The position numbers were made by a program, and so were the translations under genes. Below are positions 1 through 64,000 of a stretch of 64,000 bases of DNA, piece after piece. The stretch covers positions 248,001 to 312,000 of the forward strand of contig NZ_JAGT01000001.1 in assembly GCF_000526795.1 (NCBI RefSeq), written 5' to 3'. The DNA comes from Ruminococcus flavefaciens AE3010. GTDB taxonomy: Bacteria > Bacillota > Clostridia > Oscillospirales > Ruminococcaceae. Numbering within the stretch: position 1 is the first letter of the stretch; the number at the start of each line of letters is the position of its first letter. The notes below the pieces were generated by a model that was given only the letters and a program-made list of their open reading frames with translations, searched no databases and was not told where the DNA came from.

Positions 1-1263
1 CTCTTATTCGCAGCATGGAGAAAAATGCATCAGCTTTTGTTGTCAATCCTAAGAGAGACTTCGTTCGAAAAAGTGAGCTTTCTTTCTCAAAAACAATGAG
101 ATTTATTCTCGGAATGGGAAGTCAGACCCTTGGCAAAGAACTTATGGATTTTTACGATTTTGATCCGAAAATGGTATCAGTATCAGCTATTGTTCAGCGA
201 AGATCAAAGATTCTTCCTGCTGCTTTTCAGTATCTGTTTCATAAATTTAATGAGATTTTTTCTCAGACCAGTTTTTTTTCACGGATACAGACTTTACGCT
301 GTGGACGGTTCTGATATACATATTCCAACTATTCCTGATGATCACAGTACTAATTTCTCATCTAACGCTGATTCAAAAAGCTTCAATCTTATGCATCTGA
401 ACGCTTTGTATGACCTTATGAACCGTAGGTATATAGAAGCTGTTTTGCAGGACAGGCGTAGTGAAAATGAGCATTCTGCTCTCATAAGTATGATTGAAAA
501 TATCGGACATGACTCCATTGTCGTTGCGGACAGAGGTTACGAATCCTATAACACGATCGCTCACCTTGAAAATAACGGTTTGAAATATGTGATACGCATC
601 AAGACAAGTGGAGGAATTGCTCAGAAATTCAATATTCCTCATAATGAGGAAACTGATTTTACTGCAGATATTATTATTACAAGAAGACAGACTAATGAAG
701 TTAAGGCTAATCCTGGACTTTATCGCCATATTCCTGCATTCTCAAATTTTGACTTCCTTCCGAAAGGTTCAAAAGATACATATCCTCTTAAATTCAGGAT
801 AATAAGGCTTAGGATATCTGAAGATAATTATGAGACCATTGTTACCAATCTCTGTGATGATGAGTTCTCTGCTTATGATATCAAGATGATCTACAAAATG
901 CGCTGGGGAATCGAGACTTCATTCAGAGAGCTGAAGTACCATGTTGGCCTTATTGCCTTTCATTCTAAGAAAAAGGACTGCGTGATACAGGAAATTTATG
1001 CAAGTCTTATCATGTATAACTTTTCTATGTTGATCACCGAAAATATCCTCATATATGATGATAGGCATAATAATTATCACTACAAAATTAATTATGCAAT
1101 TGCTATACACGCCTGCATCAGGTTCTTTCGCTCTACTCACGCATATCCTTCACTTTTGGAAGAGTTGATAGCAAGAAACAAGTGCCCTGTCAGACCTGAT
1201 CGTTTTGCTGATAGAAAAACTCGTTACCATTCTGCTATCCCCTTCAATTACAGGTTATCATAA
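1..1263 (+). mobile_element. IS4-family insertion sequence, left part outside window
   Basis: The stretch is occupied by a DDE transposase gene of the IS4 type. The left end of the element lies before base 1, and no clear right terminal inverted repeat could be fixed after the stop at 1263, so the right boundary is uncertain. The following AT-rich stretch holds only a hairpin and a promoter for the next gene. Confidence 0.6.
3..1263 (+). pseudogene. IS4-family DDE transposase, frameshifted, 5' end missing
   Basis: Transposase of the DDE (IS4/transposase_11) type, which cuts and joins the ends of its insertion sequence. The first frame is open from the window edge to 314 and carries the N-terminal helical domain (FILGMGSQTL and following). 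The second frame, effectively from about 280 to 1263, carries the catalytic core: Asp in YAVDGSDIH, Asp in VVADRGYES and Glu in WGIETSFRELKY. The two frames meet at a run of eight T residues at 272-279; removing one T, or adding two, would join them. The codons before the first visible Met are also open, so the true start probably lies upstream of the window. All three acidic catalytic residues survive, so the break may be recent, or bridged by slippage at the T run. It is called a pseudogene because IS4 members normally have a single frame. Confidence 0.85.
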
Positions 1264-1339
1264 TTCTTTTCTTGTGTCAATATTTTTTCTGGCAGATCTC
1301 TGATCTGTCTTTTCGTGCTGCCTTTTTTCAATAAATACT

Positions 1340-1386
1340 ATCAGGAGTATGCTCGTTTATTTTCAAACATACTCCTGATTCCTTTT
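1340..1386 (+). terminator. Hairpin, possible terminator of the transposase region
   Basis: Perfect 12-bp inverted repeat, ATCAGGAGTATG at 1340-1351 and CATACTCCTGAT at 1368-1379, with a 16-nt loop and a short T-rich tail (TCCTTTTC). The long loop and interrupted T tract make it a weak intrinsic terminator. It might instead belong to the end of the insertion sequence. Confidence 0.45.
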
Positions 1387-1535
1387 CATTATTCGATTAG
1401 CTTAATGACATTACCCGTAAGGGAGCTTTTGTTTTTAAATCTGATTTGAGAATCATATTAAACTCTTCTGATCAAATAAAGCAGAGATACTTTGGTTAGA
1501 GTAAATTATGCGTTTGTTAATTGTGACAAGCAATC

Positions 1536-1564
1536 TTGACATATGCAAGATGATAATATATAAT
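1536..1564 (+). promoter_or_regulatory. Consensus sigma-A promoter of the GH9-like gene
   Basis: TTGACA at 1536-1541 and TATAAT at 1559-1564 with a 17-bp spacer, a perfect housekeeping promoter. It lies about 40 bp before the start codon at 1603, which is preceded by GGAGGG. Confidence 0.85.
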
Positions 1565-1602
1565 ATTATTATAAATGCAGATAGATAAAGGGAGGGAATA
1601 TT

Positions 1603-4600
1603 ATGCATAAAAATTATAAGAAGATCGTTGCAGGACTGATGACGGCTGTAATGATCGTACCAACTGCTGTCAGTATATCAGAGCCACAGAAAGCATCTGC
1701 TTATGAGTTACTTGGAGAGACATCATTTTCTCATAAGATGATCCCCTGGCATACAGTGGAGAACAGTCCTGCAAAGCAGGATTTTGAGCTTTGGGACGGT
1801 GCAGTTAATATCCGTATTTTAGTGCCTGAGGGCTCGGAAAAGGAAAGATGGGATCTTCAGTTCAGACACAGAAATCTCAGCTTCAAGGCAGGTCATGAGT
1901 ACAAGGTAAGCTTTAAGTCAAAGGCGAAACGTTCGGGTATGGAACTGTACTCCTTCATCGGTAATCTCAGTGATACCGAAGAATACTTTGTGCTTGACGG
2001 TTCAACAAATGATATGCATATGGGTCCTCATATGGACGGCGGTCAATGGCCGCAGAGCGCTGTAAAGCTTACGACTGAATGGCAGACTTATGAGGGAATA
2101 TTCAAGCCCTCGAATGATGTCGAATCTGCTCAGTGGACCTTCCAGTATGCAAGGGGTACCAAGTATAGCGGAAACGCTAAGGAAGGCGATGAGATCTGGT
2201 TCGATGATATGTCCATTGAGGACCTGACAGATGACACAACCTGTCCGCCTGTATTGAACTATGGTTATACCGCCCGTGGTTTCAGCGGACTTGAGAATAA
2301 CTTCATATCTGTTAATCAGCTTGGATACTACCGGAACCTTGAAAAGATCGCTACCTTAGGCGATAATTATGGAGATTTCACTTACGGTGCCAAGTACTTC
2401 AAGCTCGATCAGACCTATGACTATGAGATAGTAAGAGTTTCAGATGATGAAGTTGTTTATACAGGCAAAACAGGTACGCCTAAGAAGGACGCTGATTCAG
2501 GCGATACTGTAAGCATTATCGACTTTTCTGAGTTTAACGAGCTCGGAGAGTACTATATCCGTATCAAGGATAAGGATTGGAGATCATTCCCGTTCAGGAT
2601 AGGTACTGATATTTACAGTGACAGCGAACACAATATGCTGACCAATGCGCTCAATTATTTCTATCAGAACCGCTCGGGCGAAGATATCACATCAGACTAC
2701 ATAACATCGGGTGAAAAAGATAAACTTGCACACGCAGGCGTTCATAAGACAGATACTGGTTATGTTCAGACTCAATGGAAATTTGAATATCTGGATAATT
2801 ATGAAGCGACCAATTACTATGCTTCTTCAAAGCTTGACGCATCGGGAGGCTGGTATAAATCCGACGACCACAGCAAGAATATGACAGAGGGCGGTATTTC
2901 GTTATGGACGCTCCAAAATATGTACGAGCGTGCAACCTATTCACAAGACGGGATCAAAAAATTTGCTGACGGCTCGGGCACTGTTGTTATTCCCGAATCA
3001 GGCAATAAATACCCCGACATCCTTGACGAATGCAGATATGAGCTTGATTTTATGTCCCGCATGAAGGTGCAGCCCGATGAGAAAACATGGGGCAAATATT
3101 CGGGTATGTATTATCACTGCATAAACGATCACAGGTGGCGCAGTCTTACCGACAGACCTGATTACGTCAATTATGAGGATATACGCATCATTAAGCCGCC
3201 TACATTTGCAGCGACCCTGAATTATGCTGCCTGTGCGGCACAGGGAGCAAGACTTTGGAAAGCTTATGACGCTGAATATGCAAATAAGCTCCTTGAAAGT
3301 GCTAAGGAGGCATATCAGGCATACAAGTTAAACTGGTATGAGGCAGCATCTGATGAATATTATAACATAGTATCATTCTATGCTCCTCAAACTCTGTGGA
3401 AGGGAACGAATCTCTACCCTGACAGTGAGACCTCAGCTGACGCCTACTGGGCAGCCTGCGAGCTTTATATCACTTCAAAGGAAATGGAAGATAAAGATGC
3501 TGATGCTTATCTTGCTGAGCTTTCCGAATATAAAGACGCGTTCACCTTCTCCCCAAGGATAACAGGCGGATCAAACCGGTCCGGAGACACCACATTCACA
3601 TTGTTCAGAAACGAAAATACAGCTGCAGCAGGTTCTATGTCACTGCTGATGCATAAGGATCTGCTCACAGTTGAACAGAATGAGATGCTGAATAGTTCAC
3701 TTCTTAAAACGGCAGATGATTTCATTCATGAAGAAGAAAGCCAGGGCTACGGTATCCCGTATAAGTATGACGGTCCCGGTTATAATGACCCAAGCGCTTT
3801 CAGTCCTATAATATATTATAAGGGTTTTGAATATGATTCCAACGGACGAGCCTTGAATAATATGATCGCTATGGCTTATGCATACGACATAACAGGTGAT
3901 GATAAATACCTGAACGGCGTGGCAAGAGGTATGGACTATATCCTCGGCAACAATCCTTTGTCATACTCATTCATTTCGGGCTATGGTTCTTACTGTACAA
4001 AGAATCCTTCACATGAATACTGGCAGCATGAGATAGACAAGTCTCTGCCTCAGGCACCCGACGGAGTGATCGTAAGCGGTCCGACTGCAAAAGCTGTTGA
4101 CACATATGTGAGGGCTATGGGAATGGGATGTGGATATTCGGATGATCCTTCTGAAAGATTTTATGCTGATTCCGTAGAATCATGGTCTACCAATCAAGCT
4201 TCTCTCAGCAGCAATGCTTCACTTGCATGGATAGTATCATTCCTTCAGGACGAGGCTTCTACAGAACCTGTCGCTAATGCAGCGTCAGGAGATGTAAATG
4301 CTGACGGCGAATTCAGCATAGCTGACGTTCTGCTCGTACAGAAATGGGTGATAGGTGATAAGAGATACACTCTTCACGACTGGAAGGCTGCCGACTTCTG
4401 CGCTGACGGCAAACTGGACATATTCGACCTTACCCGCATGAAGAAGGAGTTTGTCAGGAATAGCTTCAAGGATTGCGTCATACCTGAAAAGAGTCTGAGA
4501 TACGGTAATCCTATGAATGTTGCTAAAGACGGACTTGAACTGCGTCTCGGTCCCGATGAAAGCTATGAGGTTATAAATACTATCCCTGCACATACAAGCA

Positions 4601-5280
4601 TTGATGAGCTTGGATACAATAAGGATAATGACCACTGGATGTTTACGGAATATAAAGGAAGGTACGGCTGGATAAAAACAGTTGAGGAAGATAATAAAAC
4701 AGCTACTGTTTATCCTGATGCTGTTGCCGCTAAGCCAGTAATTTACCTCTACCCCGAAGAGGAGACCGATGTTCATGTTGAGCTGGAGCTGACAGAAGCA
4801 GAGCTGTCAACAACTTACCCAAAATACAATAATGGCTGGAACGTAACAGCTTCTCCTGACGGTTCGCTTCTGAACAAAGCAGACGGTACACATCATAAAT
4901 ATCTTTTCTGGGACGCAGTACACTGCCGCACAAGATTCGACTTTTCCAAGGGCTTCTGCGTCGCAGGCTGTGATACCGAGAGCTTCCTAAGAGAAAAGCT
5001 CACATATATGGGACTTACCGAGGAAGAAATGAACGAGTTCATCGTATACTGGCTGCCCCTTATGGAGCATAATGCATATAATCTCATTTCTTTCCAGGGC
5101 GATGTTTATACTGATTCGGCAAAGCTTAACATCACTCCAGCGCCTGACAGTATGCTCCGCATATTCATGGCTTATGTTCCGCTTGAAGAAGCAGTGGATA
5201 CTGAGCCGCAGCAGCTTGAGACCTTTGAGAGAAAGGGCTTTACTGTTGTTGAATGGGGCGGCAGCGAGATCAAGTCCTGA
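1603..5280 (+). CDS. Secreted GH9-like dockerin protein with degenerate catalytic site
   Basis: 1225-residue secreted multidomain protein. In order: signal peptide (about 1-33), a CBM4/9-like beta-sandwich (about 35-205), the Ig-like domain typical of GH9 enzymes (from NFISVNQLGYYRN, about 230-330), a GH9 (alpha/alpha)6 module (about 340-885), a type I dockerin with two calcium loops (about 896-955), an SH3b-like domain (about 970-1030) and a C-terminal module opening with KPVIYLYPEEET (1043 to the end). GH9 enzymes cleave cellulose by inversion using Asp residues in DAGDH and a Glu in TNE. Here those places read KSDDH (K419, D422) and TNQ (Q865), and the NPHHR loop reads NPSHEY (E805). The fold is recognisable, but the acid residue and one Asp are lost, so it may bind rather than cut. 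A consensus promoter, GGAGGG ribosome binding site and downstream hairpin suggest it is transcribed alone. The dockerin is of the WKAADFCADG type, unlike those in the next gene. Confidence 0.85.
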   Translation: MHKNYKKIVAGLMTAVMIVPTAVSISEPQKASAYELLGETSFSHKMIPWHTVENSPAKQDFELWDGAVNIRILVPEGSEKERWDLQFRHRNLSFKAGHEYKVSFKSKAKRSGMELYSFIGNLSDTEEYFVLDGSTNDMHMGPHMDGGQWPQSAVKLTTEWQTYEGIFKPSNDVESAQWTFQYARGTKYSGNAKEGDEIWFDDMSIEDLTDDTTCPPVLNYGYTARGFSGLENNFISVNQLGYYRNLEKIATLGDNYGDFTYGAKYFKLDQTYDYEIVRVSDDEVVYTGKTGTPKKDADSGDTVSIIDFSEFNELGEYYIRIKDKDWRSFPFRIGTDIYSDSEHNMLTNALNYFYQNRSGEDITSDYITSGEKDKLAHAGVHKTDTGYVQTQWKFEYLDNYEATNYYASSKLDASGGWYKSDDHSKNMTEGGISLWTLQNMYERATYSQDGIKKFADGSGTVVIPESGNKYPDILDECRYELDFMSRMKVQPDEKTWGKYSGMYYHCINDHRWRSLTDRPDYVNYEDIRIIKPPTFAATLNYAACAAQGARLWKAYDAEYANKLLESAKEAYQAYKLNWYEAASDEYYNIVSFYAPQTLWKGTNLYPDSETSADAYWAACELYITSKEMEDKDADAYLAELSEYKDAFTFSPRITGGSNRSGDTTFTLFRNENTAAAGSMSLLMHKDLLTVEQNEMLNSSLLKTADDFIHEEESQGYGIPYKYDGPGYNDPSAFSPIIYYKGFEYDSNGRALNNMIAMAYAYDITGDDKYLNGVARGMDYILGNNPLSYSFISGYGSYCTKNPSHEYWQHEIDKSLPQAPDGVIVSGPTAKAVDTYVRAMGMGCGYSDDPSERFYADSVESWSTNQASLSSNASLAWIVSFLQDEASTEPVANAASGDVNADGEFSIADVLLVQKWVIGDKRYTLHDWKAADFCADGKLDIFDLTRMKKEFVRNSFKDCVIPEKSLRYGNPMNVAKDGLELRLGPDESYEVINTIPAHTSIDELGYNKDNDHWMFTEYKGRYGWIKTVEEDNKTATVYPDAVAAKPVIYLYPEEETDVHVELELTEAELSTTYPKYNNGWNVTASPDGSLLNKADGTHHKYLFWDAVHCRTRFDFSKGFCVAGCDTESFLREKLTYMGLTEEEMNEFIVYWLPLMEHNAYNLISFQGDVYTDSAKLNITPAPDSMLRIFMAYVPLEEAVDTEPQQLETFERKGFTVVEWGGSEIKS

Positions 5281-5310
5281 ATATATCTGAAAAACGAATA
5301 AAAACAAGTT

Positions 5311-5345
5311 ATCCGCCTGTAATTATACGGGCGGATCTCTTTATA
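5311..5345 (+). terminator. Intrinsic terminator after GH9-like gene
   Basis: Ten-pair hairpin at 5311-5336, ATCCGCCTGT pairing with ACGGGCGGAT around an AATTAT loop, followed by CTCTTTATATT. Confidence 0.7.
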
Positions 5346-5442
5346 TTATAAAAGCTCTGATACAGCATATTCATTATATCAGGTAATATAAGAACAATCC
5401 CAAATATCTGCGTAAATATATTGCAAAATGACTGCCTAAATG

Positions 5443-5483
5443 TTAGCTAAATATGTATTTGCTTGTGAACAATATTTAGCTAA
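5443..5483. promoter_or_regulatory. Paired palindromes, candidate operator
   Basis: The 12-mer TTAGCTAAATAT at 5443-5454 is repeated in inverted form at 5472-5483. Each half contains the 8-bp palindrome TTAGCTAA, and the two centres are 33 bp apart, close to three helical turns. The pair ends about 21 bp before a TTGACT -35 element, a position suited to a DNA-binding regulator. No regulator gene is adjacent. Confidence 0.45.
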
Positions 5484-5504
5484 TATTCGTGTTGATAGCA
5501 ATAT

Positions 5505-5532
5505 TTGACTTGCATTACAGAGAAATTAGATA
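5505..5532 (+). promoter_or_regulatory. Possible promoter of the double esterase gene
   Basis: TTGACT at 5505-5510 followed after 16 bp by TAGATA at 5527-5532. The -10 element is imperfect, so the assignment is tentative. Confidence 0.4.
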
Positions 5533-5618
5533 TATATTTAAAATAGAAAAATAAAGTTAATAAATCAAGGGGGATTGCTGAAATCATAAATTTGCTAAAA
5601 AACAAAGGAGTGATTGAA

Positions 5619-8069
5619 GTGAAACTTTCAAAAATGAAGAAGATCCTCAGTGTTACCATGTCTGTATTGATGATCGCTGCAAGTGTACCGCTTTCGACAG
5701 TGGCGGCTGAGGGAAACATCGATCCTGTCAGTGTTACAGGGGGAAATGTTGTCGGCGGCTTCGGCGGTGACAATAACGGTATGACATGGGGAGGCAACGG
5801 CGGCTTCGACTTTGGCAACATGGGCGGAGGCAACGGCGGCTTCGACTTTGGCAACATGGGCGGAGGCAACGGCGGCTTCGACTTTGGTAACATGGGCGGA
5901 GGCAACGGCGGCTTCGACTTCGGCAACATGGGCGGCGGCAACGGCGGCTTCGACTTCGGCAACATGGGCGGAGGCAACGGCGGCTTCGACTTTGGTAACA
6001 TGGGCGGAGGCAACGGCGGCTTTGACTTCGGCAATGCCGACGGTCAGCAGCAGACTTCTGATAATAACGAAAACAACATTTCTAAAAACGAAAACGTTAT
6101 AAAGATCATGCCTGCAGGCGATTCCATCACTTTCGGAATGGGCGATACAGGCGGCTACAGAAAGTACCTTGATTATTTCCTGAAAGAAAAGGGCTATAAC
6201 AATTTTGATTTTGTCGGTCCTGAGGGAAAAAACAGCGCAAGCTTCAACTACAACGGAAAGAGCGTTAGCTACGACGATAATCACGCAGGCTACAGCGGAT
6301 ATACTATCAAGCAAAACTCGGGCTTCGGCAGCTTGTATGATGTTCTGAAACAGAAGAATGCTGTAAAGCTGGCACAGCCCGATATCGTTCTTCTTATAAT
6401 CGGAACAAATGATATGAACGGCAACCGCGGAACAAGTGCCTGCGAGCAGGATCTCCGTGATCTTGTTGATTATATCCTTGGAGATATGCCCTCTGACGGT
6501 ATGCTGTTTCTCTCAACTATCCCCGAGCTTGGCGGCGGTATGTTCGGCGGCGGCGGAGACAAATCAGCTCAGATCGCAAGCTACAACGCAGCCGTTAAAA
6601 AGGTGGCAGAAGAGTATAACAGCAACGGAAAACGTGTGACATTTGCTGATATCCACGGCTGTCTCAACGGTACAGCCGATCTCGGTGACGGAGTACATCC
6701 TAATGCAGCGGGATACGAGAAAATGGGCAAATACTGGGCAGGAGTAATAGATGAATATCTGAAAACTTCAAAGCCTTCAACTACCACTGCTACAGCCGCT
6801 GCAACTTCGACAACAACAACTACTGCAACGGCGGCACCTGCGACGACCACAACTGTTGATTTTAAAGCGGAGCTTGAATCAAAGGTAACAATGTGGGGAG
6901 ATGCCAATAATGACGGCACAATAGATATGAGCGATGTTGTGGCTATCATGCAGTCCCTTGCTAATCCAAATAAGTATAAGCTGGGCGATGCAGGCATCTA
7001 TAACGCAGACGTTTACGAGGCAGGAAGCGGTGTTACTTCAAATGACGCTCTTGCTATCCAGAAGTATCTCTTAGGTCTCATTAAGACGCTCCCCGAGAGC
7101 TATTCATCAAATACACCTGAGCAAGCTACAACTGATAAAGTCACAACAACTGCCAAAACAACAACTACAACAAAGGCAGCAACCACAACAGAAGCGGCGA
7201 CTACAACTGTTGCGACAACTACTGCATCTTCGAGCTCAGGCAGGAATCTTAACGCGGATATCCGCAAGGATATGCCTACATCAGTCCCCGGCGGCAACGA
7301 GAAGAGCAACGCCTGCAAGGTAGAGAAGAAGACATATAACTGCAAGTTCACAGGCGGTCAGAAGAAGTGCAACGTTGTTCTTCCACCCAACTACGATACT
7401 AATAAGAAGTATCCTGTAATGTACGTTCTCCACGGTATTGGCGGCGACGAGGGCAGCATGGTAAGCGGCATGGGCGTTCAGGAGCTCCTTGCAGGTCTTA
7501 TCTCCAACGGCAAGGCTGAGGAAATGATAATCGTTCTTCCGAGCCAGTACACAAGCAAGAACGGTTCACAGGGCGGCGGCTTCGGTATCAATCAGGAGAC
7601 CTGCGCAGCTTACGATAACTTCCTCTATGATATCTCGGACAGCCTTATCCCGTTCATCGAGGAAAACTATCCTGTCAAGACAGGCAGAGAGAACCGAGCT
7701 ATCACAGGCTTCTCAATGGGCGGACGTGAAGCTATCTACATTGGTCTCATGCGTCCCGACCTCTTCGCTTACGTTGGCGGAGCTTGCCCTGCTCCCGGTA
7801 TCACACCGGGCAAGGATATGTTCATGGAGCACCCGGGCTGCATGCAGGAGAGCGAAATGAAATTCAGAGACGTAGGTCCAGAGCCTAACGTATTCATGAT
7901 AACAGGCGGTACAAACGACTCAGTTGTTGGTACATTCCCTAAACAGTACAGTGACATACTTACAAGAAACGGTGTTGACCACGTTTACCAGTCCATTCCT
8001 AATGGCGGACACGGTGCTGATTCTGTAAAGCCGCATCTCTACACATTCATGAGATACGCTTTTAAGTAA
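5619..8069 (+). CDS. Secreted CE3 - dockerin - CE1 double esterase
   Basis: Secreted 816-residue protein with two different esterase modules around an internal dockerin. The chosen start is the GTG at 5619, eight bases after AAAGGAG; the frame stays open upstream, but the signal peptide (MKLSKMKKILSV to STVAAEG) begins here. Next come seven glycine-rich 12-residue repeats (about 57-139). An SGNH hydrolase of the CE3 type follows, with GDSI (Ser169), GTNDM and DGVHPN, matching acetylxylan esterases. After a Thr/Ala linker comes a dockerin (about 427-500; MQSLANPNKYKL helix, second loop carrying an insertion), a second Thr-rich linker and a CE1/esterase-D module (about 560-816) with HGIGG, GFSMGG (Ser699) and GGHGADS (His798). 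CE1 enzymes remove acetyl or feruloyl groups from xylan. The order recalls the reported R. flavefaciens esterase CesA. It ends at a strong terminator and appears monocistronic. The substrate of each module is inferred from family only. Confidence 0.9.
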   Translation: MKLSKMKKILSVTMSVLMIAASVPLSTVAAEGNIDPVSVTGGNVVGGFGGDNNGMTWGGNGGFDFGNMGGGNGGFDFGNMGGGNGGFDFGNMGGGNGGFDFGNMGGGNGGFDFGNMGGGNGGFDFGNMGGGNGGFDFGNADGQQQTSDNNENNISKNENVIKIMPAGDSITFGMGDTGGYRKYLDYFLKEKGYNNFDFVGPEGKNSASFNYNGKSVSYDDNHAGYSGYTIKQNSGFGSLYDVLKQKNAVKLAQPDIVLLIIGTNDMNGNRGTSACEQDLRDLVDYILGDMPSDGMLFLSTIPELGGGMFGGGGDKSAQIASYNAAVKKVAEEYNSNGKRVTFADIHGCLNGTADLGDGVHPNAAGYEKMGKYWAGVIDEYLKTSKPSTTTATAAATSTTTTTATAAPATTTTVDFKAELESKVTMWGDANNDGTIDMSDVVAIMQSLANPNKYKLGDAGIYNADVYEAGSGVTSNDALAIQKYLLGLIKTLPESYSSNTPEQATTDKVTTTAKTTTTTKAATTTEAATTTVATTTASSSSGRNLNADIRKDMPTSVPGGNEKSNACKVEKKTYNCKFTGGQKKCNVVLPPNYDTNKKYPVMYVLHGIGGDEGSMVSGMGVQELLAGLISNGKAEEMIIVLPSQYTSKNGSQGGGFGINQETCAAYDNFLYDISDSLIPFIEENYPVKTGRENRAITGFSMGGREAIYIGLMRPDLFAYVGGACPAPGITPGKDMFMEHPGCMQESEMKFRDVGPEPNVFMITGGTNDSVVGTFPKQYSDILTRNGVDHVYQSIPNGGHGADSVKPHLYTFMRYAFK
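5788..6035 (+). repeat. Seven tandem 36-bp repeats coding a Gly-rich 12-mer
   Basis: Seven contiguous copies of a 36-bp unit coding GGGNGGFDFGNM, differing only by silent changes (GAC/GAT, TTT/TTC, GGT/GGC) and a variant end in the last copy. There are no spacers. The unit lies between the signal peptide and the CE3 module and probably forms a flexible linker. Confidence 0.95.
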
Positions 8070-8119
8070 TAATCAAATATTATATCGGTATTTCCGAACA
8101 TAAGATGATCATATGGCAG

Positions 8120-8155
8120 AGAGCAGTTCATTGTAATGTGAACTGCTCTTTGTAT
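8120..8155 (+). terminator. Intrinsic terminator after double esterase gene
   Basis: Perfect 11-bp stem, AGAGCAGTTCA at 8120-8130 and TGAACTGCTCT at 8139-8149, with an 8-nt loop and a TTGTATG tail. The remaining intergenic DNA up to the next promoter holds no clear gene. Confidence 0.75.
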
Positions 8156-8298
8156 GTGAATATAAAATCAGGAGCAGTTTTTAATAACAAGCGGCTTATA
8201 TTCATGAGGAAAACGATATACTGATTGTAATTTTATTGGTTGAGCCATATTATCTGTTTTAAAAAACTAAACAATCTGTTAATGTTGGAAATAACCTA

Positions 8299-8327
8299 TT
8301 GACTGGCAAAATAATTGGTGATATAAT
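8299..8327 (+). promoter_or_regulatory. Sigma-A promoter of the alpha/beta hydrolase gene
   Basis: TTGACT at 8299-8304, 17-bp spacer, TATAAT at 8322-8327, about 50 bp before the start at 8380. Confidence 0.75.
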
Positions 8328-8379
8328 GTTTGTAAGGAAAATACATTATGTATATAAAATATGTGGGAGGGGTATATAA

Positions 8380-9165
8380 ATGTTGCATAATACATTTTAT
8401 CCTGCCGAGGACGGCAACACGGAGACGATTGTTCTGCTGCATGGTTTCGGAGGCAATTCACGTATTTGGAAATATCAGCTGCCGCTGCTGTCAAAGCATT
8501 ACAACGTTCTTACTGTTGATCTTCCAAGTCATAATGAAGGTAATTTACAGCTTTCACAGCTTGAGGTAACTTTGGATGCCATAAGCAGGGAAATACTTGC
8601 TGTATGCGATCAGTATTCTGTACGTCATGCTATATTCATGGGAGTATCTCTTGGTACCATATTTGTGAAGTATATCCAGGCGTTTTATCCCGAGTATGTT
8701 GACTTCGGTATCCTGGTCGGCGCAGTCGCAACAGTAAATGTACTGCTTCACGGATGTGCCCGTCTTTTTTCAAAAATAGGTGACAAGCTTCCTTTTACGG
8801 CAGTTTACCATGTTTTCAGCTGGATCATTATGCCCGGTAAGCGTAATGAGGAGAGCAGAAGCATTTTCCGTAAATGTGCTATCGCATTGAATAAAAAGGA
8901 ATTCAGGTTATATATGCATATTTTCAATCAGGCTTTTCGTTTCAGCAAGATATTTGAAAAGGAGCATCATCCTGAAAACATATATATTTCAGGTAAGCTT
9001 GATTCATGTTTTCTGCGCCGAACAATACGTGAAGCTAAGAACACCTGCGGACGAATGATACAGATGGCTTCATGCGGTCATGTATGTAATATTGTTCAGA
9101 GAGAACGCTTTAACGAGCTTATGCTGAGGGTACTTGACAGAGATATTACTGTCACGGCAGAATGA
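8380..9165 (+). CDS. Cytoplasmic alpha/beta-fold hydrolase
   Basis: 261-residue single-domain alpha/beta hydrolase without signal peptide. The oxyanion region reads LLHGFGG, the nucleophile elbow GVSLGT gives the catalytic Ser, and a late Asp in ISGKLDS and His in SCGHVCN complete a likely triad. The layout is that of small esterases and lyase-like hydrolases that act on diverse acyl or ester substrates; nothing here fixes the substrate. The start is set by GGGAGGGG seven bases upstream. The gene has its own promoter and terminator, so it is likely a single-gene unit. Its ORF covers the usual length of the family. Confidence 0.75.
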   Translation: MLHNTFYPAEDGNTETIVLLHGFGGNSRIWKYQLPLLSKHYNVLTVDLPSHNEGNLQLSQLEVTLDAISREILAVCDQYSVRHAIFMGVSLGTIFVKYIQAFYPEYVDFGILVGAVATVNVLLHGCARLFSKIGDKLPFTAVYHVFSWIIMPGKRNEESRSIFRKCAIALNKKEFRLYMHIFNQAFRFSKIFEKEHHPENIYISGKLDSCFLRRTIREAKNTCGRMIQMASCGHVCNIVQRERFNELMLRVLDRDITVTAE

Positions 9166-9215
9166 TGTTTTACTGGAAATTTATACAAAAATAGGCGATA
9201 TAATATTATGAAAGG

Positions 9216-9250
9216 AACAGCTCCCTCACAGGAGCTGTTGTTTTTATTTC
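9216..9250 (+). terminator. Intrinsic terminator after alpha/beta hydrolase
   Basis: AACAGCTCC at 9216-9224 pairs with GGAGCTGTT at 9231-9239, followed by GTTTTTATTTC. Confidence 0.8.
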
Positions 9251-9279
9251 TTGATTTTGCTATATAGCTGTGATATAAT
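9251..9279 (+). promoter_or_regulatory. Possible sigma-A promoter upstream of LRR gene
   Basis: TTGATT at 9251-9256 and TATAAT at 9274-9279 with 17-bp spacing. It starts directly after the terminator of the previous gene and would give a long leader of about 180 nt. Confidence 0.5.
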
Positions 9280-9323
9280 GAAAATACGCAGTTTTAGCTG
9301 TAGGATTTATAGTAATATTGAAA

Positions 9324-9354
9324 GTGCGTAGTTTTCTAATTTTATATCGTCTAA
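9324..9354 (+). promoter_or_regulatory. Candidate ECF-sigma promoter (GTGCGTA / CGTCTAA)
   Basis: GTGCGTA at 9324-9330, 17-bp spacer, CGTCTAATATATA from 9348. The same two blocks with a 16-bp spacer precede the ECF sigma gene at 36.5 kb. CGTC-type -10 elements are typical of ECF sigma factors. Confidence 0.55.
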
Positions 9355-9462
9355 TATATATAAGGATAACTGCGTCGGTTCAAAAGTGATGTCTTTATGA
9401 GCATTGAGCAGGATCCTGAAAAGTGCTGAATAACGAAACAAAAAACGAAAGGGAGTAATATT

Positions 9463-10917
9463 ATGAAAAAAGCGATTCCACTTATTATGTCATTTGCGCT
9501 CGTTGGTTCATGTTGTATGTTGAATAATACCGTTAAAGACAGCTGCTCGGCGATCACATCCTACAAGATCGTTGAAGAGGGAACATATGATGTCGACGAT
9601 AAAACATCATTCAAGTATTATTTAACGGATACTGATGATGGTTATATCATCAAATATACAGGTACTGCCGAAGAAGTTGTTATCCCCTCGGAGATCAATG
9701 GGAAAAAAGTCACCAAAATAGCCTACGCTTCATTCTTTAATTGTGACTATGTCACTTCGGTAACTATACCAGATAGTATTACAGATATCTATTCATTTGC
9801 TTTTGCAGGCTGTACAGGCTTGACTTCTTTGAAGATACCGAGCAGTGTTTCGTCCATCAGCTCAAGTATTTGCAAGGATTGCACAAATTTGCGTTCGGTC
9901 ACTCTGCCTGATAAGGTAGACATGATCGACATGGAAGCATTTTTAAACTGCACTTCGCTGGAGTCGATCAATGTTCCTGCGGATACAGAATATGTCATGA
10001 GTGATGCTTTCACTAATACAAAATGGTACGACGATCAGCCTGACGGAATGATTGTTGTAGGAAAGACTTTTTATAAGTATAAAGGAACGATGCCTGAAAA
10101 CACATCAATTGTAATCCCTGATGATATTAAGTGTATTGGTGACAGCGCTTTTAAAGGCTGTACAGGTCTGACCTCTGTAACAATTCCCGAGGGTGTTGAA
10201 TTTATTGAGAGCAGTGCTTTTTCAGGGTGCAGCGGTCTTACCTCGGTAAATATCCCGAACTCAGTAAAAAATTTGGGGCATTATATTCTTGAGGATTGCA
10301 CAGGGCTTACTTCCGTAACACTTCCCGAAGAAATTGAATATTTAAGCTACGGTACTTTCAAGGGCTGTACTGGACTGACTACTGTCACACTTCCAAACAG
10401 TCTTAAAGGAGTTAATATTGAAACTTTTGAAGGCTGTACAAATCTTACTTCAGTAAACATTCCCGATAATAATACATATATCGGGGAAAAAGCCTTTAAG
10501 GGCTGCACAGGTCTGACTGAAATAGTTCTTCCGAATAATGAAACACTTATACATGAAGAAACGTTTTCGGACTGCACTGCCCTGACTAAAATAGTCATTC
10601 CCGACAAAGTATTGGAAATTGCCGAAAACGCATTTTCGGCTCACAGTAACGCTCTGGCTATCTATGGCTACAGGAATTCCGTCGCTGAAAAGTATGCAAA
10701 GGATAACAATATCAAATTCGTTGCGCTTGATGCAGTAACAACACAGCAGACTACCAAAGCTGCAAATACTACTACAACAAAGACTACTACAACCAAAACC
10801 ACCACTGCAAAAAGCAACTCTCCTCAGACAGGGGACAGAGGTGTCGCAGGACTTGTTTCAGCAGGTATAGCTGCATCTTTGCTTGCACTGGTATCATTCA
10901 AAAAGAGCAGAAGATAA
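9463..10917 (+). CDS. Surface BspA-like leucine-rich repeat protein, sortase-type tail
   Basis: 484-residue secreted protein. A signal peptide (about 1-30) is followed by about 15 leucine-rich repeats of the BspA/LRR_5 type, recognisable by the recurring block of CTGLTSVTIP and a following Phe/Gly-Cys turn. A Thr/Lys-rich linker then leads to a C-terminal sorting-like signal: SPQTGD, a hydrophobic segment (GVAGLVSAGIAASLLALVSF) and a KKSRR tail. Such tails are recognised by sortases that join the protein to the cell wall; the Pro-x-Thr-Gly core is present although the first residue is Ser rather than Leu. BspA-like repeats bind host or plant surface proteins and other cells, so an adhesion role is inferred. 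AAAGGGAG precedes the start. A candidate ECF promoter lies upstream, linking its expression to a surface-sensing sigma factor. Confidence 0.85.
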   Translation: MKKAIPLIMSFALVGSCCMLNNTVKDSCSAITSYKIVEEGTYDVDDKTSFKYYLTDTDDGYIIKYTGTAEEVVIPSEINGKKVTKIAYASFFNCDYVTSVTIPDSITDIYSFAFAGCTGLTSLKIPSSVSSISSSICKDCTNLRSVTLPDKVDMIDMEAFLNCTSLESINVPADTEYVMSDAFTNTKWYDDQPDGMIVVGKTFYKYKGTMPENTSIVIPDDIKCIGDSAFKGCTGLTSVTIPEGVEFIESSAFSGCSGLTSVNIPNSVKNLGHYILEDCTGLTSVTLPEEIEYLSYGTFKGCTGLTTVTLPNSLKGVNIETFEGCTNLTSVNIPDNNTYIGEKAFKGCTGLTEIVLPNNETLIHEETFSDCTALTKIVIPDKVLEIAENAFSAHSNALAIYGYRNSVAEKYAKDNNIKFVALDAVTTQQTTKAANTTTTKTTTTKTTTAKSNSPQTGDRGVAGLVSAGIAASLLALVSFKKSRR

Positions 10918-11004
10918 CAAAAAGCTCCTTTTAAGCACGGCGGTAAGAAAATATATTCAGGCAGGCTTTTATATTCCGCCGCTAAAACAATAATGAATAA
11001 AAAT

Positions 11005-11070
11005 AAAGGTATCGTCCATCGGCCGATGATTTTAAATATCATTGCCGCAGGCGATACCTTTTTTATTCTT
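11005..11070. terminator. Bidirectional terminator between convergent genes
   Basis: AAAGGTATCG at 11005-11014 pairs with CGATACCTTT at 11052-11061, with a T tract on both strands and an inner GGC/GCC hairpin. It serves the LRR gene on the plus strand and the sigma-partner membrane gene on the minus strand. Confidence 0.7.
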
Positions 11071-11082
11071 TTTGATGTTTTC

Positions 11083-13125
11083 TCATTGATCGGCTTCTAT
11101 GCTTTCATATATGGGTCCAACATCTTCCATGGTAAAATCGGGCGAATCAAACACATAATTTTCAAGTCTGAATGAGTAACCGTTACTTTCACTTGAGATC
11201 AGCTGACCGCCCTCTGTAAGCACGATCTTATGACTTACTTCACTGTCATAATAATTGTCTGTGATCTGATACTCTGTTTTTCCTCCGCCAATATCTCTTG
11301 ACTCGATATTATATTCAGGAGCTTGTACCATTGCAGGAGCAAGTATCCGTTCAATGCTCTTGGCAGAATAAACATAATGAACAGGTGACCTTGGTATCAT
11401 CGGACTGACAATACAGTATGTGTATTCAAGGAATGCTTCGCCTGTTGCCTTGTCAATAATTCTGTATGCAGAAACGTCCTCGCCGTTCATTACTGTTTCA
11501 ACAGTGACTTCTTTGCCGTCATATGTTCCTTCGCCATTCATATACATCTTATGGTTTTTGGCATCATACCAAAGATGTCCTCTCAAAGAGCTGTGACCGC
11601 GGCTGTACCCGTCATTGCCTTCAAAAACATAATCCGATTCAAGATTATCGTAATTGTCTATGCCGATGCGAAGCTTTTCCGCAAGCTGTGAAGTATCCAT
11701 CATGGTAATGTATTTATCTGTTATCTGATGTATTTTATCTTTATCTCTTTCGTTCTTTAATTTGAAATATCTTTTATGGTTATCCTTAGTTCGTCCGTCT
11801 ATATATCCGCTTTCCATCAAATAAGTATATGATAAGTTCCAGCATTTTCCTGAATCATCTTCACATTCTTTATCAGAACAAGTTACCCATTCCAAAGAAG
11901 CTATCTCGTTTATGAAGCTCTCAGCATCGCTTATATTATAATTACGGTAAATAGTGCCATAATACTGTCCCCCTTGCGGAATACCGATCGTACCTTCCCA
12001 TGTGCTTGCGCAAGGATCATCAATGATATTGCTGAAAACTTCTTTTATATCTTCGCTTGAAGCATCATCGGATTCCGTATCATATTCAAGTAAAGCTTTG
12101 ATGTCAGCTGAAAGCTTTTCGCATTCTTCTTCGTTTTTGAGCTTGTAGCAGCCATAGGGATCGGGATCGTCTCCAACTGCCATAAGATATCCGTCTTCGG
12201 ATACTCTGATGCCCATTTCATAATAGTTATTATATACAAATTCACTTTCTTTTATTTTTACCCATTCATACTTCATCAAAGCATTTGTAAGATCAGCTTT
12301 ATCCGAAATGATATAATGATCCATCTCTACTTCAAGGGCTCCCTGCAACGGAGAGAATACTGCTTTATCATCGCTTTTTTCCAGATGAGTACTAACAAAG
12401 CCCATGATCTCGTCCTGAGACGCCTTGCTCATAGCTTCCACAGTATCACTGTCTGCATCTTTAAGAACTTCATTAAGCAGCTTTTCGAATACATCTTTAC
12501 CGTAATAAAAGCACTCTTTATTTGGAGAAAGTGTTACAGTATTTTCAGGATCTGTTACCTGCCAGAAGCCATATCCGTTCTCACGTATAGAAAAATCATA
12601 ATTCAATTTTTTATCGCCGTCAGTGAATGAAAAACGCACACTTCTGAAAGAAGTAGGATAATCATCAACTTCCTTTACATCTTCAAGGCTGTCCAAATAA
12701 TCAAACAGCTTGTTCTTGTAGCTGCTTTTATTATTTACAAGGATATTTGCTCCTGTGGAAAAATTCCATACGTACTCGCTCATATCATAGGAATCTTTAG
12801 CTGCCTTTATCCTTTCATAAATGGAAGTATCAGCATTTTCATCTTCTTCACTTACAACAGGTGCGTCATTCAGCTTACTGAAATAATATGCTCCGCCGCC
12901 AACTGCTCCCAGAACCAGTACAACGGCAGCAGCAGCACCAAGAAATTTTCTCCAGCCGAAACCACGATATACTTCAACGCCCGAAACAGCTGTTGGATCA
13001 TCGTTTTCGCTGAAAGAAGCCGCAGCATTGTCGGAAACGGTCTTATCTTCATAGGGAGTATCGGCTTCCTTTATGAGCTCCTCGTCTATCATGCTCATAG
13101 CCTTCATAAAATTGTTCTTATTCAT
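11083..13125 (-). CDS. Membrane partner (putative anti-sigma) of ECF sigma factor
   Basis: 680-residue single-pass membrane protein of unknown family. Residues 1-60 form a short acidic cytoplasmic part (MNKNNFMKAMSMIDEEL), about 63-87 is one hydrophobic segment (FLGAAAAVVLVLGAVGGG), and the remaining about 590 residues are extracytoplasmic, polar and rich in Asp, Glu, Lys and Tyr, with repeated blocks around Y/W-V-x-I/N and SLEWV-like motifs that suggest repeated domains. No enzyme motif was recognised. The gene begins inside the end of the ECF sigma gene; the ATG at 13125 is preferred over that at 13131 because AGGAGG stands nine bases before it. This overlap and topology are those of sigma/anti-sigma pairs, where the membrane protein holds the sigma factor until a signal outside is sensed. 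The anti-sigma role is inferred; no zinc-binding motif was seen. Confidence 0.65.
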   Translation of the reverse strand: MNKNNFMKAMSMIDEELIKEADTPYEDKTVSDNAAASFSENDDPTAVSGVEVYRGFGWRKFLGAAAAVVLVLGAVGGGAYYFSKLNDAPVVSEEDENADTSIYERIKAAKDSYDMSEYVWNFSTGANILVNNKSSYKNKLFDYLDSLEDVKEVDDYPTSFRSVRFSFTDGDKKLNYDFSIRENGYGFWQVTDPENTVTLSPNKECFYYGKDVFEKLLNEVLKDADSDTVEAMSKASQDEIMGFVSTHLEKSDDKAVFSPLQGALEVEMDHYIISDKADLTNALMKYEWVKIKESEFVYNNYYEMGIRVSEDGYLMAVGDDPDPYGCYKLKNEEECEKLSADIKALLEYDTESDDASSEDIKEVFSNIIDDPCASTWEGTIGIPQGGQYYGTIYRNYNISDAESFINEIASLEWVTCSDKECEDDSGKCWNLSYTYLMESGYIDGRTKDNHKRYFKLKNERDKDKIHQITDKYITMMDTSQLAEKLRIGIDNYDNLESDYVFEGNDGYSRGHSSLRGHLWYDAKNHKMYMNGEGTYDGKEVTVETVMNGEDVSAYRIIDKATGEAFLEYTYCIVSPMIPRSPVHYVYSAKSIERILAPAMVQAPEYNIESRDIGGGKTEYQITDNYYDSEVSHKIVLTEGGQLISSESNGYSFRLENYVFDSPDFTMEDVGPIYESIEADQ

Positions 13126-13672
13126 AGTCATAGCCCTCCTTTTTCAGAAATACCTTCAGTTTTTTCCTTGTACGAAAAAGATAGGTACCGACTGTTTTCT
13201 CGTTCATAGAAAAGCGTTTTGCAATGTCCGCGACCGAGTCGCCGTAAGTATATCGGCGCACAAATATCCTGCGCTGAAGCTCGTCCTGCTCACGCAGAAA
13301 GCGGCTGATAGTATCTGCAAGTTCAGACAGCGTTATATTGTCATCAGGAGCCGCAGGGACACAGTCTGATATTTCATCGAGAGACACCGTATAGAGGCTG
13401 CTGCGTTTAGCGGCGGTATTGTATTCAAGTCTGTTTATTGCAATATTCCTGACGATACGGCACAAATAGCTTTTAAGGTCGTTTGGCTGTGCAGGCGGGA
13501 TACTGTCCCATATCTCATAGCAGGCGGTGTTTACACATTCTTCGACGTCCTCGTGCTGAGCAAGTACATTTCCTGCTATATATGTGCACAGCCGCTCGTA
13601 TTTCTGCCGAAGTTCATTGATAGCTGATTGATCTCGCTTTTGTAATAGTTCAATAATTGATACATCATCCAT
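13118..13672 (-). CDS. ECF RNA polymerase sigma factor
   Basis: 184-residue sigma-70 family protein of the ECF size. Region 2 lies at about 10-85 (LCTYIAGNVLAQHEDVEECVNTACYEIW, with the DVEECV core) and region 4 at about 115-175 (RRIFVRRYTYGDSVADIAKRF and the recognition helix with MNEKTVGTYLFRTRKKL). It directs RNA polymerase to a small set of promoters. The start is the ATG at 13672, seven bases after AAAGGAGG; the earlier in-frame ATG at 13690 precedes that site. The stop overlaps the start of the membrane partner, so the two are translationally coupled. A promoter of its own could not be assigned with confidence. Confidence 0.88.
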   Translation of the reverse strand: MDDVSIIELLQKRDQSAINELRQKYERLCTYIAGNVLAQHEDVEECVNTACYEIWDSIPPAQPNDLKSYLCRIVRNIAINRLEYNTAAKRSSLYTVSLDEISDCVPAAPDDNITLSELADTISRFLREQDELQRRIFVRRYTYGDSVADIAKRFSMNEKTVGTYLFRTRKKLKVFLKKEGYDYE

Positions 13673-13839
13673 AAGAAAGCCTCCTTTCATGAGGAGTTTA
13701 CGTCCTCTGCTTATATAGTCAGATTTTTACATGGGAATATTTCAATTTAAAAAATTTTTTTCTGCCTTTTTCAGAAATAACTGCCTCATTATATCATATG
13801 CTTAAATAATATCACAGAACCTGCGATTTTTCAAGGGAA

Positions 13840-13875
13840 AGATCATAATTAAAGGACGGCGTTGAGCCGTCCCGA
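13840..13875 (-). terminator. Terminator of GNAT gene
   Basis: GGACGGC at 13854-13860 and GCCGTCC at 13866-13872 around GTTGA. On the minus strand the hairpin is followed by TTTAATTATG, a weak T tract. Confidence 0.55.
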
Positions 13876-13943
13876 TCAGTCCTTATTCATTTATTCTTAC
13901 GCTGACACTGACGTTATCAGCTGAGTATCCTCAAAATAACATT

Positions 13944-14402
13944 TCAGAGTTTTTTCTCAAGATAGATGCTGTTTTCACTTTCTCCTATAGTGTAAAAACC
14001 ATGCTTTTTATAAAAGTTCTGAGCGATCACGTTATCCTTTAATACTTCAAGCTTCATGAGCTCCATATTATTTTCTTTTGCAGTTTGTACAGCCTTTTTT
14101 AACAGCATAGTCCCGTATCCTGCTGCCCTGTATGAGGAGTCGACAGCAATAAAGGAAATAAAAGCTTTTCTGTTCTCATGATCATTGGCGTACATCGTAA
14201 AAAAGCCGATGATCGTATTTTTTAGCAGCATACATAATACTATGCCGTTTTTAGCGATCTTATCGGAAACAGAGTCCACGTAGCCCTCTTCTCCCTGCAG
14301 GGGAGGCAATCTGTCATTGAAGTCCAATAAAACCTTCTTGATACTATTCTTATCTGTAATTCTCATAAAAAATATATCATCAGGTCCGAATTTTTCTTTC
14401 AT
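13944..14402 (-). CDS. GNAT-family N-acetyltransferase
   Basis: 152-residue GNAT enzyme that would move an acetyl group from acetyl-CoA to an amine; the acceptor is unknown. The fold is shown by the beta-strand core FISFIAVDSSYRAAGYG with the acetyl-CoA pyrophosphate loop RAAGYGTMLLKKAV (motif A), and the C-terminal NVIAQNFYKKHGF block (motif B), as in ribosomal-protein and small-molecule acetyltransferases. The start at 14402 is chosen because AAGGAGA stands five bases upstream; the open frame before it has no such signal. It is a single gene on the minus strand with its own terminator and no functional link to its neighbours. Confidence 0.8.
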   Translation of the reverse strand: MKEKFGPDDIFFMRITDKNSIKKVLLDFNDRLPPLQGEEGYVDSVSDKIAKNGIVLCMLLKNTIIGFFTMYANDHENRKAFISFIAVDSSYRAAGYGTMLLKKAVQTAKENNMELMKLEVLKDNVIAQNFYKKHGFYTIGESENSIYLEKKL

Positions 14403-14563
14403 AACATTCTCCTTGACAATTAACGAAAAATGTGATAATTTTATATGATATAAAACAGCTTGTTCTTTAAATATCACACCATATCGGGATCGGTGAATAT
14501 CCCAATGTTTTTTTGCAGGTATCAGAAAGCGATACCTTATATATAAGATCGGAGGTAATATAT

Positions 14564-14977
14564 ATGCTGGAAGAATTTGAATACGGTATCAACAATAATA
14601 ATTCGGACGATTATTGGTACGATGACAGACTTTTTTATTATCAGGAAATGCTTAGCAGCTTTTCTGACGAGGAATGGGAGGAGCTGTCTGAAAAGTTAGG
14701 TGATTACTCAGAAGAAGCTCAAATGCGCTGCGTAGAGTGCTTATCTGATACTGAGGACATAAAAAGCTTGGCAATTATCCTCAAAGTCAGCAATACGAAA
14801 AATCGTGAATTGTTTGTAACATGTATCGATGTGCTGAGAAATACGGATACTTCATCTTTATCGCACAGTGAAAAGGAAGGACTTGTACAAAGAGTCAAAG
14901 AGTATTCTGCTGATGCATCATCCATTGAAAAAATAGTATTTAAAGCTTTTTTAGACCACATAGGGTATGAAAAATGA
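14564..14977 (+). CDS. Small acidic helical protein, unknown
   Basis: 137-residue cytoplasmic protein that I do not recognise. It is acidic and predicted mostly helical, with an N-terminal Asn/Tyr-rich stretch (MLEEFEYGINNNNSDD) and then helix pairs with regular Leu spacing (CVECLSDTEDIKSLAIILKV, TCIDVLRNTD, FKAFLDHIGYEK) that resemble HEAT-like repeats. GGAGG eight bases before the ATG at 14564 fixes the start; the open frame upstream (from 14513) is not expected to be translated. Such short HEAT-like proteins occur as partners or immunity proteins of toxins, but no toxin gene is adjacent and this is not claimed. Downstream, 14996-15011 forms a small CGCCTT/AAGGCG hairpin without T tract. 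Confidence 0.65.
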   Translation: MLEEFEYGINNNNSDDYWYDDRLFYYQEMLSSFSDEEWEELSEKLGDYSEEAQMRCVECLSDTEDIKSLAIILKVSNTKNRELFVTCIDVLRNTDTSSLSHSEKEGLVQRVKEYSADASSIEKIVFKAFLDHIGYEK

Positions 14978-15163
14978 TCATTTAAGAAGCATTACCGCCT
15001 TGAACAAGGCGAACTGCAATAAAACAAACGCTGCGAAAAAGAGTCCGACCTTGACATAGACTTACAGAATTCGCTAAGCTGATATAATTATACCGCAGAA
15101 AGCAGAAAAAAGCAAGGGACGTATCATGTAAATGAGCATTAATATTATGAAAAATTATTTTCA

Positions 15164-15194
15164 GGTGAGAGTTTTTGCATTTTCAAACGTCTAA
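15164..15194 (+). promoter_or_regulatory. Weak candidate ECF-sigma promoter
   Basis: CGTCTAATAG from 15188 matches the -10 block seen at 9348 and 36491. The -35 area reads GGTGAGAG, only partly like GTGCGTA. It lies about 32 bp before the start of the esterase lipoprotein at 15226. Confidence 0.35.
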
Positions 15195-15225
15195 TAGTTA
15201 AAGACTTAAAAAGGAAGGTGCAATA

Positions 15226-16767
15226 ATGAAAAAAATAATTGCTATTTTATTATCTCTTGTAACACTCACATCAATGAGTGCCTGCTGCAGCAGCTCGGGC
15301 ATAAGCGGAAACAGTCCCTCATCTGAGCAGATACAGACGATTGAGCCTGCTAAGCCCTCTGAGCCTATAAAGCTCACGAACAAAATGACGGAAAACGAAC
15401 GTGCAAGCGTGGATAAGCACAGTCTGACGCTCCTTGATGAGCCGAATAAACAGGGACTTACAGAGCATAAGGTAAGCGTGGAATTCATAACAGTAAATGT
15501 TGATGACACACGTGAGTATTTTGAGAATAACCGTGATAATATGACTGACGAAGAATATGAAGCTGCCATGAGCGAGCTGAAGAAAACAGAGGAAAAAGTC
15601 GGAAAAACCTATTCCTATGGCAGCAACATTTTGGTTGACGGATACTATGTATATCACAGGATCCCGTGCGCCGAGCCCTGTTATTCCGATTATGACGGCG
15701 GGCAGTTCGGGTTCTATCATACCTTTACAGATCAGAACGGTGAGCCCAAGACCGAAACGCTGTCATTTGAATCATTTGAGGATTATCTTGACTGGATAAG
15801 GGAATTTGATGCTGAACACTTCGGGTATTCCGAGTCGGAGATAGAGCTTGATACAGAGCTTGTCAGAATAGCAAACGAAGCCTTTCGATCGGGAAATTAT
15901 GAGGTATTGCCCGAGGGCACCGACATTGACTATTCCATGTCTATTCCCGGCCACAGGGACTACAGGAGCGAGTGGGAATATGACCGTGATGCGGTGGAAG
16001 CGATAAAGGATTCCGTAGACGAGATCAGTATTTATGACGATGAACTGTGTCTGACGTTTACTGTACACGTTACGTTGCCGCCGAATTATGATAAGGACAA
16101 AACATATCCCGTCTTTTTCCTGACAGACGGTATATGGCGGTTCGGCAACTGTCCAGAGCTGAGAAAATGCATGGAGGACGGCGAGGCTGCACCTGTGATA
16201 CTTGTAAGCCTGTGGTACAGCTATCATATTGCATATGACAAAGGCTATCCCCGCTATGAACATCTGGTGATCGAGCGCGATAAGCTCCTTGACTTCATCA
16301 CAGACAATCTCATGCCGTATATCGGTGAGAACTATAATATCGACTGCGCAAATTCCACGCTCTACGGACATTCGGACGGCGGTGTGTTTGCGCACAATGC
16401 GCTGTTCAAATCCGATAAATACGAAAATCAGCCTTTCGGGAACTACATTATCGGCAGTCCTGCATTCTGGGGACTTTATTATGATTACCCTGGGCTTGAT
16501 CCTGAGGGATATGAGAATGATTACGGCTATTTTGACAGAAACGACAGGCTCAGCAAAAACGTGTTCCTCTGTGCGGGTTCACAGGAAGATCCTGACTATG
16601 CCGACAAATATAACGGACGCCCCACGACGCTGGAGGGCGTTGCAAAGTTTAAGGAACGAATGGAGTCACACGGTGCAGACCTTAGCTATAAGCTGTATGA
16701 CTCCCACCATTATCAGTATATCCCAGAAATGCTTGTGGAGTATCTGAAAGAAAAGTATCCGTGCTGA
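15226..16767 (+). CDS. Esterase-family lipoprotein (CE1-like)
   Basis: 513-residue exported lipoprotein. The signal peptide ends in a lipobox with Cys about residue 20 (TSMSAC), so it should be anchored to the membrane outside the cell. Residues about 25-230 form an acidic region of unknown fold. The C-terminal part, about 260-513, is an esterase-D/CE1-like alpha/beta hydrolase: LPPNYDKDKTYPVFFLTDG opens it, YGHSDGGVFA holds the nucleophile Ser, and DSHHYQY near the end offers the His. Relatives release acetyl, feruloyl or iron-siderophore esters; with the surrounding cell-wall genes a xylan esterase role is plausible but not shown. AAGGAAGG precedes the start. A strong terminator follows, and a weak ECF-like promoter lies upstream. 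Confidence 0.8.
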   Translation: MKKIIAILLSLVTLTSMSACCSSSGISGNSPSSEQIQTIEPAKPSEPIKLTNKMTENERASVDKHSLTLLDEPNKQGLTEHKVSVEFITVNVDDTREYFENNRDNMTDEEYEAAMSELKKTEEKVGKTYSYGSNILVDGYYVYHRIPCAEPCYSDYDGGQFGFYHTFTDQNGEPKTETLSFESFEDYLDWIREFDAEHFGYSESEIELDTELVRIANEAFRSGNYEVLPEGTDIDYSMSIPGHRDYRSEWEYDRDAVEAIKDSVDEISIYDDELCLTFTVHVTLPPNYDKDKTYPVFFLTDGIWRFGNCPELRKCMEDGEAAPVILVSLWYSYHIAYDKGYPRYEHLVIERDKLLDFITDNLMPYIGENYNIDCANSTLYGHSDGGVFAHNALFKSDKYENQPFGNYIIGSPAFWGLYYDYPGLDPEGYENDYGYFDRNDRLSKNVFLCAGSQEDPDYADKYNGRPTTLEGVAKFKERMESHGADLSYKLYDSHHYQYIPEMLVEYLKEKYPC

Positions 16768-16812
16768 TCAATTACATTGATTCTGTTTTGCAGATCAGCC
16801 GAATAGACGTAG

Positions 16813-16841
16813 AGCACCTGCTTCGGCAGGTGCTTTTTGTA
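16813..16841 (+). terminator. Strong intrinsic terminator
   Basis: AGCACCTGC at 16813-16821 and GCAGGTGCT at 16826-16834 closed by a TTCG tetraloop and followed by TTTTTG. Confidence 0.92.
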
Positions 16842-16861
16842 GTAATACAGCAAAAAAAGAC

Positions 16862-16890
16862 TTGTCTGTGCCGAAAAATAATATTATAAT
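16862..16890 (+). promoter_or_regulatory. Sigma-A promoter of triple GH11-like gene
   Basis: TTGTCT at 16862-16867, 17-bp spacer, TATAAT at 16885-16890, 40 bp before the start at 16931. Confidence 0.7.
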
Positions 16891-16930
16891 AGATATATAT
16901 TTGCTTTTTGTGTTTAAGGAGGGTGTCAGA

Positions 16931-19219
16931 ATGTACAAAAGAATAAAGCGCTTTTTTTCATTGATGACTGCCTGTGCGGTTACGGCAGTTTCAATGGCGG
17001 TTTTTCCTGTTGAGGCTGTGGGGAAAATAGATGTATCTGCGCTGACAGACCATAATGTGTCAGTAAACCTTGACTTTTTTGAGGAGGAATACAAGGCTCC
17101 TTATGTAGGTGAGGAGTTTCTTGTGTGGAAGTATGACGGTGACACAGGCGATGCAGATATGGTATATAATCCCGTAGGCGGATACTATAAATGCAGCTGG
17201 GATAAAACAAATTTGGCAGAGTTTATTATAGGAGCTGATGAATTTATAAATATAAGAGAATATAAACAGTCTTATATCAGTTATGATGCGAAAATCGAGG
17301 CAGACAGCGGATATGCTGTGGGCGCTCTGATAAGAAGCTATGACAGGAAAACCTCAAGATCCGCAGAGATAAGAGTCCTTGAATCCTATTCGCCCGATAT
17401 GTACAAGGCAGGCGACGATGCAGTAAAGATATCCGTAAACCGTACTGATTATTATGTGAGCATTGCCGAAGAGGAGAACTTGCCTGTTGAAATAATCTAT
17501 GTTGTGCGGGCAGATAGTATCAGCGGTACGGATATATCAGGAAAAATCGATATCAAAGGGATATGCAGTGAGCTCGGATATAATGATTTCAAGCTTGATA
17601 TTGAAAAGCAGGCGAGGCTTTACGTCCGCGGAACAAGTGAAAACGGAAAAATATCTGTTTTGAAGTCAGCTGTCGTCAATGTCCCGTACAGGAAGAGCAT
17701 AACAATTAAAAATGAAGGCACTGCATCCAAGGGAGTCTATCTTGACGGTCAGTATTATAACTGCTTTTTTGAAAAAACTAATGCAAAAAAAGGCGATATG
17801 ACAGTCAGTGACAGCAGAGTTGCAGAATGTACCTATAACAATGATGATATGTGTTCCACCAGCCTTTTTGTAAGGGGACTCTGGGATAATACCGTAAGAA
17901 CATTTGAAAAAAACGATGTGCTGAAAGTGTTCTATAAAACTTTAATAAACGCAGAAGATAATTACGCCGCAGGAGTTTCGCTTTTCTCAGACGATACAGG
18001 CATACAGTACTGTATCGTTCAGTACAGAAACTCAGACAGCTTTATTGACGGTGAACGTGACAGGGCTAAGGTCAAGTCTCTCGGAACAACCGAGGTAGAG
18101 GGTGTGAAATATGATCTGTATTACAGATATTATGATTATGAGACATGTTTTTCATATCCATGCCCTCAGATATGGTGCGTAACTCAGGAGATCAATGAAG
18201 ATCCTTATTACAGCGCTTTGGACAGTGTAGACCTTCAGAAGCATTATGAAGCGTGGATGAAGGATTATATCGGTAAAGACGACCAAATTACGGAGATCTT
18301 TTCCTTTGCCGAAGCATTTGGCGCAGGAAGCGGCAGTTTTGATCTTGTTAGTGCAGAATTCAATGTTTCCGATCCTGATGCGGAGTATGACAGAGTTATA
18401 GACAGCTGGTTGGCCAATATCTCTCCGTTCATATATGACGGCGGCAGTATAATCTACGGCGAAGACGGCGGAATGTGTACCCTGAAAAAGAACGGTGACA
18501 TCATAGGTGAATGTGCTCTTGAGTCAGAGGACGCTGTTTTCAGATTCGGCAAAAGAAGAGGCTTTGAGACGGAGGAAGAGGAGATCTACAGTAATAGAGG
18601 CGATTTCATCAATATATCCTACAGGGCTTATGTCAATACATACGGCAATTACAGCATAGGTGCAGAGGGCAGGATGCGCGGTGAGGACGGTGAGGAATAC
18701 ATTTATTTCTATATATATGACTCGCTGAACTATAATGCTGTTCCCGAAGGTGCAGAATTTCTCGGCACAAAGCAGTTCACGGACAAGGAATACGATCTCT
18801 ATGTGCTGTATACTAATAATACTTTTATCGCAAGCGGAAAAAAGGAAGTGAAGTATTACTGTATAGCCCATGAAAGAACAGGAAACAACAGTATATGCTC
18901 AGGGCAGATGTACCTTGCTGACGCTGTTTATGAATGGAATAAAGCAGGCCTCACAACAGGTCCTATTACCATGGTAGCTCTCAATGCTAATATTTGCGGA
19001 GTCGGCAGCGGAGAGATAACGCTTGAAAACAGCAGCATATATGTTGAGAGGAACGACTGTAACAAGTTTACCTCCAGGGATATTGAGCTTCTGCAAAAAC
19101 ACCTTCTGGGTGAAAAGTTCGATCTTGATGGAAAGAATTACGACCTTAACTATGACGGTGCAGTTGATTCATTTGATATGATAGAGCTCAGAAAGAAGCT
19201 CAGTGAGGAAATGTACTGA
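16931..19219 (+). CDS. Secreted protein with three degenerate GH11-like modules and partial dockerin
   Basis: 762-residue secreted protein. The start at 16931 follows GGAGGG by seven bases and gives a good signal peptide (to about residue 30). Three successive modules of about 200-220 residues resemble GH11 xylanases: each has the opening GGYYKCSW-like strand, the FLGT/YDLY/IWCVTQ-like core and the closing W-x-x-x-G plus SGS strand. GH11 needs a nucleophile Glu in PLVEYY and an acid Glu in ATEGY. Module 1 keeps the first (E146) but has R229 at the second; module 2 has Q359 and keeps E461; module 3 has Y592 and N687. None is complete, so xylan binding rather than cleavage is inferred. The C-terminus holds a dockerin with a normal second loop (YDLNYDGAVDSFD) but a shortened first loop (DCNKFTSRD). 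It lies between its own promoter and terminator. Confidence 0.75.
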   Translation: MYKRIKRFFSLMTACAVTAVSMAVFPVEAVGKIDVSALTDHNVSVNLDFFEEEYKAPYVGEEFLVWKYDGDTGDADMVYNPVGGYYKCSWDKTNLAEFIIGADEFINIREYKQSYISYDAKIEADSGYAVGALIRSYDRKTSRSAEIRVLESYSPDMYKAGDDAVKISVNRTDYYVSIAEEENLPVEIIYVVRADSISGTDISGKIDIKGICSELGYNDFKLDIEKQARLYVRGTSENGKISVLKSAVVNVPYRKSITIKNEGTASKGVYLDGQYYNCFFEKTNAKKGDMTVSDSRVAECTYNNDDMCSTSLFVRGLWDNTVRTFEKNDVLKVFYKTLINAEDNYAAGVSLFSDDTGIQYCIVQYRNSDSFIDGERDRAKVKSLGTTEVEGVKYDLYYRYYDYETCFSYPCPQIWCVTQEINEDPYYSALDSVDLQKHYEAWMKDYIGKDDQITEIFSFAEAFGAGSGSFDLVSAEFNVSDPDAEYDRVIDSWLANISPFIYDGGSIIYGEDGGMCTLKKNGDIIGECALESEDAVFRFGKRRGFETEEEEIYSNRGDFINISYRAYVNTYGNYSIGAEGRMRGEDGEEYIYFYIYDSLNYNAVPEGAEFLGTKQFTDKEYDLYVLYTNNTFIASGKKEVKYYCIAHERTGNNSICSGQMYLADAVYEWNKAGLTTGPITMVALNANICGVGSGEITLENSSIYVERNDCNKFTSRDIELLQKHLLGEKFDLDGKNYDLNYDGAVDSFDMIELRKKLSEEMY

Positions 19220-19262
19220 TTCTGCATTACTGCACTGTACAGACCGTAACAGAATAAAAATA

Positions 19263-19318
19263 CCCCCCTCATCGGTTGAAGCGTTAAAACTTCGATCGGT
19301 AAGGGGGACTTTTTATTC
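19263..19318. terminator. Bidirectional terminator, member of a repeated hairpin
   Basis: Long stem from CCCCCCTCATCGGTTGAAG at 19263 to CTTCGATCGGTAAGGGGG ending 19307, with T tract TTTTTATT. It lies between convergent genes and overlaps the end of the GGDEF gene. A nearly identical, better-paired copy occurs at 42707-42765. Confidence 0.75.
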
Positions 19319-20647
19319 TGTAACGATGATACCGCCAAAATATTCGGGATTACCGCCTTTGTCACTTAATATAAAGCCTCGGGTATGGCATACTGCATAT
19401 GTACCGTCAGTACGTCTTGCGCGGTAGAGGATAGGTCTGACTTCCGCATTGCCGCAGAGAACAGCGTCGATAGCTTCTCTGTAGATCTTCATATCGTCGG
19501 GGTGTATATGCTCCTGCCAGCATTTATCGGCGTGATACATATACTCCGACTGCATACCGAAGTCATCTACCAAAGGCAGCGACCAGCGTGAGAAATCATG
19601 CTTCAGATCATTCAGATAAACATAGCCCTCGCCAATGACGGTATACAGCGCACCGAACAAGCTGTCGAGGATCCGTTTCCTCTCAGCGGTTATGGGCACG
19701 TCCATGCTGTTCATTCCCATGAAATAGTCGACTATCTTCGTTGATTTCAATTCATTCTTATGCTTGTACATCTGCTTGTCGGCTCTTTGGTATACAGAAT
19801 TGAAGCTGTCATCGGTATTGCGGTCATAGACCGCCATTCCGCAGGCGACAACGGGTCCCGAGCGTGAGAGCTTATTGGCAACAGATTCCTCGCGCAGCTT
19901 CGCAAGGAGCTGTTCGCGCATATCATAGTCGCGTCCGTCAAGCACAACAACGAACTCGTCACCGCCGACTCTGAAAACGGGACTGTGGTCGAAAATATCG
20001 CATATCAGGCGGCTTGTCCTCTGTATGGTTTCATCTCCGAAGCTGTGACCGCGGGTGTCATTGATCTTTTTGAGATCATTTACATCGCACATGATGACAG
20101 CGAAATGGTAGTTTTCCGAGACGAAATCGATTTTCGCGTTTATCGCCGCAGCATATTCGTTAAACGCATTTTTGTTGCGTATACCTGTCAGTGCGTCCAT
20201 TCTTGCCATACGTCTGGCAGATTGGAGGTCTCGTTCCTGTTCTTCCTTTTTGCGGAACTCCTCTTCGATGTTTTCGAGACAGCATATAATATGCATCTGA
20301 TCTTCGCACATTATCTCAAAATGGCGCATATGTATGATATTTCCATTCAGAATAAGCCTGTATACAGCAGAATAGGACTTGTCCTTTGAAAGTCGGCTGA
20401 GCATAGCTTCCTTGTCGTGGAGCTTTATCACAAGCTCAAGATCATCGGGATGAACGCATTTCGGAGCGTTTTTCTGAGATTCCGTAAAGAAATCCTCCCC
20501 GTGACTCGGAATATTCAGACCTTCAAACAGAGTGTTTGGCATATATTCATAATATTTTCCCGACTTTATGTCAACATAATACAGACTGTCAAAATGGTGG
20601 GCAAGTGTAAGTGCGATCTGGTTTAAAGCTTCCTGATTTTCTTTCAT
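19313..20647 (-). CDS. PAS-GGDEF-PAS diguanylate cyclase
   Basis: 444-residue cytoplasmic signalling protein. The N-terminal part (about 1-130) is PAS-like with the VHPDDLELVIKLHD block. A GGDEF domain follows at about 145-300: DALTGIRNKNAF, the metal Asp in IMCDVNDLKKIND and an intact active-site RVGGDEFVVVL, so it should join two GTP into cyclic di-GMP. An inhibitory RxxD is not obvious. After it comes a second PAS-like domain (about 330-444) with HPDDMKIYREAID and a YRARRTDGTY strand. The PAS domains on both sides, with no membrane segment, point to sensing a cytoplasmic signal. GAGGAG lies just before the start. A promoter on the minus strand lies upstream; the gene has no operon partner. 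Confidence 0.88.
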   Translation of the reverse strand: MKENQEALNQIALTLAHHFDSLYYVDIKSGKYYEYMPNTLFEGLNIPSHGEDFFTESQKNAPKCVHPDDLELVIKLHDKEAMLSRLSKDKSYSAVYRLILNGNIIHMRHFEIMCEDQMHIICCLENIEEEFRKKEEQERDLQSARRMARMDALTGIRNKNAFNEYAAAINAKIDFVSENYHFAVIMCDVNDLKKINDTRGHSFGDETIQRTSRLICDIFDHSPVFRVGGDEFVVVLDGRDYDMREQLLAKLREESVANKLSRSGPVVACGMAVYDRNTDDSFNSVYQRADKQMYKHKNELKSTKIVDYFMGMNSMDVPITAERKRILDSLFGALYTVIGEGYVYLNDLKHDFSRWSLPLVDDFGMQSEYMYHADKCWQEHIHPDDMKIYREAIDAVLCGNAEVRPILYRARRTDGTYAVCHTRGFILSDKGGNPEYFGGIIVTE

Positions 20648-20731
20648 AGGCTCCTCCTCTGACTGACCTTACATTTGGATAGTTCCATGAACTATACGAT
20701 ATAACGTGTATTCCGAGTGATGCTTTTCTAA

Positions 20732-20760
20732 ATTATACATCATAAAGCCGTAAAAGTCAA
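20732..20760 (-). promoter_or_regulatory. Sigma-A promoter of the GGDEF gene
   Basis: Read on the minus strand: TTGACT (20760-20755), 17-bp spacer, TATAAT (20737-20732). A small hairpin TAGTTC/GAACTA lies in the leader. Confidence 0.75.
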
Positions 20761-20763
20761 TGA

Positions 20764-20806
20764 AAAATGATAGCTTCCGTATTGCGGGGACTATCATTTT
20801 TTGTTT
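20764..20806. terminator. Orphan terminator-like hairpin
   Basis: AAAATGATAG at 20764-20773 pairs with CTATCATTTT at 20791-20800, followed by TTGTTTTTC. No intact gene ends here on either strand, so it may mark the end of a decayed gene or of a small RNA. Confidence 0.45.
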
Positions 20807-20974
20807 TTCATGCACATTATGTTTTTTCTGAACTGCTTCGGAACAGTCATGTTGCCTTGTAAAAACAGGGAAGCATATCGACAAGCCCTGCATCACACTC
20901 TATTAAATATAATTTATTAATTAAAGTCACAGATATTTTAAATACCACTGTAATTAATGGAAAGTTAATATAAA

Positions 20975-21076
20975 TATGGTATAATGAATGCAAAGCATTC
21001 ATTATAATTGATCTTAATGCCCTTGCAGATACGCAAATCACAGATTTGCTCCCTGCAATCGGGCAATTATACCATA
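20975..21076. repeat. Hairpin-rich element bounded by 11-bp inverted repeats
   Basis: TATGGTATAAT at 20975-20985 and its reverse complement ATTATACCATA at 21066-21076 enclose nested hairpins: GAATGCAAAGCATTC at 20986-21000, and a stem with GCCC/GGGC, GCAG/CTGC and GCAAATC/GATTTGC arms. A further GGTATAAT occurs at 21092-21099. It has the layout of a small non-coding mobile element or a structured RNA, directly in front of a GGDEF gene remnant. Confidence 0.5.
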
Positions 21077-21107
21077 ACGCTTCGCTTAGATGGTATAATA
21101 TTATCAT

Positions 21108-21318
21108 CAATATGAATGTAACATCTCAGCTTCGCACTCTTGCTGAAAGTACACCTGATGTGAGCTTTGCGGTGGGGGCTGTCTATGTCAAAGGTGTATT
21201 CGATATCCGCAATGCTATGAAAACTGCGGATAAGCGCATGTACAGGGACAAGCAGGAATACTACATACAGCATCCCGAAAAGGACAGGCGCAGGCAGAAA
21301 CGGTCAGATGATCGATGA
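21108..21318 (+). pseudogene. 3' remnant of a GGDEF-domain gene
   Basis: The frame ending at 21318 encodes the last part of a GGDEF domain: VSFAVGAVYVKGVFDIR, then NAMKTADKRMYRDKQEYY, which matches the conserved end of the fold (the intact copy nearby reads SVYQRADKQMYKHKNE). The GGDEF motif itself and everything before it are missing, and no ribosome binding site precedes the frame. A hairpin-rich element occupies the place of the lost upstream part. A proper terminator at 21355 follows, as expected for the original gene end. Probably inactive. Confidence 0.75.
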
Positions 21319-21354
21319 AATGTCATTTTTGTCAATAACAGCTTAATATCGAAA

Positions 21355-21384
21355 AAAGAGCCGATTATGTCGGCTCTTTATCGT
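21355..21384 (+). terminator. Terminator of the GGDEF remnant
   Basis: AAAGAGCCGA at 21355-21364 pairs perfectly with TCGGCTCTTT at 21370-21379, loop TTATG. Confidence 0.7.
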
Positions 21385-21456
21385 TTATATCATTCCTGTG
21401 GGAATATGCAGTCAAAGATTTGCATAATAGTTTCCTGTTTTTTATTTTAGTAAAGA

Positions 21457-21485
21457 TTGACTATTTTATTTAAGTTTGATATAAT
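21457..21485 (+). promoter_or_regulatory. Sigma-A promoter of the esterase-GH43 operon
   Basis: TTGACT at 21457-21462, 17-bp spacer, TATAAT at 21480-21485, about 100 bp before the start at 21584. Confidence 0.8.
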
Positions 21486-21583
21486 ATAAAACATCAATTC
21501 CTTACAGTCAAAAGCAGGATAAATTTAAAAGCTGAAAATAAAAACCATTAAATACACTATGCATTTTTTAAGGAGCTGACATC

Positions 21584-23092
21584 ATGTTAAGGATAGCAAA
21601 TACAGAAAACGGGCAGGTGCGCGGTCTGCCTGCAGCTGACCCGAGGATCACTTCATTCAAGGGCATACCCTTTGCTGCTCCTCCCGTTGGGGAGAACCGC
21701 TGGCGCGCTCCGCAGCCTGCCGAAAGCTGGCAGGGGGTGCGGGAGTGCTTTGAGTTCGCACCCATATCCGTCCAGGATACACCGGGTTTAGGCGACGATA
21801 TATACTGCCGTGAATGGCACGTTGATCCCGAGATCACCATGAGCGAGGACTGCCTCTATCTCAATGTATGGACCAACGCCAAGTCAGCAGACGAGCGCAA
21901 GCCCGTGCTTGTGTGGTTCTTCGGCGGCGCTTTCCAGTGGGGCTACACCGCCGAGATGGAGTTTGACGGCGAACGTCTTGCAAGGAGAGATATCGTTGTA
22001 GTTACCGTGAATTACCGTCTCGGAGCCTTTGGATTCCTCTGTCACCCTCAGCTGACAAAGGAACAGCCCGACGCTCCCTGTAATTTCGGCTGTCTCGACC
22101 AGCAGGCAGGTCTCAGGTGGGTACGACGCAATATCGCCAATTTCGGCGGTGATCCCGATAATATAACTATCGCGGGACAGTCCGCAGGCGGCGGCAGTGT
22201 AATGGCGCAAATGGCGTGCATGGACAATGAGGGCGACTTCAAAAGTGCTGTGGTCATGAGCGGTATGTTCGGTTCTCCCTATGAGGTCAATGACTTCTTC
22301 AAGCCTCAGAGCCTTGAACAGGCAGGTGAAAAGGGGGAAAGGCTTTTTGAGTACTTAGGCGTGAAAACTCTTGAAGAGGCGAGAAAGCTCGATGCAAATT
22401 ATATCCGCAGCAAGTATTCCGGGCTTCGCAATAGCGGTGAGATGTTTTTCACCATAGTGCTGGACGGCCGCTTCTGCACACAGGACCCCATGGCGGCTTT
22501 CAGAAACGGCTCACGTATCCGTGTACCCGTTATGGGCGGCAATACAGGTGACGAATTCATGGAGTACATTCATGCGGCAGATGATAACGGGCTGGCAAAG
22601 AAGGCAGGGGAGTATTTCGGCAGCAAAGCTGAGCAATTTCTGGCTTTACCCGAAGCTAAAGACAGGACCGATCTCGGTTATGCTCTCGTTTCTTCACCTG
22701 AATTAGGCGTAAAGGCAGCTTTTCTCGGAGAGAACAGGCAGGATAAGCCCGAGAACTGCTACTACTACCGCTTCATTTCCGATATCCCCGGAGATGATAA
22801 TGCAGGGACATTCCACTCTGTTGATCTGTGGTTCTTTTTTGAGACTCTTGCAAAATGCACCAGACCGTTTGAGGGCAGACATTACGATCTGGCAAGGCAG
22901 ATGTGTGATTACTGGGCTAACTTCATAAAGACGGGAGACCCCAACGGCTTTGACCTGAACGGCAATAGGCTCCCAGAATGGAGACCATATTCCGATAACG
23001 ACCGAAGCGAGATGCTGTTCACGAGTGACGGCGCACAGGCATCTGCCGAGCAGAACAGCTTAGTAAGGTTCCTGCTGGACGAATTGAAATAA
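21584..23092 (+). CDS. Type B carboxylesterase, cytoplasmic
   Basis: 502-residue carboxylesterase of the COesterase family (para-nitrobenzyl/cholinesterase type), which hydrolyses esters of carboxylic acids. Family marks in order: ITSFKGIPFAAPPVG near the start, EDCLYLNVW, the oxyanion FFGGAF, the nucleophile elbow GQSAGG (Ser about 205), and a late His in GTFHSVDLWFFF. No signal peptide is present, so it acts inside the cell. AAGGAG lies nine bases before the ATG. Only 12 bases separate it from the GH43 gene, which makes an operon. In this setting it may remove acyl groups from imported arabinoxylan fragments; that substrate is inferred from context. Confidence 0.85.
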   Translation: MLRIANTENGQVRGLPAADPRITSFKGIPFAAPPVGENRWRAPQPAESWQGVRECFEFAPISVQDTPGLGDDIYCREWHVDPEITMSEDCLYLNVWTNAKSADERKPVLVWFFGGAFQWGYTAEMEFDGERLARRDIVVVTVNYRLGAFGFLCHPQLTKEQPDAPCNFGCLDQQAGLRWVRRNIANFGGDPDNITIAGQSAGGGSVMAQMACMDNEGDFKSAVVMSGMFGSPYEVNDFFKPQSLEQAGEKGERLFEYLGVKTLEEARKLDANYIRSKYSGLRNSGEMFFTIVLDGRFCTQDPMAAFRNGSRIRVPVMGGNTGDEFMEYIHAADDNGLAKKAGEYFGSKAEQFLALPEAKDRTDLGYALVSSPELGVKAAFLGENRQDKPENCYYYRFISDIPGDDNAGTFHSVDLWFFFETLAKCTRPFEGRHYDLARQMCDYWANFIKTGDPNGFDLNGNRLPEWRPYSDNDRSEMLFTSDGAQASAEQNSLVRFLLDELK

Positions 23093-23104
23093 GGAGGAGA
23101 ATTT

Positions 23105-24520
23105 ATGAGTAAGAAACAGGCATTCAATCCCTATCTCCCAAGCTGGGAGTATATCCCCGACGGCGAGCCATATGTATTCGGCGACCGCGTATACATCTAC
23201 GGTTCACACGACTTCTGGAACGGCTATGTATTCTGCATGGGAGACTATGTGTGCTGGTCAGCTCCTGTTGACGATCTTGGAAACTGGCGCTATGAGGGAG
23301 TTATCTACCCAAGGAACGCCGATCCCATGAATAAGGACGGGCATATGTGTCTTTACGCTCCCGATGTTACGATAGGTCCCGACGGAAGGTACTACCTGTA
23401 CTATGTACTCGACAAGGTGGGAGTTATGTCCGTTGCGGTCTGCGACGAGCCTGCAGGCAGGTATGAGTTCTACGGCTATGTTCACTATCCCGACGGCACA
23501 CGTCTCGGAGAGAGAGAAGGGGACGAGCCACAGTTTGACCCGGGTGTTATCACCGAGGGCGATAAGACATATATGTACAGCGGATTCTGTCCCGAGGGCG
23601 ACAAGTCCAGAACAGGCGCAAGGGTAGTAACACTTGATAAGGATATGCTGACCATTATCACCGAGCCTGAGACCATAGTGCAGGGAATATGCTACAGCAA
23701 GGGGACTCAGTTCGAGGGGCACGCATTCTTCGAGGCTTCCTCCATTCGCAAGGTCAACGGTAAGTACTATTTCATATATTCCTCAGAGGTCATGCATGAG
23801 CTCTGCTACGCTGTCAGCGACAGTCCGCTGGGAGGCTTCAAATATGGCGGCGTACTGGTAAGCAACACCGATCTGCATATCGATACCTACAAGCCTGCGG
23901 ATATGCCCGCGAACCGAGGTGCCAACAACCACGGCAGCATAATCGATATCAACGGCCAGTGGTACATCTTCTATCACAGACACACCAACGGCACATGGTT
24001 CTCCAGACAGGGCTGTGCGGAGAAGCTCACTCTCAATGCCGACGGCAGCTTCGATCAGGCTGAGATATCTTCCTGCGGTCTCAACGGCGGACCTCTCATT
24101 GGCAGGGGAGAATACCCCGCTTATATCGCCTGCAATATTTTTGGCAGGGAGCCCGAGCTCTATATCGGCGACCTCAATGCGCCGCGCATAGTTCAGGACG
24201 GCAAGGACGGAGATGAAGAGACAGGGTACATCTCAAACATCAAAGACGGCACAAACATTGGCTTCAAGTACTTCGACTGCAAGGGCATAACCAAGGTCAG
24301 CATTACTACACGGGGCTACGGCAATGGCTCTTTTGCAGTCAAAACTGCATGGGACGGTGAGGAACTGGGCGATATAGAGATTGAGAACAGTAATATATGG
24401 AAAAAGCACACTGCTGAGATCAGAATACCCGACGGTGTGAACGCCATATGGTTCACATTCAAGGAAAAAGGCAGTTCAGGTATTTGTTCACTGTCTCTCG
24501 GCTCGTTCATTCTGGAATGA
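23105..24520 (+). CDS. Cytoplasmic GH43 glycosidase
   Basis: 471-residue family 43 glycosidase with a C-terminal carbohydrate-binding-like domain. GH43 enzymes cut beta-xylosides or alpha-L-arabinofuranosides by inversion on a five-bladed propeller. Visible sites: an N-terminal PDGEPYVF strand, LYAPDVTIG with the second acidic residue, and FFEASSIRKVNGKYYFIY with the acid Glu. Residues about 330-471 form a beta-rich domain that ends in strands like those of CBM6-like modules. There is no signal peptide, so the substrate must be imported, most likely by the ABC importer encoded just downstream. It follows the carboxylesterase by 12 bases with AAGGAGGAG as ribosome binding site. The precise linkage cannot be told from sequence. 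Confidence 0.85.
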   Translation: MSKKQAFNPYLPSWEYIPDGEPYVFGDRVYIYGSHDFWNGYVFCMGDYVCWSAPVDDLGNWRYEGVIYPRNADPMNKDGHMCLYAPDVTIGPDGRYYLYYVLDKVGVMSVAVCDEPAGRYEFYGYVHYPDGTRLGEREGDEPQFDPGVITEGDKTYMYSGFCPEGDKSRTGARVVTLDKDMLTIITEPETIVQGICYSKGTQFEGHAFFEASSIRKVNGKYYFIYSSEVMHELCYAVSDSPLGGFKYGGVLVSNTDLHIDTYKPADMPANRGANNHGSIIDINGQWYIFYHRHTNGTWFSRQGCAEKLTLNADGSFDQAEISSCGLNGGPLIGRGEYPAYIACNIFGREPELYIGDLNAPRIVQDGKDGDEETGYISNIKDGTNIGFKYFDCKGITKVSITTRGYGNGSFAVKTAWDGEELGDIEIENSNIWKKHTAEIRIPDGVNAIWFTFKEKGSSGICSLSLGSFILE

Positions 24521-24692
24521 TATTACTGAAATGTGTGCTTGTTTTTGGAAGAAATTTATAGAAAATAGTGTAAATTTTATTAAAAAAGCGTTACAAAAAG
24601 GTTAAATTTTGGCCTTTTCTAACCATTTTTTGCTATAAATACAAAAAATTTATATTCTATTAATCATTTTTTGCCCTTATTGCTCATATTTA

Positions 24693-24721
24693 TTGACAAC
24701 TTGTTAATAATATGGTAAGAT
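24693..24721 (+). promoter_or_regulatory. Promoter of the sugar ABC operon
   Basis: TTGACA at 24693-24698, 17-bp spacer, TAAGAT at 24716-24721. The AT-rich DNA between the GH43 stop and this promoter (24521-24690) holds no gene and no clear terminator. Confidence 0.7.
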
Positions 24722-24730
24722 TAACAAGGA

Positions 24731-24760
24731 TACCGATGATAAACCATATCATATTCGGTA
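24731..24760. promoter_or_regulatory. Imperfect palindrome downstream of promoter, candidate operator
   Basis: TACCGA at 24731-24736 and TCGGTA at 24755-24760 with inner TGATA/TATCA arms form an imperfect inverted repeat starting about 10 bp past the -10 element, a place typical for a repressor site of sugar operons. Confidence 0.4.
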
Positions 24761-24844
24761 CAATCGTATAATTTATCTGGCGGCATATAGATAGGCTGAT
24801 TATAAAATATGTGCCGTGCGGAACTTAATCAGGAGGAAACAGTA

Positions 24845-26170
24845 ATGAAAAAAAGAAGTTTATTTGCAGCAATTATGTCAGCAGCAATGTTTGCAACAAC
24901 ACTTGCAGGCTGCGGCAGCAGCAGTTCCGATAATTCAAATGGTTCTGCAAACAGCGGTAGTTCAAGCAGCAAGGGCGGCGATTCAGGCAAGGCTCAGGAG
25001 ATCACATGGATGTTCTGGGACGACCTCAATGCTACAGAGGACCTTATTTCCCTTGGCTACAAGGAGACTATCGAAAGATTCAACAAGGATTATGAGGGCA
25101 AGTATCATGTAACACCTGTTACCACAAACCTTGAGGAATACTACAACAAGCTCAATGCTCTTGTTGCAGCAGGCGAAACACCTGACGTATTCATCGTAAG
25201 CCCGGGCCCTCAGCTTACAGACTATGTTGAGCCCGGCGTTGCAGCTCCCCTTGACGAATACCTGAACAAGGACGGCTGGAAGGATACATTCACAAGTGAC
25301 GCTGTATTCTCACAGCAGACATATGACGGCAAGATCTATGCTGTTCCGCTTAACACAGCAGCTGCATGCTGCTTCTACAATACAGAGATGTTTGAGAAGG
25401 CAGGCGCCTCTGTTCCCAAGACATGGGACGAAATGATCGATGCATGCGAAAAGCTGAAGGGTGCAGGCTATACTCCTGTAACTATTTCCGCAGGTACTGC
25501 ATGGTGCCTTTCAATGGTAGCTGGTTATCTCTGCGAGGCAGAGGGCGTTGAGCTTCCTAAGCTGGCTGACGGTTCTGCTTCATGGGAAGACGGCAAGCTC
25601 GAGAGCGCTTGTGATAAGCTCCTCAAGTTCTCTGACTACTTCCAGAGAACAGCAGCAGGTGATACAAACGACGTTGCTACAGCTAACTTCTACAATGAAG
25701 AGGCTGCTATCCTTATCCAGGGTTCATGGGCTATCGGACAGATCAACGGTGCTAACCCTGACTTTGAGTCCAAGTGCGGCGTATTCCAGTTCCCGGGCGT
25801 TGAGAGAGTTATCGCTAAGTCTGACTCACTCTGCATGAGCTCAACAACCAAGAATCCTGAGGCTGCTGCAGCTCTCATCAAGTACTTCACAGACGACACA
25901 GCTCAGAAGTACACAGCTGAAAAAGGCGGTAAGATCCCTGTAACAAAGGTACAGTATGACGCATCAGTAGCTCCTAAGCAACTCTCATACGTTATGGACG
26001 TATTCGGCGGCGCAAAGGGTACATTCGGCTTCTACAACGAGTCAATGCCTACAACTGAGACAGGTGCTCACTTCGATGATACAATGGTTGCTGTATTCCT
26101 TAAGGATATGACTCCTAAGGAAGCTGCAAAGGACATGGAGGAATACTACAAGGCTAACTGCAGAAAGTAA
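24845..26170 (+). CDS. Sugar ABC transporter substrate-binding lipoprotein
   Basis: 441-residue family 1 solute-binding protein of carbohydrate ABC importers. The ATG at 24845 follows AGGAGG; the signal peptide ends in the lipobox LAGC, and a Ser/Gly-rich linker leads to the binding domain starting with EITWMFWDD. The fold marks AAGETPDVFIVSPGPQ, YDGKIYAVPLN, GASVPKTWDEM and AAILIQGSWAIGQ are those of xylo- or arabino-oligosaccharide binders. It lies before two permease genes and is separated from them by a terminator-like hairpin, an arrangement that gives more binding protein than permease. Flanking GH43 and GH51 genes suggest arabinoxylan fragments as substrate. Ligand specificity itself is not visible. 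Confidence 0.9.
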   Translation: MKKRSLFAAIMSAAMFATTLAGCGSSSSDNSNGSANSGSSSSKGGDSGKAQEITWMFWDDLNATEDLISLGYKETIERFNKDYEGKYHVTPVTTNLEEYYNKLNALVAAGETPDVFIVSPGPQLTDYVEPGVAAPLDEYLNKDGWKDTFTSDAVFSQQTYDGKIYAVPLNTAAACCFYNTEMFEKAGASVPKTWDEMIDACEKLKGAGYTPVTISAGTAWCLSMVAGYLCEAEGVELPKLADGSASWEDGKLESACDKLLKFSDYFQRTAAGDTNDVATANFYNEEAAILIQGSWAIGQINGANPDFESKCGVFQFPGVERVIAKSDSLCMSSTTKNPEAAAALIKYFTDDTAQKYTAEKGGKIPVTKVQYDASVAPKQLSYVMDVFGGAKGTFGFYNESMPTTETGAHFDDTMVAVFLKDMTPKEAAKDMEEYYKANCRK

Positions 26171-26197
26171 TTTCTGACTGATTCCGAAAACAAAACA

Positions 26198-26228
26198 TAG
26201 GGGCGTACCCTGCGCCCCTATTCTTTTT
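26198..26228 (+). terminator. Intercistronic hairpin after binding-protein gene
   Basis: TAGGGGCG at 26198-26205 and CGCCCCTA at 26213-26220 followed by TTCTTTTT. It lies between the binding protein and the permeases and should stop part of the transcripts. Confidence 0.8.
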
Positions 26229-26271
26229 AACTTTTTTACAATATCGATCTACTGAAAGGAGTTGGTTCGGA

Positions 26272-27159
26272 ATGGAAAAAATGCTCAGGAACAAGACGGC
26301 GATCTTTTTATTCATGATCCCTGCTTTTCTCTTGTTCACACTGGTGCTTTTTATACCGATCGTTCAGTCGGTGTATTATTCATTCTGTGACTATAAAGGC
26401 ATGACTGCCCCTGTTTTTGTCGGACTAAAAAACTACAAGGCACTGCTTTCCGACAAAACCTTCGGCATTGCTCTAAAGAACTCAATGTTCTTCCTCATAT
26501 TCTCCTGTGTGTCACAGCTTATCGTAGGTCTTATCTACGCAGCTCTCCTGACAAACATAAAAAGAGGAAGAAATGCATTCAAGAACATAATCTATCTTCC
26601 CTGCGTACTATCTTCTGCAGCTCTCGGTCTGATGTGGATGTTCATATTCAGCCCTAAGCTCGGTATCAATCAGCTCCTTGAAAAATGGGGCGTTGAGGAG
26701 CCTCCTCTCTGGCTCATGGATACCAAGGGACATATTATCCTTCCTATGTGGATAATCGCTTTTGTTGCTCTCTGGCAGTACGTTGGTCAGTCAATGATGC
26801 TTTACATGGCTCAGATCTCGGGTATCAGCAAGTCCCTTATGGAGGCAAGCTATATCGATGGCTGTACAAAGGTCAAGACTTTCAGATACATAACACTTCC
26901 GCTTATCAAGCCCATGATCGCTACAGCTATGTCACTCAATGCTATCGGCTCACTGAAATTCTTCGATCTTATCTACAATATGACAGAGGGCGGACCTAAC
27001 CACAAGACAGAGGTCCTTGCAACTCACCTCTATCAGCAGGGCTTCAAGTACTTCAAATACGGCTATGCAAGTGCTATAGGCGTTGTGCTGCTTATACTTT
27101 GTCTGCTGGTAACACTGTTTATCAATAAGGTCGTAAAGACCGAACAGTACGAGATGTAA
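26272..27159 (+). CDS. Sugar ABC transporter permease, MalF type
   Basis: 295-residue inner-membrane permease with six predicted membrane spans. The first span (FLFMIPAFLLFTLVLFIPIV) and the conserved cytoplasmic loop EASYIDGCTKVKTFRYITLPLIKP (the EAA motif that docks the ATPase) mark the MalF/LacF type of carbohydrate importer. GAAAGGAG precedes the start. The second permease follows 14 bases downstream. Together with the binding lipoprotein they form an importer that lacks its own ATPase gene. Confidence 0.92.
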   Translation: MEKMLRNKTAIFLFMIPAFLLFTLVLFIPIVQSVYYSFCDYKGMTAPVFVGLKNYKALLSDKTFGIALKNSMFFLIFSCVSQLIVGLIYAALLTNIKRGRNAFKNIIYLPCVLSSAALGLMWMFIFSPKLGINQLLEKWGVEEPPLWLMDTKGHIILPMWIIAFVALWQYVGQSMMLYMAQISGISKSLMEASYIDGCTKVKTFRYITLPLIKPMIATAMSLNAIGSLKFFDLIYNMTEGGPNHKTEVLATHLYQQGFKYFKYGYASAIGVVLLILCLLVTLFINKVVKTEQYEM

Positions 27160-27173
27160 GGAGGTACAGCCAG

Positions 27174-28043
27174 ATGAGTTCTATAAAAACAGCAGCTGAA
27201 CTGAAAGAATCCTCAGGAAAAAAGCCTTCGGCTGTACAGATACTTATATATGTATTTCTTGTGCTTATATGCATAACATACATCTTCCCTCTGCTCTGGG
27301 TATTCAATGTATCCTTCAAGACCAATAAGGAGATATTTACTGCTCCTTTTGCTCTCCCTCAGAACATAACATTTGATAACTTTTCATTTGCTTGGACAGC
27401 AGGACGTCTTGGTGTAGCAACACTTAACTCATTCATCGTGTGCGTTGTTGCTCTGGTACTGAGCATGATAATCGGTTCCATGGCTGCATTCGGCATTGCA
27501 CGTATGCGCTGGAAGGGCGCAAAGCTTGCCATGACTTATTTCCTTACAGGTATGATGATACCTGTACACTGCGTACTTATCCCTCTCTTCACAAGATTTG
27601 CAAAGATAGGTCTTTCAAACACACTGACGGGACTTATAATCCCATATCTTACATTCTCGCTTCCCATAACCATATTCATTATGACAGGCTTCTTTAAGGG
27701 ACTTCCCAATGAGCTTATCGAATGTGCATGTATGGAAGGTGCGAATATCTTCCAGATATTCTTCAAGATATGTCTGCCGCTGGGCAGAACGGGACTGTTC
27801 GTAACAGGACTTATGACCTTTATCGGCAACTGGAACGAGCTTCTTCTTGCAATGGTATTCATCTCTGATGAGGCAAAAAAGACCCTGCCTGTATCGCTGT
27901 CAAAGTTCGTAGGACCATATAATACCAACTATTCGCAGATGTTTGCAGCTATTATAATCGCTATCATACCTACCATAATAGTTTACTGCGCATTCTCCAA
28001 CAAGATAGTTGACGGTCTTACCGCAGGCGCTGTAAAGGGTTGA
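27174..28043 (+). CDS. Sugar ABC transporter permease, MalG type
   Basis: 289-residue inner-membrane permease, partner of the preceding MalF-type protein. It has the MalG/LacG hallmarks: an N-terminal span ending in TYIFPLLWVFNVSFK, and the EAA loop ELIECACMEGANIFQIFFKICLPLG. GGAGGTACA precedes the start. No ATPase gene follows; such importers in Firmicutes usually use a shared MsmK-type ATPase encoded elsewhere. A hairpin 85 bases downstream ends the operon. Confidence 0.92.
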   Translation: MSSIKTAAELKESSGKKPSAVQILIYVFLVLICITYIFPLLWVFNVSFKTNKEIFTAPFALPQNITFDNFSFAWTAGRLGVATLNSFIVCVVALVLSMIIGSMAAFGIARMRWKGAKLAMTYFLTGMMIPVHCVLIPLFTRFAKIGLSNTLTGLIIPYLTFSLPITIFIMTGFFKGLPNELIECACMEGANIFQIFFKICLPLGRTGLFVTGLMTFIGNWNELLLAMVFISDEAKKTLPVSLSKFVGPYNTNYSQMFAAIIIAIIPTIIVYCAFSNKIVDGLTAGAVKG

Positions 28044-28127
28044 TATACGTATCTGCTTGGTATATGATGAAAAGATAAAAAAGCAGGATTACTGTCAATG
28101 ACTTTATTTTTTAAAAAGTGCATTTGA

Positions 28128-28163
28128 GGGAATATTAGCGAAAGATAATATTCCCTTTAACTT
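28128..28163 (+). terminator. Terminator of the sugar ABC operon
   Basis: GGGAATATTA at 28128-28137 and TAATATTCCC at 28146-28155 around GCGAAAGA, followed by TTTAACTTT. Confidence 0.7.
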
Positions 28164-28233
28164 TGATTTATATTTTCAGAATAGATCATCGCAAACGTAC
28201 GGCTTATGAAATAAAATGATTACTTAAATATGA

Positions 28234-29721
<1,488 letters not shown>

Positions 29722-29729
29722 TAAAAATG

Positions 29730-29764
29730 CCTGCCTGTTGAAGAAACGGGCAGGTCGTTTTTTG
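29730..29764 (+). terminator. Terminator after abfA
   Basis: CCTGCCTGTT at 29730-29739 pairs with AACGGGCAGG at 29745-29754 (one G-T), followed by TCGTTTTTTG. Confidence 0.85.
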
Positions 29765-29801
29765 CGTTCAGATAACCTGACATTGATCAAAGGAGAAGAA
29801 A

Positions 29802-30713
29802 ATGACCTTACAACAGCTGAAATACATAATTACAATAGCGGAAACGGGCTCTATCACTACGGCGGCGCAGCGGCTTTTCATAGCTCAGCCCAGCCTTTCA
29901 AAGTCCGTAGCCGAGCTTGAAAAGGAAATGGGCATAACCATTTTCAACAGAAGCAACAGGGGAGTATATCTCTCCGAGGACGGTACCAAGTTCCTGTCCT
30001 ATGCACGTCAGATAGTGGAGCAGGCTGAACTCCTTGAAAACGAGTACAAGTCCACAGCTCCGCCGCGGAGAGCCTTTGCGGTATCCGCTCAGCACTACGC
30101 ATTCGTGGTAAATGCCTTTGTTGAGCTTGTCCGCGAGTACGGTCGTGACAAGTACGAATTTTCTCTCCGCGAGCTGAAAACCGCGGAGATAATAGAGGAC
30201 GTCCGCACTCACAGAAGCGATATAGGAGTGCTTTTTCTCAGCAGCTTCAACCGTGAGGTAATAAGGCATATCCTGCAAAACGAGGAGATACGGTTTGAGC
30301 CGCTGTTTACGGCTAAGCCACATGTATTTGTAAGCAGGAACAACCCTCTTGTGGGAAGAAGCTCCGTTACTCTTGACGATCTGAAAGCCTTTCCGAGGCT
30401 GACCTACGATCAGGGCGTGAAGAACTCCTTTTACTTTGCCGAGGAGCTCCACATCACGGCGGAAAGTCCTAAGAATATAGTAGTTTCCGACAGAGCTACC
30501 CTGTTCAATCTGCTCATAGGACTTGACGGATATACAATTTCGTCGGGAATCCTCAGCTCCGACCTGAACGGAAGCAATATTGTTTCAATACCTCTTGAAA
30601 GCGACGAGAGAATGGAGATAGGCTACATCATCACCACCGATCGCCCCATGAACGAGCTTACGGAGCGCTATCTGGAGCACCTCAAAGAATACATTGCCAA
30701 TTACTCGTCTTGA
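29802..30713 (+). CDS. LysR-family transcriptional regulator
   Basis: 303-residue LysR-type regulator. The N-terminal winged helix-turn-helix is clear (TLQQLKYIITIAETGSIT, then AAQRLFIAQPSLSKSVAELE as recognition helix), followed by the effector-binding periplasmic-protein-like fold with LFTAKPHVFVSRNNPL and RATLFNLLIGLDGYTI. AAAGGAG precedes the ATG. It stands upstream of metE-metF in the same direction with about 100 bp between, and the metE promoter lacks a good -35 element, which fits activation by a MetR-like regulator. The link to methionine genes is inferred from position; the effector is unknown. Confidence 0.85.
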   Translation: MTLQQLKYIITIAETGSITTAAQRLFIAQPSLSKSVAELEKEMGITIFNRSNRGVYLSEDGTKFLSYARQIVEQAELLENEYKSTAPPRRAFAVSAQHYAFVVNAFVELVREYGRDKYEFSLRELKTAEIIEDVRTHRSDIGVLFLSSFNREVIRHILQNEEIRFEPLFTAKPHVFVSRNNPLVGRSSVTLDDLKAFPRLTYDQGVKNSFYFAEELHITAESPKNIVVSDRATLFNLLIGLDGYTISSGILSSDLNGSNIVSIPLESDERMEIGYIITTDRPMNELTERYLEHLKEYIANYSS

Positions 30714-30745
30714 TATAGCTTTTAGCTATGGGGCAGCATTTCTTT

Positions 30746-30781
30746 TTGATATTAACACATTTCTGACCGATATGCTATAAT
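30746..30781 (+). promoter_or_regulatory. Probable activated promoter of metEF
   Basis: TATAAT at 30776-30781 is good, but the -35 position reads TAACAC; the only TTGATA (30746-30751) is 24 bp away. A weak -35 suits a promoter that needs an activator. No SAM or cobalamin riboswitch was found before metE. Confidence 0.5.
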
Positions 30782-30815
30782 AATATCATCACAAAACATA
30801 TCGGAGGAATAGGCA

Positions 30816-33089
30816 ATGAATACATCAATAATCGGATACCCAAGAATAGGAAATTTACGTGAACTCAAATTCGCCAGCGAGAAGTACTTCCGCGGTGAGA
30901 TCACAGCAGCAGAGCTTGAAAAAACTGCTAAAGAGATACGTTCATATAATCTTGACTTACAGAAAAAAAGCGGACTTGACTTTATCCCGTCCAATGACTT
31001 CTCGTTCTATGACGGAGTCCTCGATACAGCCTTTCTGCTGAATGCTGTTCCCGAGAGATACACCTCCCTCGGACTTTCAAAGCTTGATACATACTTTGCT
31101 GCTGCAAGAGGCTATCAGGGCGAAAAGGGCGATGTAAAGGCTCTTGCTATGAAGAAATGGTACAACACCAATTACCACTACATGGTGCCCGAGATAGACG
31201 ACAGCACAGAGATAAAGCTTGCAGGCACAAAGCCATTCGAGCTTTTCAGCGAAGCTCTTTCAGGCGGAGTAAAAACAAGACCCGTTATCATCGGAGCTTA
31301 CACATTCTTGAAGCTGGCAAGATACAAGGGCAGCAAAAAGGCTGCTGACTTTGCAGAGCAGGCTGCCGCAGCTTATTCGGAGCTGCTGAAAAAGCTCGGT
31401 GCTCTCGGCACAGAGTGGGTGCAGTTTGACGAGCCCTCACTGGTAATGGATATGACAGCCGAGGACGTTAAGCTTTTTGTATCGCTTTATGAGAAGATAC
31501 TTTCCAATAAGGGCGCTGTAAAGGTTCTTGTGCAGACCTTTTTCGGCGATGTACGCGACTGCTACAAGGAGCTCTGCGGACTTGACCTTGACGGTATCGG
31601 CCTTGACTTCGTTGAGGGAAAGAAGTCCCTTGAGCTTGTCAAGTCAAACAGCTTCCCACAGGGTAAGACACTGTTTGCAGGCGTTGTAAACGGCAAGAAT
31701 ATCTGGCGCAACAATTACGCTTCAACGCTTTTCACTCTTGCCGAGCTTGAAAAGTACGTACAGGATATAGTAATAGGTACCTCCTGCTCGCTGCTCCATG
31801 TTCCGTGTACTCTTGCAAACGAGACAAAGCTTGGCGAGTGCTACAAGAAGCACTTCGCATATGCAGAGGAAAAGCTTACAGAGCTTGCTGAGCTTAAAAA
31901 TATAACCGCTTCACAGAGTCCTGCGGAGACTGAGGAATACCGCAGAAATGCAGCTCTCCACAGCGAGCTCAGAACAGGCGGCAATGAAGCTGTAAGAAAT
32001 AAAGTTGCAGCTCTTACGGAAAAGGACTTTGTAAGACTTCCCGAATTTGCAGAGCGTGAGAAGATACAGAAGGCAAGATTCAAGCTGCCACTGTTCCCAA
32101 CAACTACAATAGGCTCATTCCCGCAGACTGCCGAGATAAAGTCGGCGCGTAATGCTCACCGCAAGGGCGAGATGTCTGACAGCGACTATGAATTCTTCAT
32201 CGAGAAAAAGACTGCCGAGTGTATCGCTCTGCAGGAGGAAATAGGTCTTGACGTTCTTGTTCACGGCGAATTCGAGCGCAACGATATGGTGGAATACTTC
32301 GGCGAGTGTCTTGACGGCTATCTATTCACAGAAAAGGCTTGGGTTCAGTCCTACGGTACACGCTGCGTAAAGCCCCCTGTTGTATGGGGAGATATCTCCC
32401 GTGCAAAGCCTATGACCGTGCGCTGGTCGGTTTACGCTCAGAGCCTTACCAAGAAGCCCATGAAGGGCATGCTCACAGGTCCTGTTACTATTCTCAACTG
32501 GTCATTCCCGAGAGAGGATATCTCCCTCAGAGAGAGCGCTTTGCAGATAGCCCTTGCTATCCGTGAGGAGGTCCTTGACCTTGAAGCAAACGGCATAAGC
32601 ATAATACAGGTTGACGAAGCGGCACTCCGCGAGAAGCTGCCCCTCCGCAGAGCTGACTGGAGAGAGGATTACCTCGACTGGGCGATACCTGCATTCAGAT
32701 ATGTACACAGCGGTGTGAAGCCCGAAACACAGATACACACACATATGTGCTACAGCGAATTTGCAGACATAATCAAGGATATCGACGATATGGACGCAGA
32801 TGTGATCACATTTGAGGCTTCACGTTCTGACCTTACCATACTCGACGTGCTCAAAGAAAACAACTTCCGCACAGAAGTAGGTCCGGGAGTATATGATATC
32901 CATTCACCGAGAGTTCCTTCAAAGGAAGAGATAAAGGCTGCTATCGGCAAGATGAGGGAGCGTATCCCTGCTGAGAAGCTGTGGGTAAATCCCGACTGCG
33001 GACTCAAGACAAGAGGAAACGAGGAGACTGTTCCCAGCCTTAAAAATCTTGTTGAAGCTGCAAAAGAGGTGCGAAATGAAAACAGCTGA
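30816..33089 (+). CDS. metE: Cobalamin-independent methionine synthase
   Basis: 757-residue MetE, which moves the methyl group from 5-methyltetrahydropteroyl-triglutamate to homocysteine to give methionine, without B12. The two tandem barrels are complete: N-terminal [19 protein letters not shown] and C-terminal [15 protein letters not shown]. Zinc and homocysteine ligands are visible in HTHMCYSEF and NPDCGLKTR, with the VQVDE-like block [16 protein letters not shown]. Length fits the family. CGGAGGAAT precedes the start. The next gene, metF, begins within the last 14 bases of metE, so the two are coupled and supply and use the methyl donor together. Confidence 0.97.
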
Positions 33090-33960
33090 ATTATTTGAGC
33101 ATAAGACAGTATTTTCACTTGAAGTTTTTCCGCCCAAGCCCGATACGGACGAGAGCGTAATATATGATACACTTGACGAACTTTCCGATATATCTCCTGA
33201 TTTCATCAGTGTTACCTATGGAGCAGGGGGCGGTCACAGCGGCTGCAAGACCATACAGATAGCCTCCGACATCAAGGAGCGATACGGCGTTGAGAGCGTT
33301 GCTCATCTGCCCTGCATCGACCTTACAAAGGAGCAGGCTGCGGAGATACTTGACAGCCTGCAGGCTCACGGCATTGAGAATGTTCTCGCACTTCGCGGAG
33401 ACAGGAGAGAGGATACGGCTGCTGAGGGAGATTTCAGGCACGCCAGCGATCTTATTACATTTATTAAAGAGAGATATGACTTCAATGTCCTTGCTGCATG
33501 CTATCCCGAGATACACCCCGAGAGCACAAGTGCTGTTGACGATCTGAAATGGCTCAGACACAAGGTGGACTGCGGCGCAGACCATCTGATCACTCAGCTC
33601 TTCCTTGACAATAAATATTTCCTGGACTTCCACGAAAAGGCTCGCATCGCAGGCATAGATATACCCATAGAGGCAGGTATAATGCCTGTGACCAACAAGC
33701 GCCAGATAGAGCGCATGGTGAAGCTCTGCGGAGTTCAGCTGCCAAAGAAGTTCGTACGTGTGCTTGAAAGATACGAGCATAATGATACAGCCCTCCGTGA
33801 CGCAGGGATAGCCTACGCCATAGACCAGATTACCGAGCTTATCGCTGAGGGCGTTGACGGTATCCACCTCTATACAATGAATTATCCCTACGTCGCAAAG
33901 AAGATATTTGCGGCTGTAGAGAGCCTTATATCTGTAAATTCCTGTACGGCTGCTTTATAA
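33076..33960 (+). CDS. metF: 5,10-methylenetetrahydrofolate reductase
   Basis: 294-residue MetF, the flavoenzyme that reduces 5,10-methylene- to 5-methyltetrahydrofolate, the methyl donor for MetE. The barrel begins with [10 protein letters not shown] (catalytic Glu in the family), then [18 protein letters not shown] and [11 protein letters not shown], all typical. The ATG at 33076 gives the usual N-terminus and follows AGAGGTG; an earlier in-frame Leu codon start has no support. It overlaps metE by 14 bases. A terminator 35 bases downstream closes the operon. Confidence 0.95.
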
Positions 33961-33995
33961 GCGGTTCATCATGACATCTCAGAACATAGGATACA

Positions 33996-34036
33996 AATAC
34001 ACCTGTTGGTTAATTCCGCAGGTGTATTTTCTTTTG
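33996..34036 (+). terminator. Terminator of metEF
   Basis: AATACACCTG at 33996-34005 pairs with CAGGTGTATT at 34019-34028, followed by TTCTTTTG. Confidence 0.85.
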
Positions 34037-34116
34037 TCCGCTGTCAGCGGGAGCTGAAAGGGATACCGGCAGCTTTATTAATAATATAGATAAAATGTTA
34101 ATTTTAAAGAAAAAGC

Positions 34117-34145
34117 TTGATATAAAACGTATTAGGGTTTAAAAT
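34117..34145 (+). promoter_or_regulatory. Promoter of the Ig-repeat dockerin gene
   Basis: TTGATA at 34117-34122, 17-bp spacer, TAAAAT at 34140-34145. The leader to the start at 34281 is about 130 nt and holds nothing else recognised. Confidence 0.6.
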
Positions 34146-34280
34146 ATTATTAATGACCATAAGAACATATTCGTAAGTCGGATACAGTTCAGAATGGGAG
34201 GCTGAGCCTCGGAGTTATGAAGTGATGCTGTATGGTTAGAAATGAAAAAATTACAAAAAACAGAAAGGGATGTATTACTA

Positions 34281-36278
34281 ATGAATGTAAAAAAATCAAT
34301 AGCTGCGGTCATGACAGTTCCTATGATGCTTTTATCGGCAGTCAGCCTGCCCGAAAGGAATACAACAGCTGCGGGAACATCTTTTTTAGCACAAAAGATC
34401 GAAAATGATGCAGCAACGCAAAATAAGACATCTTTTTACGACGAGAGCGAAGAATATGCTGTCAACAGCGGCTCGGTCAGGATAGATGCTCCCGAGAAGA
34501 GGATCTATAAGATAGGTGAGGAGCTTGATCTTACAGGCGGAAAAATAAGTGCATACGGTGCTGTCACCATTTACTCAGACAGGCAGCCTACAGGAATGAC
34601 AGGAACAAACTGGGATGATTTCACAAGAGCGTTGGAGCTTACCGACCTTGATACTTCGGAGTTCGATAATACCAAAGCGGGTATATACAAGATAAGGGCT
34701 GCTCACAAAGGCACTCCGGGCGGCTTCTACAGTTACGTAAAAGATAACGTAAGATATGACAGCTTTTATGTTATGGTGGTTGACGGCGAGCCAACAAGCG
34801 AGGATACAAAAAAGCTTGAAGAAGCCGAGGCAGTGCAGTACAAAGCTGAGGGCACTGTAAAGATCAAGCAGCCTGACAAGACTATCTATAAAGTAGGTGA
34901 AGAGCTTGACCTGACAGGCTGTACCATCAGCGGTAACGGTAATATCTTCAAGGGAAGCTATAATGATAACAGCGTAGATTATATGGGTGAGTGGAGCATT
35001 GACTCAAAACCTGTTACCCGAGCTGATCTGGCGTGTCCTTATGTCAACATGAATAAAGCAGGTACATATTCTATCTCTCTTGATCGGCTGAGAAACATTG
35101 ACGGATATGACATAGACAAGGATAATATAAAATATGATGAGATAGAGATCGAGATCGTAGACGATAACCCGACAACTGTCACAACTGCTGTTACCACTGT
35201 AAATACAGGTACAAAGAAGACCATCGTATATACAGGAGCTATGGTATATGATGTTGTTAGCGTAAACACCTATCCTACACAGACAGTTTTCCTTGAGGGC
35301 GAGGAGTACAATTCAAAAGGACTCAATGTAAAAAGCAAAAGGTACATACCTTATGAAAAGCTCGGACTTAACAGAGACGAGTATGAGCCTCAGCCTGTTT
35401 CTGATACAGATGTAGAGATAGCGGCGTCTTCAGTAACTATCATTGATAAGGACGGGGAAGAGTATAACGCAACAAGAATGTGTCAGCTGCCCGCAGGTGA
35501 GTATACAGTTCAGATCGATAAAGAGGACGCAAAGTATACGCACTATAATGTCTCACTTCGCAATGCAGAGGTATCATACGATATTGAGATAAAGAGCAGT
35601 GATCTCCTGACTGAAAAGACTGTTCCCTCGGGGACAAAGCCCATATTCGGGTATACTCATAATTACGATCAGGCATTTAAGGGAGTAGCGCAGTATCCGA
35701 CAAAGGTCGAGTACAAGCAGGGCGAAGCCCTTGATCTTACAGGGCTTATAATAAAAGCACAGAGGATAATACCTTACGATGTTATATTCGTGAGTCCCTC
35801 TCAATATGAGGAAGAGCCCATTTATCTTAAAACAATGCTTCCGCAGGCAAGCATAATGAAAATTACAGCTGCTGACGGAAAGATATACAGCGGTACGGAT
35901 ATGCCCTCCCTTAAAGCGGGGAAATACACTGTTAGCTGTAAGGAAGAAGGCGTTAAATGGGGCGGCTACAGTGAATATGTGACCGATGTTGACCTTTCAT
36001 ATGAGATCGAGATAAAAGCAAATGCAGATAGCGATAAAGAGCCTGATACAGCATTAAAAGGCGATGCGAACTGCGACGGACAGATCGATATGGCGGATAT
36101 AGTCCTTATCATGCAGGCGCTTGCAAATCCAAACAAATTCGGCATAGCGGGAGCTGATCCCAATCATATTACCGAAGAAGGATTCAGCTGCGCAGATTCT
36201 GACGGAGACGGTCTCACAGTGAACGATGCCCTCCGCATACAGCAGTATCTTTTAGGACTTATTACTGCATTGGCGTAA
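34281..36278 (+). CDS. Secreted Ig-repeat protein with C-terminal dockerin
   Basis: 665-residue secreted protein without a recognised enzyme domain. The ATG at 34281, after AGAAAGGGA, gives a signal peptide (MNVKKSIAAVMTVPMMLLS); the earlier ATG at 34242 has no ribosome binding site. Four bacterial Ig-like (Big) repeats follow, each marked by a Y-K-x-GEELDLTG-like strand: IYKIGEELDLTGGKIS, IYKVGEELDLTGCTIS, VFLEGEEYNSKGLNV and VEYKQGEALDLTGLII. The last two share an extra block ending RIIPY or RYIPY. The C-terminal type I dockerin has two full calcium loops (GDANCDGQIDMADIV and SDGDGLTVNDALR) and the MQALANPNKFG helix of the R. flavefaciens group. It should be held in the cellulosome as a structural or binding part; function unknown. 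A promoter and a terminator make it monocistronic. Confidence 0.82.
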   Translation: MNVKKSIAAVMTVPMMLLSAVSLPERNTTAAGTSFLAQKIENDAATQNKTSFYDESEEYAVNSGSVRIDAPEKRIYKIGEELDLTGGKISAYGAVTIYSDRQPTGMTGTNWDDFTRALELTDLDTSEFDNTKAGIYKIRAAHKGTPGGFYSYVKDNVRYDSFYVMVVDGEPTSEDTKKLEEAEAVQYKAEGTVKIKQPDKTIYKVGEELDLTGCTISGNGNIFKGSYNDNSVDYMGEWSIDSKPVTRADLACPYVNMNKAGTYSISLDRLRNIDGYDIDKDNIKYDEIEIEIVDDNPTTVTTAVTTVNTGTKKTIVYTGAMVYDVVSVNTYPTQTVFLEGEEYNSKGLNVKSKRYIPYEKLGLNRDEYEPQPVSDTDVEIAASSVTIIDKDGEEYNATRMCQLPAGEYTVQIDKEDAKYTHYNVSLRNAEVSYDIEIKSSDLLTEKTVPSGTKPIFGYTHNYDQAFKGVAQYPTKVEYKQGEALDLTGLIIKAQRIIPYDVIFVSPSQYEEEPIYLKTMLPQASIMKITAADGKIYSGTDMPSLKAGKYTVSCKEEGVKWGGYSEYVTDVDLSYEIEIKANADSDKEPDTALKGDANCDGQIDMADIVLIMQALANPNKFGIAGADPNHITEEGFSCADSDGDGLTVNDALRIQQYLLGLITALA

Positions 36279-36343
36279 AATCCAGCCCCAAATATGCTCG
36301 GAGAATGGTTCTTCATTTCTCATAATAATTGAATAATACAATG

Positions 36344-36372
36344 AAAAGGACGGCGTAAAGCCGTCCTTTTTA
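36344..36372 (+). terminator. Terminator after Ig-repeat dockerin gene
   Basis: AAAAGGACGGC at 36344-36354 and GCCGTCCTTTT at 36360-36370 around GTAAA. Confidence 0.85.
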
Positions 36373-36399
36373 CGTATATACTTTTTTAACATAATATGA

Positions 36400-36428
36400 T
36401 TGACACTGTAAAAACGTGATGATATAAT
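36400..36428 (+). promoter_or_regulatory. Consensus sigma-A promoter of the second ECF operon
   Basis: TTGACA at 36400-36405, 17-bp spacer, TATAAT at 36423-36428. With the ECF-type promoter just downstream it gives the operon two starts. Confidence 0.8.
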
Positions 36429-36467
36429 GAGGGTATAAAAGAAAAAATGAAAATTTCCGAAATTTAT

Positions 36468-36497
36468 GTGCGTAAAAATCAGACCTCATACGTCTAA
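36468..36497 (+). promoter_or_regulatory. Candidate ECF-sigma promoter (autoregulation)
   Basis: GTGCGTA at 36468-36474, 16-bp spacer, CGTCTAATATATA from 36491. The same blocks occur before the LRR gene (9324-9354). Its place directly before an ECF sigma gene suggests the sigma factor drives itself. Confidence 0.6.
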
Positions 36498-36542
36498 TAT
36501 ATAGAAAGCAAATTTGCCTTATTGATTTAAGGAGGGAATCAA

Positions 36543-37097
36543 ATGGGAAACGATGAAGAGCGCTATCGCCGTTTCCTTGATGGTGATGATAATGGATTGA
36601 TAGAAATAATTGATGAATACCATGAGGGTATGTCACTTTACCTGAACAGTATAGTGAACAATATCAGCCTTGCGGAAGATATAATGCAGGATACCTTTGT
36701 CAAGCTTGCGCTGAAAAAGCCTGCCTATAAGGGGAAATGCTCGTTCAAGACATGGCTGTTCACTATTGCGCGGAACTGTGCCATCGACCATCTGAGGAAA
36801 GAGAAGAAAATATCAAGACTGTCTCTTGATGAAGATCTGCAAATACCCATTGTAACTGATACAGAAAAGGAATTTCTCAAGGAGGAGCAGAAGCTTGAGC
36901 TATACAGAGCAATGAAGCGTCTGAATCCTGATTATTATCAAGTGCTCTATCTGATGTACTTTGAGGACCTTGATACATCGGATATTGCCAGAATAATGCA
37001 CAAAGCAAAACGACAGGTCAGCGATCTTGTATTCAGAGCGAGAAAGTCGTTAAAAACCGAACTGGAAAGGAAGGGCTTTATTTATGAGAAATACTAA
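36543..37097 (+). CDS. ECF RNA polymerase sigma factor
   Basis: 184-residue ECF sigma factor. Region 2 at about 20-85 includes LAEDIMQDTFVKLAL and the -10 recognition part FKTWLFTIARNCAIDHLRKEK. Region 4 at about 120-175 includes NPDYYQVLYLMYFEDLDTSDIARIM and the helix KRQVSDLVFRARKSL. AGGAGG precedes the ATG. The stop overlaps the next gene by 14 bases, the usual coupling with a membrane regulator. It sits under a consensus sigma-A promoter and a candidate self-recognised promoter, so a low basal level can be raised by its own activity. Confidence 0.92.
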   Translation: MGNDEERYRRFLDGDDNGLIEIIDEYHEGMSLYLNSIVNNISLAEDIMQDTFVKLALKKPAYKGKCSFKTWLFTIARNCAIDHLRKEKKISRLSLDEDLQIPIVTDTEKEFLKEEQKLELYRAMKRLNPDYYQVLYLMYFEDLDTSDIARIMHKAKRQVSDLVFRARKSLKTELERKGFIYEKY

Positions 37098-39402
37098 AGA
37101 GATCGCTGATTATGTATTCAGCATAAGAGATGAGCATCTCAGGCAGAAGAAGCTGAAGCAGATGCGAATGAAAAAAGCCTGTACAGCTGTTTCGGTCATG
37201 GCTGCGGCAGTGATAATAACAGCGGGTGCGCTGCATTTCTCCTCTTTGGGAACTAAACCTGTACAGCCATCGGGAAGTATGGTGGACGGCTCCGAATCTG
37301 ACAAGCCGCCGGTTGAGCCTGCGGTCACAAGCGTTACTTCTTTGGTATCTGAGAAAAAAACGACTACGACAGCAGCTGTATCAGCAAAGAACGATGTAAC
37401 GGCAGTTCTTTCGGGAACTAAAGCAACACTCTCGGCAGTATCATCGATTAAGACAACTACAGCTATAAATGCTAAAACTACCGTGACCGCAGCTTCTTCA
37501 CAGAATGGTTCATCAGCTGCTGCCACAAACACGAATGTACCTGTTACGACTGATATTAATGAAGTTGATTGCGAGGAGGTAATCAGAATGAAAGTAGATT
37601 ATGTTAAAAAGTATCTTGCTGCACTCTCGGCAGCTGCTATTGCTTCAAGCGGAAACCCGATATCTGCGAACGCAGATAGCCTGTTTACACCAAAGCCCCT
37701 TGATCCCAAGGTGGACAGTATCCTTTACATGGAGGATAACGGCGACCTTTTTGACTTTGACGGAAACGGGAAATTCAACACCATGGACGCATATGCGCTC
37801 TACACATACGTAAATGAAGCTTCCGAGCTGCCCGAGGGCTATGCTGCAAGATGTGAAGCCAACGGCGATGTCAACAGAGACGGAAAGGTGGATTTTGCAG
37901 ACAGCAATTTATTCAAAGAGTATTGCCTGCTTAAATTCTCAGGCCTTAACTACGCTTACTGCGCGACCTACACTGATTATCTGCTCCCTGCGGATACTGA
38001 TATGCGTGAACGTGCAGTAAGAAGCATAGCACCCGATGCTCCCGATGATATAAGAGAGAAGCTGCTCAATGAGTTCGTTAACGAGACCTACACATACGGC
38101 TCGGAAAAGAACATAAATGAATTTATAGACTACTGCTTCTGCAACGTTGGTATAGATGCATGGTCGCGTGAAAAGTACAATGACGCACATTTCAAGAGAT
38201 TTACCGATGCGGTAAAGAAGGACAGCTACAGCTTCGACGTCAATGAGGACGGAGTTACCGACCTGAAGGATCTCTATGATATTTACATCTATGACGTTGC
38301 TTCCGCAGATGAGAAAGGTGATATACAGAAGAACTACTATTTCGGGCAGTACAATACAGTAACCGAACAGATCGGAGATTATTCAGTCAGCCACGATGAC
38401 TACGATAATCCTCTGCGTTCACGCCTGCCGCTTTCCGAAGAGTATAAGGCAAACCTCTGGGAAAAGTGCGAGCCCATGTATGATTATGTTTATTCATTCA
38501 TCAAGAGCAACGACGAAAATTACCCCATTTGCAGCGCCTACGTTTTTGATTTTATAGCAAGATACATCATAAATAATACAGAGATAACCACCATTAACAA
38601 AACGAGTCTGTATTATGTGCAGTATCTTGGTGAGGTGGAGCTGTGCGGTCTTTCTGTAAGCGAGAGCTTTGCAAGCTACCTGTCATCGTTTTTGGATGAG
38701 TATTCCGAAAAGCCGTTTGGTTATGATCCTAACAGCGGAGCTCTCAACCCTGACTATGAAAGGATATATGATTACAAGCACCTGTCCAATGAAGATTACG
38801 TAGCGGCACTACAGAAAACAAAGGCTGACTATGAAAGCGGAGTTATCACAAAAGACCTGTTCGATATCAATCTGGACGGTAAGGTGGATCCCCTCGACAG
38901 CTATACCTATGAACTGTACAGTGCTGACATTCATCGGGGGCTGACTGCTGAAACAGGTCTTTTATCTGCTGAGATGCGGAAAAAGATCGAAGAGGACTTC
39001 GACGCCGATCGGGACGGAAAATCAGGAACACTGGGCGACTATATGTTCCTTTCGTATATTGCGGGCAACAGCAGCGATATCCCACAGTATATGCTTGATA
39101 TATACTACCTTGAGCTCGTAGAGCAAAAGGGACTGGTAGACCTCAGCGATATCAGACCTTATATCGAGAAGCTCTGCAAGGACAAGGAGGCAGGAGACGT
39201 TGATCTTGACGGTAAGGTAACAGCTGTTGACGCAAGCGGAGTTCTCAGTTACTATGCAGAGACATCGGTCAATGCAGAGGTAAGCAATGTAACAGTAGCT
39301 ATGATGAGCTACATGGCAGACCTCAACGAGGACGGCTATGTAAACAGCGTGGACGCCTCGGCTGTACTTTCTGCCTATGCGGAAAACTCTGTTCAGAAAT
39401 AA
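37084..39402 (+). CDS. Membrane sigma partner fused to EF-hand/dockerin-repeat protein
   Basis: 772-residue reading frame with two parts. Residues 1-168 resemble a small anti-sigma-like membrane protein: a basic cytoplasmic N-terminus (MRNTKEIADYVFSIRDEHL), one membrane span at about 36-56 (AVSVMAAAVIITAGALHF) and a Thr/Ser/Ala-rich outer linker. In the same frame, with no stop, an ATG at 37588 (residue 169) follows GAGGAGG by eight bases and starts a convincing signal peptide (MKVDYVKKYLAALSAAAIA, NPISANA). The rest holds about seven calcium-loop motifs of dockerin type, for example DFDGNGKFN, GDVNRDGKVD, DVNEDGVTD, DINLDGKVD and a final pair GDVDLDGKVTAVDAS and DLNEDGYVNSVDAS. It may be made both as a fusion and as a separately started secreted protein. 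It overlaps the sigma gene by 14 bases. Sensing of cellulosome assembly is a hypothesis only. Confidence 0.75.
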   Translation: MRNTKEIADYVFSIRDEHLRQKKLKQMRMKKACTAVSVMAAAVIITAGALHFSSLGTKPVQPSGSMVDGSESDKPPVEPAVTSVTSLVSEKKTTTTAAVSAKNDVTAVLSGTKATLSAVSSIKTTTAINAKTTVTAASSQNGSSAAATNTNVPVTTDINEVDCEEVIRMKVDYVKKYLAALSAAAIASSGNPISANADSLFTPKPLDPKVDSILYMEDNGDLFDFDGNGKFNTMDAYALYTYVNEASELPEGYAARCEANGDVNRDGKVDFADSNLFKEYCLLKFSGLNYAYCATYTDYLLPADTDMRERAVRSIAPDAPDDIREKLLNEFVNETYTYGSEKNINEFIDYCFCNVGIDAWSREKYNDAHFKRFTDAVKKDSYSFDVNEDGVTDLKDLYDIYIYDVASADEKGDIQKNYYFGQYNTVTEQIGDYSVSHDDYDNPLRSRLPLSEEYKANLWEKCEPMYDYVYSFIKSNDENYPICSAYVFDFIARYIINNTEITTINKTSLYYVQYLGEVELCGLSVSESFASYLSSFLDEYSEKPFGYDPNSGALNPDYERIYDYKHLSNEDYVAALQKTKADYESGVITKDLFDINLDGKVDPLDSYTYELYSADIHRGLTAETGLLSAEMRKKIEEDFDADRDGKSGTLGDYMFLSYIAGNSSDIPQYMLDIYYLELVEQKGLVDLSDIRPYIEKLCKDKEAGDVDLDGKVTAVDASGVLSYYAETSVNAEVSNVTVAMMSYMADLNEDGYVNSVDASAVLSAYAENSVQK
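37573..37590 (+). promoter_or_regulatory. Internal ribosome binding site and start, decides a second product
   Basis: GAGGAGG at 37573-37579 with an ATG at 37588-37590, in frame with the long gene. The following residues form a signal peptide, which is unexpected in the middle of a membrane protein. Confidence 0.65.
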
Positions 39403-39421
39403 GGATATCATATAATATACA

Positions 39422-39458
39422 GCCATGAAAGTGCGTTCTGCCTTTCATGGCTTTTCTG
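39422..39458 (+). terminator. Terminator of the second ECF operon
   Basis: GCCATGAAAG at 39422-39431 pairs perfectly with CTTTCATGGC at 39442-39451, followed by TTTTCTG. Confidence 0.8.
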
Positions 39459-39525
39459 CATTTAAGGCACATTTACCTTAAAGACTTTGGTCTGTACCGA
39501 ATATAAAAATTTTTTTGCAGATCAT

Positions 39526-39552
39526 GTAACACTTCACTTTCCTGTTTCGATT
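39526..39552 (+). promoter_or_regulatory. Candidate ECF-sigma promoter (GTAACA / CGATT)
   Basis: GTAACA at 39526-39531, 16-bp spacer, CGATT at 39548-39552, 65 bp before the lipoprotein start. The same blocks and spacing occur before the third ECF sigma gene at 40676-40702, and flanking bases agree as well (ATGTAACAC, TATGAAAG). Confidence 0.65.
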
Positions 39553-39616
39553 ATGTATTATGAAAGCCGAGTTGATAAATGCATCGGCATATAAAAAAGA
39601 AAAAGGAGTCAGAATT

Positions 39617-40453
39617 ATGAAAAAGAATACATTTATGATCACATTGGCAGCTGCACTGTGTGCACTCACGTCCTGCGGCAGGGAATTATCTTCCTTTCCC
39701 GACATGGCAGCTTCACCTTCAGATAATACAAAAGCTGTAGCCATATCATCGGGAAATGATAATAATGCAGCGGCTGAAAAAGCTTCTGAAAAAACAACAG
39801 AGAACGATAATACTGCAAAGACTGAAAAAGCTGCGGAAGAAACAGCAATAGATGATAATTCTTCCAAGGCGGAAAATACTTCGGAAGCAGCTTCTGAAAT
39901 TGTATATGAGAACAAAGAAAAAAGTGAGACTGCTGCGAAAAAGGAGTTCACAAAGGGCAGAGCTGACGGCAATGTTTATATTTCCGATTACGCAGGGATA
40001 AAGCTTACACTCCCCGAAGAGGCAAGCTTCCTTGACGAGGACAACCTTTATACACGTTATATGATGCCCACAAGATTTATGAGCGAGGAAGAGAGAAACC
40101 TCTACATGACATCTGTGATAGACGCTTCTGTCACATATGACGAAGCTGTAAAATGCGTTGATGTTTGGTTTTGCAATACAAAGCAAAGATATCCCGAAAC
40201 ACCTGATATTTCAGTCGAAGAGTTTGTGAAGAACGATGAGCTGGATAATGATCCCGAGATCGAACTGACAGATATAGTTGGTCCCGAGAATGTGAGCATT
40301 TGCGGCGAGAACTACGTCAGAGTGAGCTATACCGCTTTTTCAGTGCGTCATGTTACCTATGCAAGAAGAATAGATGATGACTACATCATGGAGATAAGAA
40401 CATCAGGCATTTCCGCAGATGATTTTGAAAGCAGAGTTGAAGCAATAGGATAA
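39617..40453 (+). CDS. Exported lipoprotein, unknown function
   Basis: 278-residue lipoprotein with lipobox LTSC (Cys about residue 20). The ATG at 39617 follows AAAAGGAG. Residues about 25-115 are a low-complexity stretch rich in Ala, Glu, Lys, Asn and Thr with repeated short units (AEKASEKTTENDNT, KTEKAAEETAIDDN), probably an extended stalk through the cell wall. The C-terminal part, about 120-278, is a compact domain beginning ISDYAGIKLTLPEEASFL that I do not recognise. A candidate ECF promoter like that of the third sigma gene lies upstream, so it is probably a target of that sigma factor. It stands alone between two sigma operons and has its own terminator. Confidence 0.75.
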   Translation: MKKNTFMITLAAALCALTSCGRELSSFPDMAASPSDNTKAVAISSGNDNNAAAEKASEKTTENDNTAKTEKAAEETAIDDNSSKAENTSEAASEIVYENKEKSETAAKKEFTKGRADGNVYISDYAGIKLTLPEEASFLDEDNLYTRYMMPTRFMSEEERNLYMTSVIDASVTYDEAVKCVDVWFCNTKQRYPETPDISVEEFVKNDELDNDPEIELTDIVGPENVSICGENYVRVSYTAFSVRHVTYARRIDDDYIMEIRTSGISADDFESRVEAIG

Positions 40454-40530
40454 TATCAACACGCTTCAGCCTGTACTATTTTATTCGTAAACAACGTTCT
40501 GAAGTTCCCCATTCAGAACTGAGTTTAATA

Positions 40531-40571
40531 CAGTCCCGAGGTCTTGTGCTTCGGGACTGAAATTTTTTTTA
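40531..40571 (+). terminator. Terminator of the lipoprotein gene
   Basis: CAGTCCCGA at 40531-40539 and TCGGGACTG at 40551-40559, followed by AAATTTTTTTT. Confidence 0.85.
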
Positions 40572-40593
40572 GCACTATACCGCAATATTCAGC

Positions 40594-40622
40594 TTGACTT
40601 TATCTTTGCAAAGTGGTAGTAT
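40594..40622 (+). promoter_or_regulatory. Sigma-A promoter of the third ECF operon
   Basis: TTGACT at 40594-40599, 17-bp spacer, TAGTAT at 40617-40622. An ECF-type promoter lies further downstream, as in the second sigma operon. Confidence 0.6.
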
Positions 40623-40675
40623 TTAATAGCATTTTTATACTACGCTCAGAAAAGTTCAAAAAACTTTTCTGCAAT

Positions 40676-40702
40676 GTAACACCTGATACTTCTGTTACGA
40701 TT
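40676..40702 (+). promoter_or_regulatory. Candidate ECF-sigma promoter (autoregulation)
   Basis: GTAACA at 40676-40681, 16-bp spacer, CGATT at 40698-40702. A 9-bp hairpin (AGAAAAGTT/AACTTTTCT, 40648-40670) ends five bases before it. Confidence 0.65.
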
Positions 40703-40753
40703 GTTGTTTATGAAAGGTCGGCCTTACAAAATAAAACGCAGGGAGGAATGACA

Positions 40754-41320
40754 ATGACAAGCAGGGAACTGACAGAGATGATGCAGAGATCATCTGTTGA
40801 CTGTCATAAAGCTCTCGTCAGGGAATATGGCAGATATGTTTATGCTATCGTTTACAATAAGCTCAGAGGCTGCGGCACCAATGAAGATATAGAGGAATGT
40901 GTCAGCGACGTTTTTGCAGCACTTTTTATGAAGTGTGAATACGACATGTCATCTGAGAATGATATTAAATACCTTATCGGAACTATCGCCAAAAGAAAAG
41001 CAATTGACAGCTTCCGCAGTCTTACCGCAAGAGGAAGCCATATATCCGAAACTGATGAGGACGATATGAGAGAGCTTGCCTCGGACTTCAGTGTTGATGA
41101 ACACGTTGACCTATCTGAACTCCGCCGCGTGCTCCTCGATAAGATAGATGAACTGGGAGAGCCTGATTCGACTATACTTATACAGAAATTCTACTATAAC
41201 CGAAATTCCAGTGAAATAGCCGAAAGTGTTTCCATGACTGCAACTGCGGTCAGACAGAGATGCTCGCGTGCTATGGACAAGCTTCGCAGTAAGCTTACGG
41301 AAGTCGGGATTGGAAGATAA
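40754..41320 (+). CDS. ECF RNA polymerase sigma factor
   Basis: 188-residue ECF sigma factor. Region 2 includes KALVREYGRYVYAIVYNKL and NEDIEECVSDVFAALF; region 4 includes DSTILIQKFYYNRNSSEIA and the recognition helix TATAVRQRCSRAMDKL. The start is the ATG at 40754, eight bases after GGAGG; the longer frame from 40613 runs back through the promoter and is not expected to be translated. The membrane partner begins 12 bases after the stop. It is one of three such pairs in the window and the only one whose pair of genes does not overlap. Confidence 0.9.
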   Translation: MTSRELTEMMQRSSVDCHKALVREYGRYVYAIVYNKLRGCGTNEDIEECVSDVFAALFMKCEYDMSSENDIKYLIGTIAKRKAIDSFRSLTARGSHISETDEDDMRELASDFSVDEHVDLSELRRVLLDKIDELGEPDSTILIQKFYYNRNSSEIAESVSMTATAVRQRCSRAMDKLRSKLTEVGIGR

Positions 41321-41332
41321 GGAGGGGAAAAC

Positions 41333-42688
41333 ATGAAAGAGAAAAATTTATTCGATATTCTTGAAGATGCGGAGAATGATTCAATGAAAAGACTTATCGA
41401 AAAGTGCCCCGAGGTATCAGATGAACAGCTCGACAGGATATTTGCCAAGAGCGAGAAGAAGTTCAGGGATCAAAAGGCAGAAAAAGAAAGAACAGAAAGA
41501 AGCGAAAATATAAAAATGAAAAATAATGATATAGTTGAGGGAGTTGAGCACAGCAAGAGACCTGCATGGCTGACTCCACTGAGCACAGCGGCTTCCATAC
41601 TGCTCATTGCAGGCATCGCTGTAGGAAGCACCTTAATGCTAAAAAGAAACACCAAGCCGGGAGGCGATGACGGCATCGTGACACCTGCTGTCACAGTAAC
41701 AACTTCAACGGGAACAGGCACAAATACAGTTTCTACTGACAAAAACGGTTCAGCGATAACTGTCCCCAAAACAACAACCACTACTACAACGGTCAGCTCC
41801 TCAGCAGGCACTGCCGAAAATGATAAAGCTGCTGATACCAAGTTCATTGAGCCCTTTGTGGGCAGGTGGAGATATGAGATGTCAAGCATCAATAACCTTG
41901 ATATCCCCGAATCGGCAGTATATATGGGCACAGCTGAGATAAACAGCGATGGGACTTACACATACACCGATATCAGCGGTAATGTGACACACGGCACCAT
42001 TAGTAATGCTACAGAAGAAATAGGCGGAACTGAGCTGCAGTGCCTCGATTTCTCGGCAAACGATTTTCTCTTCAACCGTGCGTATTATGTTGAATCAAAA
42101 CCTTATGAGCTCCATTTCGGCAACAGCAACATTGCACGTCTGGTACGTGAGGGTCATACAGTAACTGTTGAAACGAACTGGAAGTCTGCATACAGAAAGG
42201 AACTTCTGAGCTTCATGAATTCGGGAGAGATCAACGAGGATTCAAGATGGGATCTTCAGGATATTGACAACGACGGAACTCCCGAGCTTCTCATATCCAG
42301 AGCTATGTTCCATGTTGCAGGGGTAAGGGTATACTACTACGAAAACGGCTCTGCCATGCCTATCCGCTACACTAACGGAGATTCATACGAGTACGGTGTT
42401 TACGGTGCAATGCAGATATGCCCCGAAGAAAGCCTTGTGGGCGTCTCCAATATCCACATGGGCTATGAGTATTTCGACACATGCAAGTACGAAAACCACA
42501 GTATAACGCAGATACAGATACTGGGCAACAACGAAAACAACAGAGACTATGAAGAGGTTGTATATTCCATAGACCATAAGGATGTCAGCAAGGAAGAGTA
42601 CGATAAGGCACTGAGCGCAAGATCCTCCAAAAACTGGAAAGTCGTAGGTCAGCAGTACTACTTCGGTGACTTCTCACCATTGCTTTAA
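41333..42688 (+). CDS. Membrane partner (putative anti-sigma) of third ECF sigma
   Basis: 451-residue single-pass membrane protein. The cytoplasmic part (about 1-80) contains a short helical segment with SDEQLDRIFAKSEKKF; the membrane span lies at about 83-103 (AASILLIAGIAVGSTLML); a Thr/Ser-rich linker (about 110-165) leads outward. The outer domain, about 168-451, starts with FVGRWRYEMSSI, a beta-rich lipocalin-like opening, and includes DLQDIDNDGTPELLIS, a calcium-loop motif of the FG-GAP/VCBS kind. AAGGAGG precedes the ATG. Its place next to an ECF sigma gene suggests it holds the sigma factor until a surface signal arrives; this is inferred. The operon ends at a long hairpin. Confidence 0.68.
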   Translation: MKEKNLFDILEDAENDSMKRLIEKCPEVSDEQLDRIFAKSEKKFRDQKAEKERTERSENIKMKNNDIVEGVEHSKRPAWLTPLSTAASILLIAGIAVGSTLMLKRNTKPGGDDGIVTPAVTVTTSTGTGTNTVSTDKNGSAITVPKTTTTTTTVSSSAGTAENDKAADTKFIEPFVGRWRYEMSSINNLDIPESAVYMGTAEINSDGTYTYTDISGNVTHGTISNATEEIGGTELQCLDFSANDFLFNRAYYVESKPYELHFGNSNIARLVREGHTVTVETNWKSAYRKELLSFMNSGEINEDSRWDLQDIDNDGTPELLISRAMFHVAGVRVYYYENGSAMPIRYTNGDSYEYGVYGAMQICPEESLVGVSNIHMGYEYFDTCKYENHSITQIQILGNNENNRDYEEVVYSIDHKDVSKEEYDKALSARSSKNWKVVGQQYYFGDFSPLL

Positions 42689-42706
42689 AAAAGTCTCCTG
42701 ATAAAA

Positions 42707-42765
42707 ATATCCCCCTCATCGGGTGAAGCATGATAACTTCGCCCGATGAGGGGGATATGTGTTTT
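42707..42765 (+). terminator. Long-stem terminator, second copy of repeated hairpin
   Basis: A 22-bp stem with one G-T pair, ATATCCCCCTCATCGGGTG at 42707 onward and its complement ending 42758, loop CATGATAA, then GTGTTTTC. It is nearly identical to the hairpin at 19263-19318. Confidence 0.8.
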
Positions 42766-42793
42766 CTGCTTACGATAAATACAGATTTAATCA

Positions 42794-42822
42794 TTGACTA
42801 AATGTGCGCAATATGATAAAAT
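42794..42822 (+). promoter_or_regulatory. Promoter of the cobalamin biosynthesis operon
   Basis: TTGACT at 42794-42799, 17-bp spacer, TAAAAT at 42817-42822. The leader to cbiD is only about 30 nt, too short for a cobalamin riboswitch. Confidence 0.7.
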
Positions 42823-42854
42823 AAAAACATAAATAAACTGATTCGGGTGATCGC

Positions 42855-43982
42855 ATGGAAGAAAGGTACATATACTGCGGCACAAAGAAAATGCGGTGCG
42901 GTTATACGACGGGGACCTGCGCGGCGGCAGCTTCTAAGGCTGCGGCACAGGCTCTGCTTACTGGGAGCAAGGTAAAAAATGTTGATATACTTATCCCCAA
43001 GGGCGGACAGCTCAGTCTGAGTGTCCACAGGTGTGAGCGAAGCGGCGAAAGCGTTATATGCTCGGTCATAAAGGACAGCGGCGATGATCCCGATGTGACA
43101 AACGGCATCGAGGTCTGTGCGGAGGTCTCACTGATCGGCAGCGGCGTAGAGATAGTCGGCGGCAAGGGCGTTGGCACCGTTACAAAGGCAGGTCTCGACC
43201 AGCCAGTCGGTGAAGCCGCTATAAACTCCGTACCACGCAAGATGATAGCTCAGGCTGTGGAAGAAGCGGCTGAATTGAACGAATACCGCGGCGGCTTCCG
43301 AGTAGTGATATCAGTCCCCCAAGGCGAGGAGCTGGCGCAAAAGACCTTTAATCCACGTATAGGCATTGTGGGAGGTATCTCCATAATCGGAACCACGGGA
43401 ATAGTCGAGCCTATGAGCAATTCCGCCATAATCGAAACTATCCGCACTGAGGCTAATATCCGCCGCAGCGAGGGCAGAAAGGCTCTTATCCTTACGGTGG
43501 GCAACTACAGTGAAAGATTCATAGCCGAGAATCTGCCCCAGCTCAGTGAGCAGTGCGTCATGTGCAGCAACTTCATCGGCGACGCCATTGATATAGGCAT
43601 TACTCTCGGTTTCAGAGATATACTCATATACGGTCATATCGGCAAAATGGTGAAGCTGGGCTCGGGAATCATGAACACCCATTCTTCAAATGCCGACGGC
43701 AGAATGGAGACCCTTATCGCCTGCGGAGCTCTTGCAGGGGTGGACAGCAGTATTCTTTGCAGGCTCAGCGAATGTGCAACTGCTGACGCAGCCCTTGATA
43801 TACTTTATGAAAACAGCTGCGCAGATGCAGTGCTGAAAGTCCTAACGGAGCGCATACACGGCTATTTACAGGCAAGAGCAAAGAGTGAAGCCAAAATAGG
43901 TGCGATGGTCTTTTCCTATCAGCACAATATGCTCCTGAAAACGGAATACGCAGATGAGATACTTGATTTGGCGGTGAAATGA
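42855..43982 (+). CDS. cbiD: Cobalt-precorrin-5B C1-methyltransferase
   Basis: 375-residue CbiD, which methylates C1 of the corrin ring in the anaerobic B12 pathway. The N-terminal CGYTTGTCAAAASKAA is diagnostic; GKGVGTVTKAGLDQPVGEAAIN and LPQLSEQCVMCSNFIGDA follow as in the family. First gene of the operon, with a weak GGGTGAT before its ATG. The next gene starts one base after the stop. Confidence 0.95.
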   Translation: MEERYIYCGTKKMRCGYTTGTCAAAASKAAAQALLTGSKVKNVDILIPKGGQLSLSVHRCERSGESVICSVIKDSGDDPDVTNGIEVCAEVSLIGSGVEIVGGKGVGTVTKAGLDQPVGEAAINSVPRKMIAQAVEEAAELNEYRGGFRVVISVPQGEELAQKTFNPRIGIVGGISIIGTTGIVEPMSNSAIIETIRTEANIRRSEGRKALILTVGNYSERFIAENLPQLSEQCVMCSNFIGDAIDIGITLGFRDILIYGHIGKMVKLGSGIMNTHSSNADGRMETLIACGALAGVDSSILCRLSECATADAALDILYENSCADAVLKVLTERIHGYLQARAKSEAKIGAMVFSYQHNMLLKTEYADEILDLAVK

Positions 43983-43983
43983 T

Positions 43984-44739
43984 ATGGTACACTTTGTTGG
44001 AGCAGGCAGCGGTGCTGCCGACCTTATAACTCTACGTGGAAAAAAGCTCCTCGAAGAAGCTGATGTGGTCATATATGCAGGCTCACTGGTGAACCCCGAG
44101 CTGCTGGACTATACTCAAAGGGGCTGTGAGATACACAACAGCGCTGTCATGGCCCTCAACGAGGTCATAAATGTTATGGAGAAAGCCGAAGCAGACGGCA
44201 AAACTACGGTGCGGCTCCACACAGGTGACCCATGTGTATACGGCGCTATTCGTGAGCAGATGGACAGACTGGACAAGCTTGGCATAGTCTATGACGTCTG
44301 CCCCGGAGTAAGCTCCTTCTGCGGAGCTGCGGCGGCACTGAAAGCCGAGTACACCCTGCCTGACGTGTCTCAGACCGTGATACTCACTCGCATGGCAGGG
44401 CGCACTCCCGTCCCCGATGCAGAAAGCATAGAGAGCCTTGCGGCTCACCATGCGACCATGGTCATATTCCTCAGCACAGGCATGCTGGAGGAGCTCTCTG
44501 AAAGGCTCTTAAAAGGCGGATATTCCGCCGAAACTCCTGCTGCCATAGTGTACAAGGCAACATGGGCAGACGAAAAGGTCTGCCGCTGTACCGTAGGTAC
44601 TCTTGCAGAAGCAGCAAAGGCAAACGGCATAACCAAGACCGCTCTCATAACCGTGGGAGACTTCCTCGGTGATGTGCGCTCACTGTCAAAACTGTACTCC
44701 GCTGATTTTGAAACGGGATTCAGAAAGGCAAGCCAATGA
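43984..44739 (+). CDS. cbiF: Cobalt-precorrin-4 C11-methyltransferase
   Basis: 251-residue SAM-dependent tetrapyrrole methylase (CbiF/CobM) that methylates C11. Marks: HFVGAGSGAADLITLRG at the N-terminus, VIYAGSLVNPELL, and HTGDPCVYGAIREQMDRL with the substrate-binding GDP loop; SFCGAAAALKAEYTLP matches CbiF rather than CbiH or CbiL. It overlaps cbiG by four bases (ATGA) and is part of the anaerobic corrin series. Confidence 0.95.
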   Translation: MVHFVGAGSGAADLITLRGKKLLEEADVVIYAGSLVNPELLDYTQRGCEIHNSAVMALNEVINVMEKAEADGKTTVRLHTGDPCVYGAIREQMDRLDKLGIVYDVCPGVSSFCGAAAALKAEYTLPDVSQTVILTRMAGRTPVPDAESIESLAAHHATMVIFLSTGMLEELSERLLKGGYSAETPAAIVYKATWADEKVCRCTVGTLAEAAKANGITKTALITVGDFLGDVRSLSKLYSADFETGFRKASQ

Positions 44740-45770
44740 TGAGAGCAGCTTTAATCTCCCTTACGGAAAAGGGAAAGGAGCTGTCACTGCGCATAGCCCA
44801 GACTGCCGATTTTATCAGTACGGAGCGCTTTTGTCTCCGCAGTCATTCGGACTTCGGCTCTCGGTGCTTTGAGGATACGGCAGGACTAATCTCGCATATT
44901 TTCCACAGGTACGACGCATTTGTTTTTGTATGCGCCTGCGGTATCGCAGTGCGTTCCATTGCGCCCCATATACAGTCAAAGACCAGTGACCCTGCTGTGA
45001 TAGTCATAGACGAGGGCGGCAGCTTCGTTATCCCCGTACTCTCAGGTCATCTCGGCGGTGCAAACGCGCTTGCACTGCGGCTCGGGTCTCTTCTCGGCGC
45101 ACAGGCTGTCATTACAACGGCAACGGATATCGGCGGACACTTCTCACCTGACAGCTTCGCCGCGGCAAACGGACTTATCATAACAGATATGGACGCAGCC
45201 AAGGAAATAGCAGCGGCTGTTCTTGACGGTGAAAAAACGGGTATCGTCAGTGAGTACGGATATGTGGGGCTGCACAGGGATATCTCTGAGGATAAGGACT
45301 GCCGCACAGGTCTGTACATTGGCAGCAAGGATATAAAGCCGTTTCCCGTAACACTAAGGCTCCTGCCGAAGAATATCGTTCTCGGTATCGGCTGTAAACG
45401 CGGTATTGAGTGCGAGACTATAGAAAAGGCAGTCGTTTCTGCGTTGAAAAAGGCTCATATCCCTATAGAGTGTGTCATTGCCGCCGCAACTGCCGATATA
45501 AAAGCCAATGAGCAGGGGCTTCTCAGCTTCTGCAAAAAATACGGCTTAAAGCTCCACACTTACACTGCGCAGGAGCTTATGGAGGTAAAGGGCAGCTTTA
45601 CCGTTTCGGATTTTGTGAGAGCTGTCACTGGTGCTGATAACATCTGCGAGAGAAGCGCCGTGAAATGCAGCGGCGGTGAGTTGATACTGCGAAAAATTGC
45701 CGCAGACGGCGTGACTGTGGCTGCTGCGGAAAAGCCGCTGATACTTGATTTTGAAAGGAAGATACTGTAA
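44736..45770 (+). CDS. cbiG: Cobalt-precorrin-5A hydrolase
   Basis: 344-residue CbiG, which opens the delta-lactone of cobalt-precorrin-5A and releases the C20 two-carbon piece as acetaldehyde. Three parts are visible: the N-terminal domain (MMRAALISLTEKGKEL), the central domain with FVCACGIAVRSIAPHI, IDEGGSFVIPVLSGHLGGAN and ITTATDIGG, and the C-terminal CobE-like domain with LGIGCKRGIECE. Overlaps cbiF by four bases and touches cbiH by one. Its presence marks the oxygen-independent route. Confidence 0.95.
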   Translation: MMRAALISLTEKGKELSLRIAQTADFISTERFCLRSHSDFGSRCFEDTAGLISHIFHRYDAFVFVCACGIAVRSIAPHIQSKTSDPAVIVIDEGGSFVIPVLSGHLGGANALALRLGSLLGAQAVITTATDIGGHFSPDSFAAANGLIITDMDAAKEIAAAVLDGEKTGIVSEYGYVGLHRDISEDKDCRTGLYIGSKDIKPFPVTLRLLPKNIVLGIGCKRGIECETIEKAVVSALKKAHIPIECVIAAATADIKANEQGLLSFCKKYGLKLHTYTAQELMEVKGSFTVSDFVRAVTGADNICERSAVKCSGGELILRKIAADGVTVAAAEKPLILDFERKIL

Positions 45771-46492
45771 TGCTTTACGTTGTGGGAACAGGAGCAGGCA
45801 GCCGTGAGGGTCTGACCATTGCGGCTCATGAGGCTATAGAACGAAGTGAGCTGATAGTCGGATATACAAAGTATGTGGAGCTTCTCAAAGAGCACTTCCC
45901 CGAAAAAATTTACGCCTCAACAGGCATGAAGCAGGAGAGTGAGCGCGTGGAGACCGCTCTCCGTGAAGCCGCAGACAAGACTGTTTCTCTCATATGCAGC
46001 GGCGACCCTCAGCTCTACGGTATGGCAGGTCTTGCATATGAGCTCAGCGAGAGCTATCCCGACGTTGAGATAGAAGTCGTTGCAGGCGTAACTGCGGCAT
46101 TCAGCGGCGGAGCTGTTCTCGGCTCGCCACTGACACACGATTTTGCGGTCATAAGCCTTTCCGACCTGCTCACTCCCATGGAAAAGATACAGAAGCGCCT
46201 TGAATGTGCGGCGGAGTGCGACCTTACGATCGTACTGTACAATCCGTCCTCAAAGAATCGTTCGGACTACCTGCAAAAAGCCTGCGATATCGTGCTGAAG
46301 CACCGCTCCGGCGATACGGTCTGCGGCTATGTGAGAAATATCGGCAGGGAAGGTCAGGAGAGCCGTGTGCTCACTCTTTCGGAGCTCCGCGGCACCGCTG
46401 TGGATATGTTCACCACCGTGTATATCGGCAATTCCGAAACAAAGGTGATAAACGGAAAAATGGTAACTCCCAGAGGCTACCGAAATGTATAA
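45770..46492 (+). CDS. cbiH: Cobalt-precorrin-3 C17-methyltransferase
   Basis: 240-residue tetrapyrrole methylase (CbiH/CobJ) that methylates C17 and contracts the ring. Marks are VVGTGAGSREGLTIAAHEAI, VGYTKYVELL, LICSGDPQLYGMAGLAYEL and VVAGVTAAFSGGAVLGSPL with the CbiH-type LSDLLTPMEKI. The ATG lies over the last base of cbiG, and AAAGGAAG precedes it. The stop overlaps the next start by eight bases. Confidence 0.93.
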   Translation: MLYVVGTGAGSREGLTIAAHEAIERSELIVGYTKYVELLKEHFPEKIYASTGMKQESERVETALREAADKTVSLICSGDPQLYGMAGLAYELSESYPDVEIEVVAGVTAAFSGGAVLGSPLTHDFAVISLSDLLTPMEKIQKRLECAAECDLTIVLYNPSSKNRSDYLQKACDIVLKHRSGDTVCGYVRNIGREGQESRVLTLSELRGTAVDMFTTVYIGNSETKVINGKMVTPRGYRNV

Positions 46493-47228
46493 GCTGCTCA
46501 TATTCGGCGGAACTACCGAGGGACGGCTCCTTGCCGAGCACTGTGCAGAAAGCGGAATATCCGCCGATGTTTCGGTAGCTACGGACTACGGAGCGTCACT
46601 TCTCCCCGAGGGTGTCAACGTCCTCTGCGGCAGGCTCGACACAGAGCAGATGACCGCACTCATGCTCGAAAAAAAGTATGCCATGGTCATTGACGCTACT
46701 CACCCCTATGCTGTGGAAGCCACAAAAAACATCAAAGCCGCCTGCGAAAATACAGGTCTGCATTTTCTGCGGCTCCTCAGGAAAAGCTCTGCATCACAGG
46801 GCAGGACAGTCAGAGATATGCAGGAGCTGACAGCGCTTCTCAACTGCACTGACGCCACTGTTCTGAGCACTCTCGGCAGCAAGGCTCTGCCCGAACTAAC
46901 AAATGTGAGAAACTACAGGGAGCGGCTGTGGATAAGAGTGCTGCCCTCGGCAGAAATACTGGAGCAATCCCGCAGACTTGGCTATGATGAGGCAAAGGTC
47001 ATACAGGAAAAAGGCCCCTTTACCGTAGAGCAGAACGTAGCACATATACAAAAAAGCTGCGCAAAGATACTGGTCACCAAGGAGAGCGGTGAAACGGGAG
47101 GGTACTCCGAAAAATCCGAGGCGGCGCGTATCTGCGGCGCTGAAATGATAACACTTATGCGCCCTGCCGAGGATGGCTGCAGCCTTGAAGAAATAATCGA
47201 CATCATCGAAAGGGAGCTGAGTAAATGA
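46485..47228 (+). CDS. cbiJ: Cobalt-precorrin-6A reductase
   Basis: 247-residue NAD(P)H-dependent reductase (CbiJ/CobK). The Rossmann opening LLIFGGTTEGRLLAEH is typical, with VIDATHPYAVEATKNIK, VLSTLGSKALPEL and LVTKESGETGGYSEK also matching the family. It overlaps cbiH upstream and the cbiET fusion downstream (ATGA). Confidence 0.93.
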   Translation: MYKLLIFGGTTEGRLLAEHCAESGISADVSVATDYGASLLPEGVNVLCGRLDTEQMTALMLEKKYAMVIDATHPYAVEATKNIKAACENTGLHFLRLLRKSSASQGRTVRDMQELTALLNCTDATVLSTLGSKALPELTNVRNYRERLWIRVLPSAEILEQSRRLGYDEAKVIQEKGPFTVEQNVAHIQKSCAKILVTKESGETGGYSEKSEAARICGAEMITLMRPAEDGCSLEEIIDIIERELSK

Positions 47229-48415
47229 AAGTATACATTATCGGTATAGGCATGGACGGCGATAAGACCCTGACACGAGAAGCCGAAGCCGCCATAAATG
47301 AAGCACAGCTCCTTATAGGGGCAGAGCGCATGCTCAGCCCTTTCGGGCATCTGGGAAAAGAGCTGTTTTGCAGCTATCTTCCAAAGGATATTGCCGCAAA
47401 AATAAACAGCTGCGGATATGACTGCGGAGCTGTGCTTATGTCGGGTGACTGCGGATTTTTCAGCGGTACAAAAAAGCTTCTGCCGCTTCTTTCGGGACAC
47501 GATGTAAAGGTCATGGCAGGTATATCCTCAGCCGCATATTTTTGCAGCAGGCTTGGTATCTCATATGAGCAGATGAAGTTCGTGACTCTCCATGGGCACA
47601 GCTCCAATATCGCCGTAAACGTTAAGCTGAATCGGCTTTGCTTCTTTCTCCTTGGGGGAGATATGACTGCCGCTGACGTTTGCAGCCGTCTTTGCGAATA
47701 CGGCATGGGCAATGTTAAAGTACACATCGGAGCCGATTTCGGTTATCCCACTGAGCGCATAATATCTGGAAAAGCTGCTGAACTAACTGAAAGCCATATG
47801 GACGGGCTTGCAGTAATGATAACCGAAAACAGTGAAGCACTGCGGCATATCCCCTCGGCAATAAGCGATGAGGAGTTCCTCCGCGAAAAGGTCCCCATGA
47901 CAAAGTCCGAGGTGCGCTGCATTGCCGTTTCAAAGCTTAATATATGCACTGATTCTGTTGTGTGGGACATTGGCTGCGGCACAGGCTCTGTGTCGGTGGA
48001 AGCTGCCTATCGCTGTCCCGACGGCAAGGTGCTCGCCTTTGACAAAAAAGCCGAGGCTGTGGAGCTCACCGCGAAAAATGCCCGTCTTTTCGGCTGTGAT
48101 AACATTGAAGTCATAGAGGGCGAATGTCCCCAAAGCCTTGCAGATGTGCAGGCTCCCAACAAGGTATTTATCGGCGGCAGCTCGGGAAATATGGACAGCA
48201 TTTTTGCAGCCGTGTACGAAAAGAATCCAAAGGCAGATATGGTCGTTAATGCTGTGTCTCTTGAAACCTTGAACGAGACTGTCAGCTGCTTCGAGAAGTA
48301 CGGAACTGCTCCCGAAATAGTACAGATAGCTGTTACACGCACCGAAAAACTGGGCTCCCACACCATGCTGAAAGCTCAGAATCCCGTGTTCATCATAAGC
48401 GGAGGTCTGTCATGA
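47225..48415 (+). CDS. cbiET: CbiE-CbiT fusion, precorrin-6Y C5,15-methyltransferase and decarboxylase
   Basis: 396-residue two-domain enzyme like CobL. Residues about 1-200 are CbiE, a tetrapyrrole methylase (VYIIGIGMDGDKTLT, GAERMLS, LMSGDCGFFSGTKKL). Residues about 210-396 are CbiT, a class I SAM methyltransferase that also decarboxylates the C12 acetate (VPMTKSEVRCIAVSKL, VVWDIGCGTGSVSVEAA with the SAM loop, KVFIGGSSGNM). In many anaerobes these are two genes; here they are joined. Coupled to cbiJ and cbiA by four-base overlaps. Confidence 0.95.
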   Translation: MKVYIIGIGMDGDKTLTREAEAAINEAQLLIGAERMLSPFGHLGKELFCSYLPKDIAAKINSCGYDCGAVLMSGDCGFFSGTKKLLPLLSGHDVKVMAGISSAAYFCSRLGISYEQMKFVTLHGHSSNIAVNVKLNRLCFFLLGGDMTAADVCSRLCEYGMGNVKVHIGADFGYPTERIISGKAAELTESHMDGLAVMITENSEALRHIPSAISDEEFLREKVPMTKSEVRCIAVSKLNICTDSVVWDIGCGTGSVSVEAAYRCPDGKVLAFDKKAEAVELTAKNARLFGCDNIEVIEGECPQSLADVQAPNKVFIGGSSGNMDSIFAAVYEKNPKADMVVNAVSLETLNETVSCFEKYGTAPEIVQIAVTRTEKLGSHTMLKAQNPVFIISGGLS

Positions 48416-49737
48416 AGCGCTTCATTATCGGCGGCACTAACAGCGGCTGCGGCAAGACTACTGTGACCTGCGCTGTTCTTTCTGCACTGAAAAAAAGGGG
48501 ACTGAATGTTTCGGCGTTCAAGTGCGGTCCCGATTACATCGACCCCATGTTTCACCGCAAGGTCATAGGCGTTGGCTCCCACAATCTTGACAGCTTTTTC
48601 TGCGGCAGGTATACGCTGTTATATCTGCTGGGCGAATACGGCAAAAGCAGCGATATCGACGTTATCGAGGGCGTTATGGGCTTTTACGACGGAGCTGTGG
48701 GCAGCGCTCATTCTGTCTCGGAGATCACGGAAACTCCTACGGTCATTGTTATTGACTGCAAGGGTATGAGCGACTCCATAGGAGCGGTCATGAACGGTTT
48801 TCTCAGCTACCGTCCAAACAGGATATCAGGCTTTATCTTCAACCGCCTGCCCGAGAGGCTCATTCCCCTTGCGGAGAAGCTCTGCGCTGAGCTTGGCACG
48901 GAGTATTTCGGCTGTCTGCCCAAGAGCGATATCACTGTGGAGAGCCGCCACCTGGGACTGGTGACTGCTGACGAGATCGCCGATATACAGGACAAGCTGA
49001 CTCGTCTGGGAGAGCTGGCGGAGAGGTACATCTCCATAGATAAGCTGCTCGGAATCAACAGTTCTCCATTGCCTGCCTTTAAAGCTCCAAGCATACCGCA
49101 TTTTGCGTCAGCGCCTGCCATAGCAGTCGCCCGTGACAGTGCTTTCTGCTTCATATACAGTGAAAATATGGAACTCCTTGAAAAAATGGGCTGTAGGATA
49201 GAGTATTTTTCGCCTATTAAAGACAAGTCTGTGCCCAAGGCTGACGGTCTTATCCTCTGCGGAGGATATCCCGAGCTATACGCCGACGAGCTCTCCGCAA
49301 ACAGCTCAATGCTTGAAAGCATAAGGAGCTGTATAAACAGCGGAATGCCCTCTATTGCGGAGTGCGGCGGTTTTATGTATCTCCACAACAGACTTACGGA
49401 TAAAAACGGCGTATCTCATACTATGGTGGGAGCTGTGAGCGGTGAGGTGTTCCCCACATCAAGTCTACAGCGATTCGGTTATATCACCATGAAAGCCAAG
49501 TCCGATAATCTGCTCTGCAAAAGCGGAGAGACTATCCGTGCCCATGAGTTCCACTACTGGGACAGCTCGGACTGCGGAAGCGGCTTCACCGCCGAAAAGT
49601 CTGACGGCAGAACGTGGGATTGCTGCCATGTCAGTCATACTCTTTACGCAGGCTTTCCGCATATCAATTTCTACTCGGATATAAGTATCGCGGAGCGCTT
49701 CGTGCAGGCTTGTGTAGTATACGGAGAGAAAAAATGA
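48412..49737 (+). CDS. cbiA: Cobyrinate a,c-diamide synthase
   Basis: 441-residue glutamine-dependent, ATP-using amidase that converts the a and c carboxylates of cobyrinate to amides. N-terminal P-loop GGTNSGCGKTTVTC, then FKCGPDYIDPMFH; the C-terminal glutaminase-like domain has LCGGYPELY and the Cys of IAECGGFMYLH. Length fits CbiA rather than CbiP. Four-base overlaps on both sides. Confidence 0.95.
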   Translation: MKRFIIGGTNSGCGKTTVTCAVLSALKKRGLNVSAFKCGPDYIDPMFHRKVIGVGSHNLDSFFCGRYTLLYLLGEYGKSSDIDVIEGVMGFYDGAVGSAHSVSEITETPTVIVIDCKGMSDSIGAVMNGFLSYRPNRISGFIFNRLPERLIPLAEKLCAELGTEYFGCLPKSDITVESRHLGLVTADEIADIQDKLTRLGELAERYISIDKLLGINSSPLPAFKAPSIPHFASAPAIAVARDSAFCFIYSENMELLEKMGCRIEYFSPIKDKSVPKADGLILCGGYPELYADELSANSSMLESIRSCINSGMPSIAECGGFMYLHNRLTDKNGVSHTMVGAVSGEVFPTSSLQRFGYITMKAKSDNLLCKSGETIRAHEFHYWDSSDCGSGFTAEKSDGRTWDCCHVSHTLYAGFPHINFYSDISIAERFVQACVVYGEKK

Positions 49738-50783
49738 ACAGGATAAAAAATATCACTCCCGCCGATAAAGCTGCATATCAGGCGGCAAAATCGCGGTGGG
49801 ACAGCATTGCCAAGCCATTGGGCAGCTTCGGCTTGCTTGAAGAAATGATACAGAAAATAGCCGCTGTGCAGGGGACTGCCGACGTGGATATATCAGCCAG
49901 GACAGCGGTCGTCATGTGCGGAGACCACGGCGTTGTCAGCGAGGGCGTTACTCAGTGCGGACAGGAAGTCACGTCGGAGTGCGCCGCGGCTATCGCAGAG
50001 GGACGCTCCAATATTAACGCAGTGGCTGCTGCTTTCAATGCTGAGGTCATAGCCGTTGACGTGGGTATCGCGGCAGATGTGGACTGCGGCAGGCTCATAA
50101 AGCGAAAGGTCGTCTATGGCACACGCAATATCACACAGGGAAGCGCCATGACCGACGAAGAGACAGAAGCTGCCATAGTTACGGGCATGGACATGGTGGA
50201 AGAGCTGCGGGAGCACGGCACAAAGATCATCGTGACAGGCGAAATGGGCATAGGCAATACCACGCCCACTGCCGCCTTAGCTTCTGTGCTTCTGGACTTG
50301 CCTCCCCAACAGGTCACAGGCAGAGGCGCAGGTCTCTCTACCGAGGGCTTGGAACGCAAAATAAATGCAGTAAAACGTGCACTGGAAGTCAACAAGCCCG
50401 ACAAGCACAAGCCATTGGAGCTGCTCCAAAAGCTTGGCGGAGCTGAAATAGCCGCAATGACAGGACTTTTCCTCGGCGGAGCATACTACCGCGTCCCCGT
50501 CGTCATAGACGGCGTTATTTCGGCAGCTGCGGCGGCTGTAGCCTGCGGCATGACGCCCCTGTGCCGCGAATATATGCTGGCGAGCCATTGCTCGGGAGAG
50601 CCTGCGGGGGAGGGGCTTCTCGCTTTCTGCGGACTTACTGCTCCCATAAATGCAGGACTGCGGCTGGGGGAGGGCACAGGCGGAGTGCTGCTTCTGCCAC
50701 TCCTTGACGGAGCACTGGCGCTTTACAGGAACTCTCACAGATTTGACGAAACTAATATAGAAAGGTACGCTGAGCTTAAATGA
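49734..50783 (+). CDS. cobT: Nicotinate-nucleotide-dimethylbenzimidazole phosphoribosyltransferase
   Basis: 349-residue CobT, which activates the lower-ligand base as alpha-ribazole phosphate. Marks are SIAKPLGSFGLLEEMIQKIA, MCGDHGVVSEGVTQCGQEVT, TGEMGIGNTTPTAAL and the C-terminal EPAGEGLLA with the catalytic Glu near the end. The ATG at 49734 overlaps the cbiA stop (ATGA); the longer frame from 49614 lies within cbiA. It begins the nucleotide-loop part of the operon. The base used cannot be told from this. Confidence 0.95.
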   Translation: MNRIKNITPADKAAYQAAKSRWDSIAKPLGSFGLLEEMIQKIAAVQGTADVDISARTAVVMCGDHGVVSEGVTQCGQEVTSECAAAIAEGRSNINAVAAAFNAEVIAVDVGIAADVDCGRLIKRKVVYGTRNITQGSAMTDEETEAAIVTGMDMVEELREHGTKIIVTGEMGIGNTTPTAALASVLLDLPPQQVTGRGAGLSTEGLERKINAVKRALEVNKPDKHKPLELLQKLGGAEIAAMTGLFLGGAYYRVPVVIDGVISAAAAAVACGMTPLCREYMLASHCSGEPAGEGLLAFCGLTAPINAGLRLGEGTGGVLLLPLLDGALALYRNSHRFDETNIERYAELK

Positions 50784-51301
50784 CAACTCTCGTGACAGGC
50801 GGTTCAAAGTGCGGAAAATCCGGGCTTGGAGAAAAGCTTCTGGACGGCTTCCGCGGCAGAAAATTCTATATTGCCACCATGCAGCCCTTTGGCGAGGAGG
50901 CTCTTGAAGCCATTGAGCGCCACCGAAAAATGCGTGAGAGCAAGGGCTTCGAGACTATCGAGAAATACACCGATATCCACGAAGTATCGCTGCCGACTGA
51001 CAGCGCTGTGCTGCTGGAATGTGTGGGGAATCTCTGCGCAAACGAGATGTTCTCGGGAAGCGGTACGTGCTTCCCTGCGGATAAGATAGTCAGCGGTATA
51101 AAAAAGCTGTCTGAGACCGCCGCGGAGCTTATCATCGTCACAAATCAGGTGGGCAGCGACGGCATAGACTACGCTGAGGGAACTGCCGAGTATATCCGCC
51201 TTATGGGCGAAGTAAACAGGCGCATAGCCAAGCTTGCGGATAACGTCGTGGAGTGCGTTTACGGCTTGCCTGTGGTGCTGAAAGGAGAGATACCATGTTG
51301 A
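50780..51301 (+). CDS. cobU: Adenosylcobinamide kinase/guanylyltransferase
   Basis: 173-residue CobU/CobP, which phosphorylates adenosylcobinamide and adds GMP. The P-loop GGSKCGKSGLGEKLL is clear; YIATMQPFGEEALEAIERH carries the GMP-accepting His, and LLECVGNLCANEMF and VTNQVGSDGI complete the pattern. Overlaps cobT by four bases and the start of cobS by seven. Confidence 0.93.
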   Translation: MTTLVTGGSKCGKSGLGEKLLDGFRGRKFYIATMQPFGEEALEAIERHRKMRESKGFETIEKYTDIHEVSLPTDSAVLLECVGNLCANEMFSGSGTCFPADKIVSGIKKLSETAAELIIVTNQVGSDGIDYAEGTAEYIRLMGEVNRRIAKLADNVVECVYGLPVVLKGEIPC

Positions 51302-52059
51302 AGTCACTGTGTTCGGCTTTTCTGATGTACTCGCGGATACCCGTTCCGAAAGTTGAATGGAAGGAAGAGAACCGCCGCTGCGCACTGGGCTTCTTCCCAC
51401 TTATCGGCGCAGTCATCGGCGGACTTCTCATACTGTGGCGGATATTCTGTGACAGGTTAGGTATCGCACAATTCCTTTTTGCGGCGGGAGCTGTTTTTCT
51501 GCCAGTACTTGTAACAGGCGGCATACATCTTGACGGCTTTTGCGACGTCTGCGACGCAAGAGCTTCATACGCGGACAAGGCAAAGCGCCTTGAAATAATG
51601 TCCGACCCACATATCGGCTCCTTTGCAGTCATCAGGCTATGCCTTTATCTTATTATGCAGACCGCACTTTTTACTCAGATAAAAACTGTAAGGGCTGCGG
51701 CAGTCATAGCCTGCGGCTATGTGCTGTCAAGAGCTCTCAGCGGACTTACGGCAGTCACATTTAAATCGGCAAAAAGCGAGGGTACGCTCCGGAGCTTTGT
51801 ACGACCCTCACACAAAAATATCACTGTGGCAATGGAAGCTTTTTTCATCACGCTGAGCACTGCTTCTGCGGTGTTTTTAATGCCTGTTGAGGGCTTGTCT
51901 GCGGCAGCTGCGGCTGTACTGGTACTGCTGTGGCACAGATATACCTCGTACCGTGATTTTGGCGGTATCACAGGAGACCTCTGCGGCTGGTTCCTGCAGG
52001 TCTGCGAGATAGCCATGCTTGCGGCAGCCGTATTTGCGGAAAGGTTGTGTCAGCTGTGA
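51295..52059 (+). CDS. cobS: Adenosylcobinamide-GDP ribazoletransferase (cobalamin synthase)
   Basis: 254-residue integral membrane enzyme joining adenosylcobinamide-GDP with alpha-ribazole. Marks: FLMYSRIPVPKVEWKEENRR, the acidic VTGGIHLDGFCDVCDARAS motif and SGDP-like loop in EIMSDPHIGSFAV; several hydrophobic spans follow. The ATG at 51295 follows AAGGAGA, giving the expected N-terminus. Confidence 0.93.
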   Translation: MLKSLCSAFLMYSRIPVPKVEWKEENRRCALGFFPLIGAVIGGLLILWRIFCDRLGIAQFLFAAGAVFLPVLVTGGIHLDGFCDVCDARASYADKAKRLEIMSDPHIGSFAVIRLCLYLIMQTALFTQIKTVRAAAVIACGYVLSRALSGLTAVTFKSAKSEGTLRSFVRPSHKNITVAMEAFFITLSTASAVFLMPVEGLSAAAAAVLVLLWHRYTSYRDFGGITGDLCGWFLQVCEIAMLAAAVFAERLCQL

Positions 52060-52616
52060 AGATACTGTTCATACGCCACGGACTGACAGCTGGGAACATT
52101 GAAAAGCGTTATATCGGAAGAACTGACGAACCCCTGTGCAGTGAGGGCATAGCTCAGCTGCAAGAGCTGAAGCTCCCAAGCTGTGAAATGATCGTATGCA
52201 GTCCCATGAAGCGCTGTATACAGACCGCTGAGATACTCTTTCCTCACAGCGGATATCTTACGGCTGAGGAGCTCCGCGAATGTGATTTCGGCGACTTTGA
52301 GGGCATGAATTATAACGAGCTCTCTCATAACGCCGACTATCAGAAGTGGATCGACAGCGGCGGCACATTGCCATTTCCAAAGGGTGAAGCTCCTGAGGAC
52401 TTCCGCAGGCGCTGCGTGAAAGCCTTTGAGGACATTGTAAAAAGCCTCGGGGGAGCAGCTTCTGTAGCTTTTGTGGTCCACGGCGGAACAATAATGTCCA
52501 TACTTGAAAAATACGCAGTTCCCCACAGGGACTACTTTGACTGGCACTGCGAAAACGGTCATGGGTATGTCTGCCGCTGGAACGGCTCGGAACTTGAAAT
52601 AACGGAGAAAATATGA
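52056..52616 (+). CDS. cobC: Alpha-ribazole-5'-phosphate phosphatase
   Basis: 186-residue histidine-phosphatase family protein that removes phosphate from alpha-ribazole phosphate or cobalamin phosphate. The catalytic ILFIRHGLTAGN opens the protein; RTDEPLCSEG, VCSPMKRCIQTAE and VVHGGTIMSIL follow. The GTG at 52056 overlaps the cobS stop (GTGA); an in-frame GTG at 52047 is an alternative. The histidine-phosphatase fold is wide, so the role rests on the operon. Confidence 0.88.
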   Translation: MKILFIRHGLTAGNIEKRYIGRTDEPLCSEGIAQLQELKLPSCEMIVCSPMKRCIQTAEILFPHSGYLTAEELRECDFGDFEGMNYNELSHNADYQKWIDSGGTLPFPKGEAPEDFRRRCVKAFEDIVKSLGGAASVAFVVHGGTIMSILEKYAVPHRDYFDWHCENGHGYVCRWNGSELEITEKI

Positions 52617-53578
52617 AGCATTTTTTACCTGCACTGCCGCTGATGATCGGCTTTATCCTTGACTGTATCATCGGCGATCCATATAACATACCGCACCCAA
52701 TAAAGCTTATCGGACGGCTCATCGGAGGACTTGAAAAGCTTGTCCGAAAGCGAATGAAAAACCTGCGCATGGGCGGTACGCTCCTCGGGCTGACTGTGAT
52801 TATCCTTTCAACTGCCGCTCCTCTTGCCCTGCTCATTATCTGTTATCATTTCAGTCTCATTCTCGGCATTGCTGCGGAGTCCGTATTGTGCTGCTATATG
52901 CTGGCGGCGAAATGTCTCTGCAAGGAGAGCATGAAGGTCTGCCGCGCCGCAGAGTCGGGAGATACCGAAGCTGCACGCAGGGCTGTATCAATGATAGTGG
53001 GACGTGACACGGCAGTCCTTGACCGTGACGGCATAGTCCGCGCGGCAGTGGAGACTGTCGCCGAAAATACCTCCGACGGCGTAACAGCGCCCCTTTTTTA
53101 CATGGGGCTGGGCGGAGCTGTGGGAGCTTTTTTCTACAAGTCCGTTAATACTATGGACTCCATGATTGGCTACAAGGACGAGAAATACGCTGATATCGGG
53201 CGCTTTTCCGCTAAGACCGACGACGTGCTCAACTATATACCCTCCCGTCTGACAGCCCTGCTTATGATAGTTGCAGCTCCTGTCTGCAGGCTTGACGGGA
53301 AAAATGCTTTCCGCATATGGAAACGCGACAGGCGCAATCATGCAAGTCCCAACTCCGCGCAGACCGAGTCAGCCTGTGCAGGAGCACTTCATCTTAGGCT
53401 GGCAGGTGACGCATGGTACTTCGGTAAGCTCCACAAAAAGCCCTATATCGGCGATAACGACCGACCTGTCGAGCCGCAGGATATTCGCCGTGCAAACTGT
53501 CTTATGTATGCTGCCTCGGTGCTTATGCTTATCATCTCGGCAGCTGCAAGGTGCATTATCTGGGGAGGTATTCTATGA
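52613..53578 (+). CDS. cbiB: Adenosylcobinamide-phosphate synthase
   Basis: 321-residue membrane protein (CbiB/CobD type) that attaches aminopropanol phosphate to adenosylcobyric acid. Marks are ILDCIIGDPYNIPHPIKLIG at the N-terminus, VAENTSDGVTAPLFYMGLGG, KSVNTMDSMIGYK and RDRRNHASPNSAQTESACAG. Several membrane spans are predicted. Overlaps cobC by four bases; the next gene begins at its last codons. Confidence 0.95.
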   Translation: MKHFLPALPLMIGFILDCIIGDPYNIPHPIKLIGRLIGGLEKLVRKRMKNLRMGGTLLGLTVIILSTAAPLALLIICYHFSLILGIAAESVLCCYMLAAKCLCKESMKVCRAAESGDTEAARRAVSMIVGRDTAVLDRDGIVRAAVETVAENTSDGVTAPLFYMGLGGAVGAFFYKSVNTMDSMIGYKDEKYADIGRFSAKTDDVLNYIPSRLTALLMIVAAPVCRLDGKNAFRIWKRDRRNHASPNSAQTESACAGALHLRLAGDAWYFGKLHKKPYIGDNDRPVEPQDIRRANCLMYAASVLMLIISAAARCIIWGGIL

Positions 53579-54609
53579 TACAACAGCATGGGGGAAATAT
53601 CGAGCAGCTGAGATGTATTCTCGATTTTTCGGCAAATATCAATCCTCTCGGAGTTCCCGACAGCGTAAAAAAAGCTATACTCGGAAGTATAGCTGACATT
53701 GAAAAATACCCCGACCCGTACTGCCGTGAGCTTCGCGGCAAGCTGTCAAAGCATGAAAGCATAAGCTCTGATAATATCGTCTGCGGAAACGGCGCTGATG
53801 ACCTGATTTTTCGTATGGTCCACGCATTAAAGCCTCGTAAGGCGCTGATATGTGTCCCCACATTCAGCGAGTACAGACGTGCTCTTTACGAAGTCGGCTG
53901 TGAGATATGTGAGCATAAACTCAGTGAGCAGAACAATTTTGACGTTACCGAGAGTATTATTGATGTGCTTGACAGCGCCCTCGATATGTGTTTTATATGC
54001 ACGCCCAACAATCCCACGGGACGGCTAATAGCCCCCGAATTATTGACAAAGATCGCCGCAAAATGCAGTGAAAACGGCATTGTCCTTGTGAGCGATGAGT
54101 GCTTTCTGAACTTTGTCAGTGACAGCGAAAGCTATAGTCTCAGGAGATATTTCAGCGAAAGCTGTATCATTTTGAAAGCCTTTACCAAGCTCCTTGCAAT
54201 ACCGGGGATAAGGCTTGGATACGCCTTATGCGGCAGTTCTGAGCTCACAGAAAAAATACAAAAAAGCGGTCAGTTCTGGAGCGTTTCCGCACCTGCTCAG
54301 GCAGCAGGCATTGCCGCTCTTTATGAAGCTGACTATGTTCGCAAAACAAGGGAATACATTGCAGATGAAAGGCGTTTTCTTGCCGCAGAGCTTATCAGGC
54401 TCGGAGTAAAGGTATATGACGGAGCTGCGAATTTATTTCTTTTCAGAAGCCGTACAGGACTTGCGGAGGAGCTTCTCGCAGAGGGCATACTTATCCGTGA
54501 CTGTCAGAGTTTCAGCGGACTGACAGAGGGCTTTTATCGTGTCGCAGTCCGCACCCATGATGAAAATATAAGGCTTATCAGCGCACTTGGGAGGTGTTTG
54601 AATGGCTAA
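53575..54609 (+). CDS. cobD: Threonine-phosphate decarboxylase
   Basis: 344-residue PLP enzyme of the aminotransferase class I/II fold, which makes (R)-1-amino-2-propanol phosphate for CbiB. LDFSANINPLGVPDSVK, YPDPYCRELR, CTPNNPTGRLI and the PLP lysine in LKAFTKLLAIPGIRLGYAL mark the CobD group rather than HisC. The ATG at 53575 follows GGGAGG and overlaps cbiB by four bases; the longer frame from 53551 is not needed. It lies next to cbiB, its partner step. Confidence 0.92.
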   Translation: MIQQHGGNIEQLRCILDFSANINPLGVPDSVKKAILGSIADIEKYPDPYCRELRGKLSKHESISSDNIVCGNGADDLIFRMVHALKPRKALICVPTFSEYRRALYEVGCEICEHKLSEQNNFDVTESIIDVLDSALDMCFICTPNNPTGRLIAPELLTKIAAKCSENGIVLVSDECFLNFVSDSESYSLRRYFSESCIILKAFTKLLAIPGIRLGYALCGSSELTEKIQKSGQFWSVSAPAQAAGIAALYEADYVRKTREYIADERRFLAAELIRLGVKVYDGAANLFLFRSRTGLAEELLAEGILIRDCQSFSGLTEGFYRVAVRTHDENIRLISALGRCLNG

Positions 54610-56071
54610 GAATATAATGCTCCAGGGCACCATGTCCAATGTGGGAAAGAGCTTTCTGACTGCCGCGCTGTGCAGGATATTCCGACAGGACGGCTATTCC
54701 GTTGCGCCATTCAAGTCCCAGAATATGGCTCTCAACTCCTTTATCACTCCCGACGGCGCGGAGATAGGCAGAGCTCAGGCTTTGCAGGCAGAAGCAGCAG
54801 GCATTGAGCCCTCAGCTCTGATGAATCCCATACTTCTGAAGCCCACCACTGACGTGGGTTCACAGGTCATCGTCAACGGCAAAGTCCGCGGGAATATGAG
54901 AGCGGCGGACTATTTCCGCCACAAAAAGGAGCTCATACCCGACATTGTTTCGGCGTACAATGCACTTGCAAGTCAGTACGATATCATCGTCATTGAGGGT
55001 GCGGGCAGTCCCGTGGAGCTGAACCTTAAATCCGACGATATAGTCAATATGGGACTTGCTGAGCTTGTAAAGTCTCCCGTTCTTCTTGTGGGAGATATTG
55101 ACCGAGGCGGCGTTTTCGCCCAGCTTATCGGCACTCTGGAGCTTCTTGAAGAATGGGAGCGCGAAAATGTAAAGGGACTTGTGATCAACAAGTTTCGCGG
55201 TGATATATCCTTGTTCCGTGACGGTATAGAAATACTTGAAAGCCGTTCACGCAAAAAGGTGGCAGGAGTTATTCCTTACATCAGCTGCGATATCGAGGAC
55301 GAGGACAGCCTGTCCGAGAAGCTCAACTCCAAGGCTGCCGACGGGATAATCGATATTGCTGTGATACATCTGCCTAAGATATCCAACTTCACTGATATGG
55401 ACGTTTTCGGGCAGTACAGCGGTGTTTCCGTCAGGTATGTCACAAGAGCGTCAGAGCTTGGCAAGCCCGATATGATAATCATTCCGGGAACTAAAAGTAC
55501 CATTGCGGACATGAAATGGCTTGACGAAAGCGGTCTTTCCAATGAGATAAGGAGCTGCTTGGGGGCGGATATCCCAGTATTCGGCATATGCGGCGGCTAT
55601 CAGATAATGGGTAGAACTATCTCTGACCCGAACGGAAGCGAATGCGGCGGATGCATTGGCGGTCTTGGTCTGCTCGGCTGCGATACCGTGTTCAGCACAG
55701 ATAAAACTCAGACACAGACAACGGGCAGCTTCGGCGATATAAGCGGCTTTTTCTCGTGCCTTTCGGGTGCGGAGTTCTATGGCTATGAGGTGCACATGGG
55801 TGTTACGGAGAGCCATACCGGGGCGCTCACCACCTGCGGCGGAAGCTTTGATGGAAATGCAGCAGGCTGCTATGTACACGGCATTTTTGACAGTGCGGAG
55901 GTATCGGGCAGACTTGTAAAAGCTCTGTATCAGCTCAAGGGAACGGAATACCGCGGCAATATCACTGACAGGCGTGAATACCGCAATTCTCAGCTTGACC
56001 TGCTTGCGGACAATGTCAGAAAAAATCTCGATATGGAGCTTGTTTACCGTATCATTGAGGAGGGCGTATGA
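54602..56071 (+). CDS. cbiP: Cobyric acid synthase
   Basis: 489-residue CbiP/CobQ, which amidates the b, d, e and g side chains using glutamine and ATP. N-terminal MLQGTMSNVGKSFLTAALCR and FKSQNMALNSF, then PILLKPTTDVGSQVI, GDIDRGGVFAQL, IIPGTKSTIADM and the glutaminase Cys in FGICGGYQIMG with CYVHGIFD. Length fits the family. Overlaps cobD by eight bases and cbiC by four. Confidence 0.96.
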   Translation: MAKNIMLQGTMSNVGKSFLTAALCRIFRQDGYSVAPFKSQNMALNSFITPDGAEIGRAQALQAEAAGIEPSALMNPILLKPTTDVGSQVIVNGKVRGNMRAADYFRHKKELIPDIVSAYNALASQYDIIVIEGAGSPVELNLKSDDIVNMGLAELVKSPVLLVGDIDRGGVFAQLIGTLELLEEWERENVKGLVINKFRGDISLFRDGIEILESRSRKKVAGVIPYISCDIEDEDSLSEKLNSKAADGIIDIAVIHLPKISNFTDMDVFGQYSGVSVRYVTRASELGKPDMIIIPGTKSTIADMKWLDESGLSNEIRSCLGADIPVFGICGGYQIMGRTISDPNGSECGGCIGGLGLLGCDTVFSTDKTQTQTTGSFGDISGFFSCLSGAEFYGYEVHMGVTESHTGALTTCGGSFDGNAAGCYVHGIFDSAEVSGRLVKALYQLKGTEYRGNITDRREYRNSQLDLLADNVRKNLDMELVYRIIEEGV

Positions 56072-56709
56072 ACTTGGAATATGTGCTGCCGTCGGACATC
56101 GAAAAGCGCAGCTTTGAAATAATCGAAAGCGAGCTTGAAGCTCCCATACCCGAGGCTATCAAGCCCGTTGTTATACGTGCCATACATACCACGGCGGACT
56201 TTGACTATACAAAAAATCTCTATTTTTCGAAGAATGTCATTGATACTGCACTGAAAGTCCTTGAAAGCGGCGCTGTCATTGTCACGGATACGAATATGGC
56301 AAAGGCAGGCATAAACAAGGCTGCCCTTGCACGTCACGGCTGCGAGTGCATGTGCTTCATGGCTGATGAGGATATTGCGGAGACCGCCAAGCGCTGCGGA
56401 ACTACACGGGCAGCGGCTTCCGTTGACAAAGCCGCAAGGCTTGACAGACCTGTGATATACGCCGTTGGCAATGCTCCCACAGCTCTTGTACGTCTTTGTG
56501 ACCATATAGCTTCGGGAGACTTCGTTCCAAAGCTGGTCGTAGGAGCTCCTGTGGGCTTCGTGAATGTGGTGCAGTCAAAGGAGATGCTCATAGCCTCGGG
56601 AGTCCCGTGTATAGTTGCAAAAGGACGTAAAGGGGGCAGCAATGTTGCGGCTGCCATATGCAACGCTCTGCTTTATATGCTTGACAACAAAAAAGGCTTC
56701 AAAAAGTGA
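56068..56709 (+). CDS. cbiC: Cobalt-precorrin-8 methylmutase
   Basis: 213-residue CbiC/CobH, which moves a methyl group from C11 to C12 to give cobyrinate. Marks: VVIRAIHTTADFDYTKNL with the catalytic His, DTNMAKAGIN, AVGNAPTALVRL and VGAPVGFVNVVQSKEML. Last gene of the biosynthesis operon; no hairpin with a T tract is obvious right after it, so some readthrough into the riboswitch region is possible. Confidence 0.95.
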   Translation: MNLEYVLPSDIEKRSFEIIESELEAPIPEAIKPVVIRAIHTTADFDYTKNLYFSKNVIDTALKVLESGAVIVTDTNMAKAGINKAALARHGCECMCFMADEDIAETAKRCGTTRAAASVDKAARLDRPVIYAVGNAPTALVRLCDHIASGDFVPKLVVGAPVGFVNVVQSKEMLIASGVPCIVAKGRKGGSNVAAAICNALLYMLDNKKGFKK

Positions 56710-56805
56710 AGCCTGATTGTTGTAAACGTATAAAATACGCGGATTGCTTGCATTTTAAAATTCGTTCTGATATAATATGAGTGTTAGTTAAAATTTAATA
56801 AAGCA

Positions 56806-56995
56806 GACGGTGCCTTCTATGCCGATATCACGGCAGGCAGAAGGGTAAAAGGGAAGCAGGTGAAGCTCCTGCACGATCTCGTCACTGTAATTGCGGAGCG
56901 TTATACTTTTTGCAGGAGTTTTTCTGCGAAGTCACTGAGCAATCGGGAAGGCTTGTATAACGCGCTGAAGCATAAGTCAGGAAACCTGCCGTTTG
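56806..56995 (+). ncRNA. Cobalamin riboswitch
   Basis: AdoCbl-type aptamer. Conserved parts in order: ACGGTGCC (56807-56814), AAAAGGGAAGCAGGTGAAG (from about 56847), CTCGTCACTGTAA, CACTGAGCAATCGGGAAGG, and the B12 box AAGTCAGGAAACCTGCC at 56974-56990. A terminator hairpin at 57076-57102 forms the likely off-state output. It should lower expression of the five downstream genes when cobalamin is plentiful. The rest of the 567-bp gap also holds an inverted repeat at 57137-57202. Confidence 0.93.
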
Positions 56996-57075
56996 TTGGT
57001 ACACGACCGAAAGGTCAGGTCACGAGGTATTGATCGTACTGTTACGCAGGCTCTCGGCGAGAGTCTGTTTGCAAT

Positions 57076-57106
57076 GCCTTCTGCAATGCAGAGGCTTTTT
57101 TATTGA
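57076..57106 (+). terminator. Riboswitch expression-platform terminator
   Basis: GCC-(T)-TCTGC at 57076-57084 pairs with GCAGA-GGC at 57088-57095, followed by TTTTTTATT. Confidence 0.78.
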
Positions 57107-57276
57107 TGTGGCAATTTAGTCTTGAAGTTCAGACGAAGGCAAAAATGAAGGAATACTGTTGTATTGCAAGCTTTGGCAACGCAGAGAAGTTTTCATTTTT
57201 GTCAAGTATCAGATTCAAGATTTAGTTGGCACATCAATGTTATGCGGTCATGCCTTTCGGAGAAAGGAAGATCTAT

Positions 57277-58320
57277 ATGAAAAAAACAATCGCATTCTTA
57301 ATGGGACTCACCGTAGTAGCTGCTGCATTTACTGGCTGCGGCGGTTCCAAGAGCTCATCTGAGAGCAAGGAATCCGCAACATCTGCAACAGAGGCAACAA
57401 CAGCTGCCGACACTACTGCTGAGGCTACAACAGCTGCCGAGACAACTACAGAGGCTGCTGAGGAAGAGGACGAAGAGAACTACGACACAGGCGATGCTTC
57501 ACTGGACAACCCAAGAAATCAGGATGATATCGGCGAGAGTGAGCTTCTCGTGCTCAGCTTCGGTACAAGCTTCAATGACAGCCGCCGTCTTACAATAGGC
57601 GCTATCGAAGAAGCTCTTGAAAAGGCATTCCCCGACTACTCAGTACGCCGCGGCTTTACAGCAAACATCATCATCGATCACGTTAAGAGCCGTGACGGCG
57701 AAATCATCGACGACGTAAAGGAAGCTCTCGACAGAGCAGTAAAGAACGGCGTCAAGACTCTCGTTGTTCAGCCTACACACCTTATGAACGGTCTTGAGTA
57801 CAACGACGTTGTTGACGAGATAGCAGATTACTCCGACGCTTTCGACAAGGTAGTAATCGGCAAGCCTCTTCTCGCAAGCGACGACGACTTCAAGCGCGTT
57901 GAGAACGCTATCGTTGACTGGACAAAGGAGTACGACGACGGAAAGACCGCTATCTGCTTCATGGGACACGGTACAGATGCTGATTCAAACAGCGTATACG
58001 CAAAGATGCAGGAGCTTCTCACTGCTGACGGTCACACAAACTATTTCGTAGGTACAGTTGAGGCTTCACCTTCTGTTGAGGATGTTCTTGCAAAGGTCAA
58101 GGAAGGCGGCTACGAAAAGGTAGTTCTTGAGCCTCTCATGGTAGTTGCAGGTGACCACGCTAACAACGACATGGCAGGCGACGATGAGGACTCATGGAAG
58201 TCCGTATTCGAGGCTGAGGGCTACGAGGTCAAGTGCCTGTTAAGAGGTCTCGGTGAGAACGAGGAGATCAGAAAGCTCTACGTTGAGCACGCTCAGGCAG
58301 CAGTTGATTCCATAAAGTAA
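57277..58320 (+). CDS. cbiK: Exported CbiK-like cobaltochelatase lipoprotein
   Basis: 347-residue lipoprotein with a CbiK-like (anaerobic sirohydrochlorin cobaltochelatase) domain. The ATG at 57277 follows GAAAGGAAG; the lipobox FTGC lies at about residue 20, followed by a Thr/Ala/Glu-rich stalk to about 80. The chelatase fold then runs from LLVLSFGTSFNDSRR; candidate metal ligands are the His of VVQPTHLMNGLEYND, of CFMGHGTDADS and of VAGDHANNDMAGDDEDSWK. CbiK normally inserts cobalt in the cytoplasm; a periplasmic form is known from Desulfovibrio. Here it is the first gene under a B12 riboswitch and lies before a BtuFCD-type importer, so it may handle cobalt, corrinoid or tetrapyrrole at the surface. 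Whether it still has chelatase activity is open. A hairpin separates it from the next gene. Confidence 0.82.
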   Translation: MKKTIAFLMGLTVVAAAFTGCGGSKSSSESKESATSATEATTAADTTAEATTAAETTTEAAEEEDEENYDTGDASLDNPRNQDDIGESELLVLSFGTSFNDSRRLTIGAIEEALEKAFPDYSVRRGFTANIIIDHVKSRDGEIIDDVKEALDRAVKNGVKTLVVQPTHLMNGLEYNDVVDEIADYSDAFDKVVIGKPLLASDDDFKRVENAIVDWTKEYDDGKTAICFMGHGTDADSNSVYAKMQELLTADGHTNYFVGTVEASPSVEDVLAKVKEGGYEKVVLEPLMVVAGDHANNDMAGDDEDSWKSVFEAEGYEVKCLLRGLGENEEIRKLYVEHAQAAVDSIK

Positions 58321-58327
58321 TAAATAC

Positions 58328-58356
58328 ATCGGGCAGTCAAGGCTGCCCGATTTTGA
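58328..58356 (+). terminator. Intercistronic hairpin after cbiK-like gene
   Basis: ATCGGGCAG at 58328-58336 pairs with CTGCCCGAT at 58343-58351, followed by only TTTTG. It may partly stop transcription or protect the upstream transcript. Confidence 0.6.
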
Positions 58357-58371
58357 TATAAGAGGTTAACT

Positions 58372-59301
58372 ATGAAAAAAAGAATTATCGCACTTTCACT
58401 TATCAGTATGCTCATGCTGGCTTCATGCAGCTCAAAGGAACAGAGCTCAAAGCAGAGCAGCACACCTGAAACTACAGCTGCTGAGACAACAACAACGGAA
58501 GCACCCACGGAGACTACAGCAGAACCCACTACCGAGCACGTTACAGCTTCGCAGAATGAAGTTGGCTTCGAGGGCATGACCGAGGTCAGGGCTAATACTG
58601 TAAAAGAGGGAGAATACCATATCTCCGTGGATTCAAGCTCCTCGATGTTCAAGATAGCGGACTGTATCCTCTACGTCAAGGGCAGCAGCATGAACGCCGA
58701 TATAATCATCGACAGCAAGTCCTACGATGCGCTGTTCATGGGTACAGAGGACGAGGCAAAAAAAGCTGATGAATCGGAGCGTATCACCTATACAACAAAT
58801 GACAGCGGACAGTCTGTTTTCAGCGTGCCTGTTGAAGCTCTCGACAAGGAGATACAGTGTGCGGCACTCAGTGCAAAGAAGCAGGAGTGGTACGGACGTA
58901 CCCTCGTATTCCGTGCTGATTCTCTCCCTATGGACGCTCTGCTCACACGCGGATATACCGAATGTTCTTCGCTGGGGCTTGAGGACGGCGAATACACTGC
59001 TGATGTGACACTTGAAGGCGGCTCGGGAAGAGCTTCTGTAGCATCTCCTGCAAAGCTCATCGTCAAAGACGGCAATGTTGACGCAGAGATAGTATGGAGC
59101 AGCGACAAATACGATAAAATGGTTATGCAGGGAGCTGCATACCTGCCGACTATTACTGACGGACATTCGGTATTTATTATAGACGTTCTCGGCTTCGATT
59201 ACAAAATGCCCGTGGGCGCTGAGACTACCGCAATGAGCGAGCCACACATGATAGACTATACCCTGTATTTTGATTCATCTACCATAAAGAAATGCGAATG
59301 A
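58372..59301 (+). CDS. Lipoprotein with two homologous beta domains, corrinoid-uptake operon
   Basis: 309-residue lipoprotein (lipobox LASC, Cys about residue 19) with a Thr/Glu-rich stalk. Two domains of about 100 residues follow that look alike: both begin GEY, continue with a SPAKL/DCILY-VK strand, a S-x-x-YD-x-L/M-x-M-G block, a VPVEALD or FDYKMPV strand, and end in a TLVF/TLYF-x-SS strand (about 85-190 and 205-305). I know this pattern from proteins next to iron- or B12-type importers in Clostridia but cannot name the family. AAGAGG precedes the ATG. The stop overlaps the start of the binding protein (ATGA). A surface role in passing substrate to the importer is likely. Confidence 0.7.
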   Translation: MKKRIIALSLISMLMLASCSSKEQSSKQSSTPETTAAETTTTEAPTETTAEPTTEHVTASQNEVGFEGMTEVRANTVKEGEYHISVDSSSSMFKIADCILYVKGSSMNADIIIDSKSYDALFMGTEDEAKKADESERITYTTNDSGQSVFSVPVEALDKEIQCAALSAKKQEWYGRTLVFRADSLPMDALLTRGYTECSSLGLEDGEYTADVTLEGGSGRASVASPAKLIVKDGNVDAEIVWSSDKYDKMVMQGAAYLPTITDGHSVFIIDVLGFDYKMPVGAETTAMSEPHMIDYTLYFDSSTIKKCE

Positions 59302-60419
59302 AACACGCTGTATCATTCCTGACCGCAGTTTCTCTGCTGTTTATCACAGGCTGCGAGGAAAAGAAAAACGTTGCTTCTCCCGACATTGTGGGCAGCATGG
59401 ACCTGAAATACGCCGAGCAGTTCACCGTTGACTTCTGCGAAAACGGCTGCTCAGTTGTGACTATCGGTGACGATAAATTTCTGATAGTCCCCGAGGATAC
59501 GGCAGTTCCCGAGGATACAGAGGGTATGACCGTCATAAAGCAGCCCGTGGAAAATATCTACGTTGCGGCTACCTCTGCTATGGACTTGTTCGACGGCATA
59601 GACAAGCTCGGAGACATCAAAATGACCTCCACTGCCGAAAACGGCTGGAGCCTGCCCCATATCCGCGATGCAGTTGCGTCGGGCAGTATTAAATACATCG
59701 GCAAATACAGCTCACCCGACTACGAGAGCCTTGTTGCCGATAAATGCGGACTTGCTGTGGAATCCACCATGATATACCATACTCCCGAGGTCAAGGAGCA
59801 GCTTGAATCCTTTGACATCCCCGTACTGGTGGAGCGTTCAAGCTATGAGACACACCCTCTCGGACGTATGGAATGGATAAAGCTCTACGGACTTCTCACA
59901 GGGGACTACGGCTCCGCAGAGCAGCTTTTCACTGAAAAGACAAGGGCTTTCGAGGAGCTCTCCGTAAACGATATCCCCGAATCTGAACGAAAAACAGCGG
60001 CTTTCTTCTACATTACCTCAAACGGCTATGTCAGCATTCGTAAGCCCGGTGACTACGTTTCAAAGATGATAGACCTTGCAGGGGGACGGTATATCTTTAC
60101 TGCCGATGACCTGAATATCGACGACAACGCCCTGTCCACCATGAATATCCAGACCGAGACCTTTTACGATATCGCTCACGATGCGGATATCCTCATATAC
60201 AACAGCACCATTGACGGCGAGCTCCAAAGCGTTGACCAACTCATTGAAAAGAGCAGTGTACTTGCGGACTTTAAGGCAGTCAGAAATGGCAATGTGTGGT
60301 GTACGGGACAGAATATGTTTCAGCAGACCACAGGAGCAGCCGACATGATATGCGACATGAACTGCGTTTTCACAAGCAATAACGATAATGAGCTTACCTT
60401 TCTTCACAGGCTTCAATGA
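59298..60419 (+). CDS. ABC transporter binding lipoprotein, BtuF/FecB type
   Basis: 373-residue lipoprotein of the periplasmic-binding-protein type III fold used for cobalamin, heme or siderophores. Lipobox ITGC (Cys about 17); then LKYAEQFTVDFCENG, VENIYVAATSAMDLFDGI, and the long helix-linked second lobe with LVERSSYETHPLGRMEWIKL, typical of Firmicute BtuF/FecB relatives. The ATG at 59298 overlaps the stop of the preceding gene. Next to a BtuC-type permease and an ATPase under a B12 riboswitch, a corrinoid ligand is the best guess; cobalt-chelate or heme are alternatives. Confidence 0.85.
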   Translation: MKHAVSFLTAVSLLFITGCEEKKNVASPDIVGSMDLKYAEQFTVDFCENGCSVVTIGDDKFLIVPEDTAVPEDTEGMTVIKQPVENIYVAATSAMDLFDGIDKLGDIKMTSTAENGWSLPHIRDAVASGSIKYIGKYSSPDYESLVADKCGLAVESTMIYHTPEVKEQLESFDIPVLVERSSYETHPLGRMEWIKLYGLLTGDYGSAEQLFTEKTRAFEELSVNDIPESERKTAAFFYITSNGYVSIRKPGDYVSKMIDLAGGRYIFTADDLNIDDNALSTMNIQTETFYDIAHDADILIYNSTIDGELQSVDQLIEKSSVLADFKAVRNGNVWCTGQNMFQQTTGAADMICDMNCVFTSNNDNELTFLHRLQ

Positions 60420-60428
60420 GGTGGTACT

Positions 60429-61454
60429 ATGACTAAAAAAAGAGCCCTGCGCCGGACTATAGGCTTTGCGGCGCTTCTGATACTGACTGCTGTTTTTTTC
60501 ATTCTGGAGCTTGTCAGCGGCACCACAGCCCTTTCTGTATCGGAGGTCTTTTCAGCTCTTTCGGGCAGCAGTGATACAGCTGCCCATACTATCGTTGCCA
60601 ATATACGCCTGCCGCGGGCAATAGCAGCGGCGCTTCTGGGCGGAGCTCTTTCGGTGTCGGGCTTCTTATTGCAGAGCTTCTTCAGTAATCCCATTGCAGG
60701 CCCCTATGTACTGGGTATATCGTCGGGAGCAAAGCTCACTGTTGCTCTTGCCATGATGTTTTCACTGCAAAACGGCATAATGCTGAACTCAGCGGCAATG
60801 GTGGGAGCTGCCTTCGTGGGCTCCATGCTTTCCATGGGAGCTATCCTGCTACTTTCGGGCAAGGTCAGGAATATGGCTCAGCTTATTGTCGCAGGCGTGA
60901 TGATAGGCTACATATGCTCCGCTGTCACGGAGCTGGCTGTCACCTTTGCCGACGACGCTAATATAGTTAATCTCCACAACTGGTCTATGGGAAGCTTCTC
61001 GGGCATAAGCATGGACAATGTTAAGGTCATAGCCGTGATAGTTTTTGCGGCAGCAGCGGCTTCATTCATGCTGTCAAAGCCCATGAGCGCCTATCAGCTT
61101 GGGGAGAGCTACGCCCAAAACATGGGAGTTGACCTGCGACTTTTCAAGCTTGCGCTCATACTCCTTTCAAGTATACTTTCTGCCTGTGTTACGGCATTTG
61201 CGGGACCTGTGTCCTTTGTGGGCATAGCAGTTCCTCATCTTGTGAAAACAGCCTTCGGAACAGCAAAGCCTATCATAATAATCCCTGCTTCATTCATAGG
61301 CGGAGCTGTTTTCTGCCTGATGTGCGACCTTATCGCGCGTATGCTCTTTGTTCCCGTAGAGCTGAGCATAAGCACTATCACAGCAGTTTTCGGAGCTCCC
61401 ATAGTTATTGCGGCAATGCTCAGCCGCCGCGGACAGAAACGAGGTGTATCATGA
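60429..61454 (+). CDS. ABC transporter permease, BtuC/FecCD type
   Basis: 341-residue membrane protein with about ten spans of the FecCD family. Marks: VANIRLPRAIAAALLGGALSVSG, LQSFFSNPIAGPYVLGISSGAK, and the coupling region with FVGIAVPHLVKTAFG, all characteristic of BtuC and siderophore permeases. GAGGTGG precedes the ATG. It overlaps the ATPase gene by four bases (ATGA). The riboswitch upstream points to a corrinoid. Confidence 0.9.
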   Translation: MTKKRALRRTIGFAALLILTAVFFILELVSGTTALSVSEVFSALSGSSDTAAHTIVANIRLPRAIAAALLGGALSVSGFLLQSFFSNPIAGPYVLGISSGAKLTVALAMMFSLQNGIMLNSAAMVGAAFVGSMLSMGAILLLSGKVRNMAQLIVAGVMIGYICSAVTELAVTFADDANIVNLHNWSMGSFSGISMDNVKVIAVIVFAAAAASFMLSKPMSAYQLGESYAQNMGVDLRLFKLALILLSSILSACVTAFAGPVSFVGIAVPHLVKTAFGTAKPIIIIPASFIGGAVFCLMCDLIARMLFVPVELSISTITAVFGAPIVIAAMLSRRGQKRGVS

Positions 61455-62530
61455 ACGGTGCTATCCTTACAGCAAAGGGGCTGTCTGTAGGCTACGGCAA
61501 AAAGGTGGTCGTAAGCGGGCTTGATATTGAGATACGTGGCGGAGAGATACTCACCGTCATAGGTCCCAACGGAGCAGGCAAATCCACGGTGCTCAGGAGC
61601 ATTGCTTCTCAGCTGCCGCTCCTTGACGGAGCTGTCTGCATAAACGATACAGACATTACTTCCATGAGCCTTAATGATATAGCTAAAAAGCTGTCAGTAT
61701 GCTTCACCGACAGGATAACAGCTGAGAAAATGACCTGCGAGGACATCATCTCCACAGGCAGATACCCCTACACGGGCAGGCTGGGCATACTTTCGGACAA
61801 TGACAGGAAGATAGTCCGCGAGGCTATGGAGCTCACAGGTGTTACACATCTTGCTGATACGGATATACGCTGTATCAGTGACGGTCAGCGTCAGACAGTA
61901 ATGCTTGCCCGTGCTATCGCTCAGGAACCCCAGGTACTCATACTTGACGAGCCCACCTCTTTCCTCGATATCAACAATAAGCTGCGGCTACTCGGCATAC
62001 TGAAAGACCTTGTCCGCAGCAGAAATATCGCCGTAGTGCAGACCCTCCATGAGCTCGATTTAGCACAGCGCTTCTCCGATAAGATACTCTGTATCGCTCA
62101 TAACAGAGCCGACAGGACAGGCACTCCCGAGGAGATATTCAGCGGCAGCTATATCAGCGAGCTGTACGGTATAAGCTGCGGTACCTTCGATACTCTGTTC
62201 GGGACCGCAGAGGCAAAGCGCAAAGAGGGTGAGCCGCAGGTATTCGTAATTGGCGGCGGTGGCAGCGGCATCCCTGTTTACAGACGTTTGCAGCGTCAGG
62301 GAATCCCCTTTGCGGCAGGAGTTATCCATGAAAATGACGTGGAATACAGTGTTGCCAAAAGCCTTGCAGCAGAACTGGTGACCGAAAAAGCCTTTGAGCC
62401 CATAAGCGATGAAAGTGTTGAGAAAGCACTGAAGATCCTGAAAAAATGCGGCGAGGTCATATGCTGTATCGAAAATTTTGGCACTATGAATGCAGGCAAC
62501 AAAAAACTGCTTGAACATTCCAATGATTGA
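61451..62530 (+). CDS. ABC transporter ATPase with extra C-terminal domain
   Basis: 359-residue ATPase of the BtuD/FecE type. Walker A GPNGAGKST, signature RCISDGQRQ and Walker B VLILDEPTSFLD are intact. Past the usual end (about residue 250) there is an extension of about 110 residues: EPQVFVIGGGGSGIPVYRRL, then a segment with ENDVEYSVAKSLAAELV and a final CCIENFGTMN. It has a Rossmann-like glycine-rich start and looks like a small nucleotide- or ligand-binding domain. The ATG at 61451, after GAGGTG, overlaps the permease stop; the longer frame is a shadow within the permease gene. The extension may regulate transport. Terminator directly downstream. Confidence 0.87.
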   Translation: MNGAILTAKGLSVGYGKKVVVSGLDIEIRGGEILTVIGPNGAGKSTVLRSIASQLPLLDGAVCINDTDITSMSLNDIAKKLSVCFTDRITAEKMTCEDIISTGRYPYTGRLGILSDNDRKIVREAMELTGVTHLADTDIRCISDGQRQTVMLARAIAQEPQVLILDEPTSFLDINNKLRLLGILKDLVRSRNIAVVQTLHELDLAQRFSDKILCIAHNRADRTGTPEEIFSGSYISELYGISCGTFDTLFGTAEAKRKEGEPQVFVIGGGGSGIPVYRRLQRQGIPFAAGVIHENDVEYSVAKSLAAELVTEKAFEPISDESVEKALKILKKCGEVICCIENFGTMNAGNKKLLEHSND

Positions 62531-62532
62531 AG

Positions 62533-62573
62533 AAATCCCCTACATCAATTAAGTGATGCAGGGGATTTTTTGA
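62533..62573 (+). terminator. Terminator of the corrinoid-uptake operon
   Basis: AAATCCCCTACATCA at 62533-62547 pairs with TGATGCAGGGGATTT at 62554-62568, followed by TTTGATT. The AT-rich DNA from here to 62767 holds a TATAAT at 62680 without a good -35. Confidence 0.88.
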
Positions 62574-62767
62574 TTAATCGGTTAACAAATTGTTGCTTAG
62601 ATATTTTTTTGTCAATATCTATAATTTATCCACAAATTTCGCAAAATTGTTGATTGTATTTTGTGGATCGGCATGCTATTATAATAGTATATAGATAACG
62701 TAAGCTGGCTGCGGAGAGGATCCGCGGTCACAAATTAAAGGGATATTAAATAAAAAGGAGAATTGGA

Positions 62768-64000
62768 ATGAAAAAGCTATTTTCTGCAGCTGCTATAGCT
62801 GCGATGACGGCTGTAACTCTGTGTGCAGCAGCTCCTGCCGTCACAAACGCTGAAAACCCCATTGTGCAGACATCCTTCACTCCCGATCCTGCGCCCGTTG
62901 TTTTTGATGACGAGCTGTGGGTATTCACAGGCTGTGACCGTGAGGGAAACAACGACTTCTACTACATGACAGGCTGGCAGGCTTTCTCCACAAAGGACAT
63001 GAAGAACTGGACAGACCACGGCAGGATACTTGAGGATACAGGCTTTAGCTGGTGCAATGCCAATGATGCATGGGCTTCTCAGTGTATCGAGCGCAATGGA
63101 AAGTATTACTTCTATTTTACCACTACCAACAAGGGCGGCGGCGGAAGAGCTATAGGCGTTGGTGTCGCAGACTCTCCCGAGGGTCCATACAGTGACCCTA
63201 ACGGCAAGCCCCTTTGCGGTCCGAACTGGGATTACATCGATCCTACTGTTTTCATTGACGACGACGGTCAGGCATGGCTCATGTTCGGAAATCCGAAATG
63301 CTACTATGTCAAGCTGAAAGAGGACATGGTAACACTTGACGGTCCGATACAGCAGTTTGACATGAACGCACAGCAGTTCGGCTCCAGCAACAAGGGCACG
63401 ACCTACGGCGAGGGACCATGGATATACAAGCACGACAAGCTTTATTATCTGGTTTGGGCTTCATTCGTTGACGGCTTCGGCGGTGAGAGCCAGTGCTATG
63501 CTACAGGCAACTCTGTTACAGGTCCGTGGACCTACCGCGGCGTTATTCAGCAGGGCTCCAACTGCTTCACCACACACGGCGGTATCATTGATTATAAAGA
63601 CCATTCTTATTTCTTCTATCATAAGAGCGGAATCCCGGGAGGCGGATCCTTTAACAGAAGTGCTTCCTGTGAGGAGTTTACATACAACTCCGACGGCACG
63701 ATCCCTGTTATGAAGCTCACCAACTCAGGTCCCGACCAGCTTGAACCGCTGAATCCTTTCGAGAGAGTTGAGGCTGAGACTATATGCTGGAGCGAGGGCA
63801 TCAAGACTGAAAAGGACGCAAATAATTCCGTAAACATCGGAAGCATCAAAAAGGGGGCTTATATCAAGGTGGCAGGCGTTGACTTCGGTGAGGGAGCCGA
63901 TAAATTCACCGCATCTGTTGCTTCTGCCGAGAGCGGCGGCAATATCGAGCTCCACCTTGACAGCAAGACAGGTCCTGTCGTTGGCAATCTTAAAGTCAGC
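62768..64000 (+). CDS. Secreted GH43 glycosidase, 3' end beyond window
   Basis: The frame is open from the ATG at 62768 to the window end (411 codons), so the protein is cut. AAAAAGGAGAA precedes the start. A signal peptide (MKKLFSAAAIAAMTAVTLC, ending about residue 28) is followed by a GH43 five-bladed propeller: the base Asp in TPDPAPVVF, the second Asp in WDYIDPTVFIDDDGQ and the acid Glu in YGEGPWIYKH, so catalysis should be intact. From about residue 325 (FERVEAETICWSEGIK) a CBM6-like beta-sandwich begins, which usually binds xylan. GH43 with CBM6 is typical of secreted beta-xylosidases and arabinofuranosidases; a dockerin may lie past the edge. Unlike the GH43 at 23.1 kb, this one is exported. 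Confidence 0.88.
   Translation, partial: MKKLFSAAAIAAMTAVTLCAAAPAVTNAENPIVQTSFTPDPAPVVFDDELWVFTGCDREGNNDFYYMTGWQAFSTKDMKNWTDHGRILEDTGFSWCNANDAWASQCIERNGKYYFYFTTTNKGGGGRAIGVGVADSPEGPYSDPNGKPLCGPNWDYIDPTVFIDDDGQAWLMFGNPKCYYVKLKEDMVTLDGPIQQFDMNAQQFGSSNKGTTYGEGPWIYKHDKLYYLVWASFVDGFGGESQCYATGNSVTGPWTYRGVIQQGSNCFTTHGGIIDYKDHSYFFYHKSGIPGGGSFNRSASCEEFTYNSDGTIPVMKLTNSGPDQLEPLNPFERVEAETICWSEGIKTEKDANNSVNIGSIKKGAYIKVAGVDFGEGADKFTASVASAESGGNIELHLDSKTGPVVGNLKVS

Follow-up and report, generated by a model that had tools for sequence, protein, structure and literature searches.

The reading frame that adjoins a sigma factor gene in Ruminococcus flavefaciens AE3010 raises the question of whether one uninterrupted frame gives one protein or two. 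The window, by which we mean the whole stretch of 64,000 nt that was analysed (NZ_JAGT01000001.1, 248,001-312,000, forward strand), supplies all of the coordinates used here, and the features are collected in Table 1. The initial annotation described a single frame overlapping an ECF sigma factor gene, with a membrane span, a linker, a GAGGAGG site, an ATG at 37588, a signal peptide and about seven dockerin-like calcium loops, and took it for either an old gene pair that had lost its stop or one gene with two products. This description held, except that, of the loops, just the final two make up a canonical dockerin. The second reading is strongly supported by the comparative evidence given below, and the first is excluded as a recent accident. 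The best explanation, which we consider reasonably probable, is a dual-product anti-sigma gene with a cohesin-linked feedback loop.

Table 1. Features of the sigma factor/dockerin locus, in window positions.
Feature	Position	Strand	Evidence
Sigma-A-like promoter, TTGACA-17-TATAAT	36400..36428	+	12/12 consensus match
ECF-like promoter candidate, TGCGTAA-N15-CGTCTAA, presumed autoregulated	36469..36497	+	Kept in L058-L065
Leader element AAAGCAAATTTGC, palindromic core	36505..36517	+	Identical in window, L058-L065 and FD-1
ECF sigma factor gene, 184 aa	36543..37097	+	Sigma70_r2, Sigma70_r4_2 and TIGR02937 matches
Long product, 772 aa: putative anti-sigma, membrane anchor, linker, calcium-loop domain, dockerin	37084..39402	+	Open frame; fused in orthologues
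Cytosolic segment, residues 1-31, presumed sigma-binding	37084..37176	+	Co-variation with sigma
Membrane span, about residues 32-52	37177..37239	+	Hydropathy; helix in predicted model
S/T-rich extracellular linker, stop-free	37240..37587	+	Low-confidence model region; frame kept in 76 loci
Internal RBS GAGGAGG and start ATG (37588-37590) of nested product	37573..37590	+	SD strength; nucleotide conservation
Internal signal peptide, about residues 169-196	37588..37671	+	Kept in fused members
Putative secreted short product with calcium loops and dockerin (604 aa with its signal peptide)	37588..39402	+	Inferred from internal start; stand-alone homologues
Five calcium loops in mostly helical region	37753..39036	+	Loop positions; predicted model
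C-terminal dockerin, symmetric, group-4-like	39190..39393	+	Pfam; best PDB sequence match ScaH dockerin

The sigma gene product matched Pfam Sigma70_r2 (E 8e-14) and Sigma70_r4_2 (E 7e-10) and NCBIfam sigma70-ECF TIGR02937, all over their cut-offs, which identifies the partner as an ECF sigma factor. The long frame begins inside this gene, with an overlap of 14 nt. No known anti-sigma domain of Pfam or NCBIfam was detected in the 772-aa protein or among 61 family members. The N-terminus co-varied with the sigma factor among 74 members (partial r 0.873, 0/999 permutations), in a test that is confounded by the adjacency of the two genes. Position and co-variation point to a putative anti-sigma role. 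The membrane span has a mean hydropathy of 2.09 across 17 residues, and residues 53-156 of the linker region are modelled with pLDDT <50. The signal-peptide segment might cross the membrane a second time in the long form, placing the dockerin inside the cell.

A stop before 37588 in relatives was to speak, according to the initial annotation, for a sequencing error or a recent fusion. The downstream gene was read in ten (L058-L067) of 45 loci, and the same fused frame, free of such a stop, was present in seven of the eight close sigma orthologues; in the remaining one, L065, the sigma gene is truncated and a remnant of a dockerin is present. R. flavefaciens strains YAD2003 and YL228 are among the carriers of close orthologues. 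The split state does exist elsewhere, because the more distant relative FD-1 (L067) has two separate overlapping genes, the first for a 292-aa membrane protein and the second for a dockerin protein with a signal peptide.

A census of the genus was made with a profile (A1) built from 20 fused members, and it therefore favours members with an internal signal peptide. Matches were obtained in 111 of the 125 genus genomes searched, a count that includes stand-alone secreted homologues, and, more weakly (best E 1.8e-13), in 14 of 196 other genomes of the order. No fused frame was seen at the three out-of-genus places fetched (G310, G220 and G260, of which one was classed as 'other' and two were filtered out), and tblastn against the plasmid collection gave no match. 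Loci were fetched from the matches listed, as those near the top and some picked for short or broken frames. Of 115 frames, 102 were kept, the others being dropped for E >1e-6, for having no candidate start, or as a duplicate (L045), and a frame was called fused when at least 100 codons with a hydrophobic span lay ahead of the start. Of the 77 frames initially called fused, 75 had a sigma-like ORF upstream; L216, probably not a true fusion, was left out afterwards, and L230 stayed in the count though no sigma was found. The resulting 76 fused loci (74 distinct genes and two duplicates) lie in 48 genus genomes at most, an upper bound because records may repeat genomes. The class 'split' consisted mostly of unrelated upstream ORFs, and by inspection only two were real: G004 (L049), with a 513-aa ORF followed 36 nt on by a 230-aa signal-peptide ORF, and L218, a paralogue in the window's own genome with a frameshift in the linker. 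One locus classed as 'other' (L165) reaches the contig end and may be fused.

The linker frame of the fused loci contained no stop in 9169 codons, as compared with 449 and 600 in the other two frames, and had 46 distinct lengths among the 76 loci. Its S/T fraction was 0.33 in frame 0, against 0.10 and 0.13 in the others. These comparisons suggest that the long form is selected.

Bacterial genes with an in-frame internal SD and start yield a second, shorter isoform. In the window gene, GAGGAGG occupies 37573-37579 and the ATG at 37588 is followed by MKVDYVKKYLAALSAAAIASSGNPISANA; the SD at this start is much stronger than at the other in-frame ATGs. Among eight orthologues, codons -5 to -1 before the internal start showed 0/114 synonymous differences, as compared with 4830/11375 (42%) across the ORF, and codons -5 to 0 had the second lowest nucleotide divergence among 766 six-codon stretches, the lowest being an overlapping stretch. 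In eight B paralogues, in which the SD is read as Arg-Arg spelled AGG AGG, 0/56 differences were counted against 6367/13830, and the SD is encoded by differing residues in differing families. The Met at the internal start was kept in all 34 aligned proteins spanning the site, query included, and the L064 orthologue keeps the start as TTG. The gene therefore has a conserved in-frame internal SD and start codon, as expected of a dual-start gene.

The same was seen across the census. When starts were chosen without reference to the SD, 68 of the 76 at signal peptides had an SD dG of at most -7, as compared with 26 of 1113 other in-frame ATGs, with medians of -8.5 and -2.1; the associated p of 2e-43 is not a true probability because the sequences are related. 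Seven of the 76 internal starts had an SD dG above -7. The SD was part of the score by which census starts were chosen, and a repeat without it agreed in 74 of 76, the start moving to a Met three codons downstream in L062 and the TTG of L064 being disallowed. A synonymous-redraw test per gene gave P of 0.04-0.19 (A), 0.01-0.025 (B), 0.08-0.17 (C) and 0.008-0.45 (D); it is weak for single genes, and consistently low in B only. The internal signal peptide was present in a set of 20 members and in all those proteins (36 of the 37 compared) that extend over the segment; the fused frames also show it, but there a hydrophobic stretch and a basic residue had been selection criteria. Two database proteins (P0026 and P0027) start at the homologous Met, which the choice of the gene caller or contig ends could also explain. 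Taken together, the comparisons indicate that the internal start is under selection at the nucleotide level. With the internal start apparently under selection and the linker frame preserved, two products are most likely made from the gene: a putative anti-sigma factor, anchored in the membrane and bearing its dockerin outside, and a freely secreted copy of the outer part.

Four other explanations were weighed. That the dockerin-tethered anti-sigma factor is the sole functional product, with the internal SD, start and signal peptide inherited from an ancestral secreted protein and seldom used, would agree with the selection on the long frame and with the stand-alone secreted relatives, which suggest such an origin. 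However, the SD core has no synonymous change across orthologues and is maintained in paralogues only about 16-24% identical to the window protein; present-day selection is therefore needed, and we regard this explanation as rather unlikely. Alternatively, only the long form would be translated, and signal peptidase or another protease would cut it at the internal signal peptide to free the outer part, the segment being kept as a cleavage site. A signal peptide that follows a translocated linker is wrongly oriented for signal peptidase, which counts against such a cut. The conservation of the SD at the nucleotide level, its encoding through different residues and the kept Met or TTG would also be left unexplained, although fused members do retain the signal peptide. 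Regulated proteolysis of anti-sigma factors is itself a known signalling route (RsgI/RseP/ClpXP, in the available text of PMC12203970), and we judge processing of a polyprotein unlikely here. It is still less probable, and in our estimation very improbable, that a stop was lost by chance, that the fusion is tolerated and that the short form alone matters, the long protein being non-functional. The two overlapping genes of FD-1, the 513-aa and 230-aa ORFs of G004 and the stand-alone secreted homologues fit such a relic, but drift would not leave a stop-free frame in 76 loci with 46 linker lengths, nor a linker that is S/T-rich in frame 0 only. A sequencing or assembly error, for which nothing was found, is refuted by database homologues, 31 of 36 of which align over 100% of the query's length with identities of 32-96% (the one at 96% being perhaps a close strain), and by fused orthologues in both isolates and MAGs.

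The seven calcium loops start at 37753, 37867, 38236, 38863, 39001, 39196 and 39319. The last two form paired calcium-binding repeats recognised as a dockerin by Pfam Dockerin_1 (PF00404; E 2.3e-15, 57 bits against a cut-off of 22.9), and the other five lie in a larger, mostly helical model region outside the canonical dockerin. In the structure model (mean pLDDT 74.2, pTM 0.59), 35 of 48 ten-residue blocks of residues 201-680 had pLDDT of at least 80. A Foldseek search of the model against PDB gave no match at E<=0.001, and among the 50 matches listed the only high-probability ones hold dockerins (2ccl and 4wkz); by that test the helical calcium-loop region therefore has no close solved fold.

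The best PDB sequence match of the window dockerin was the ScaH dockerin 8ajy_B (E 1.1e-5), and 8ajy_A, the cell-wall anchoring protein of the same entry, matched the ScaE of this genome (E 5.1e-8). The ScaH dockerin belongs to group 4, whose published partner is the wall-anchored ScaE, and the published partners of group-1 dockerins are ScaA/ScaB. Candidates for ScaC, ScaA, ScaB, CttA and ScaE are carried by the genome; the ScaE candidate matched the solved ScaE (E 1.4e-14) but not PF00963, the cohesin model, which was over cut-off at nine places in the genome and also in one of 14 control genomes. Judged from these matches, the partner of the window dockerin is probably wall-bound ScaE. In the family, PF00404 matched 50 of 61 aligned members at E 0.001 and none of the other 11. 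A first sorting pattern left 33 of 76 loci unsorted; with our own looser patterns, the 74 distinct genes were sorted into 13 group-4-like, 55 group-1-like and six unsorted, three of which are group-1-like by eye. The strict published VxIMQxxxNP was matched by only 21 genes. No dockerin is seen in the other three unsorted genes, L228, L236 (at a contig end) and L223 (whose frame stops early). It is plausible that most paralogues, with group-1-like dockerins, are of the ScaA/ScaB type.

Upstream of the sigma gene, TTGACA is aligned in the window and L058-L064, and not in L065-L067. The ECF-like candidate reads CGTCTAATA in the window and L058-L065, with GCGTAA in all but L064; it is diverged in FD-1 and absent in L066, from which the leader element is absent as well. 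The leader element occurs once in the genome. A genome search with the ECF-like pattern (A) at <=1 mismatch found the own site only, against three reversed-control matches; pattern B likewise found its own site, against two, and a looser pattern A found four, against three. Thus the counts alone show nothing over chance, and only the position before the own sigma gene favours the sites. A wider regulon with divergent sites may exist.

We propose the following for the dual-product gene. From the first start, a membrane protein would be made that holds the adjoining ECF sigma factor by its short cytosolic end and carries the dockerin at the end of its outer part; from the internal RBS, in the same frame, this outer part would also be made on its own, led by its own signal peptide and secreted in free form. 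Sequence evidence supports the conserved fused frame, an internal start and signal peptide under selection, the pairing of N-terminus and sigma, and the dockerin. Beyond these we infer cohesin docking, sigma release, autoactivation of the operon and competition by the free form. The anchored dockerin would bind a cohesin of a scaffoldin made by the same cell, probably ScaE for the window gene, and docking, or its loss, would free the sigma factor, which would turn on mainly its own operon. Surplus free dockerin protein would then fill cohesins and compete with the anchored form, closing the feedback loop. It is plausible that the dockerin reports free cohesins. A self-titrating sensor of cohesin occupancy, in which the anchored anti-sigma factor probes vacant cohesins and group-4-like and group-1-like paralogues read the levels of the ScaE anchor and of ScaA/ScaB, respectively, is a more tentative possibility; since the secreted copy would compete for these cohesins too, the operon, when expressed, would directly cancel its own signal.

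Among the nearest known systems are the biomass-sensing RsgI-type anti-sigma-I factors of Clostridium thermocellum, membrane anti-sigma factors beside an alternative sigma gene with a cellulosome-linked outer module, as is proposed for the window protein. In RsgI that module is a CBM, whereas the window protein has a calcium-loop region and a dockerin, and a nested secreted product in the same frame is proposed for the window gene. The 772-aa protein had no RsgI domain (RsgI_N) at E<=1 in Pfam or NCBIfam, and its partner matched ECF models, with no SigI model among the best 25 of 105 NCBIfam matches; the earlier proposal of a dockerin-bearing anti-sigma factor different from RsgI is thus supported. 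According to the available text of a 2024 survey, use of the RsgI sensor suite is confined to cellulosome producers of the Acetivibrio type (PMC11557425). The putative short product fits the SIGN-UNK-Doc label (signal peptide, unknown region, dockerin) of R. flavefaciens FD-1 (Rincon et al. 2010, PMC2930009), and the family includes dockerins of both group-1-like and group-4-like type. In that paper, however, such proteins are listed as ordinary secreted dockerin proteins, and its main text has no occurrence of 'sigma' or 'transmembrane'. Single-span ECF anti-sigma factors have a short cytosolic sigma-binding end, one span, a variable outer sensor and overlap with the sigma gene, a layout that is presumed for the window gene and its product too, but the window protein has no known anti-sigma match in Pfam or NCBIfam and its outer part would also be exported alone. 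Unlike in other internal-start isoform genes, the second start opens a signal peptide, which would give membrane and medium isoforms, and the type recurs across a genus-wide paralogous family. This combination of sensor and nested product was not described in the literature searched.

For the regulation of the Ruminococcus cellulosome, the sigma/dockerin family is a testable candidate, consisting of ECF operons in which the plug used for assembly would be part of the sensor. The family would also exemplify a recurring in-frame nested gene through which a single module reaches two destinations, the nested product being hidden from gene annotation because only one ORF is called. A dual-product gene of this kind in fibre-digesting Ruminococcus suggests a route by which the state of the fibre-degrading machine may be sensed.

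The join reported in the initial annotation, in which a membrane part runs without a stop into a ribosome-binding site (SD), an ATG at 37588, a signal peptide and seven calcium loops, was present as claimed. The final two loops form a dockerin (PF00404, E 2.3e-15). In an AlphaFold2 model of the ORF product based on 61 members of the family (mean pLDDT 74.2, pTM 0.59), the linker was without confident structure, and residues 201-680 were mostly helical, with pLDDT >=80 in 35 of 48 ten-residue blocks.

Features of the dockerin-bearing ORF, its sigma partner and the upstream element (window coordinates)
Feature	Position	Description
AAAGCAAATTTGC, palindromic core GCAAATTTGC	36505-36517	downstream of the ECF-like promoter, ahead of the sigma start codon
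ECF sigma gene	36543-37097	partner of the dockerin-bearing ORF
ORF	37084-39402	772 open codons; start overlaps the end of the ECF sigma gene by 14 nt
Cytosolic segment of long form		~31 residues at the N-terminus
Hydrophobic span of long form	residues ~32-52	
S/T-rich linker		116 residues between the hydrophobic span and the internal start region
Internal start	ATG 37588	in frame, GCGAGGAGGTAATCAGA then ATG, opening the signal peptide
Calcium loops		seven, downstream of the internal signal peptide

Comparison with relatives indicates that the fusion is no accident. Named genomes were scanned with the sigma protein, a query neutral on fusion, and the downstream gene was read in the ten nearest of the 45 loci obtained. 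A stop before 37588, which the initial annotation took as a sign of sequencing error or recent fusion, was absent from seven of the eight orthologues with sigma identity >=82%; each has a single fused ORF of 767-779 aa from the conserved start. In the eighth, the sigma is truncated to 149 residues, and what remains of the dockerin gene codes for 206 aa. The other two loci, which are more distant, were not fused in this manner. The operon of R. flavefaciens FD-1 (57% sigma identity) is split: the end of a 292-aa membrane protein gene overlaps the start of a separate gene for a different signal-peptide protein, which carries an internal group-1-like dockerin (PF00404, 23.0 bits against a cut-off of 22.9). 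A Clostridia MAG (50%) has at the same place a 262-aa membrane protein, to which no Pfam match was found. Among 36 database homologues, 31 covered the full query (at 32-96% identity), and those named by NCBI are annotated merely as 'dockerin type I domain-containing protein'. The internal Met was kept in all 34 aligned proteins spanning the site (query counted).

Codon usage around this Met indicates that the internal start is under selection. In codons -5 to -1 of the eight orthologues, none of 114 same-residue comparisons showed a synonymous difference, as compared with 4830 of 11375 over the ORF. Nucleotide divergence of the stretch -5 to 0 was the second lowest of 766 six-codon stretches, and the lowest overlaps it. 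The SD is encoded by different residues in different families (EEV, KEV, MEV, RRV, KED and ERS). In one close locus (L064), the internal Met codon is replaced by TTG, which is read as Leu in the long form but can start the short one. In eight paralogues of family B, the SD is Arg-Arg written AGG AGG, with 0/56 synonymous differences against 6367/13830 overall; the codons after it vary, and the stretch -5 to 0 ranks 6th of 848. When starts were chosen by signal-peptide features alone, 68 of 76 internal starts had an SD energy <=-7 (median -8.5). Of 1113 other ATGs in frame, 26 did (median -2.1). The Mann-Whitney p of 2e-43 is descriptive, since the sequences are related. A synonymous-codon redraw per gene, a weak test for single genes, was consistently low in B only. 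On the + strand, a scan for sigma-70-like promoters gave no match from 37084 to 37588; a single weaker site was detected within the sigma gene (36970-36997). The short product would therefore probably be carried on the same message as the long form.

The linker indicates that the long form is selected as well. Its length ranges over 60-181 codons in fused loci, with 46 distinct lengths, and the frame is kept throughout. The 9169 in-frame codons contained no stop, whereas the two other frames had 449 and 600, although this zero is partly by construction, as broken genes would fall into other classes. S and T together made up 0.33 of the residues in frame, as compared with 0.10 and 0.13 in the two other frames. 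By inspection, just one sigma-linked gene was broken in the linker, an own-genome paralogue (L218, G000:C1:3285057-3289610) with an intact nested start and a fused relative (L054); it may now yield the secreted form alone, or its frameshift may be a sequence error. In L223 the frame breaks later, 3' of the internal start.

Paralogues of the same plan occur in the own genome (e.g. an 865-aa frame in L046 and two in L224) and across genomes of the genus. The two in L224 (G000:C1:112000-123000) are short fused frames of 545 and 578 aa, ~3.4 kb apart, both with symmetric group-4-like dockerins. A profile of the internal-start region, which also counts stand-alone homologues, matched in 111 of 125 genus genomes and, more weakly, in 14 of 196 genomes from elsewhere in the order. 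Examination of 105 loci gave 115 matching frames, of which 102 were kept. Seventy-seven were classed as fused, and 75 of these have a sigma-like ORF upstream. For 23 of the remaining 25, the stretch examined showed no sigma-like ORF, and most of these 23 look like stand-alone secreted homologues. Removal of one probable false positive left 76 fused loci (38 clusters at 50% identity), representing 74 distinct genes in at most 48 genomes.

In 74 members of the family, similarity among the sigmas followed similarity among the cytosolic segments (r 0.893, or a partial of 0.873 once the outer domain was taken into account; 0/999 permutations), and the outer domain added nothing positive (partial -0.238). 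The sigmas fall into four classes of 46, 15, 10 and 3 members, each with its own N-terminal type in the examples inspected. This co-variation is what an anti-sigma pairing predicts, and chromosomal adjacency would also help to produce it. A second ECF sigma/membrane protein pair with a T-rich linker lies downstream (40613-42688); the outer part of its membrane protein gave no Pfam match to a dockerin.

Close orthologues share two elements 5' of sigma, a sigma-A-like promoter and TGCGTAA-N15-CGTCTAA, whose CGTC box resembles those of ECF promoters. AAAGCAAATTTGC has no second copy in the own genome and is the same in the window, the eight close orthologues (L058-L065) and FD-1; a possible role is that of operator or leader element. 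With <=1 mismatch, the ECF-like motif occurs once in the own genome. Paralogue B has another motif, likewise with a single site, which precedes B's own sigma. Since the reversed controls occur 3 and 2 times, respectively, motif frequency alone proves nothing. The operon is likely narrow and self-activating, with the dockerin protein itself as its main output. Elsewhere in the window, a promoter-like GTAGTTTT-N-ATCGTCTAATA (9326-9354) precedes ORF 9463-10917, which encodes a leucine-rich-repeat protein whose end looks sortase-type by eye. In the own genome the only other occurrence of this pattern is at G000:C1:322516-322544 (- strand; 0 control matches), before an ECF sigma gene, and the ORF is probably a target of that sigma.

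The own genome has a R. flavefaciens-type sca cluster, in which ScaC, ScaA, ScaB, CttA and ScaE were named from gene order and domains. Pfam cohesins were found in ScaB and ScaC. The ScaE candidate, whose end looks sortase-type by eye, gave no Pfam cohesin match but did match the solved ScaE (2zf9, E 1.4e-14). For CttA, matches were to X-dockerin chains of solved CttA (4iu2_B, E 4.6e-29). Compared by eye, the ScaB and CttA dockerins have VNAVDASAVLSYYA and ANAVDASTVLSYYA, and the window dockerin VTAVDASGVLSYYA and VNSVDASAVLSAYA. The best PDB match of the latter is the ScaH dockerin 8ajy_B (E 1.1e-5), and the 'cell-wall anchoring protein' of that entry, 8ajy_A, matches the ScaE candidate (E 5.1e-8). 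Group-4 dockerins, such as the ones in CttA, ScaB and ScaH, are reported to recognise ScaE, and those of group 1 the cohesins of ScaA and ScaB (PMC2930009, PMC5301203). A loose pattern placed 55 of the 74 distinct genes in a group-1-like class and 13 in a group-4-like class; given these published partners, the scaffold level that is read may therefore differ between gene copies. In L045, L046, L053 and the window (34242-36278), the sigma operon is directly preceded by the gene of a dockerin protein, judged by eye to be CotH-like or Ig-like; the one in the window has Big_3 and a dockerin match a little under cut-off (20.5 vs 22.9 bits).

The comparisons support one frame with two selected starts, two destinations, a sigma pairing and a dockerin. 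This arrangement was not described in the literature covered, namely titles and abstract openings on dockerins, anti-sigma/RsgI/ECF sigma, the cellulosome, R. flavefaciens cohesin/dockerin groups and internal translation starts, passages of PMC11557425, PMC2930009, PMC5301203 and PMC3573020, and the abstract of PMC12203970, with subscription journals largely outside this scope. We propose that the anchored dockerin of the long form would dock into cohesins on the same cell, and that its docking state would control sigma release, perhaps via proteolysis as for RsgI, the known anti-sigma-I type (abstract of PMC12203970). The signal from docking to sigma could have either sign, and the secreted copy would compete with the anchored form, closing the loop.
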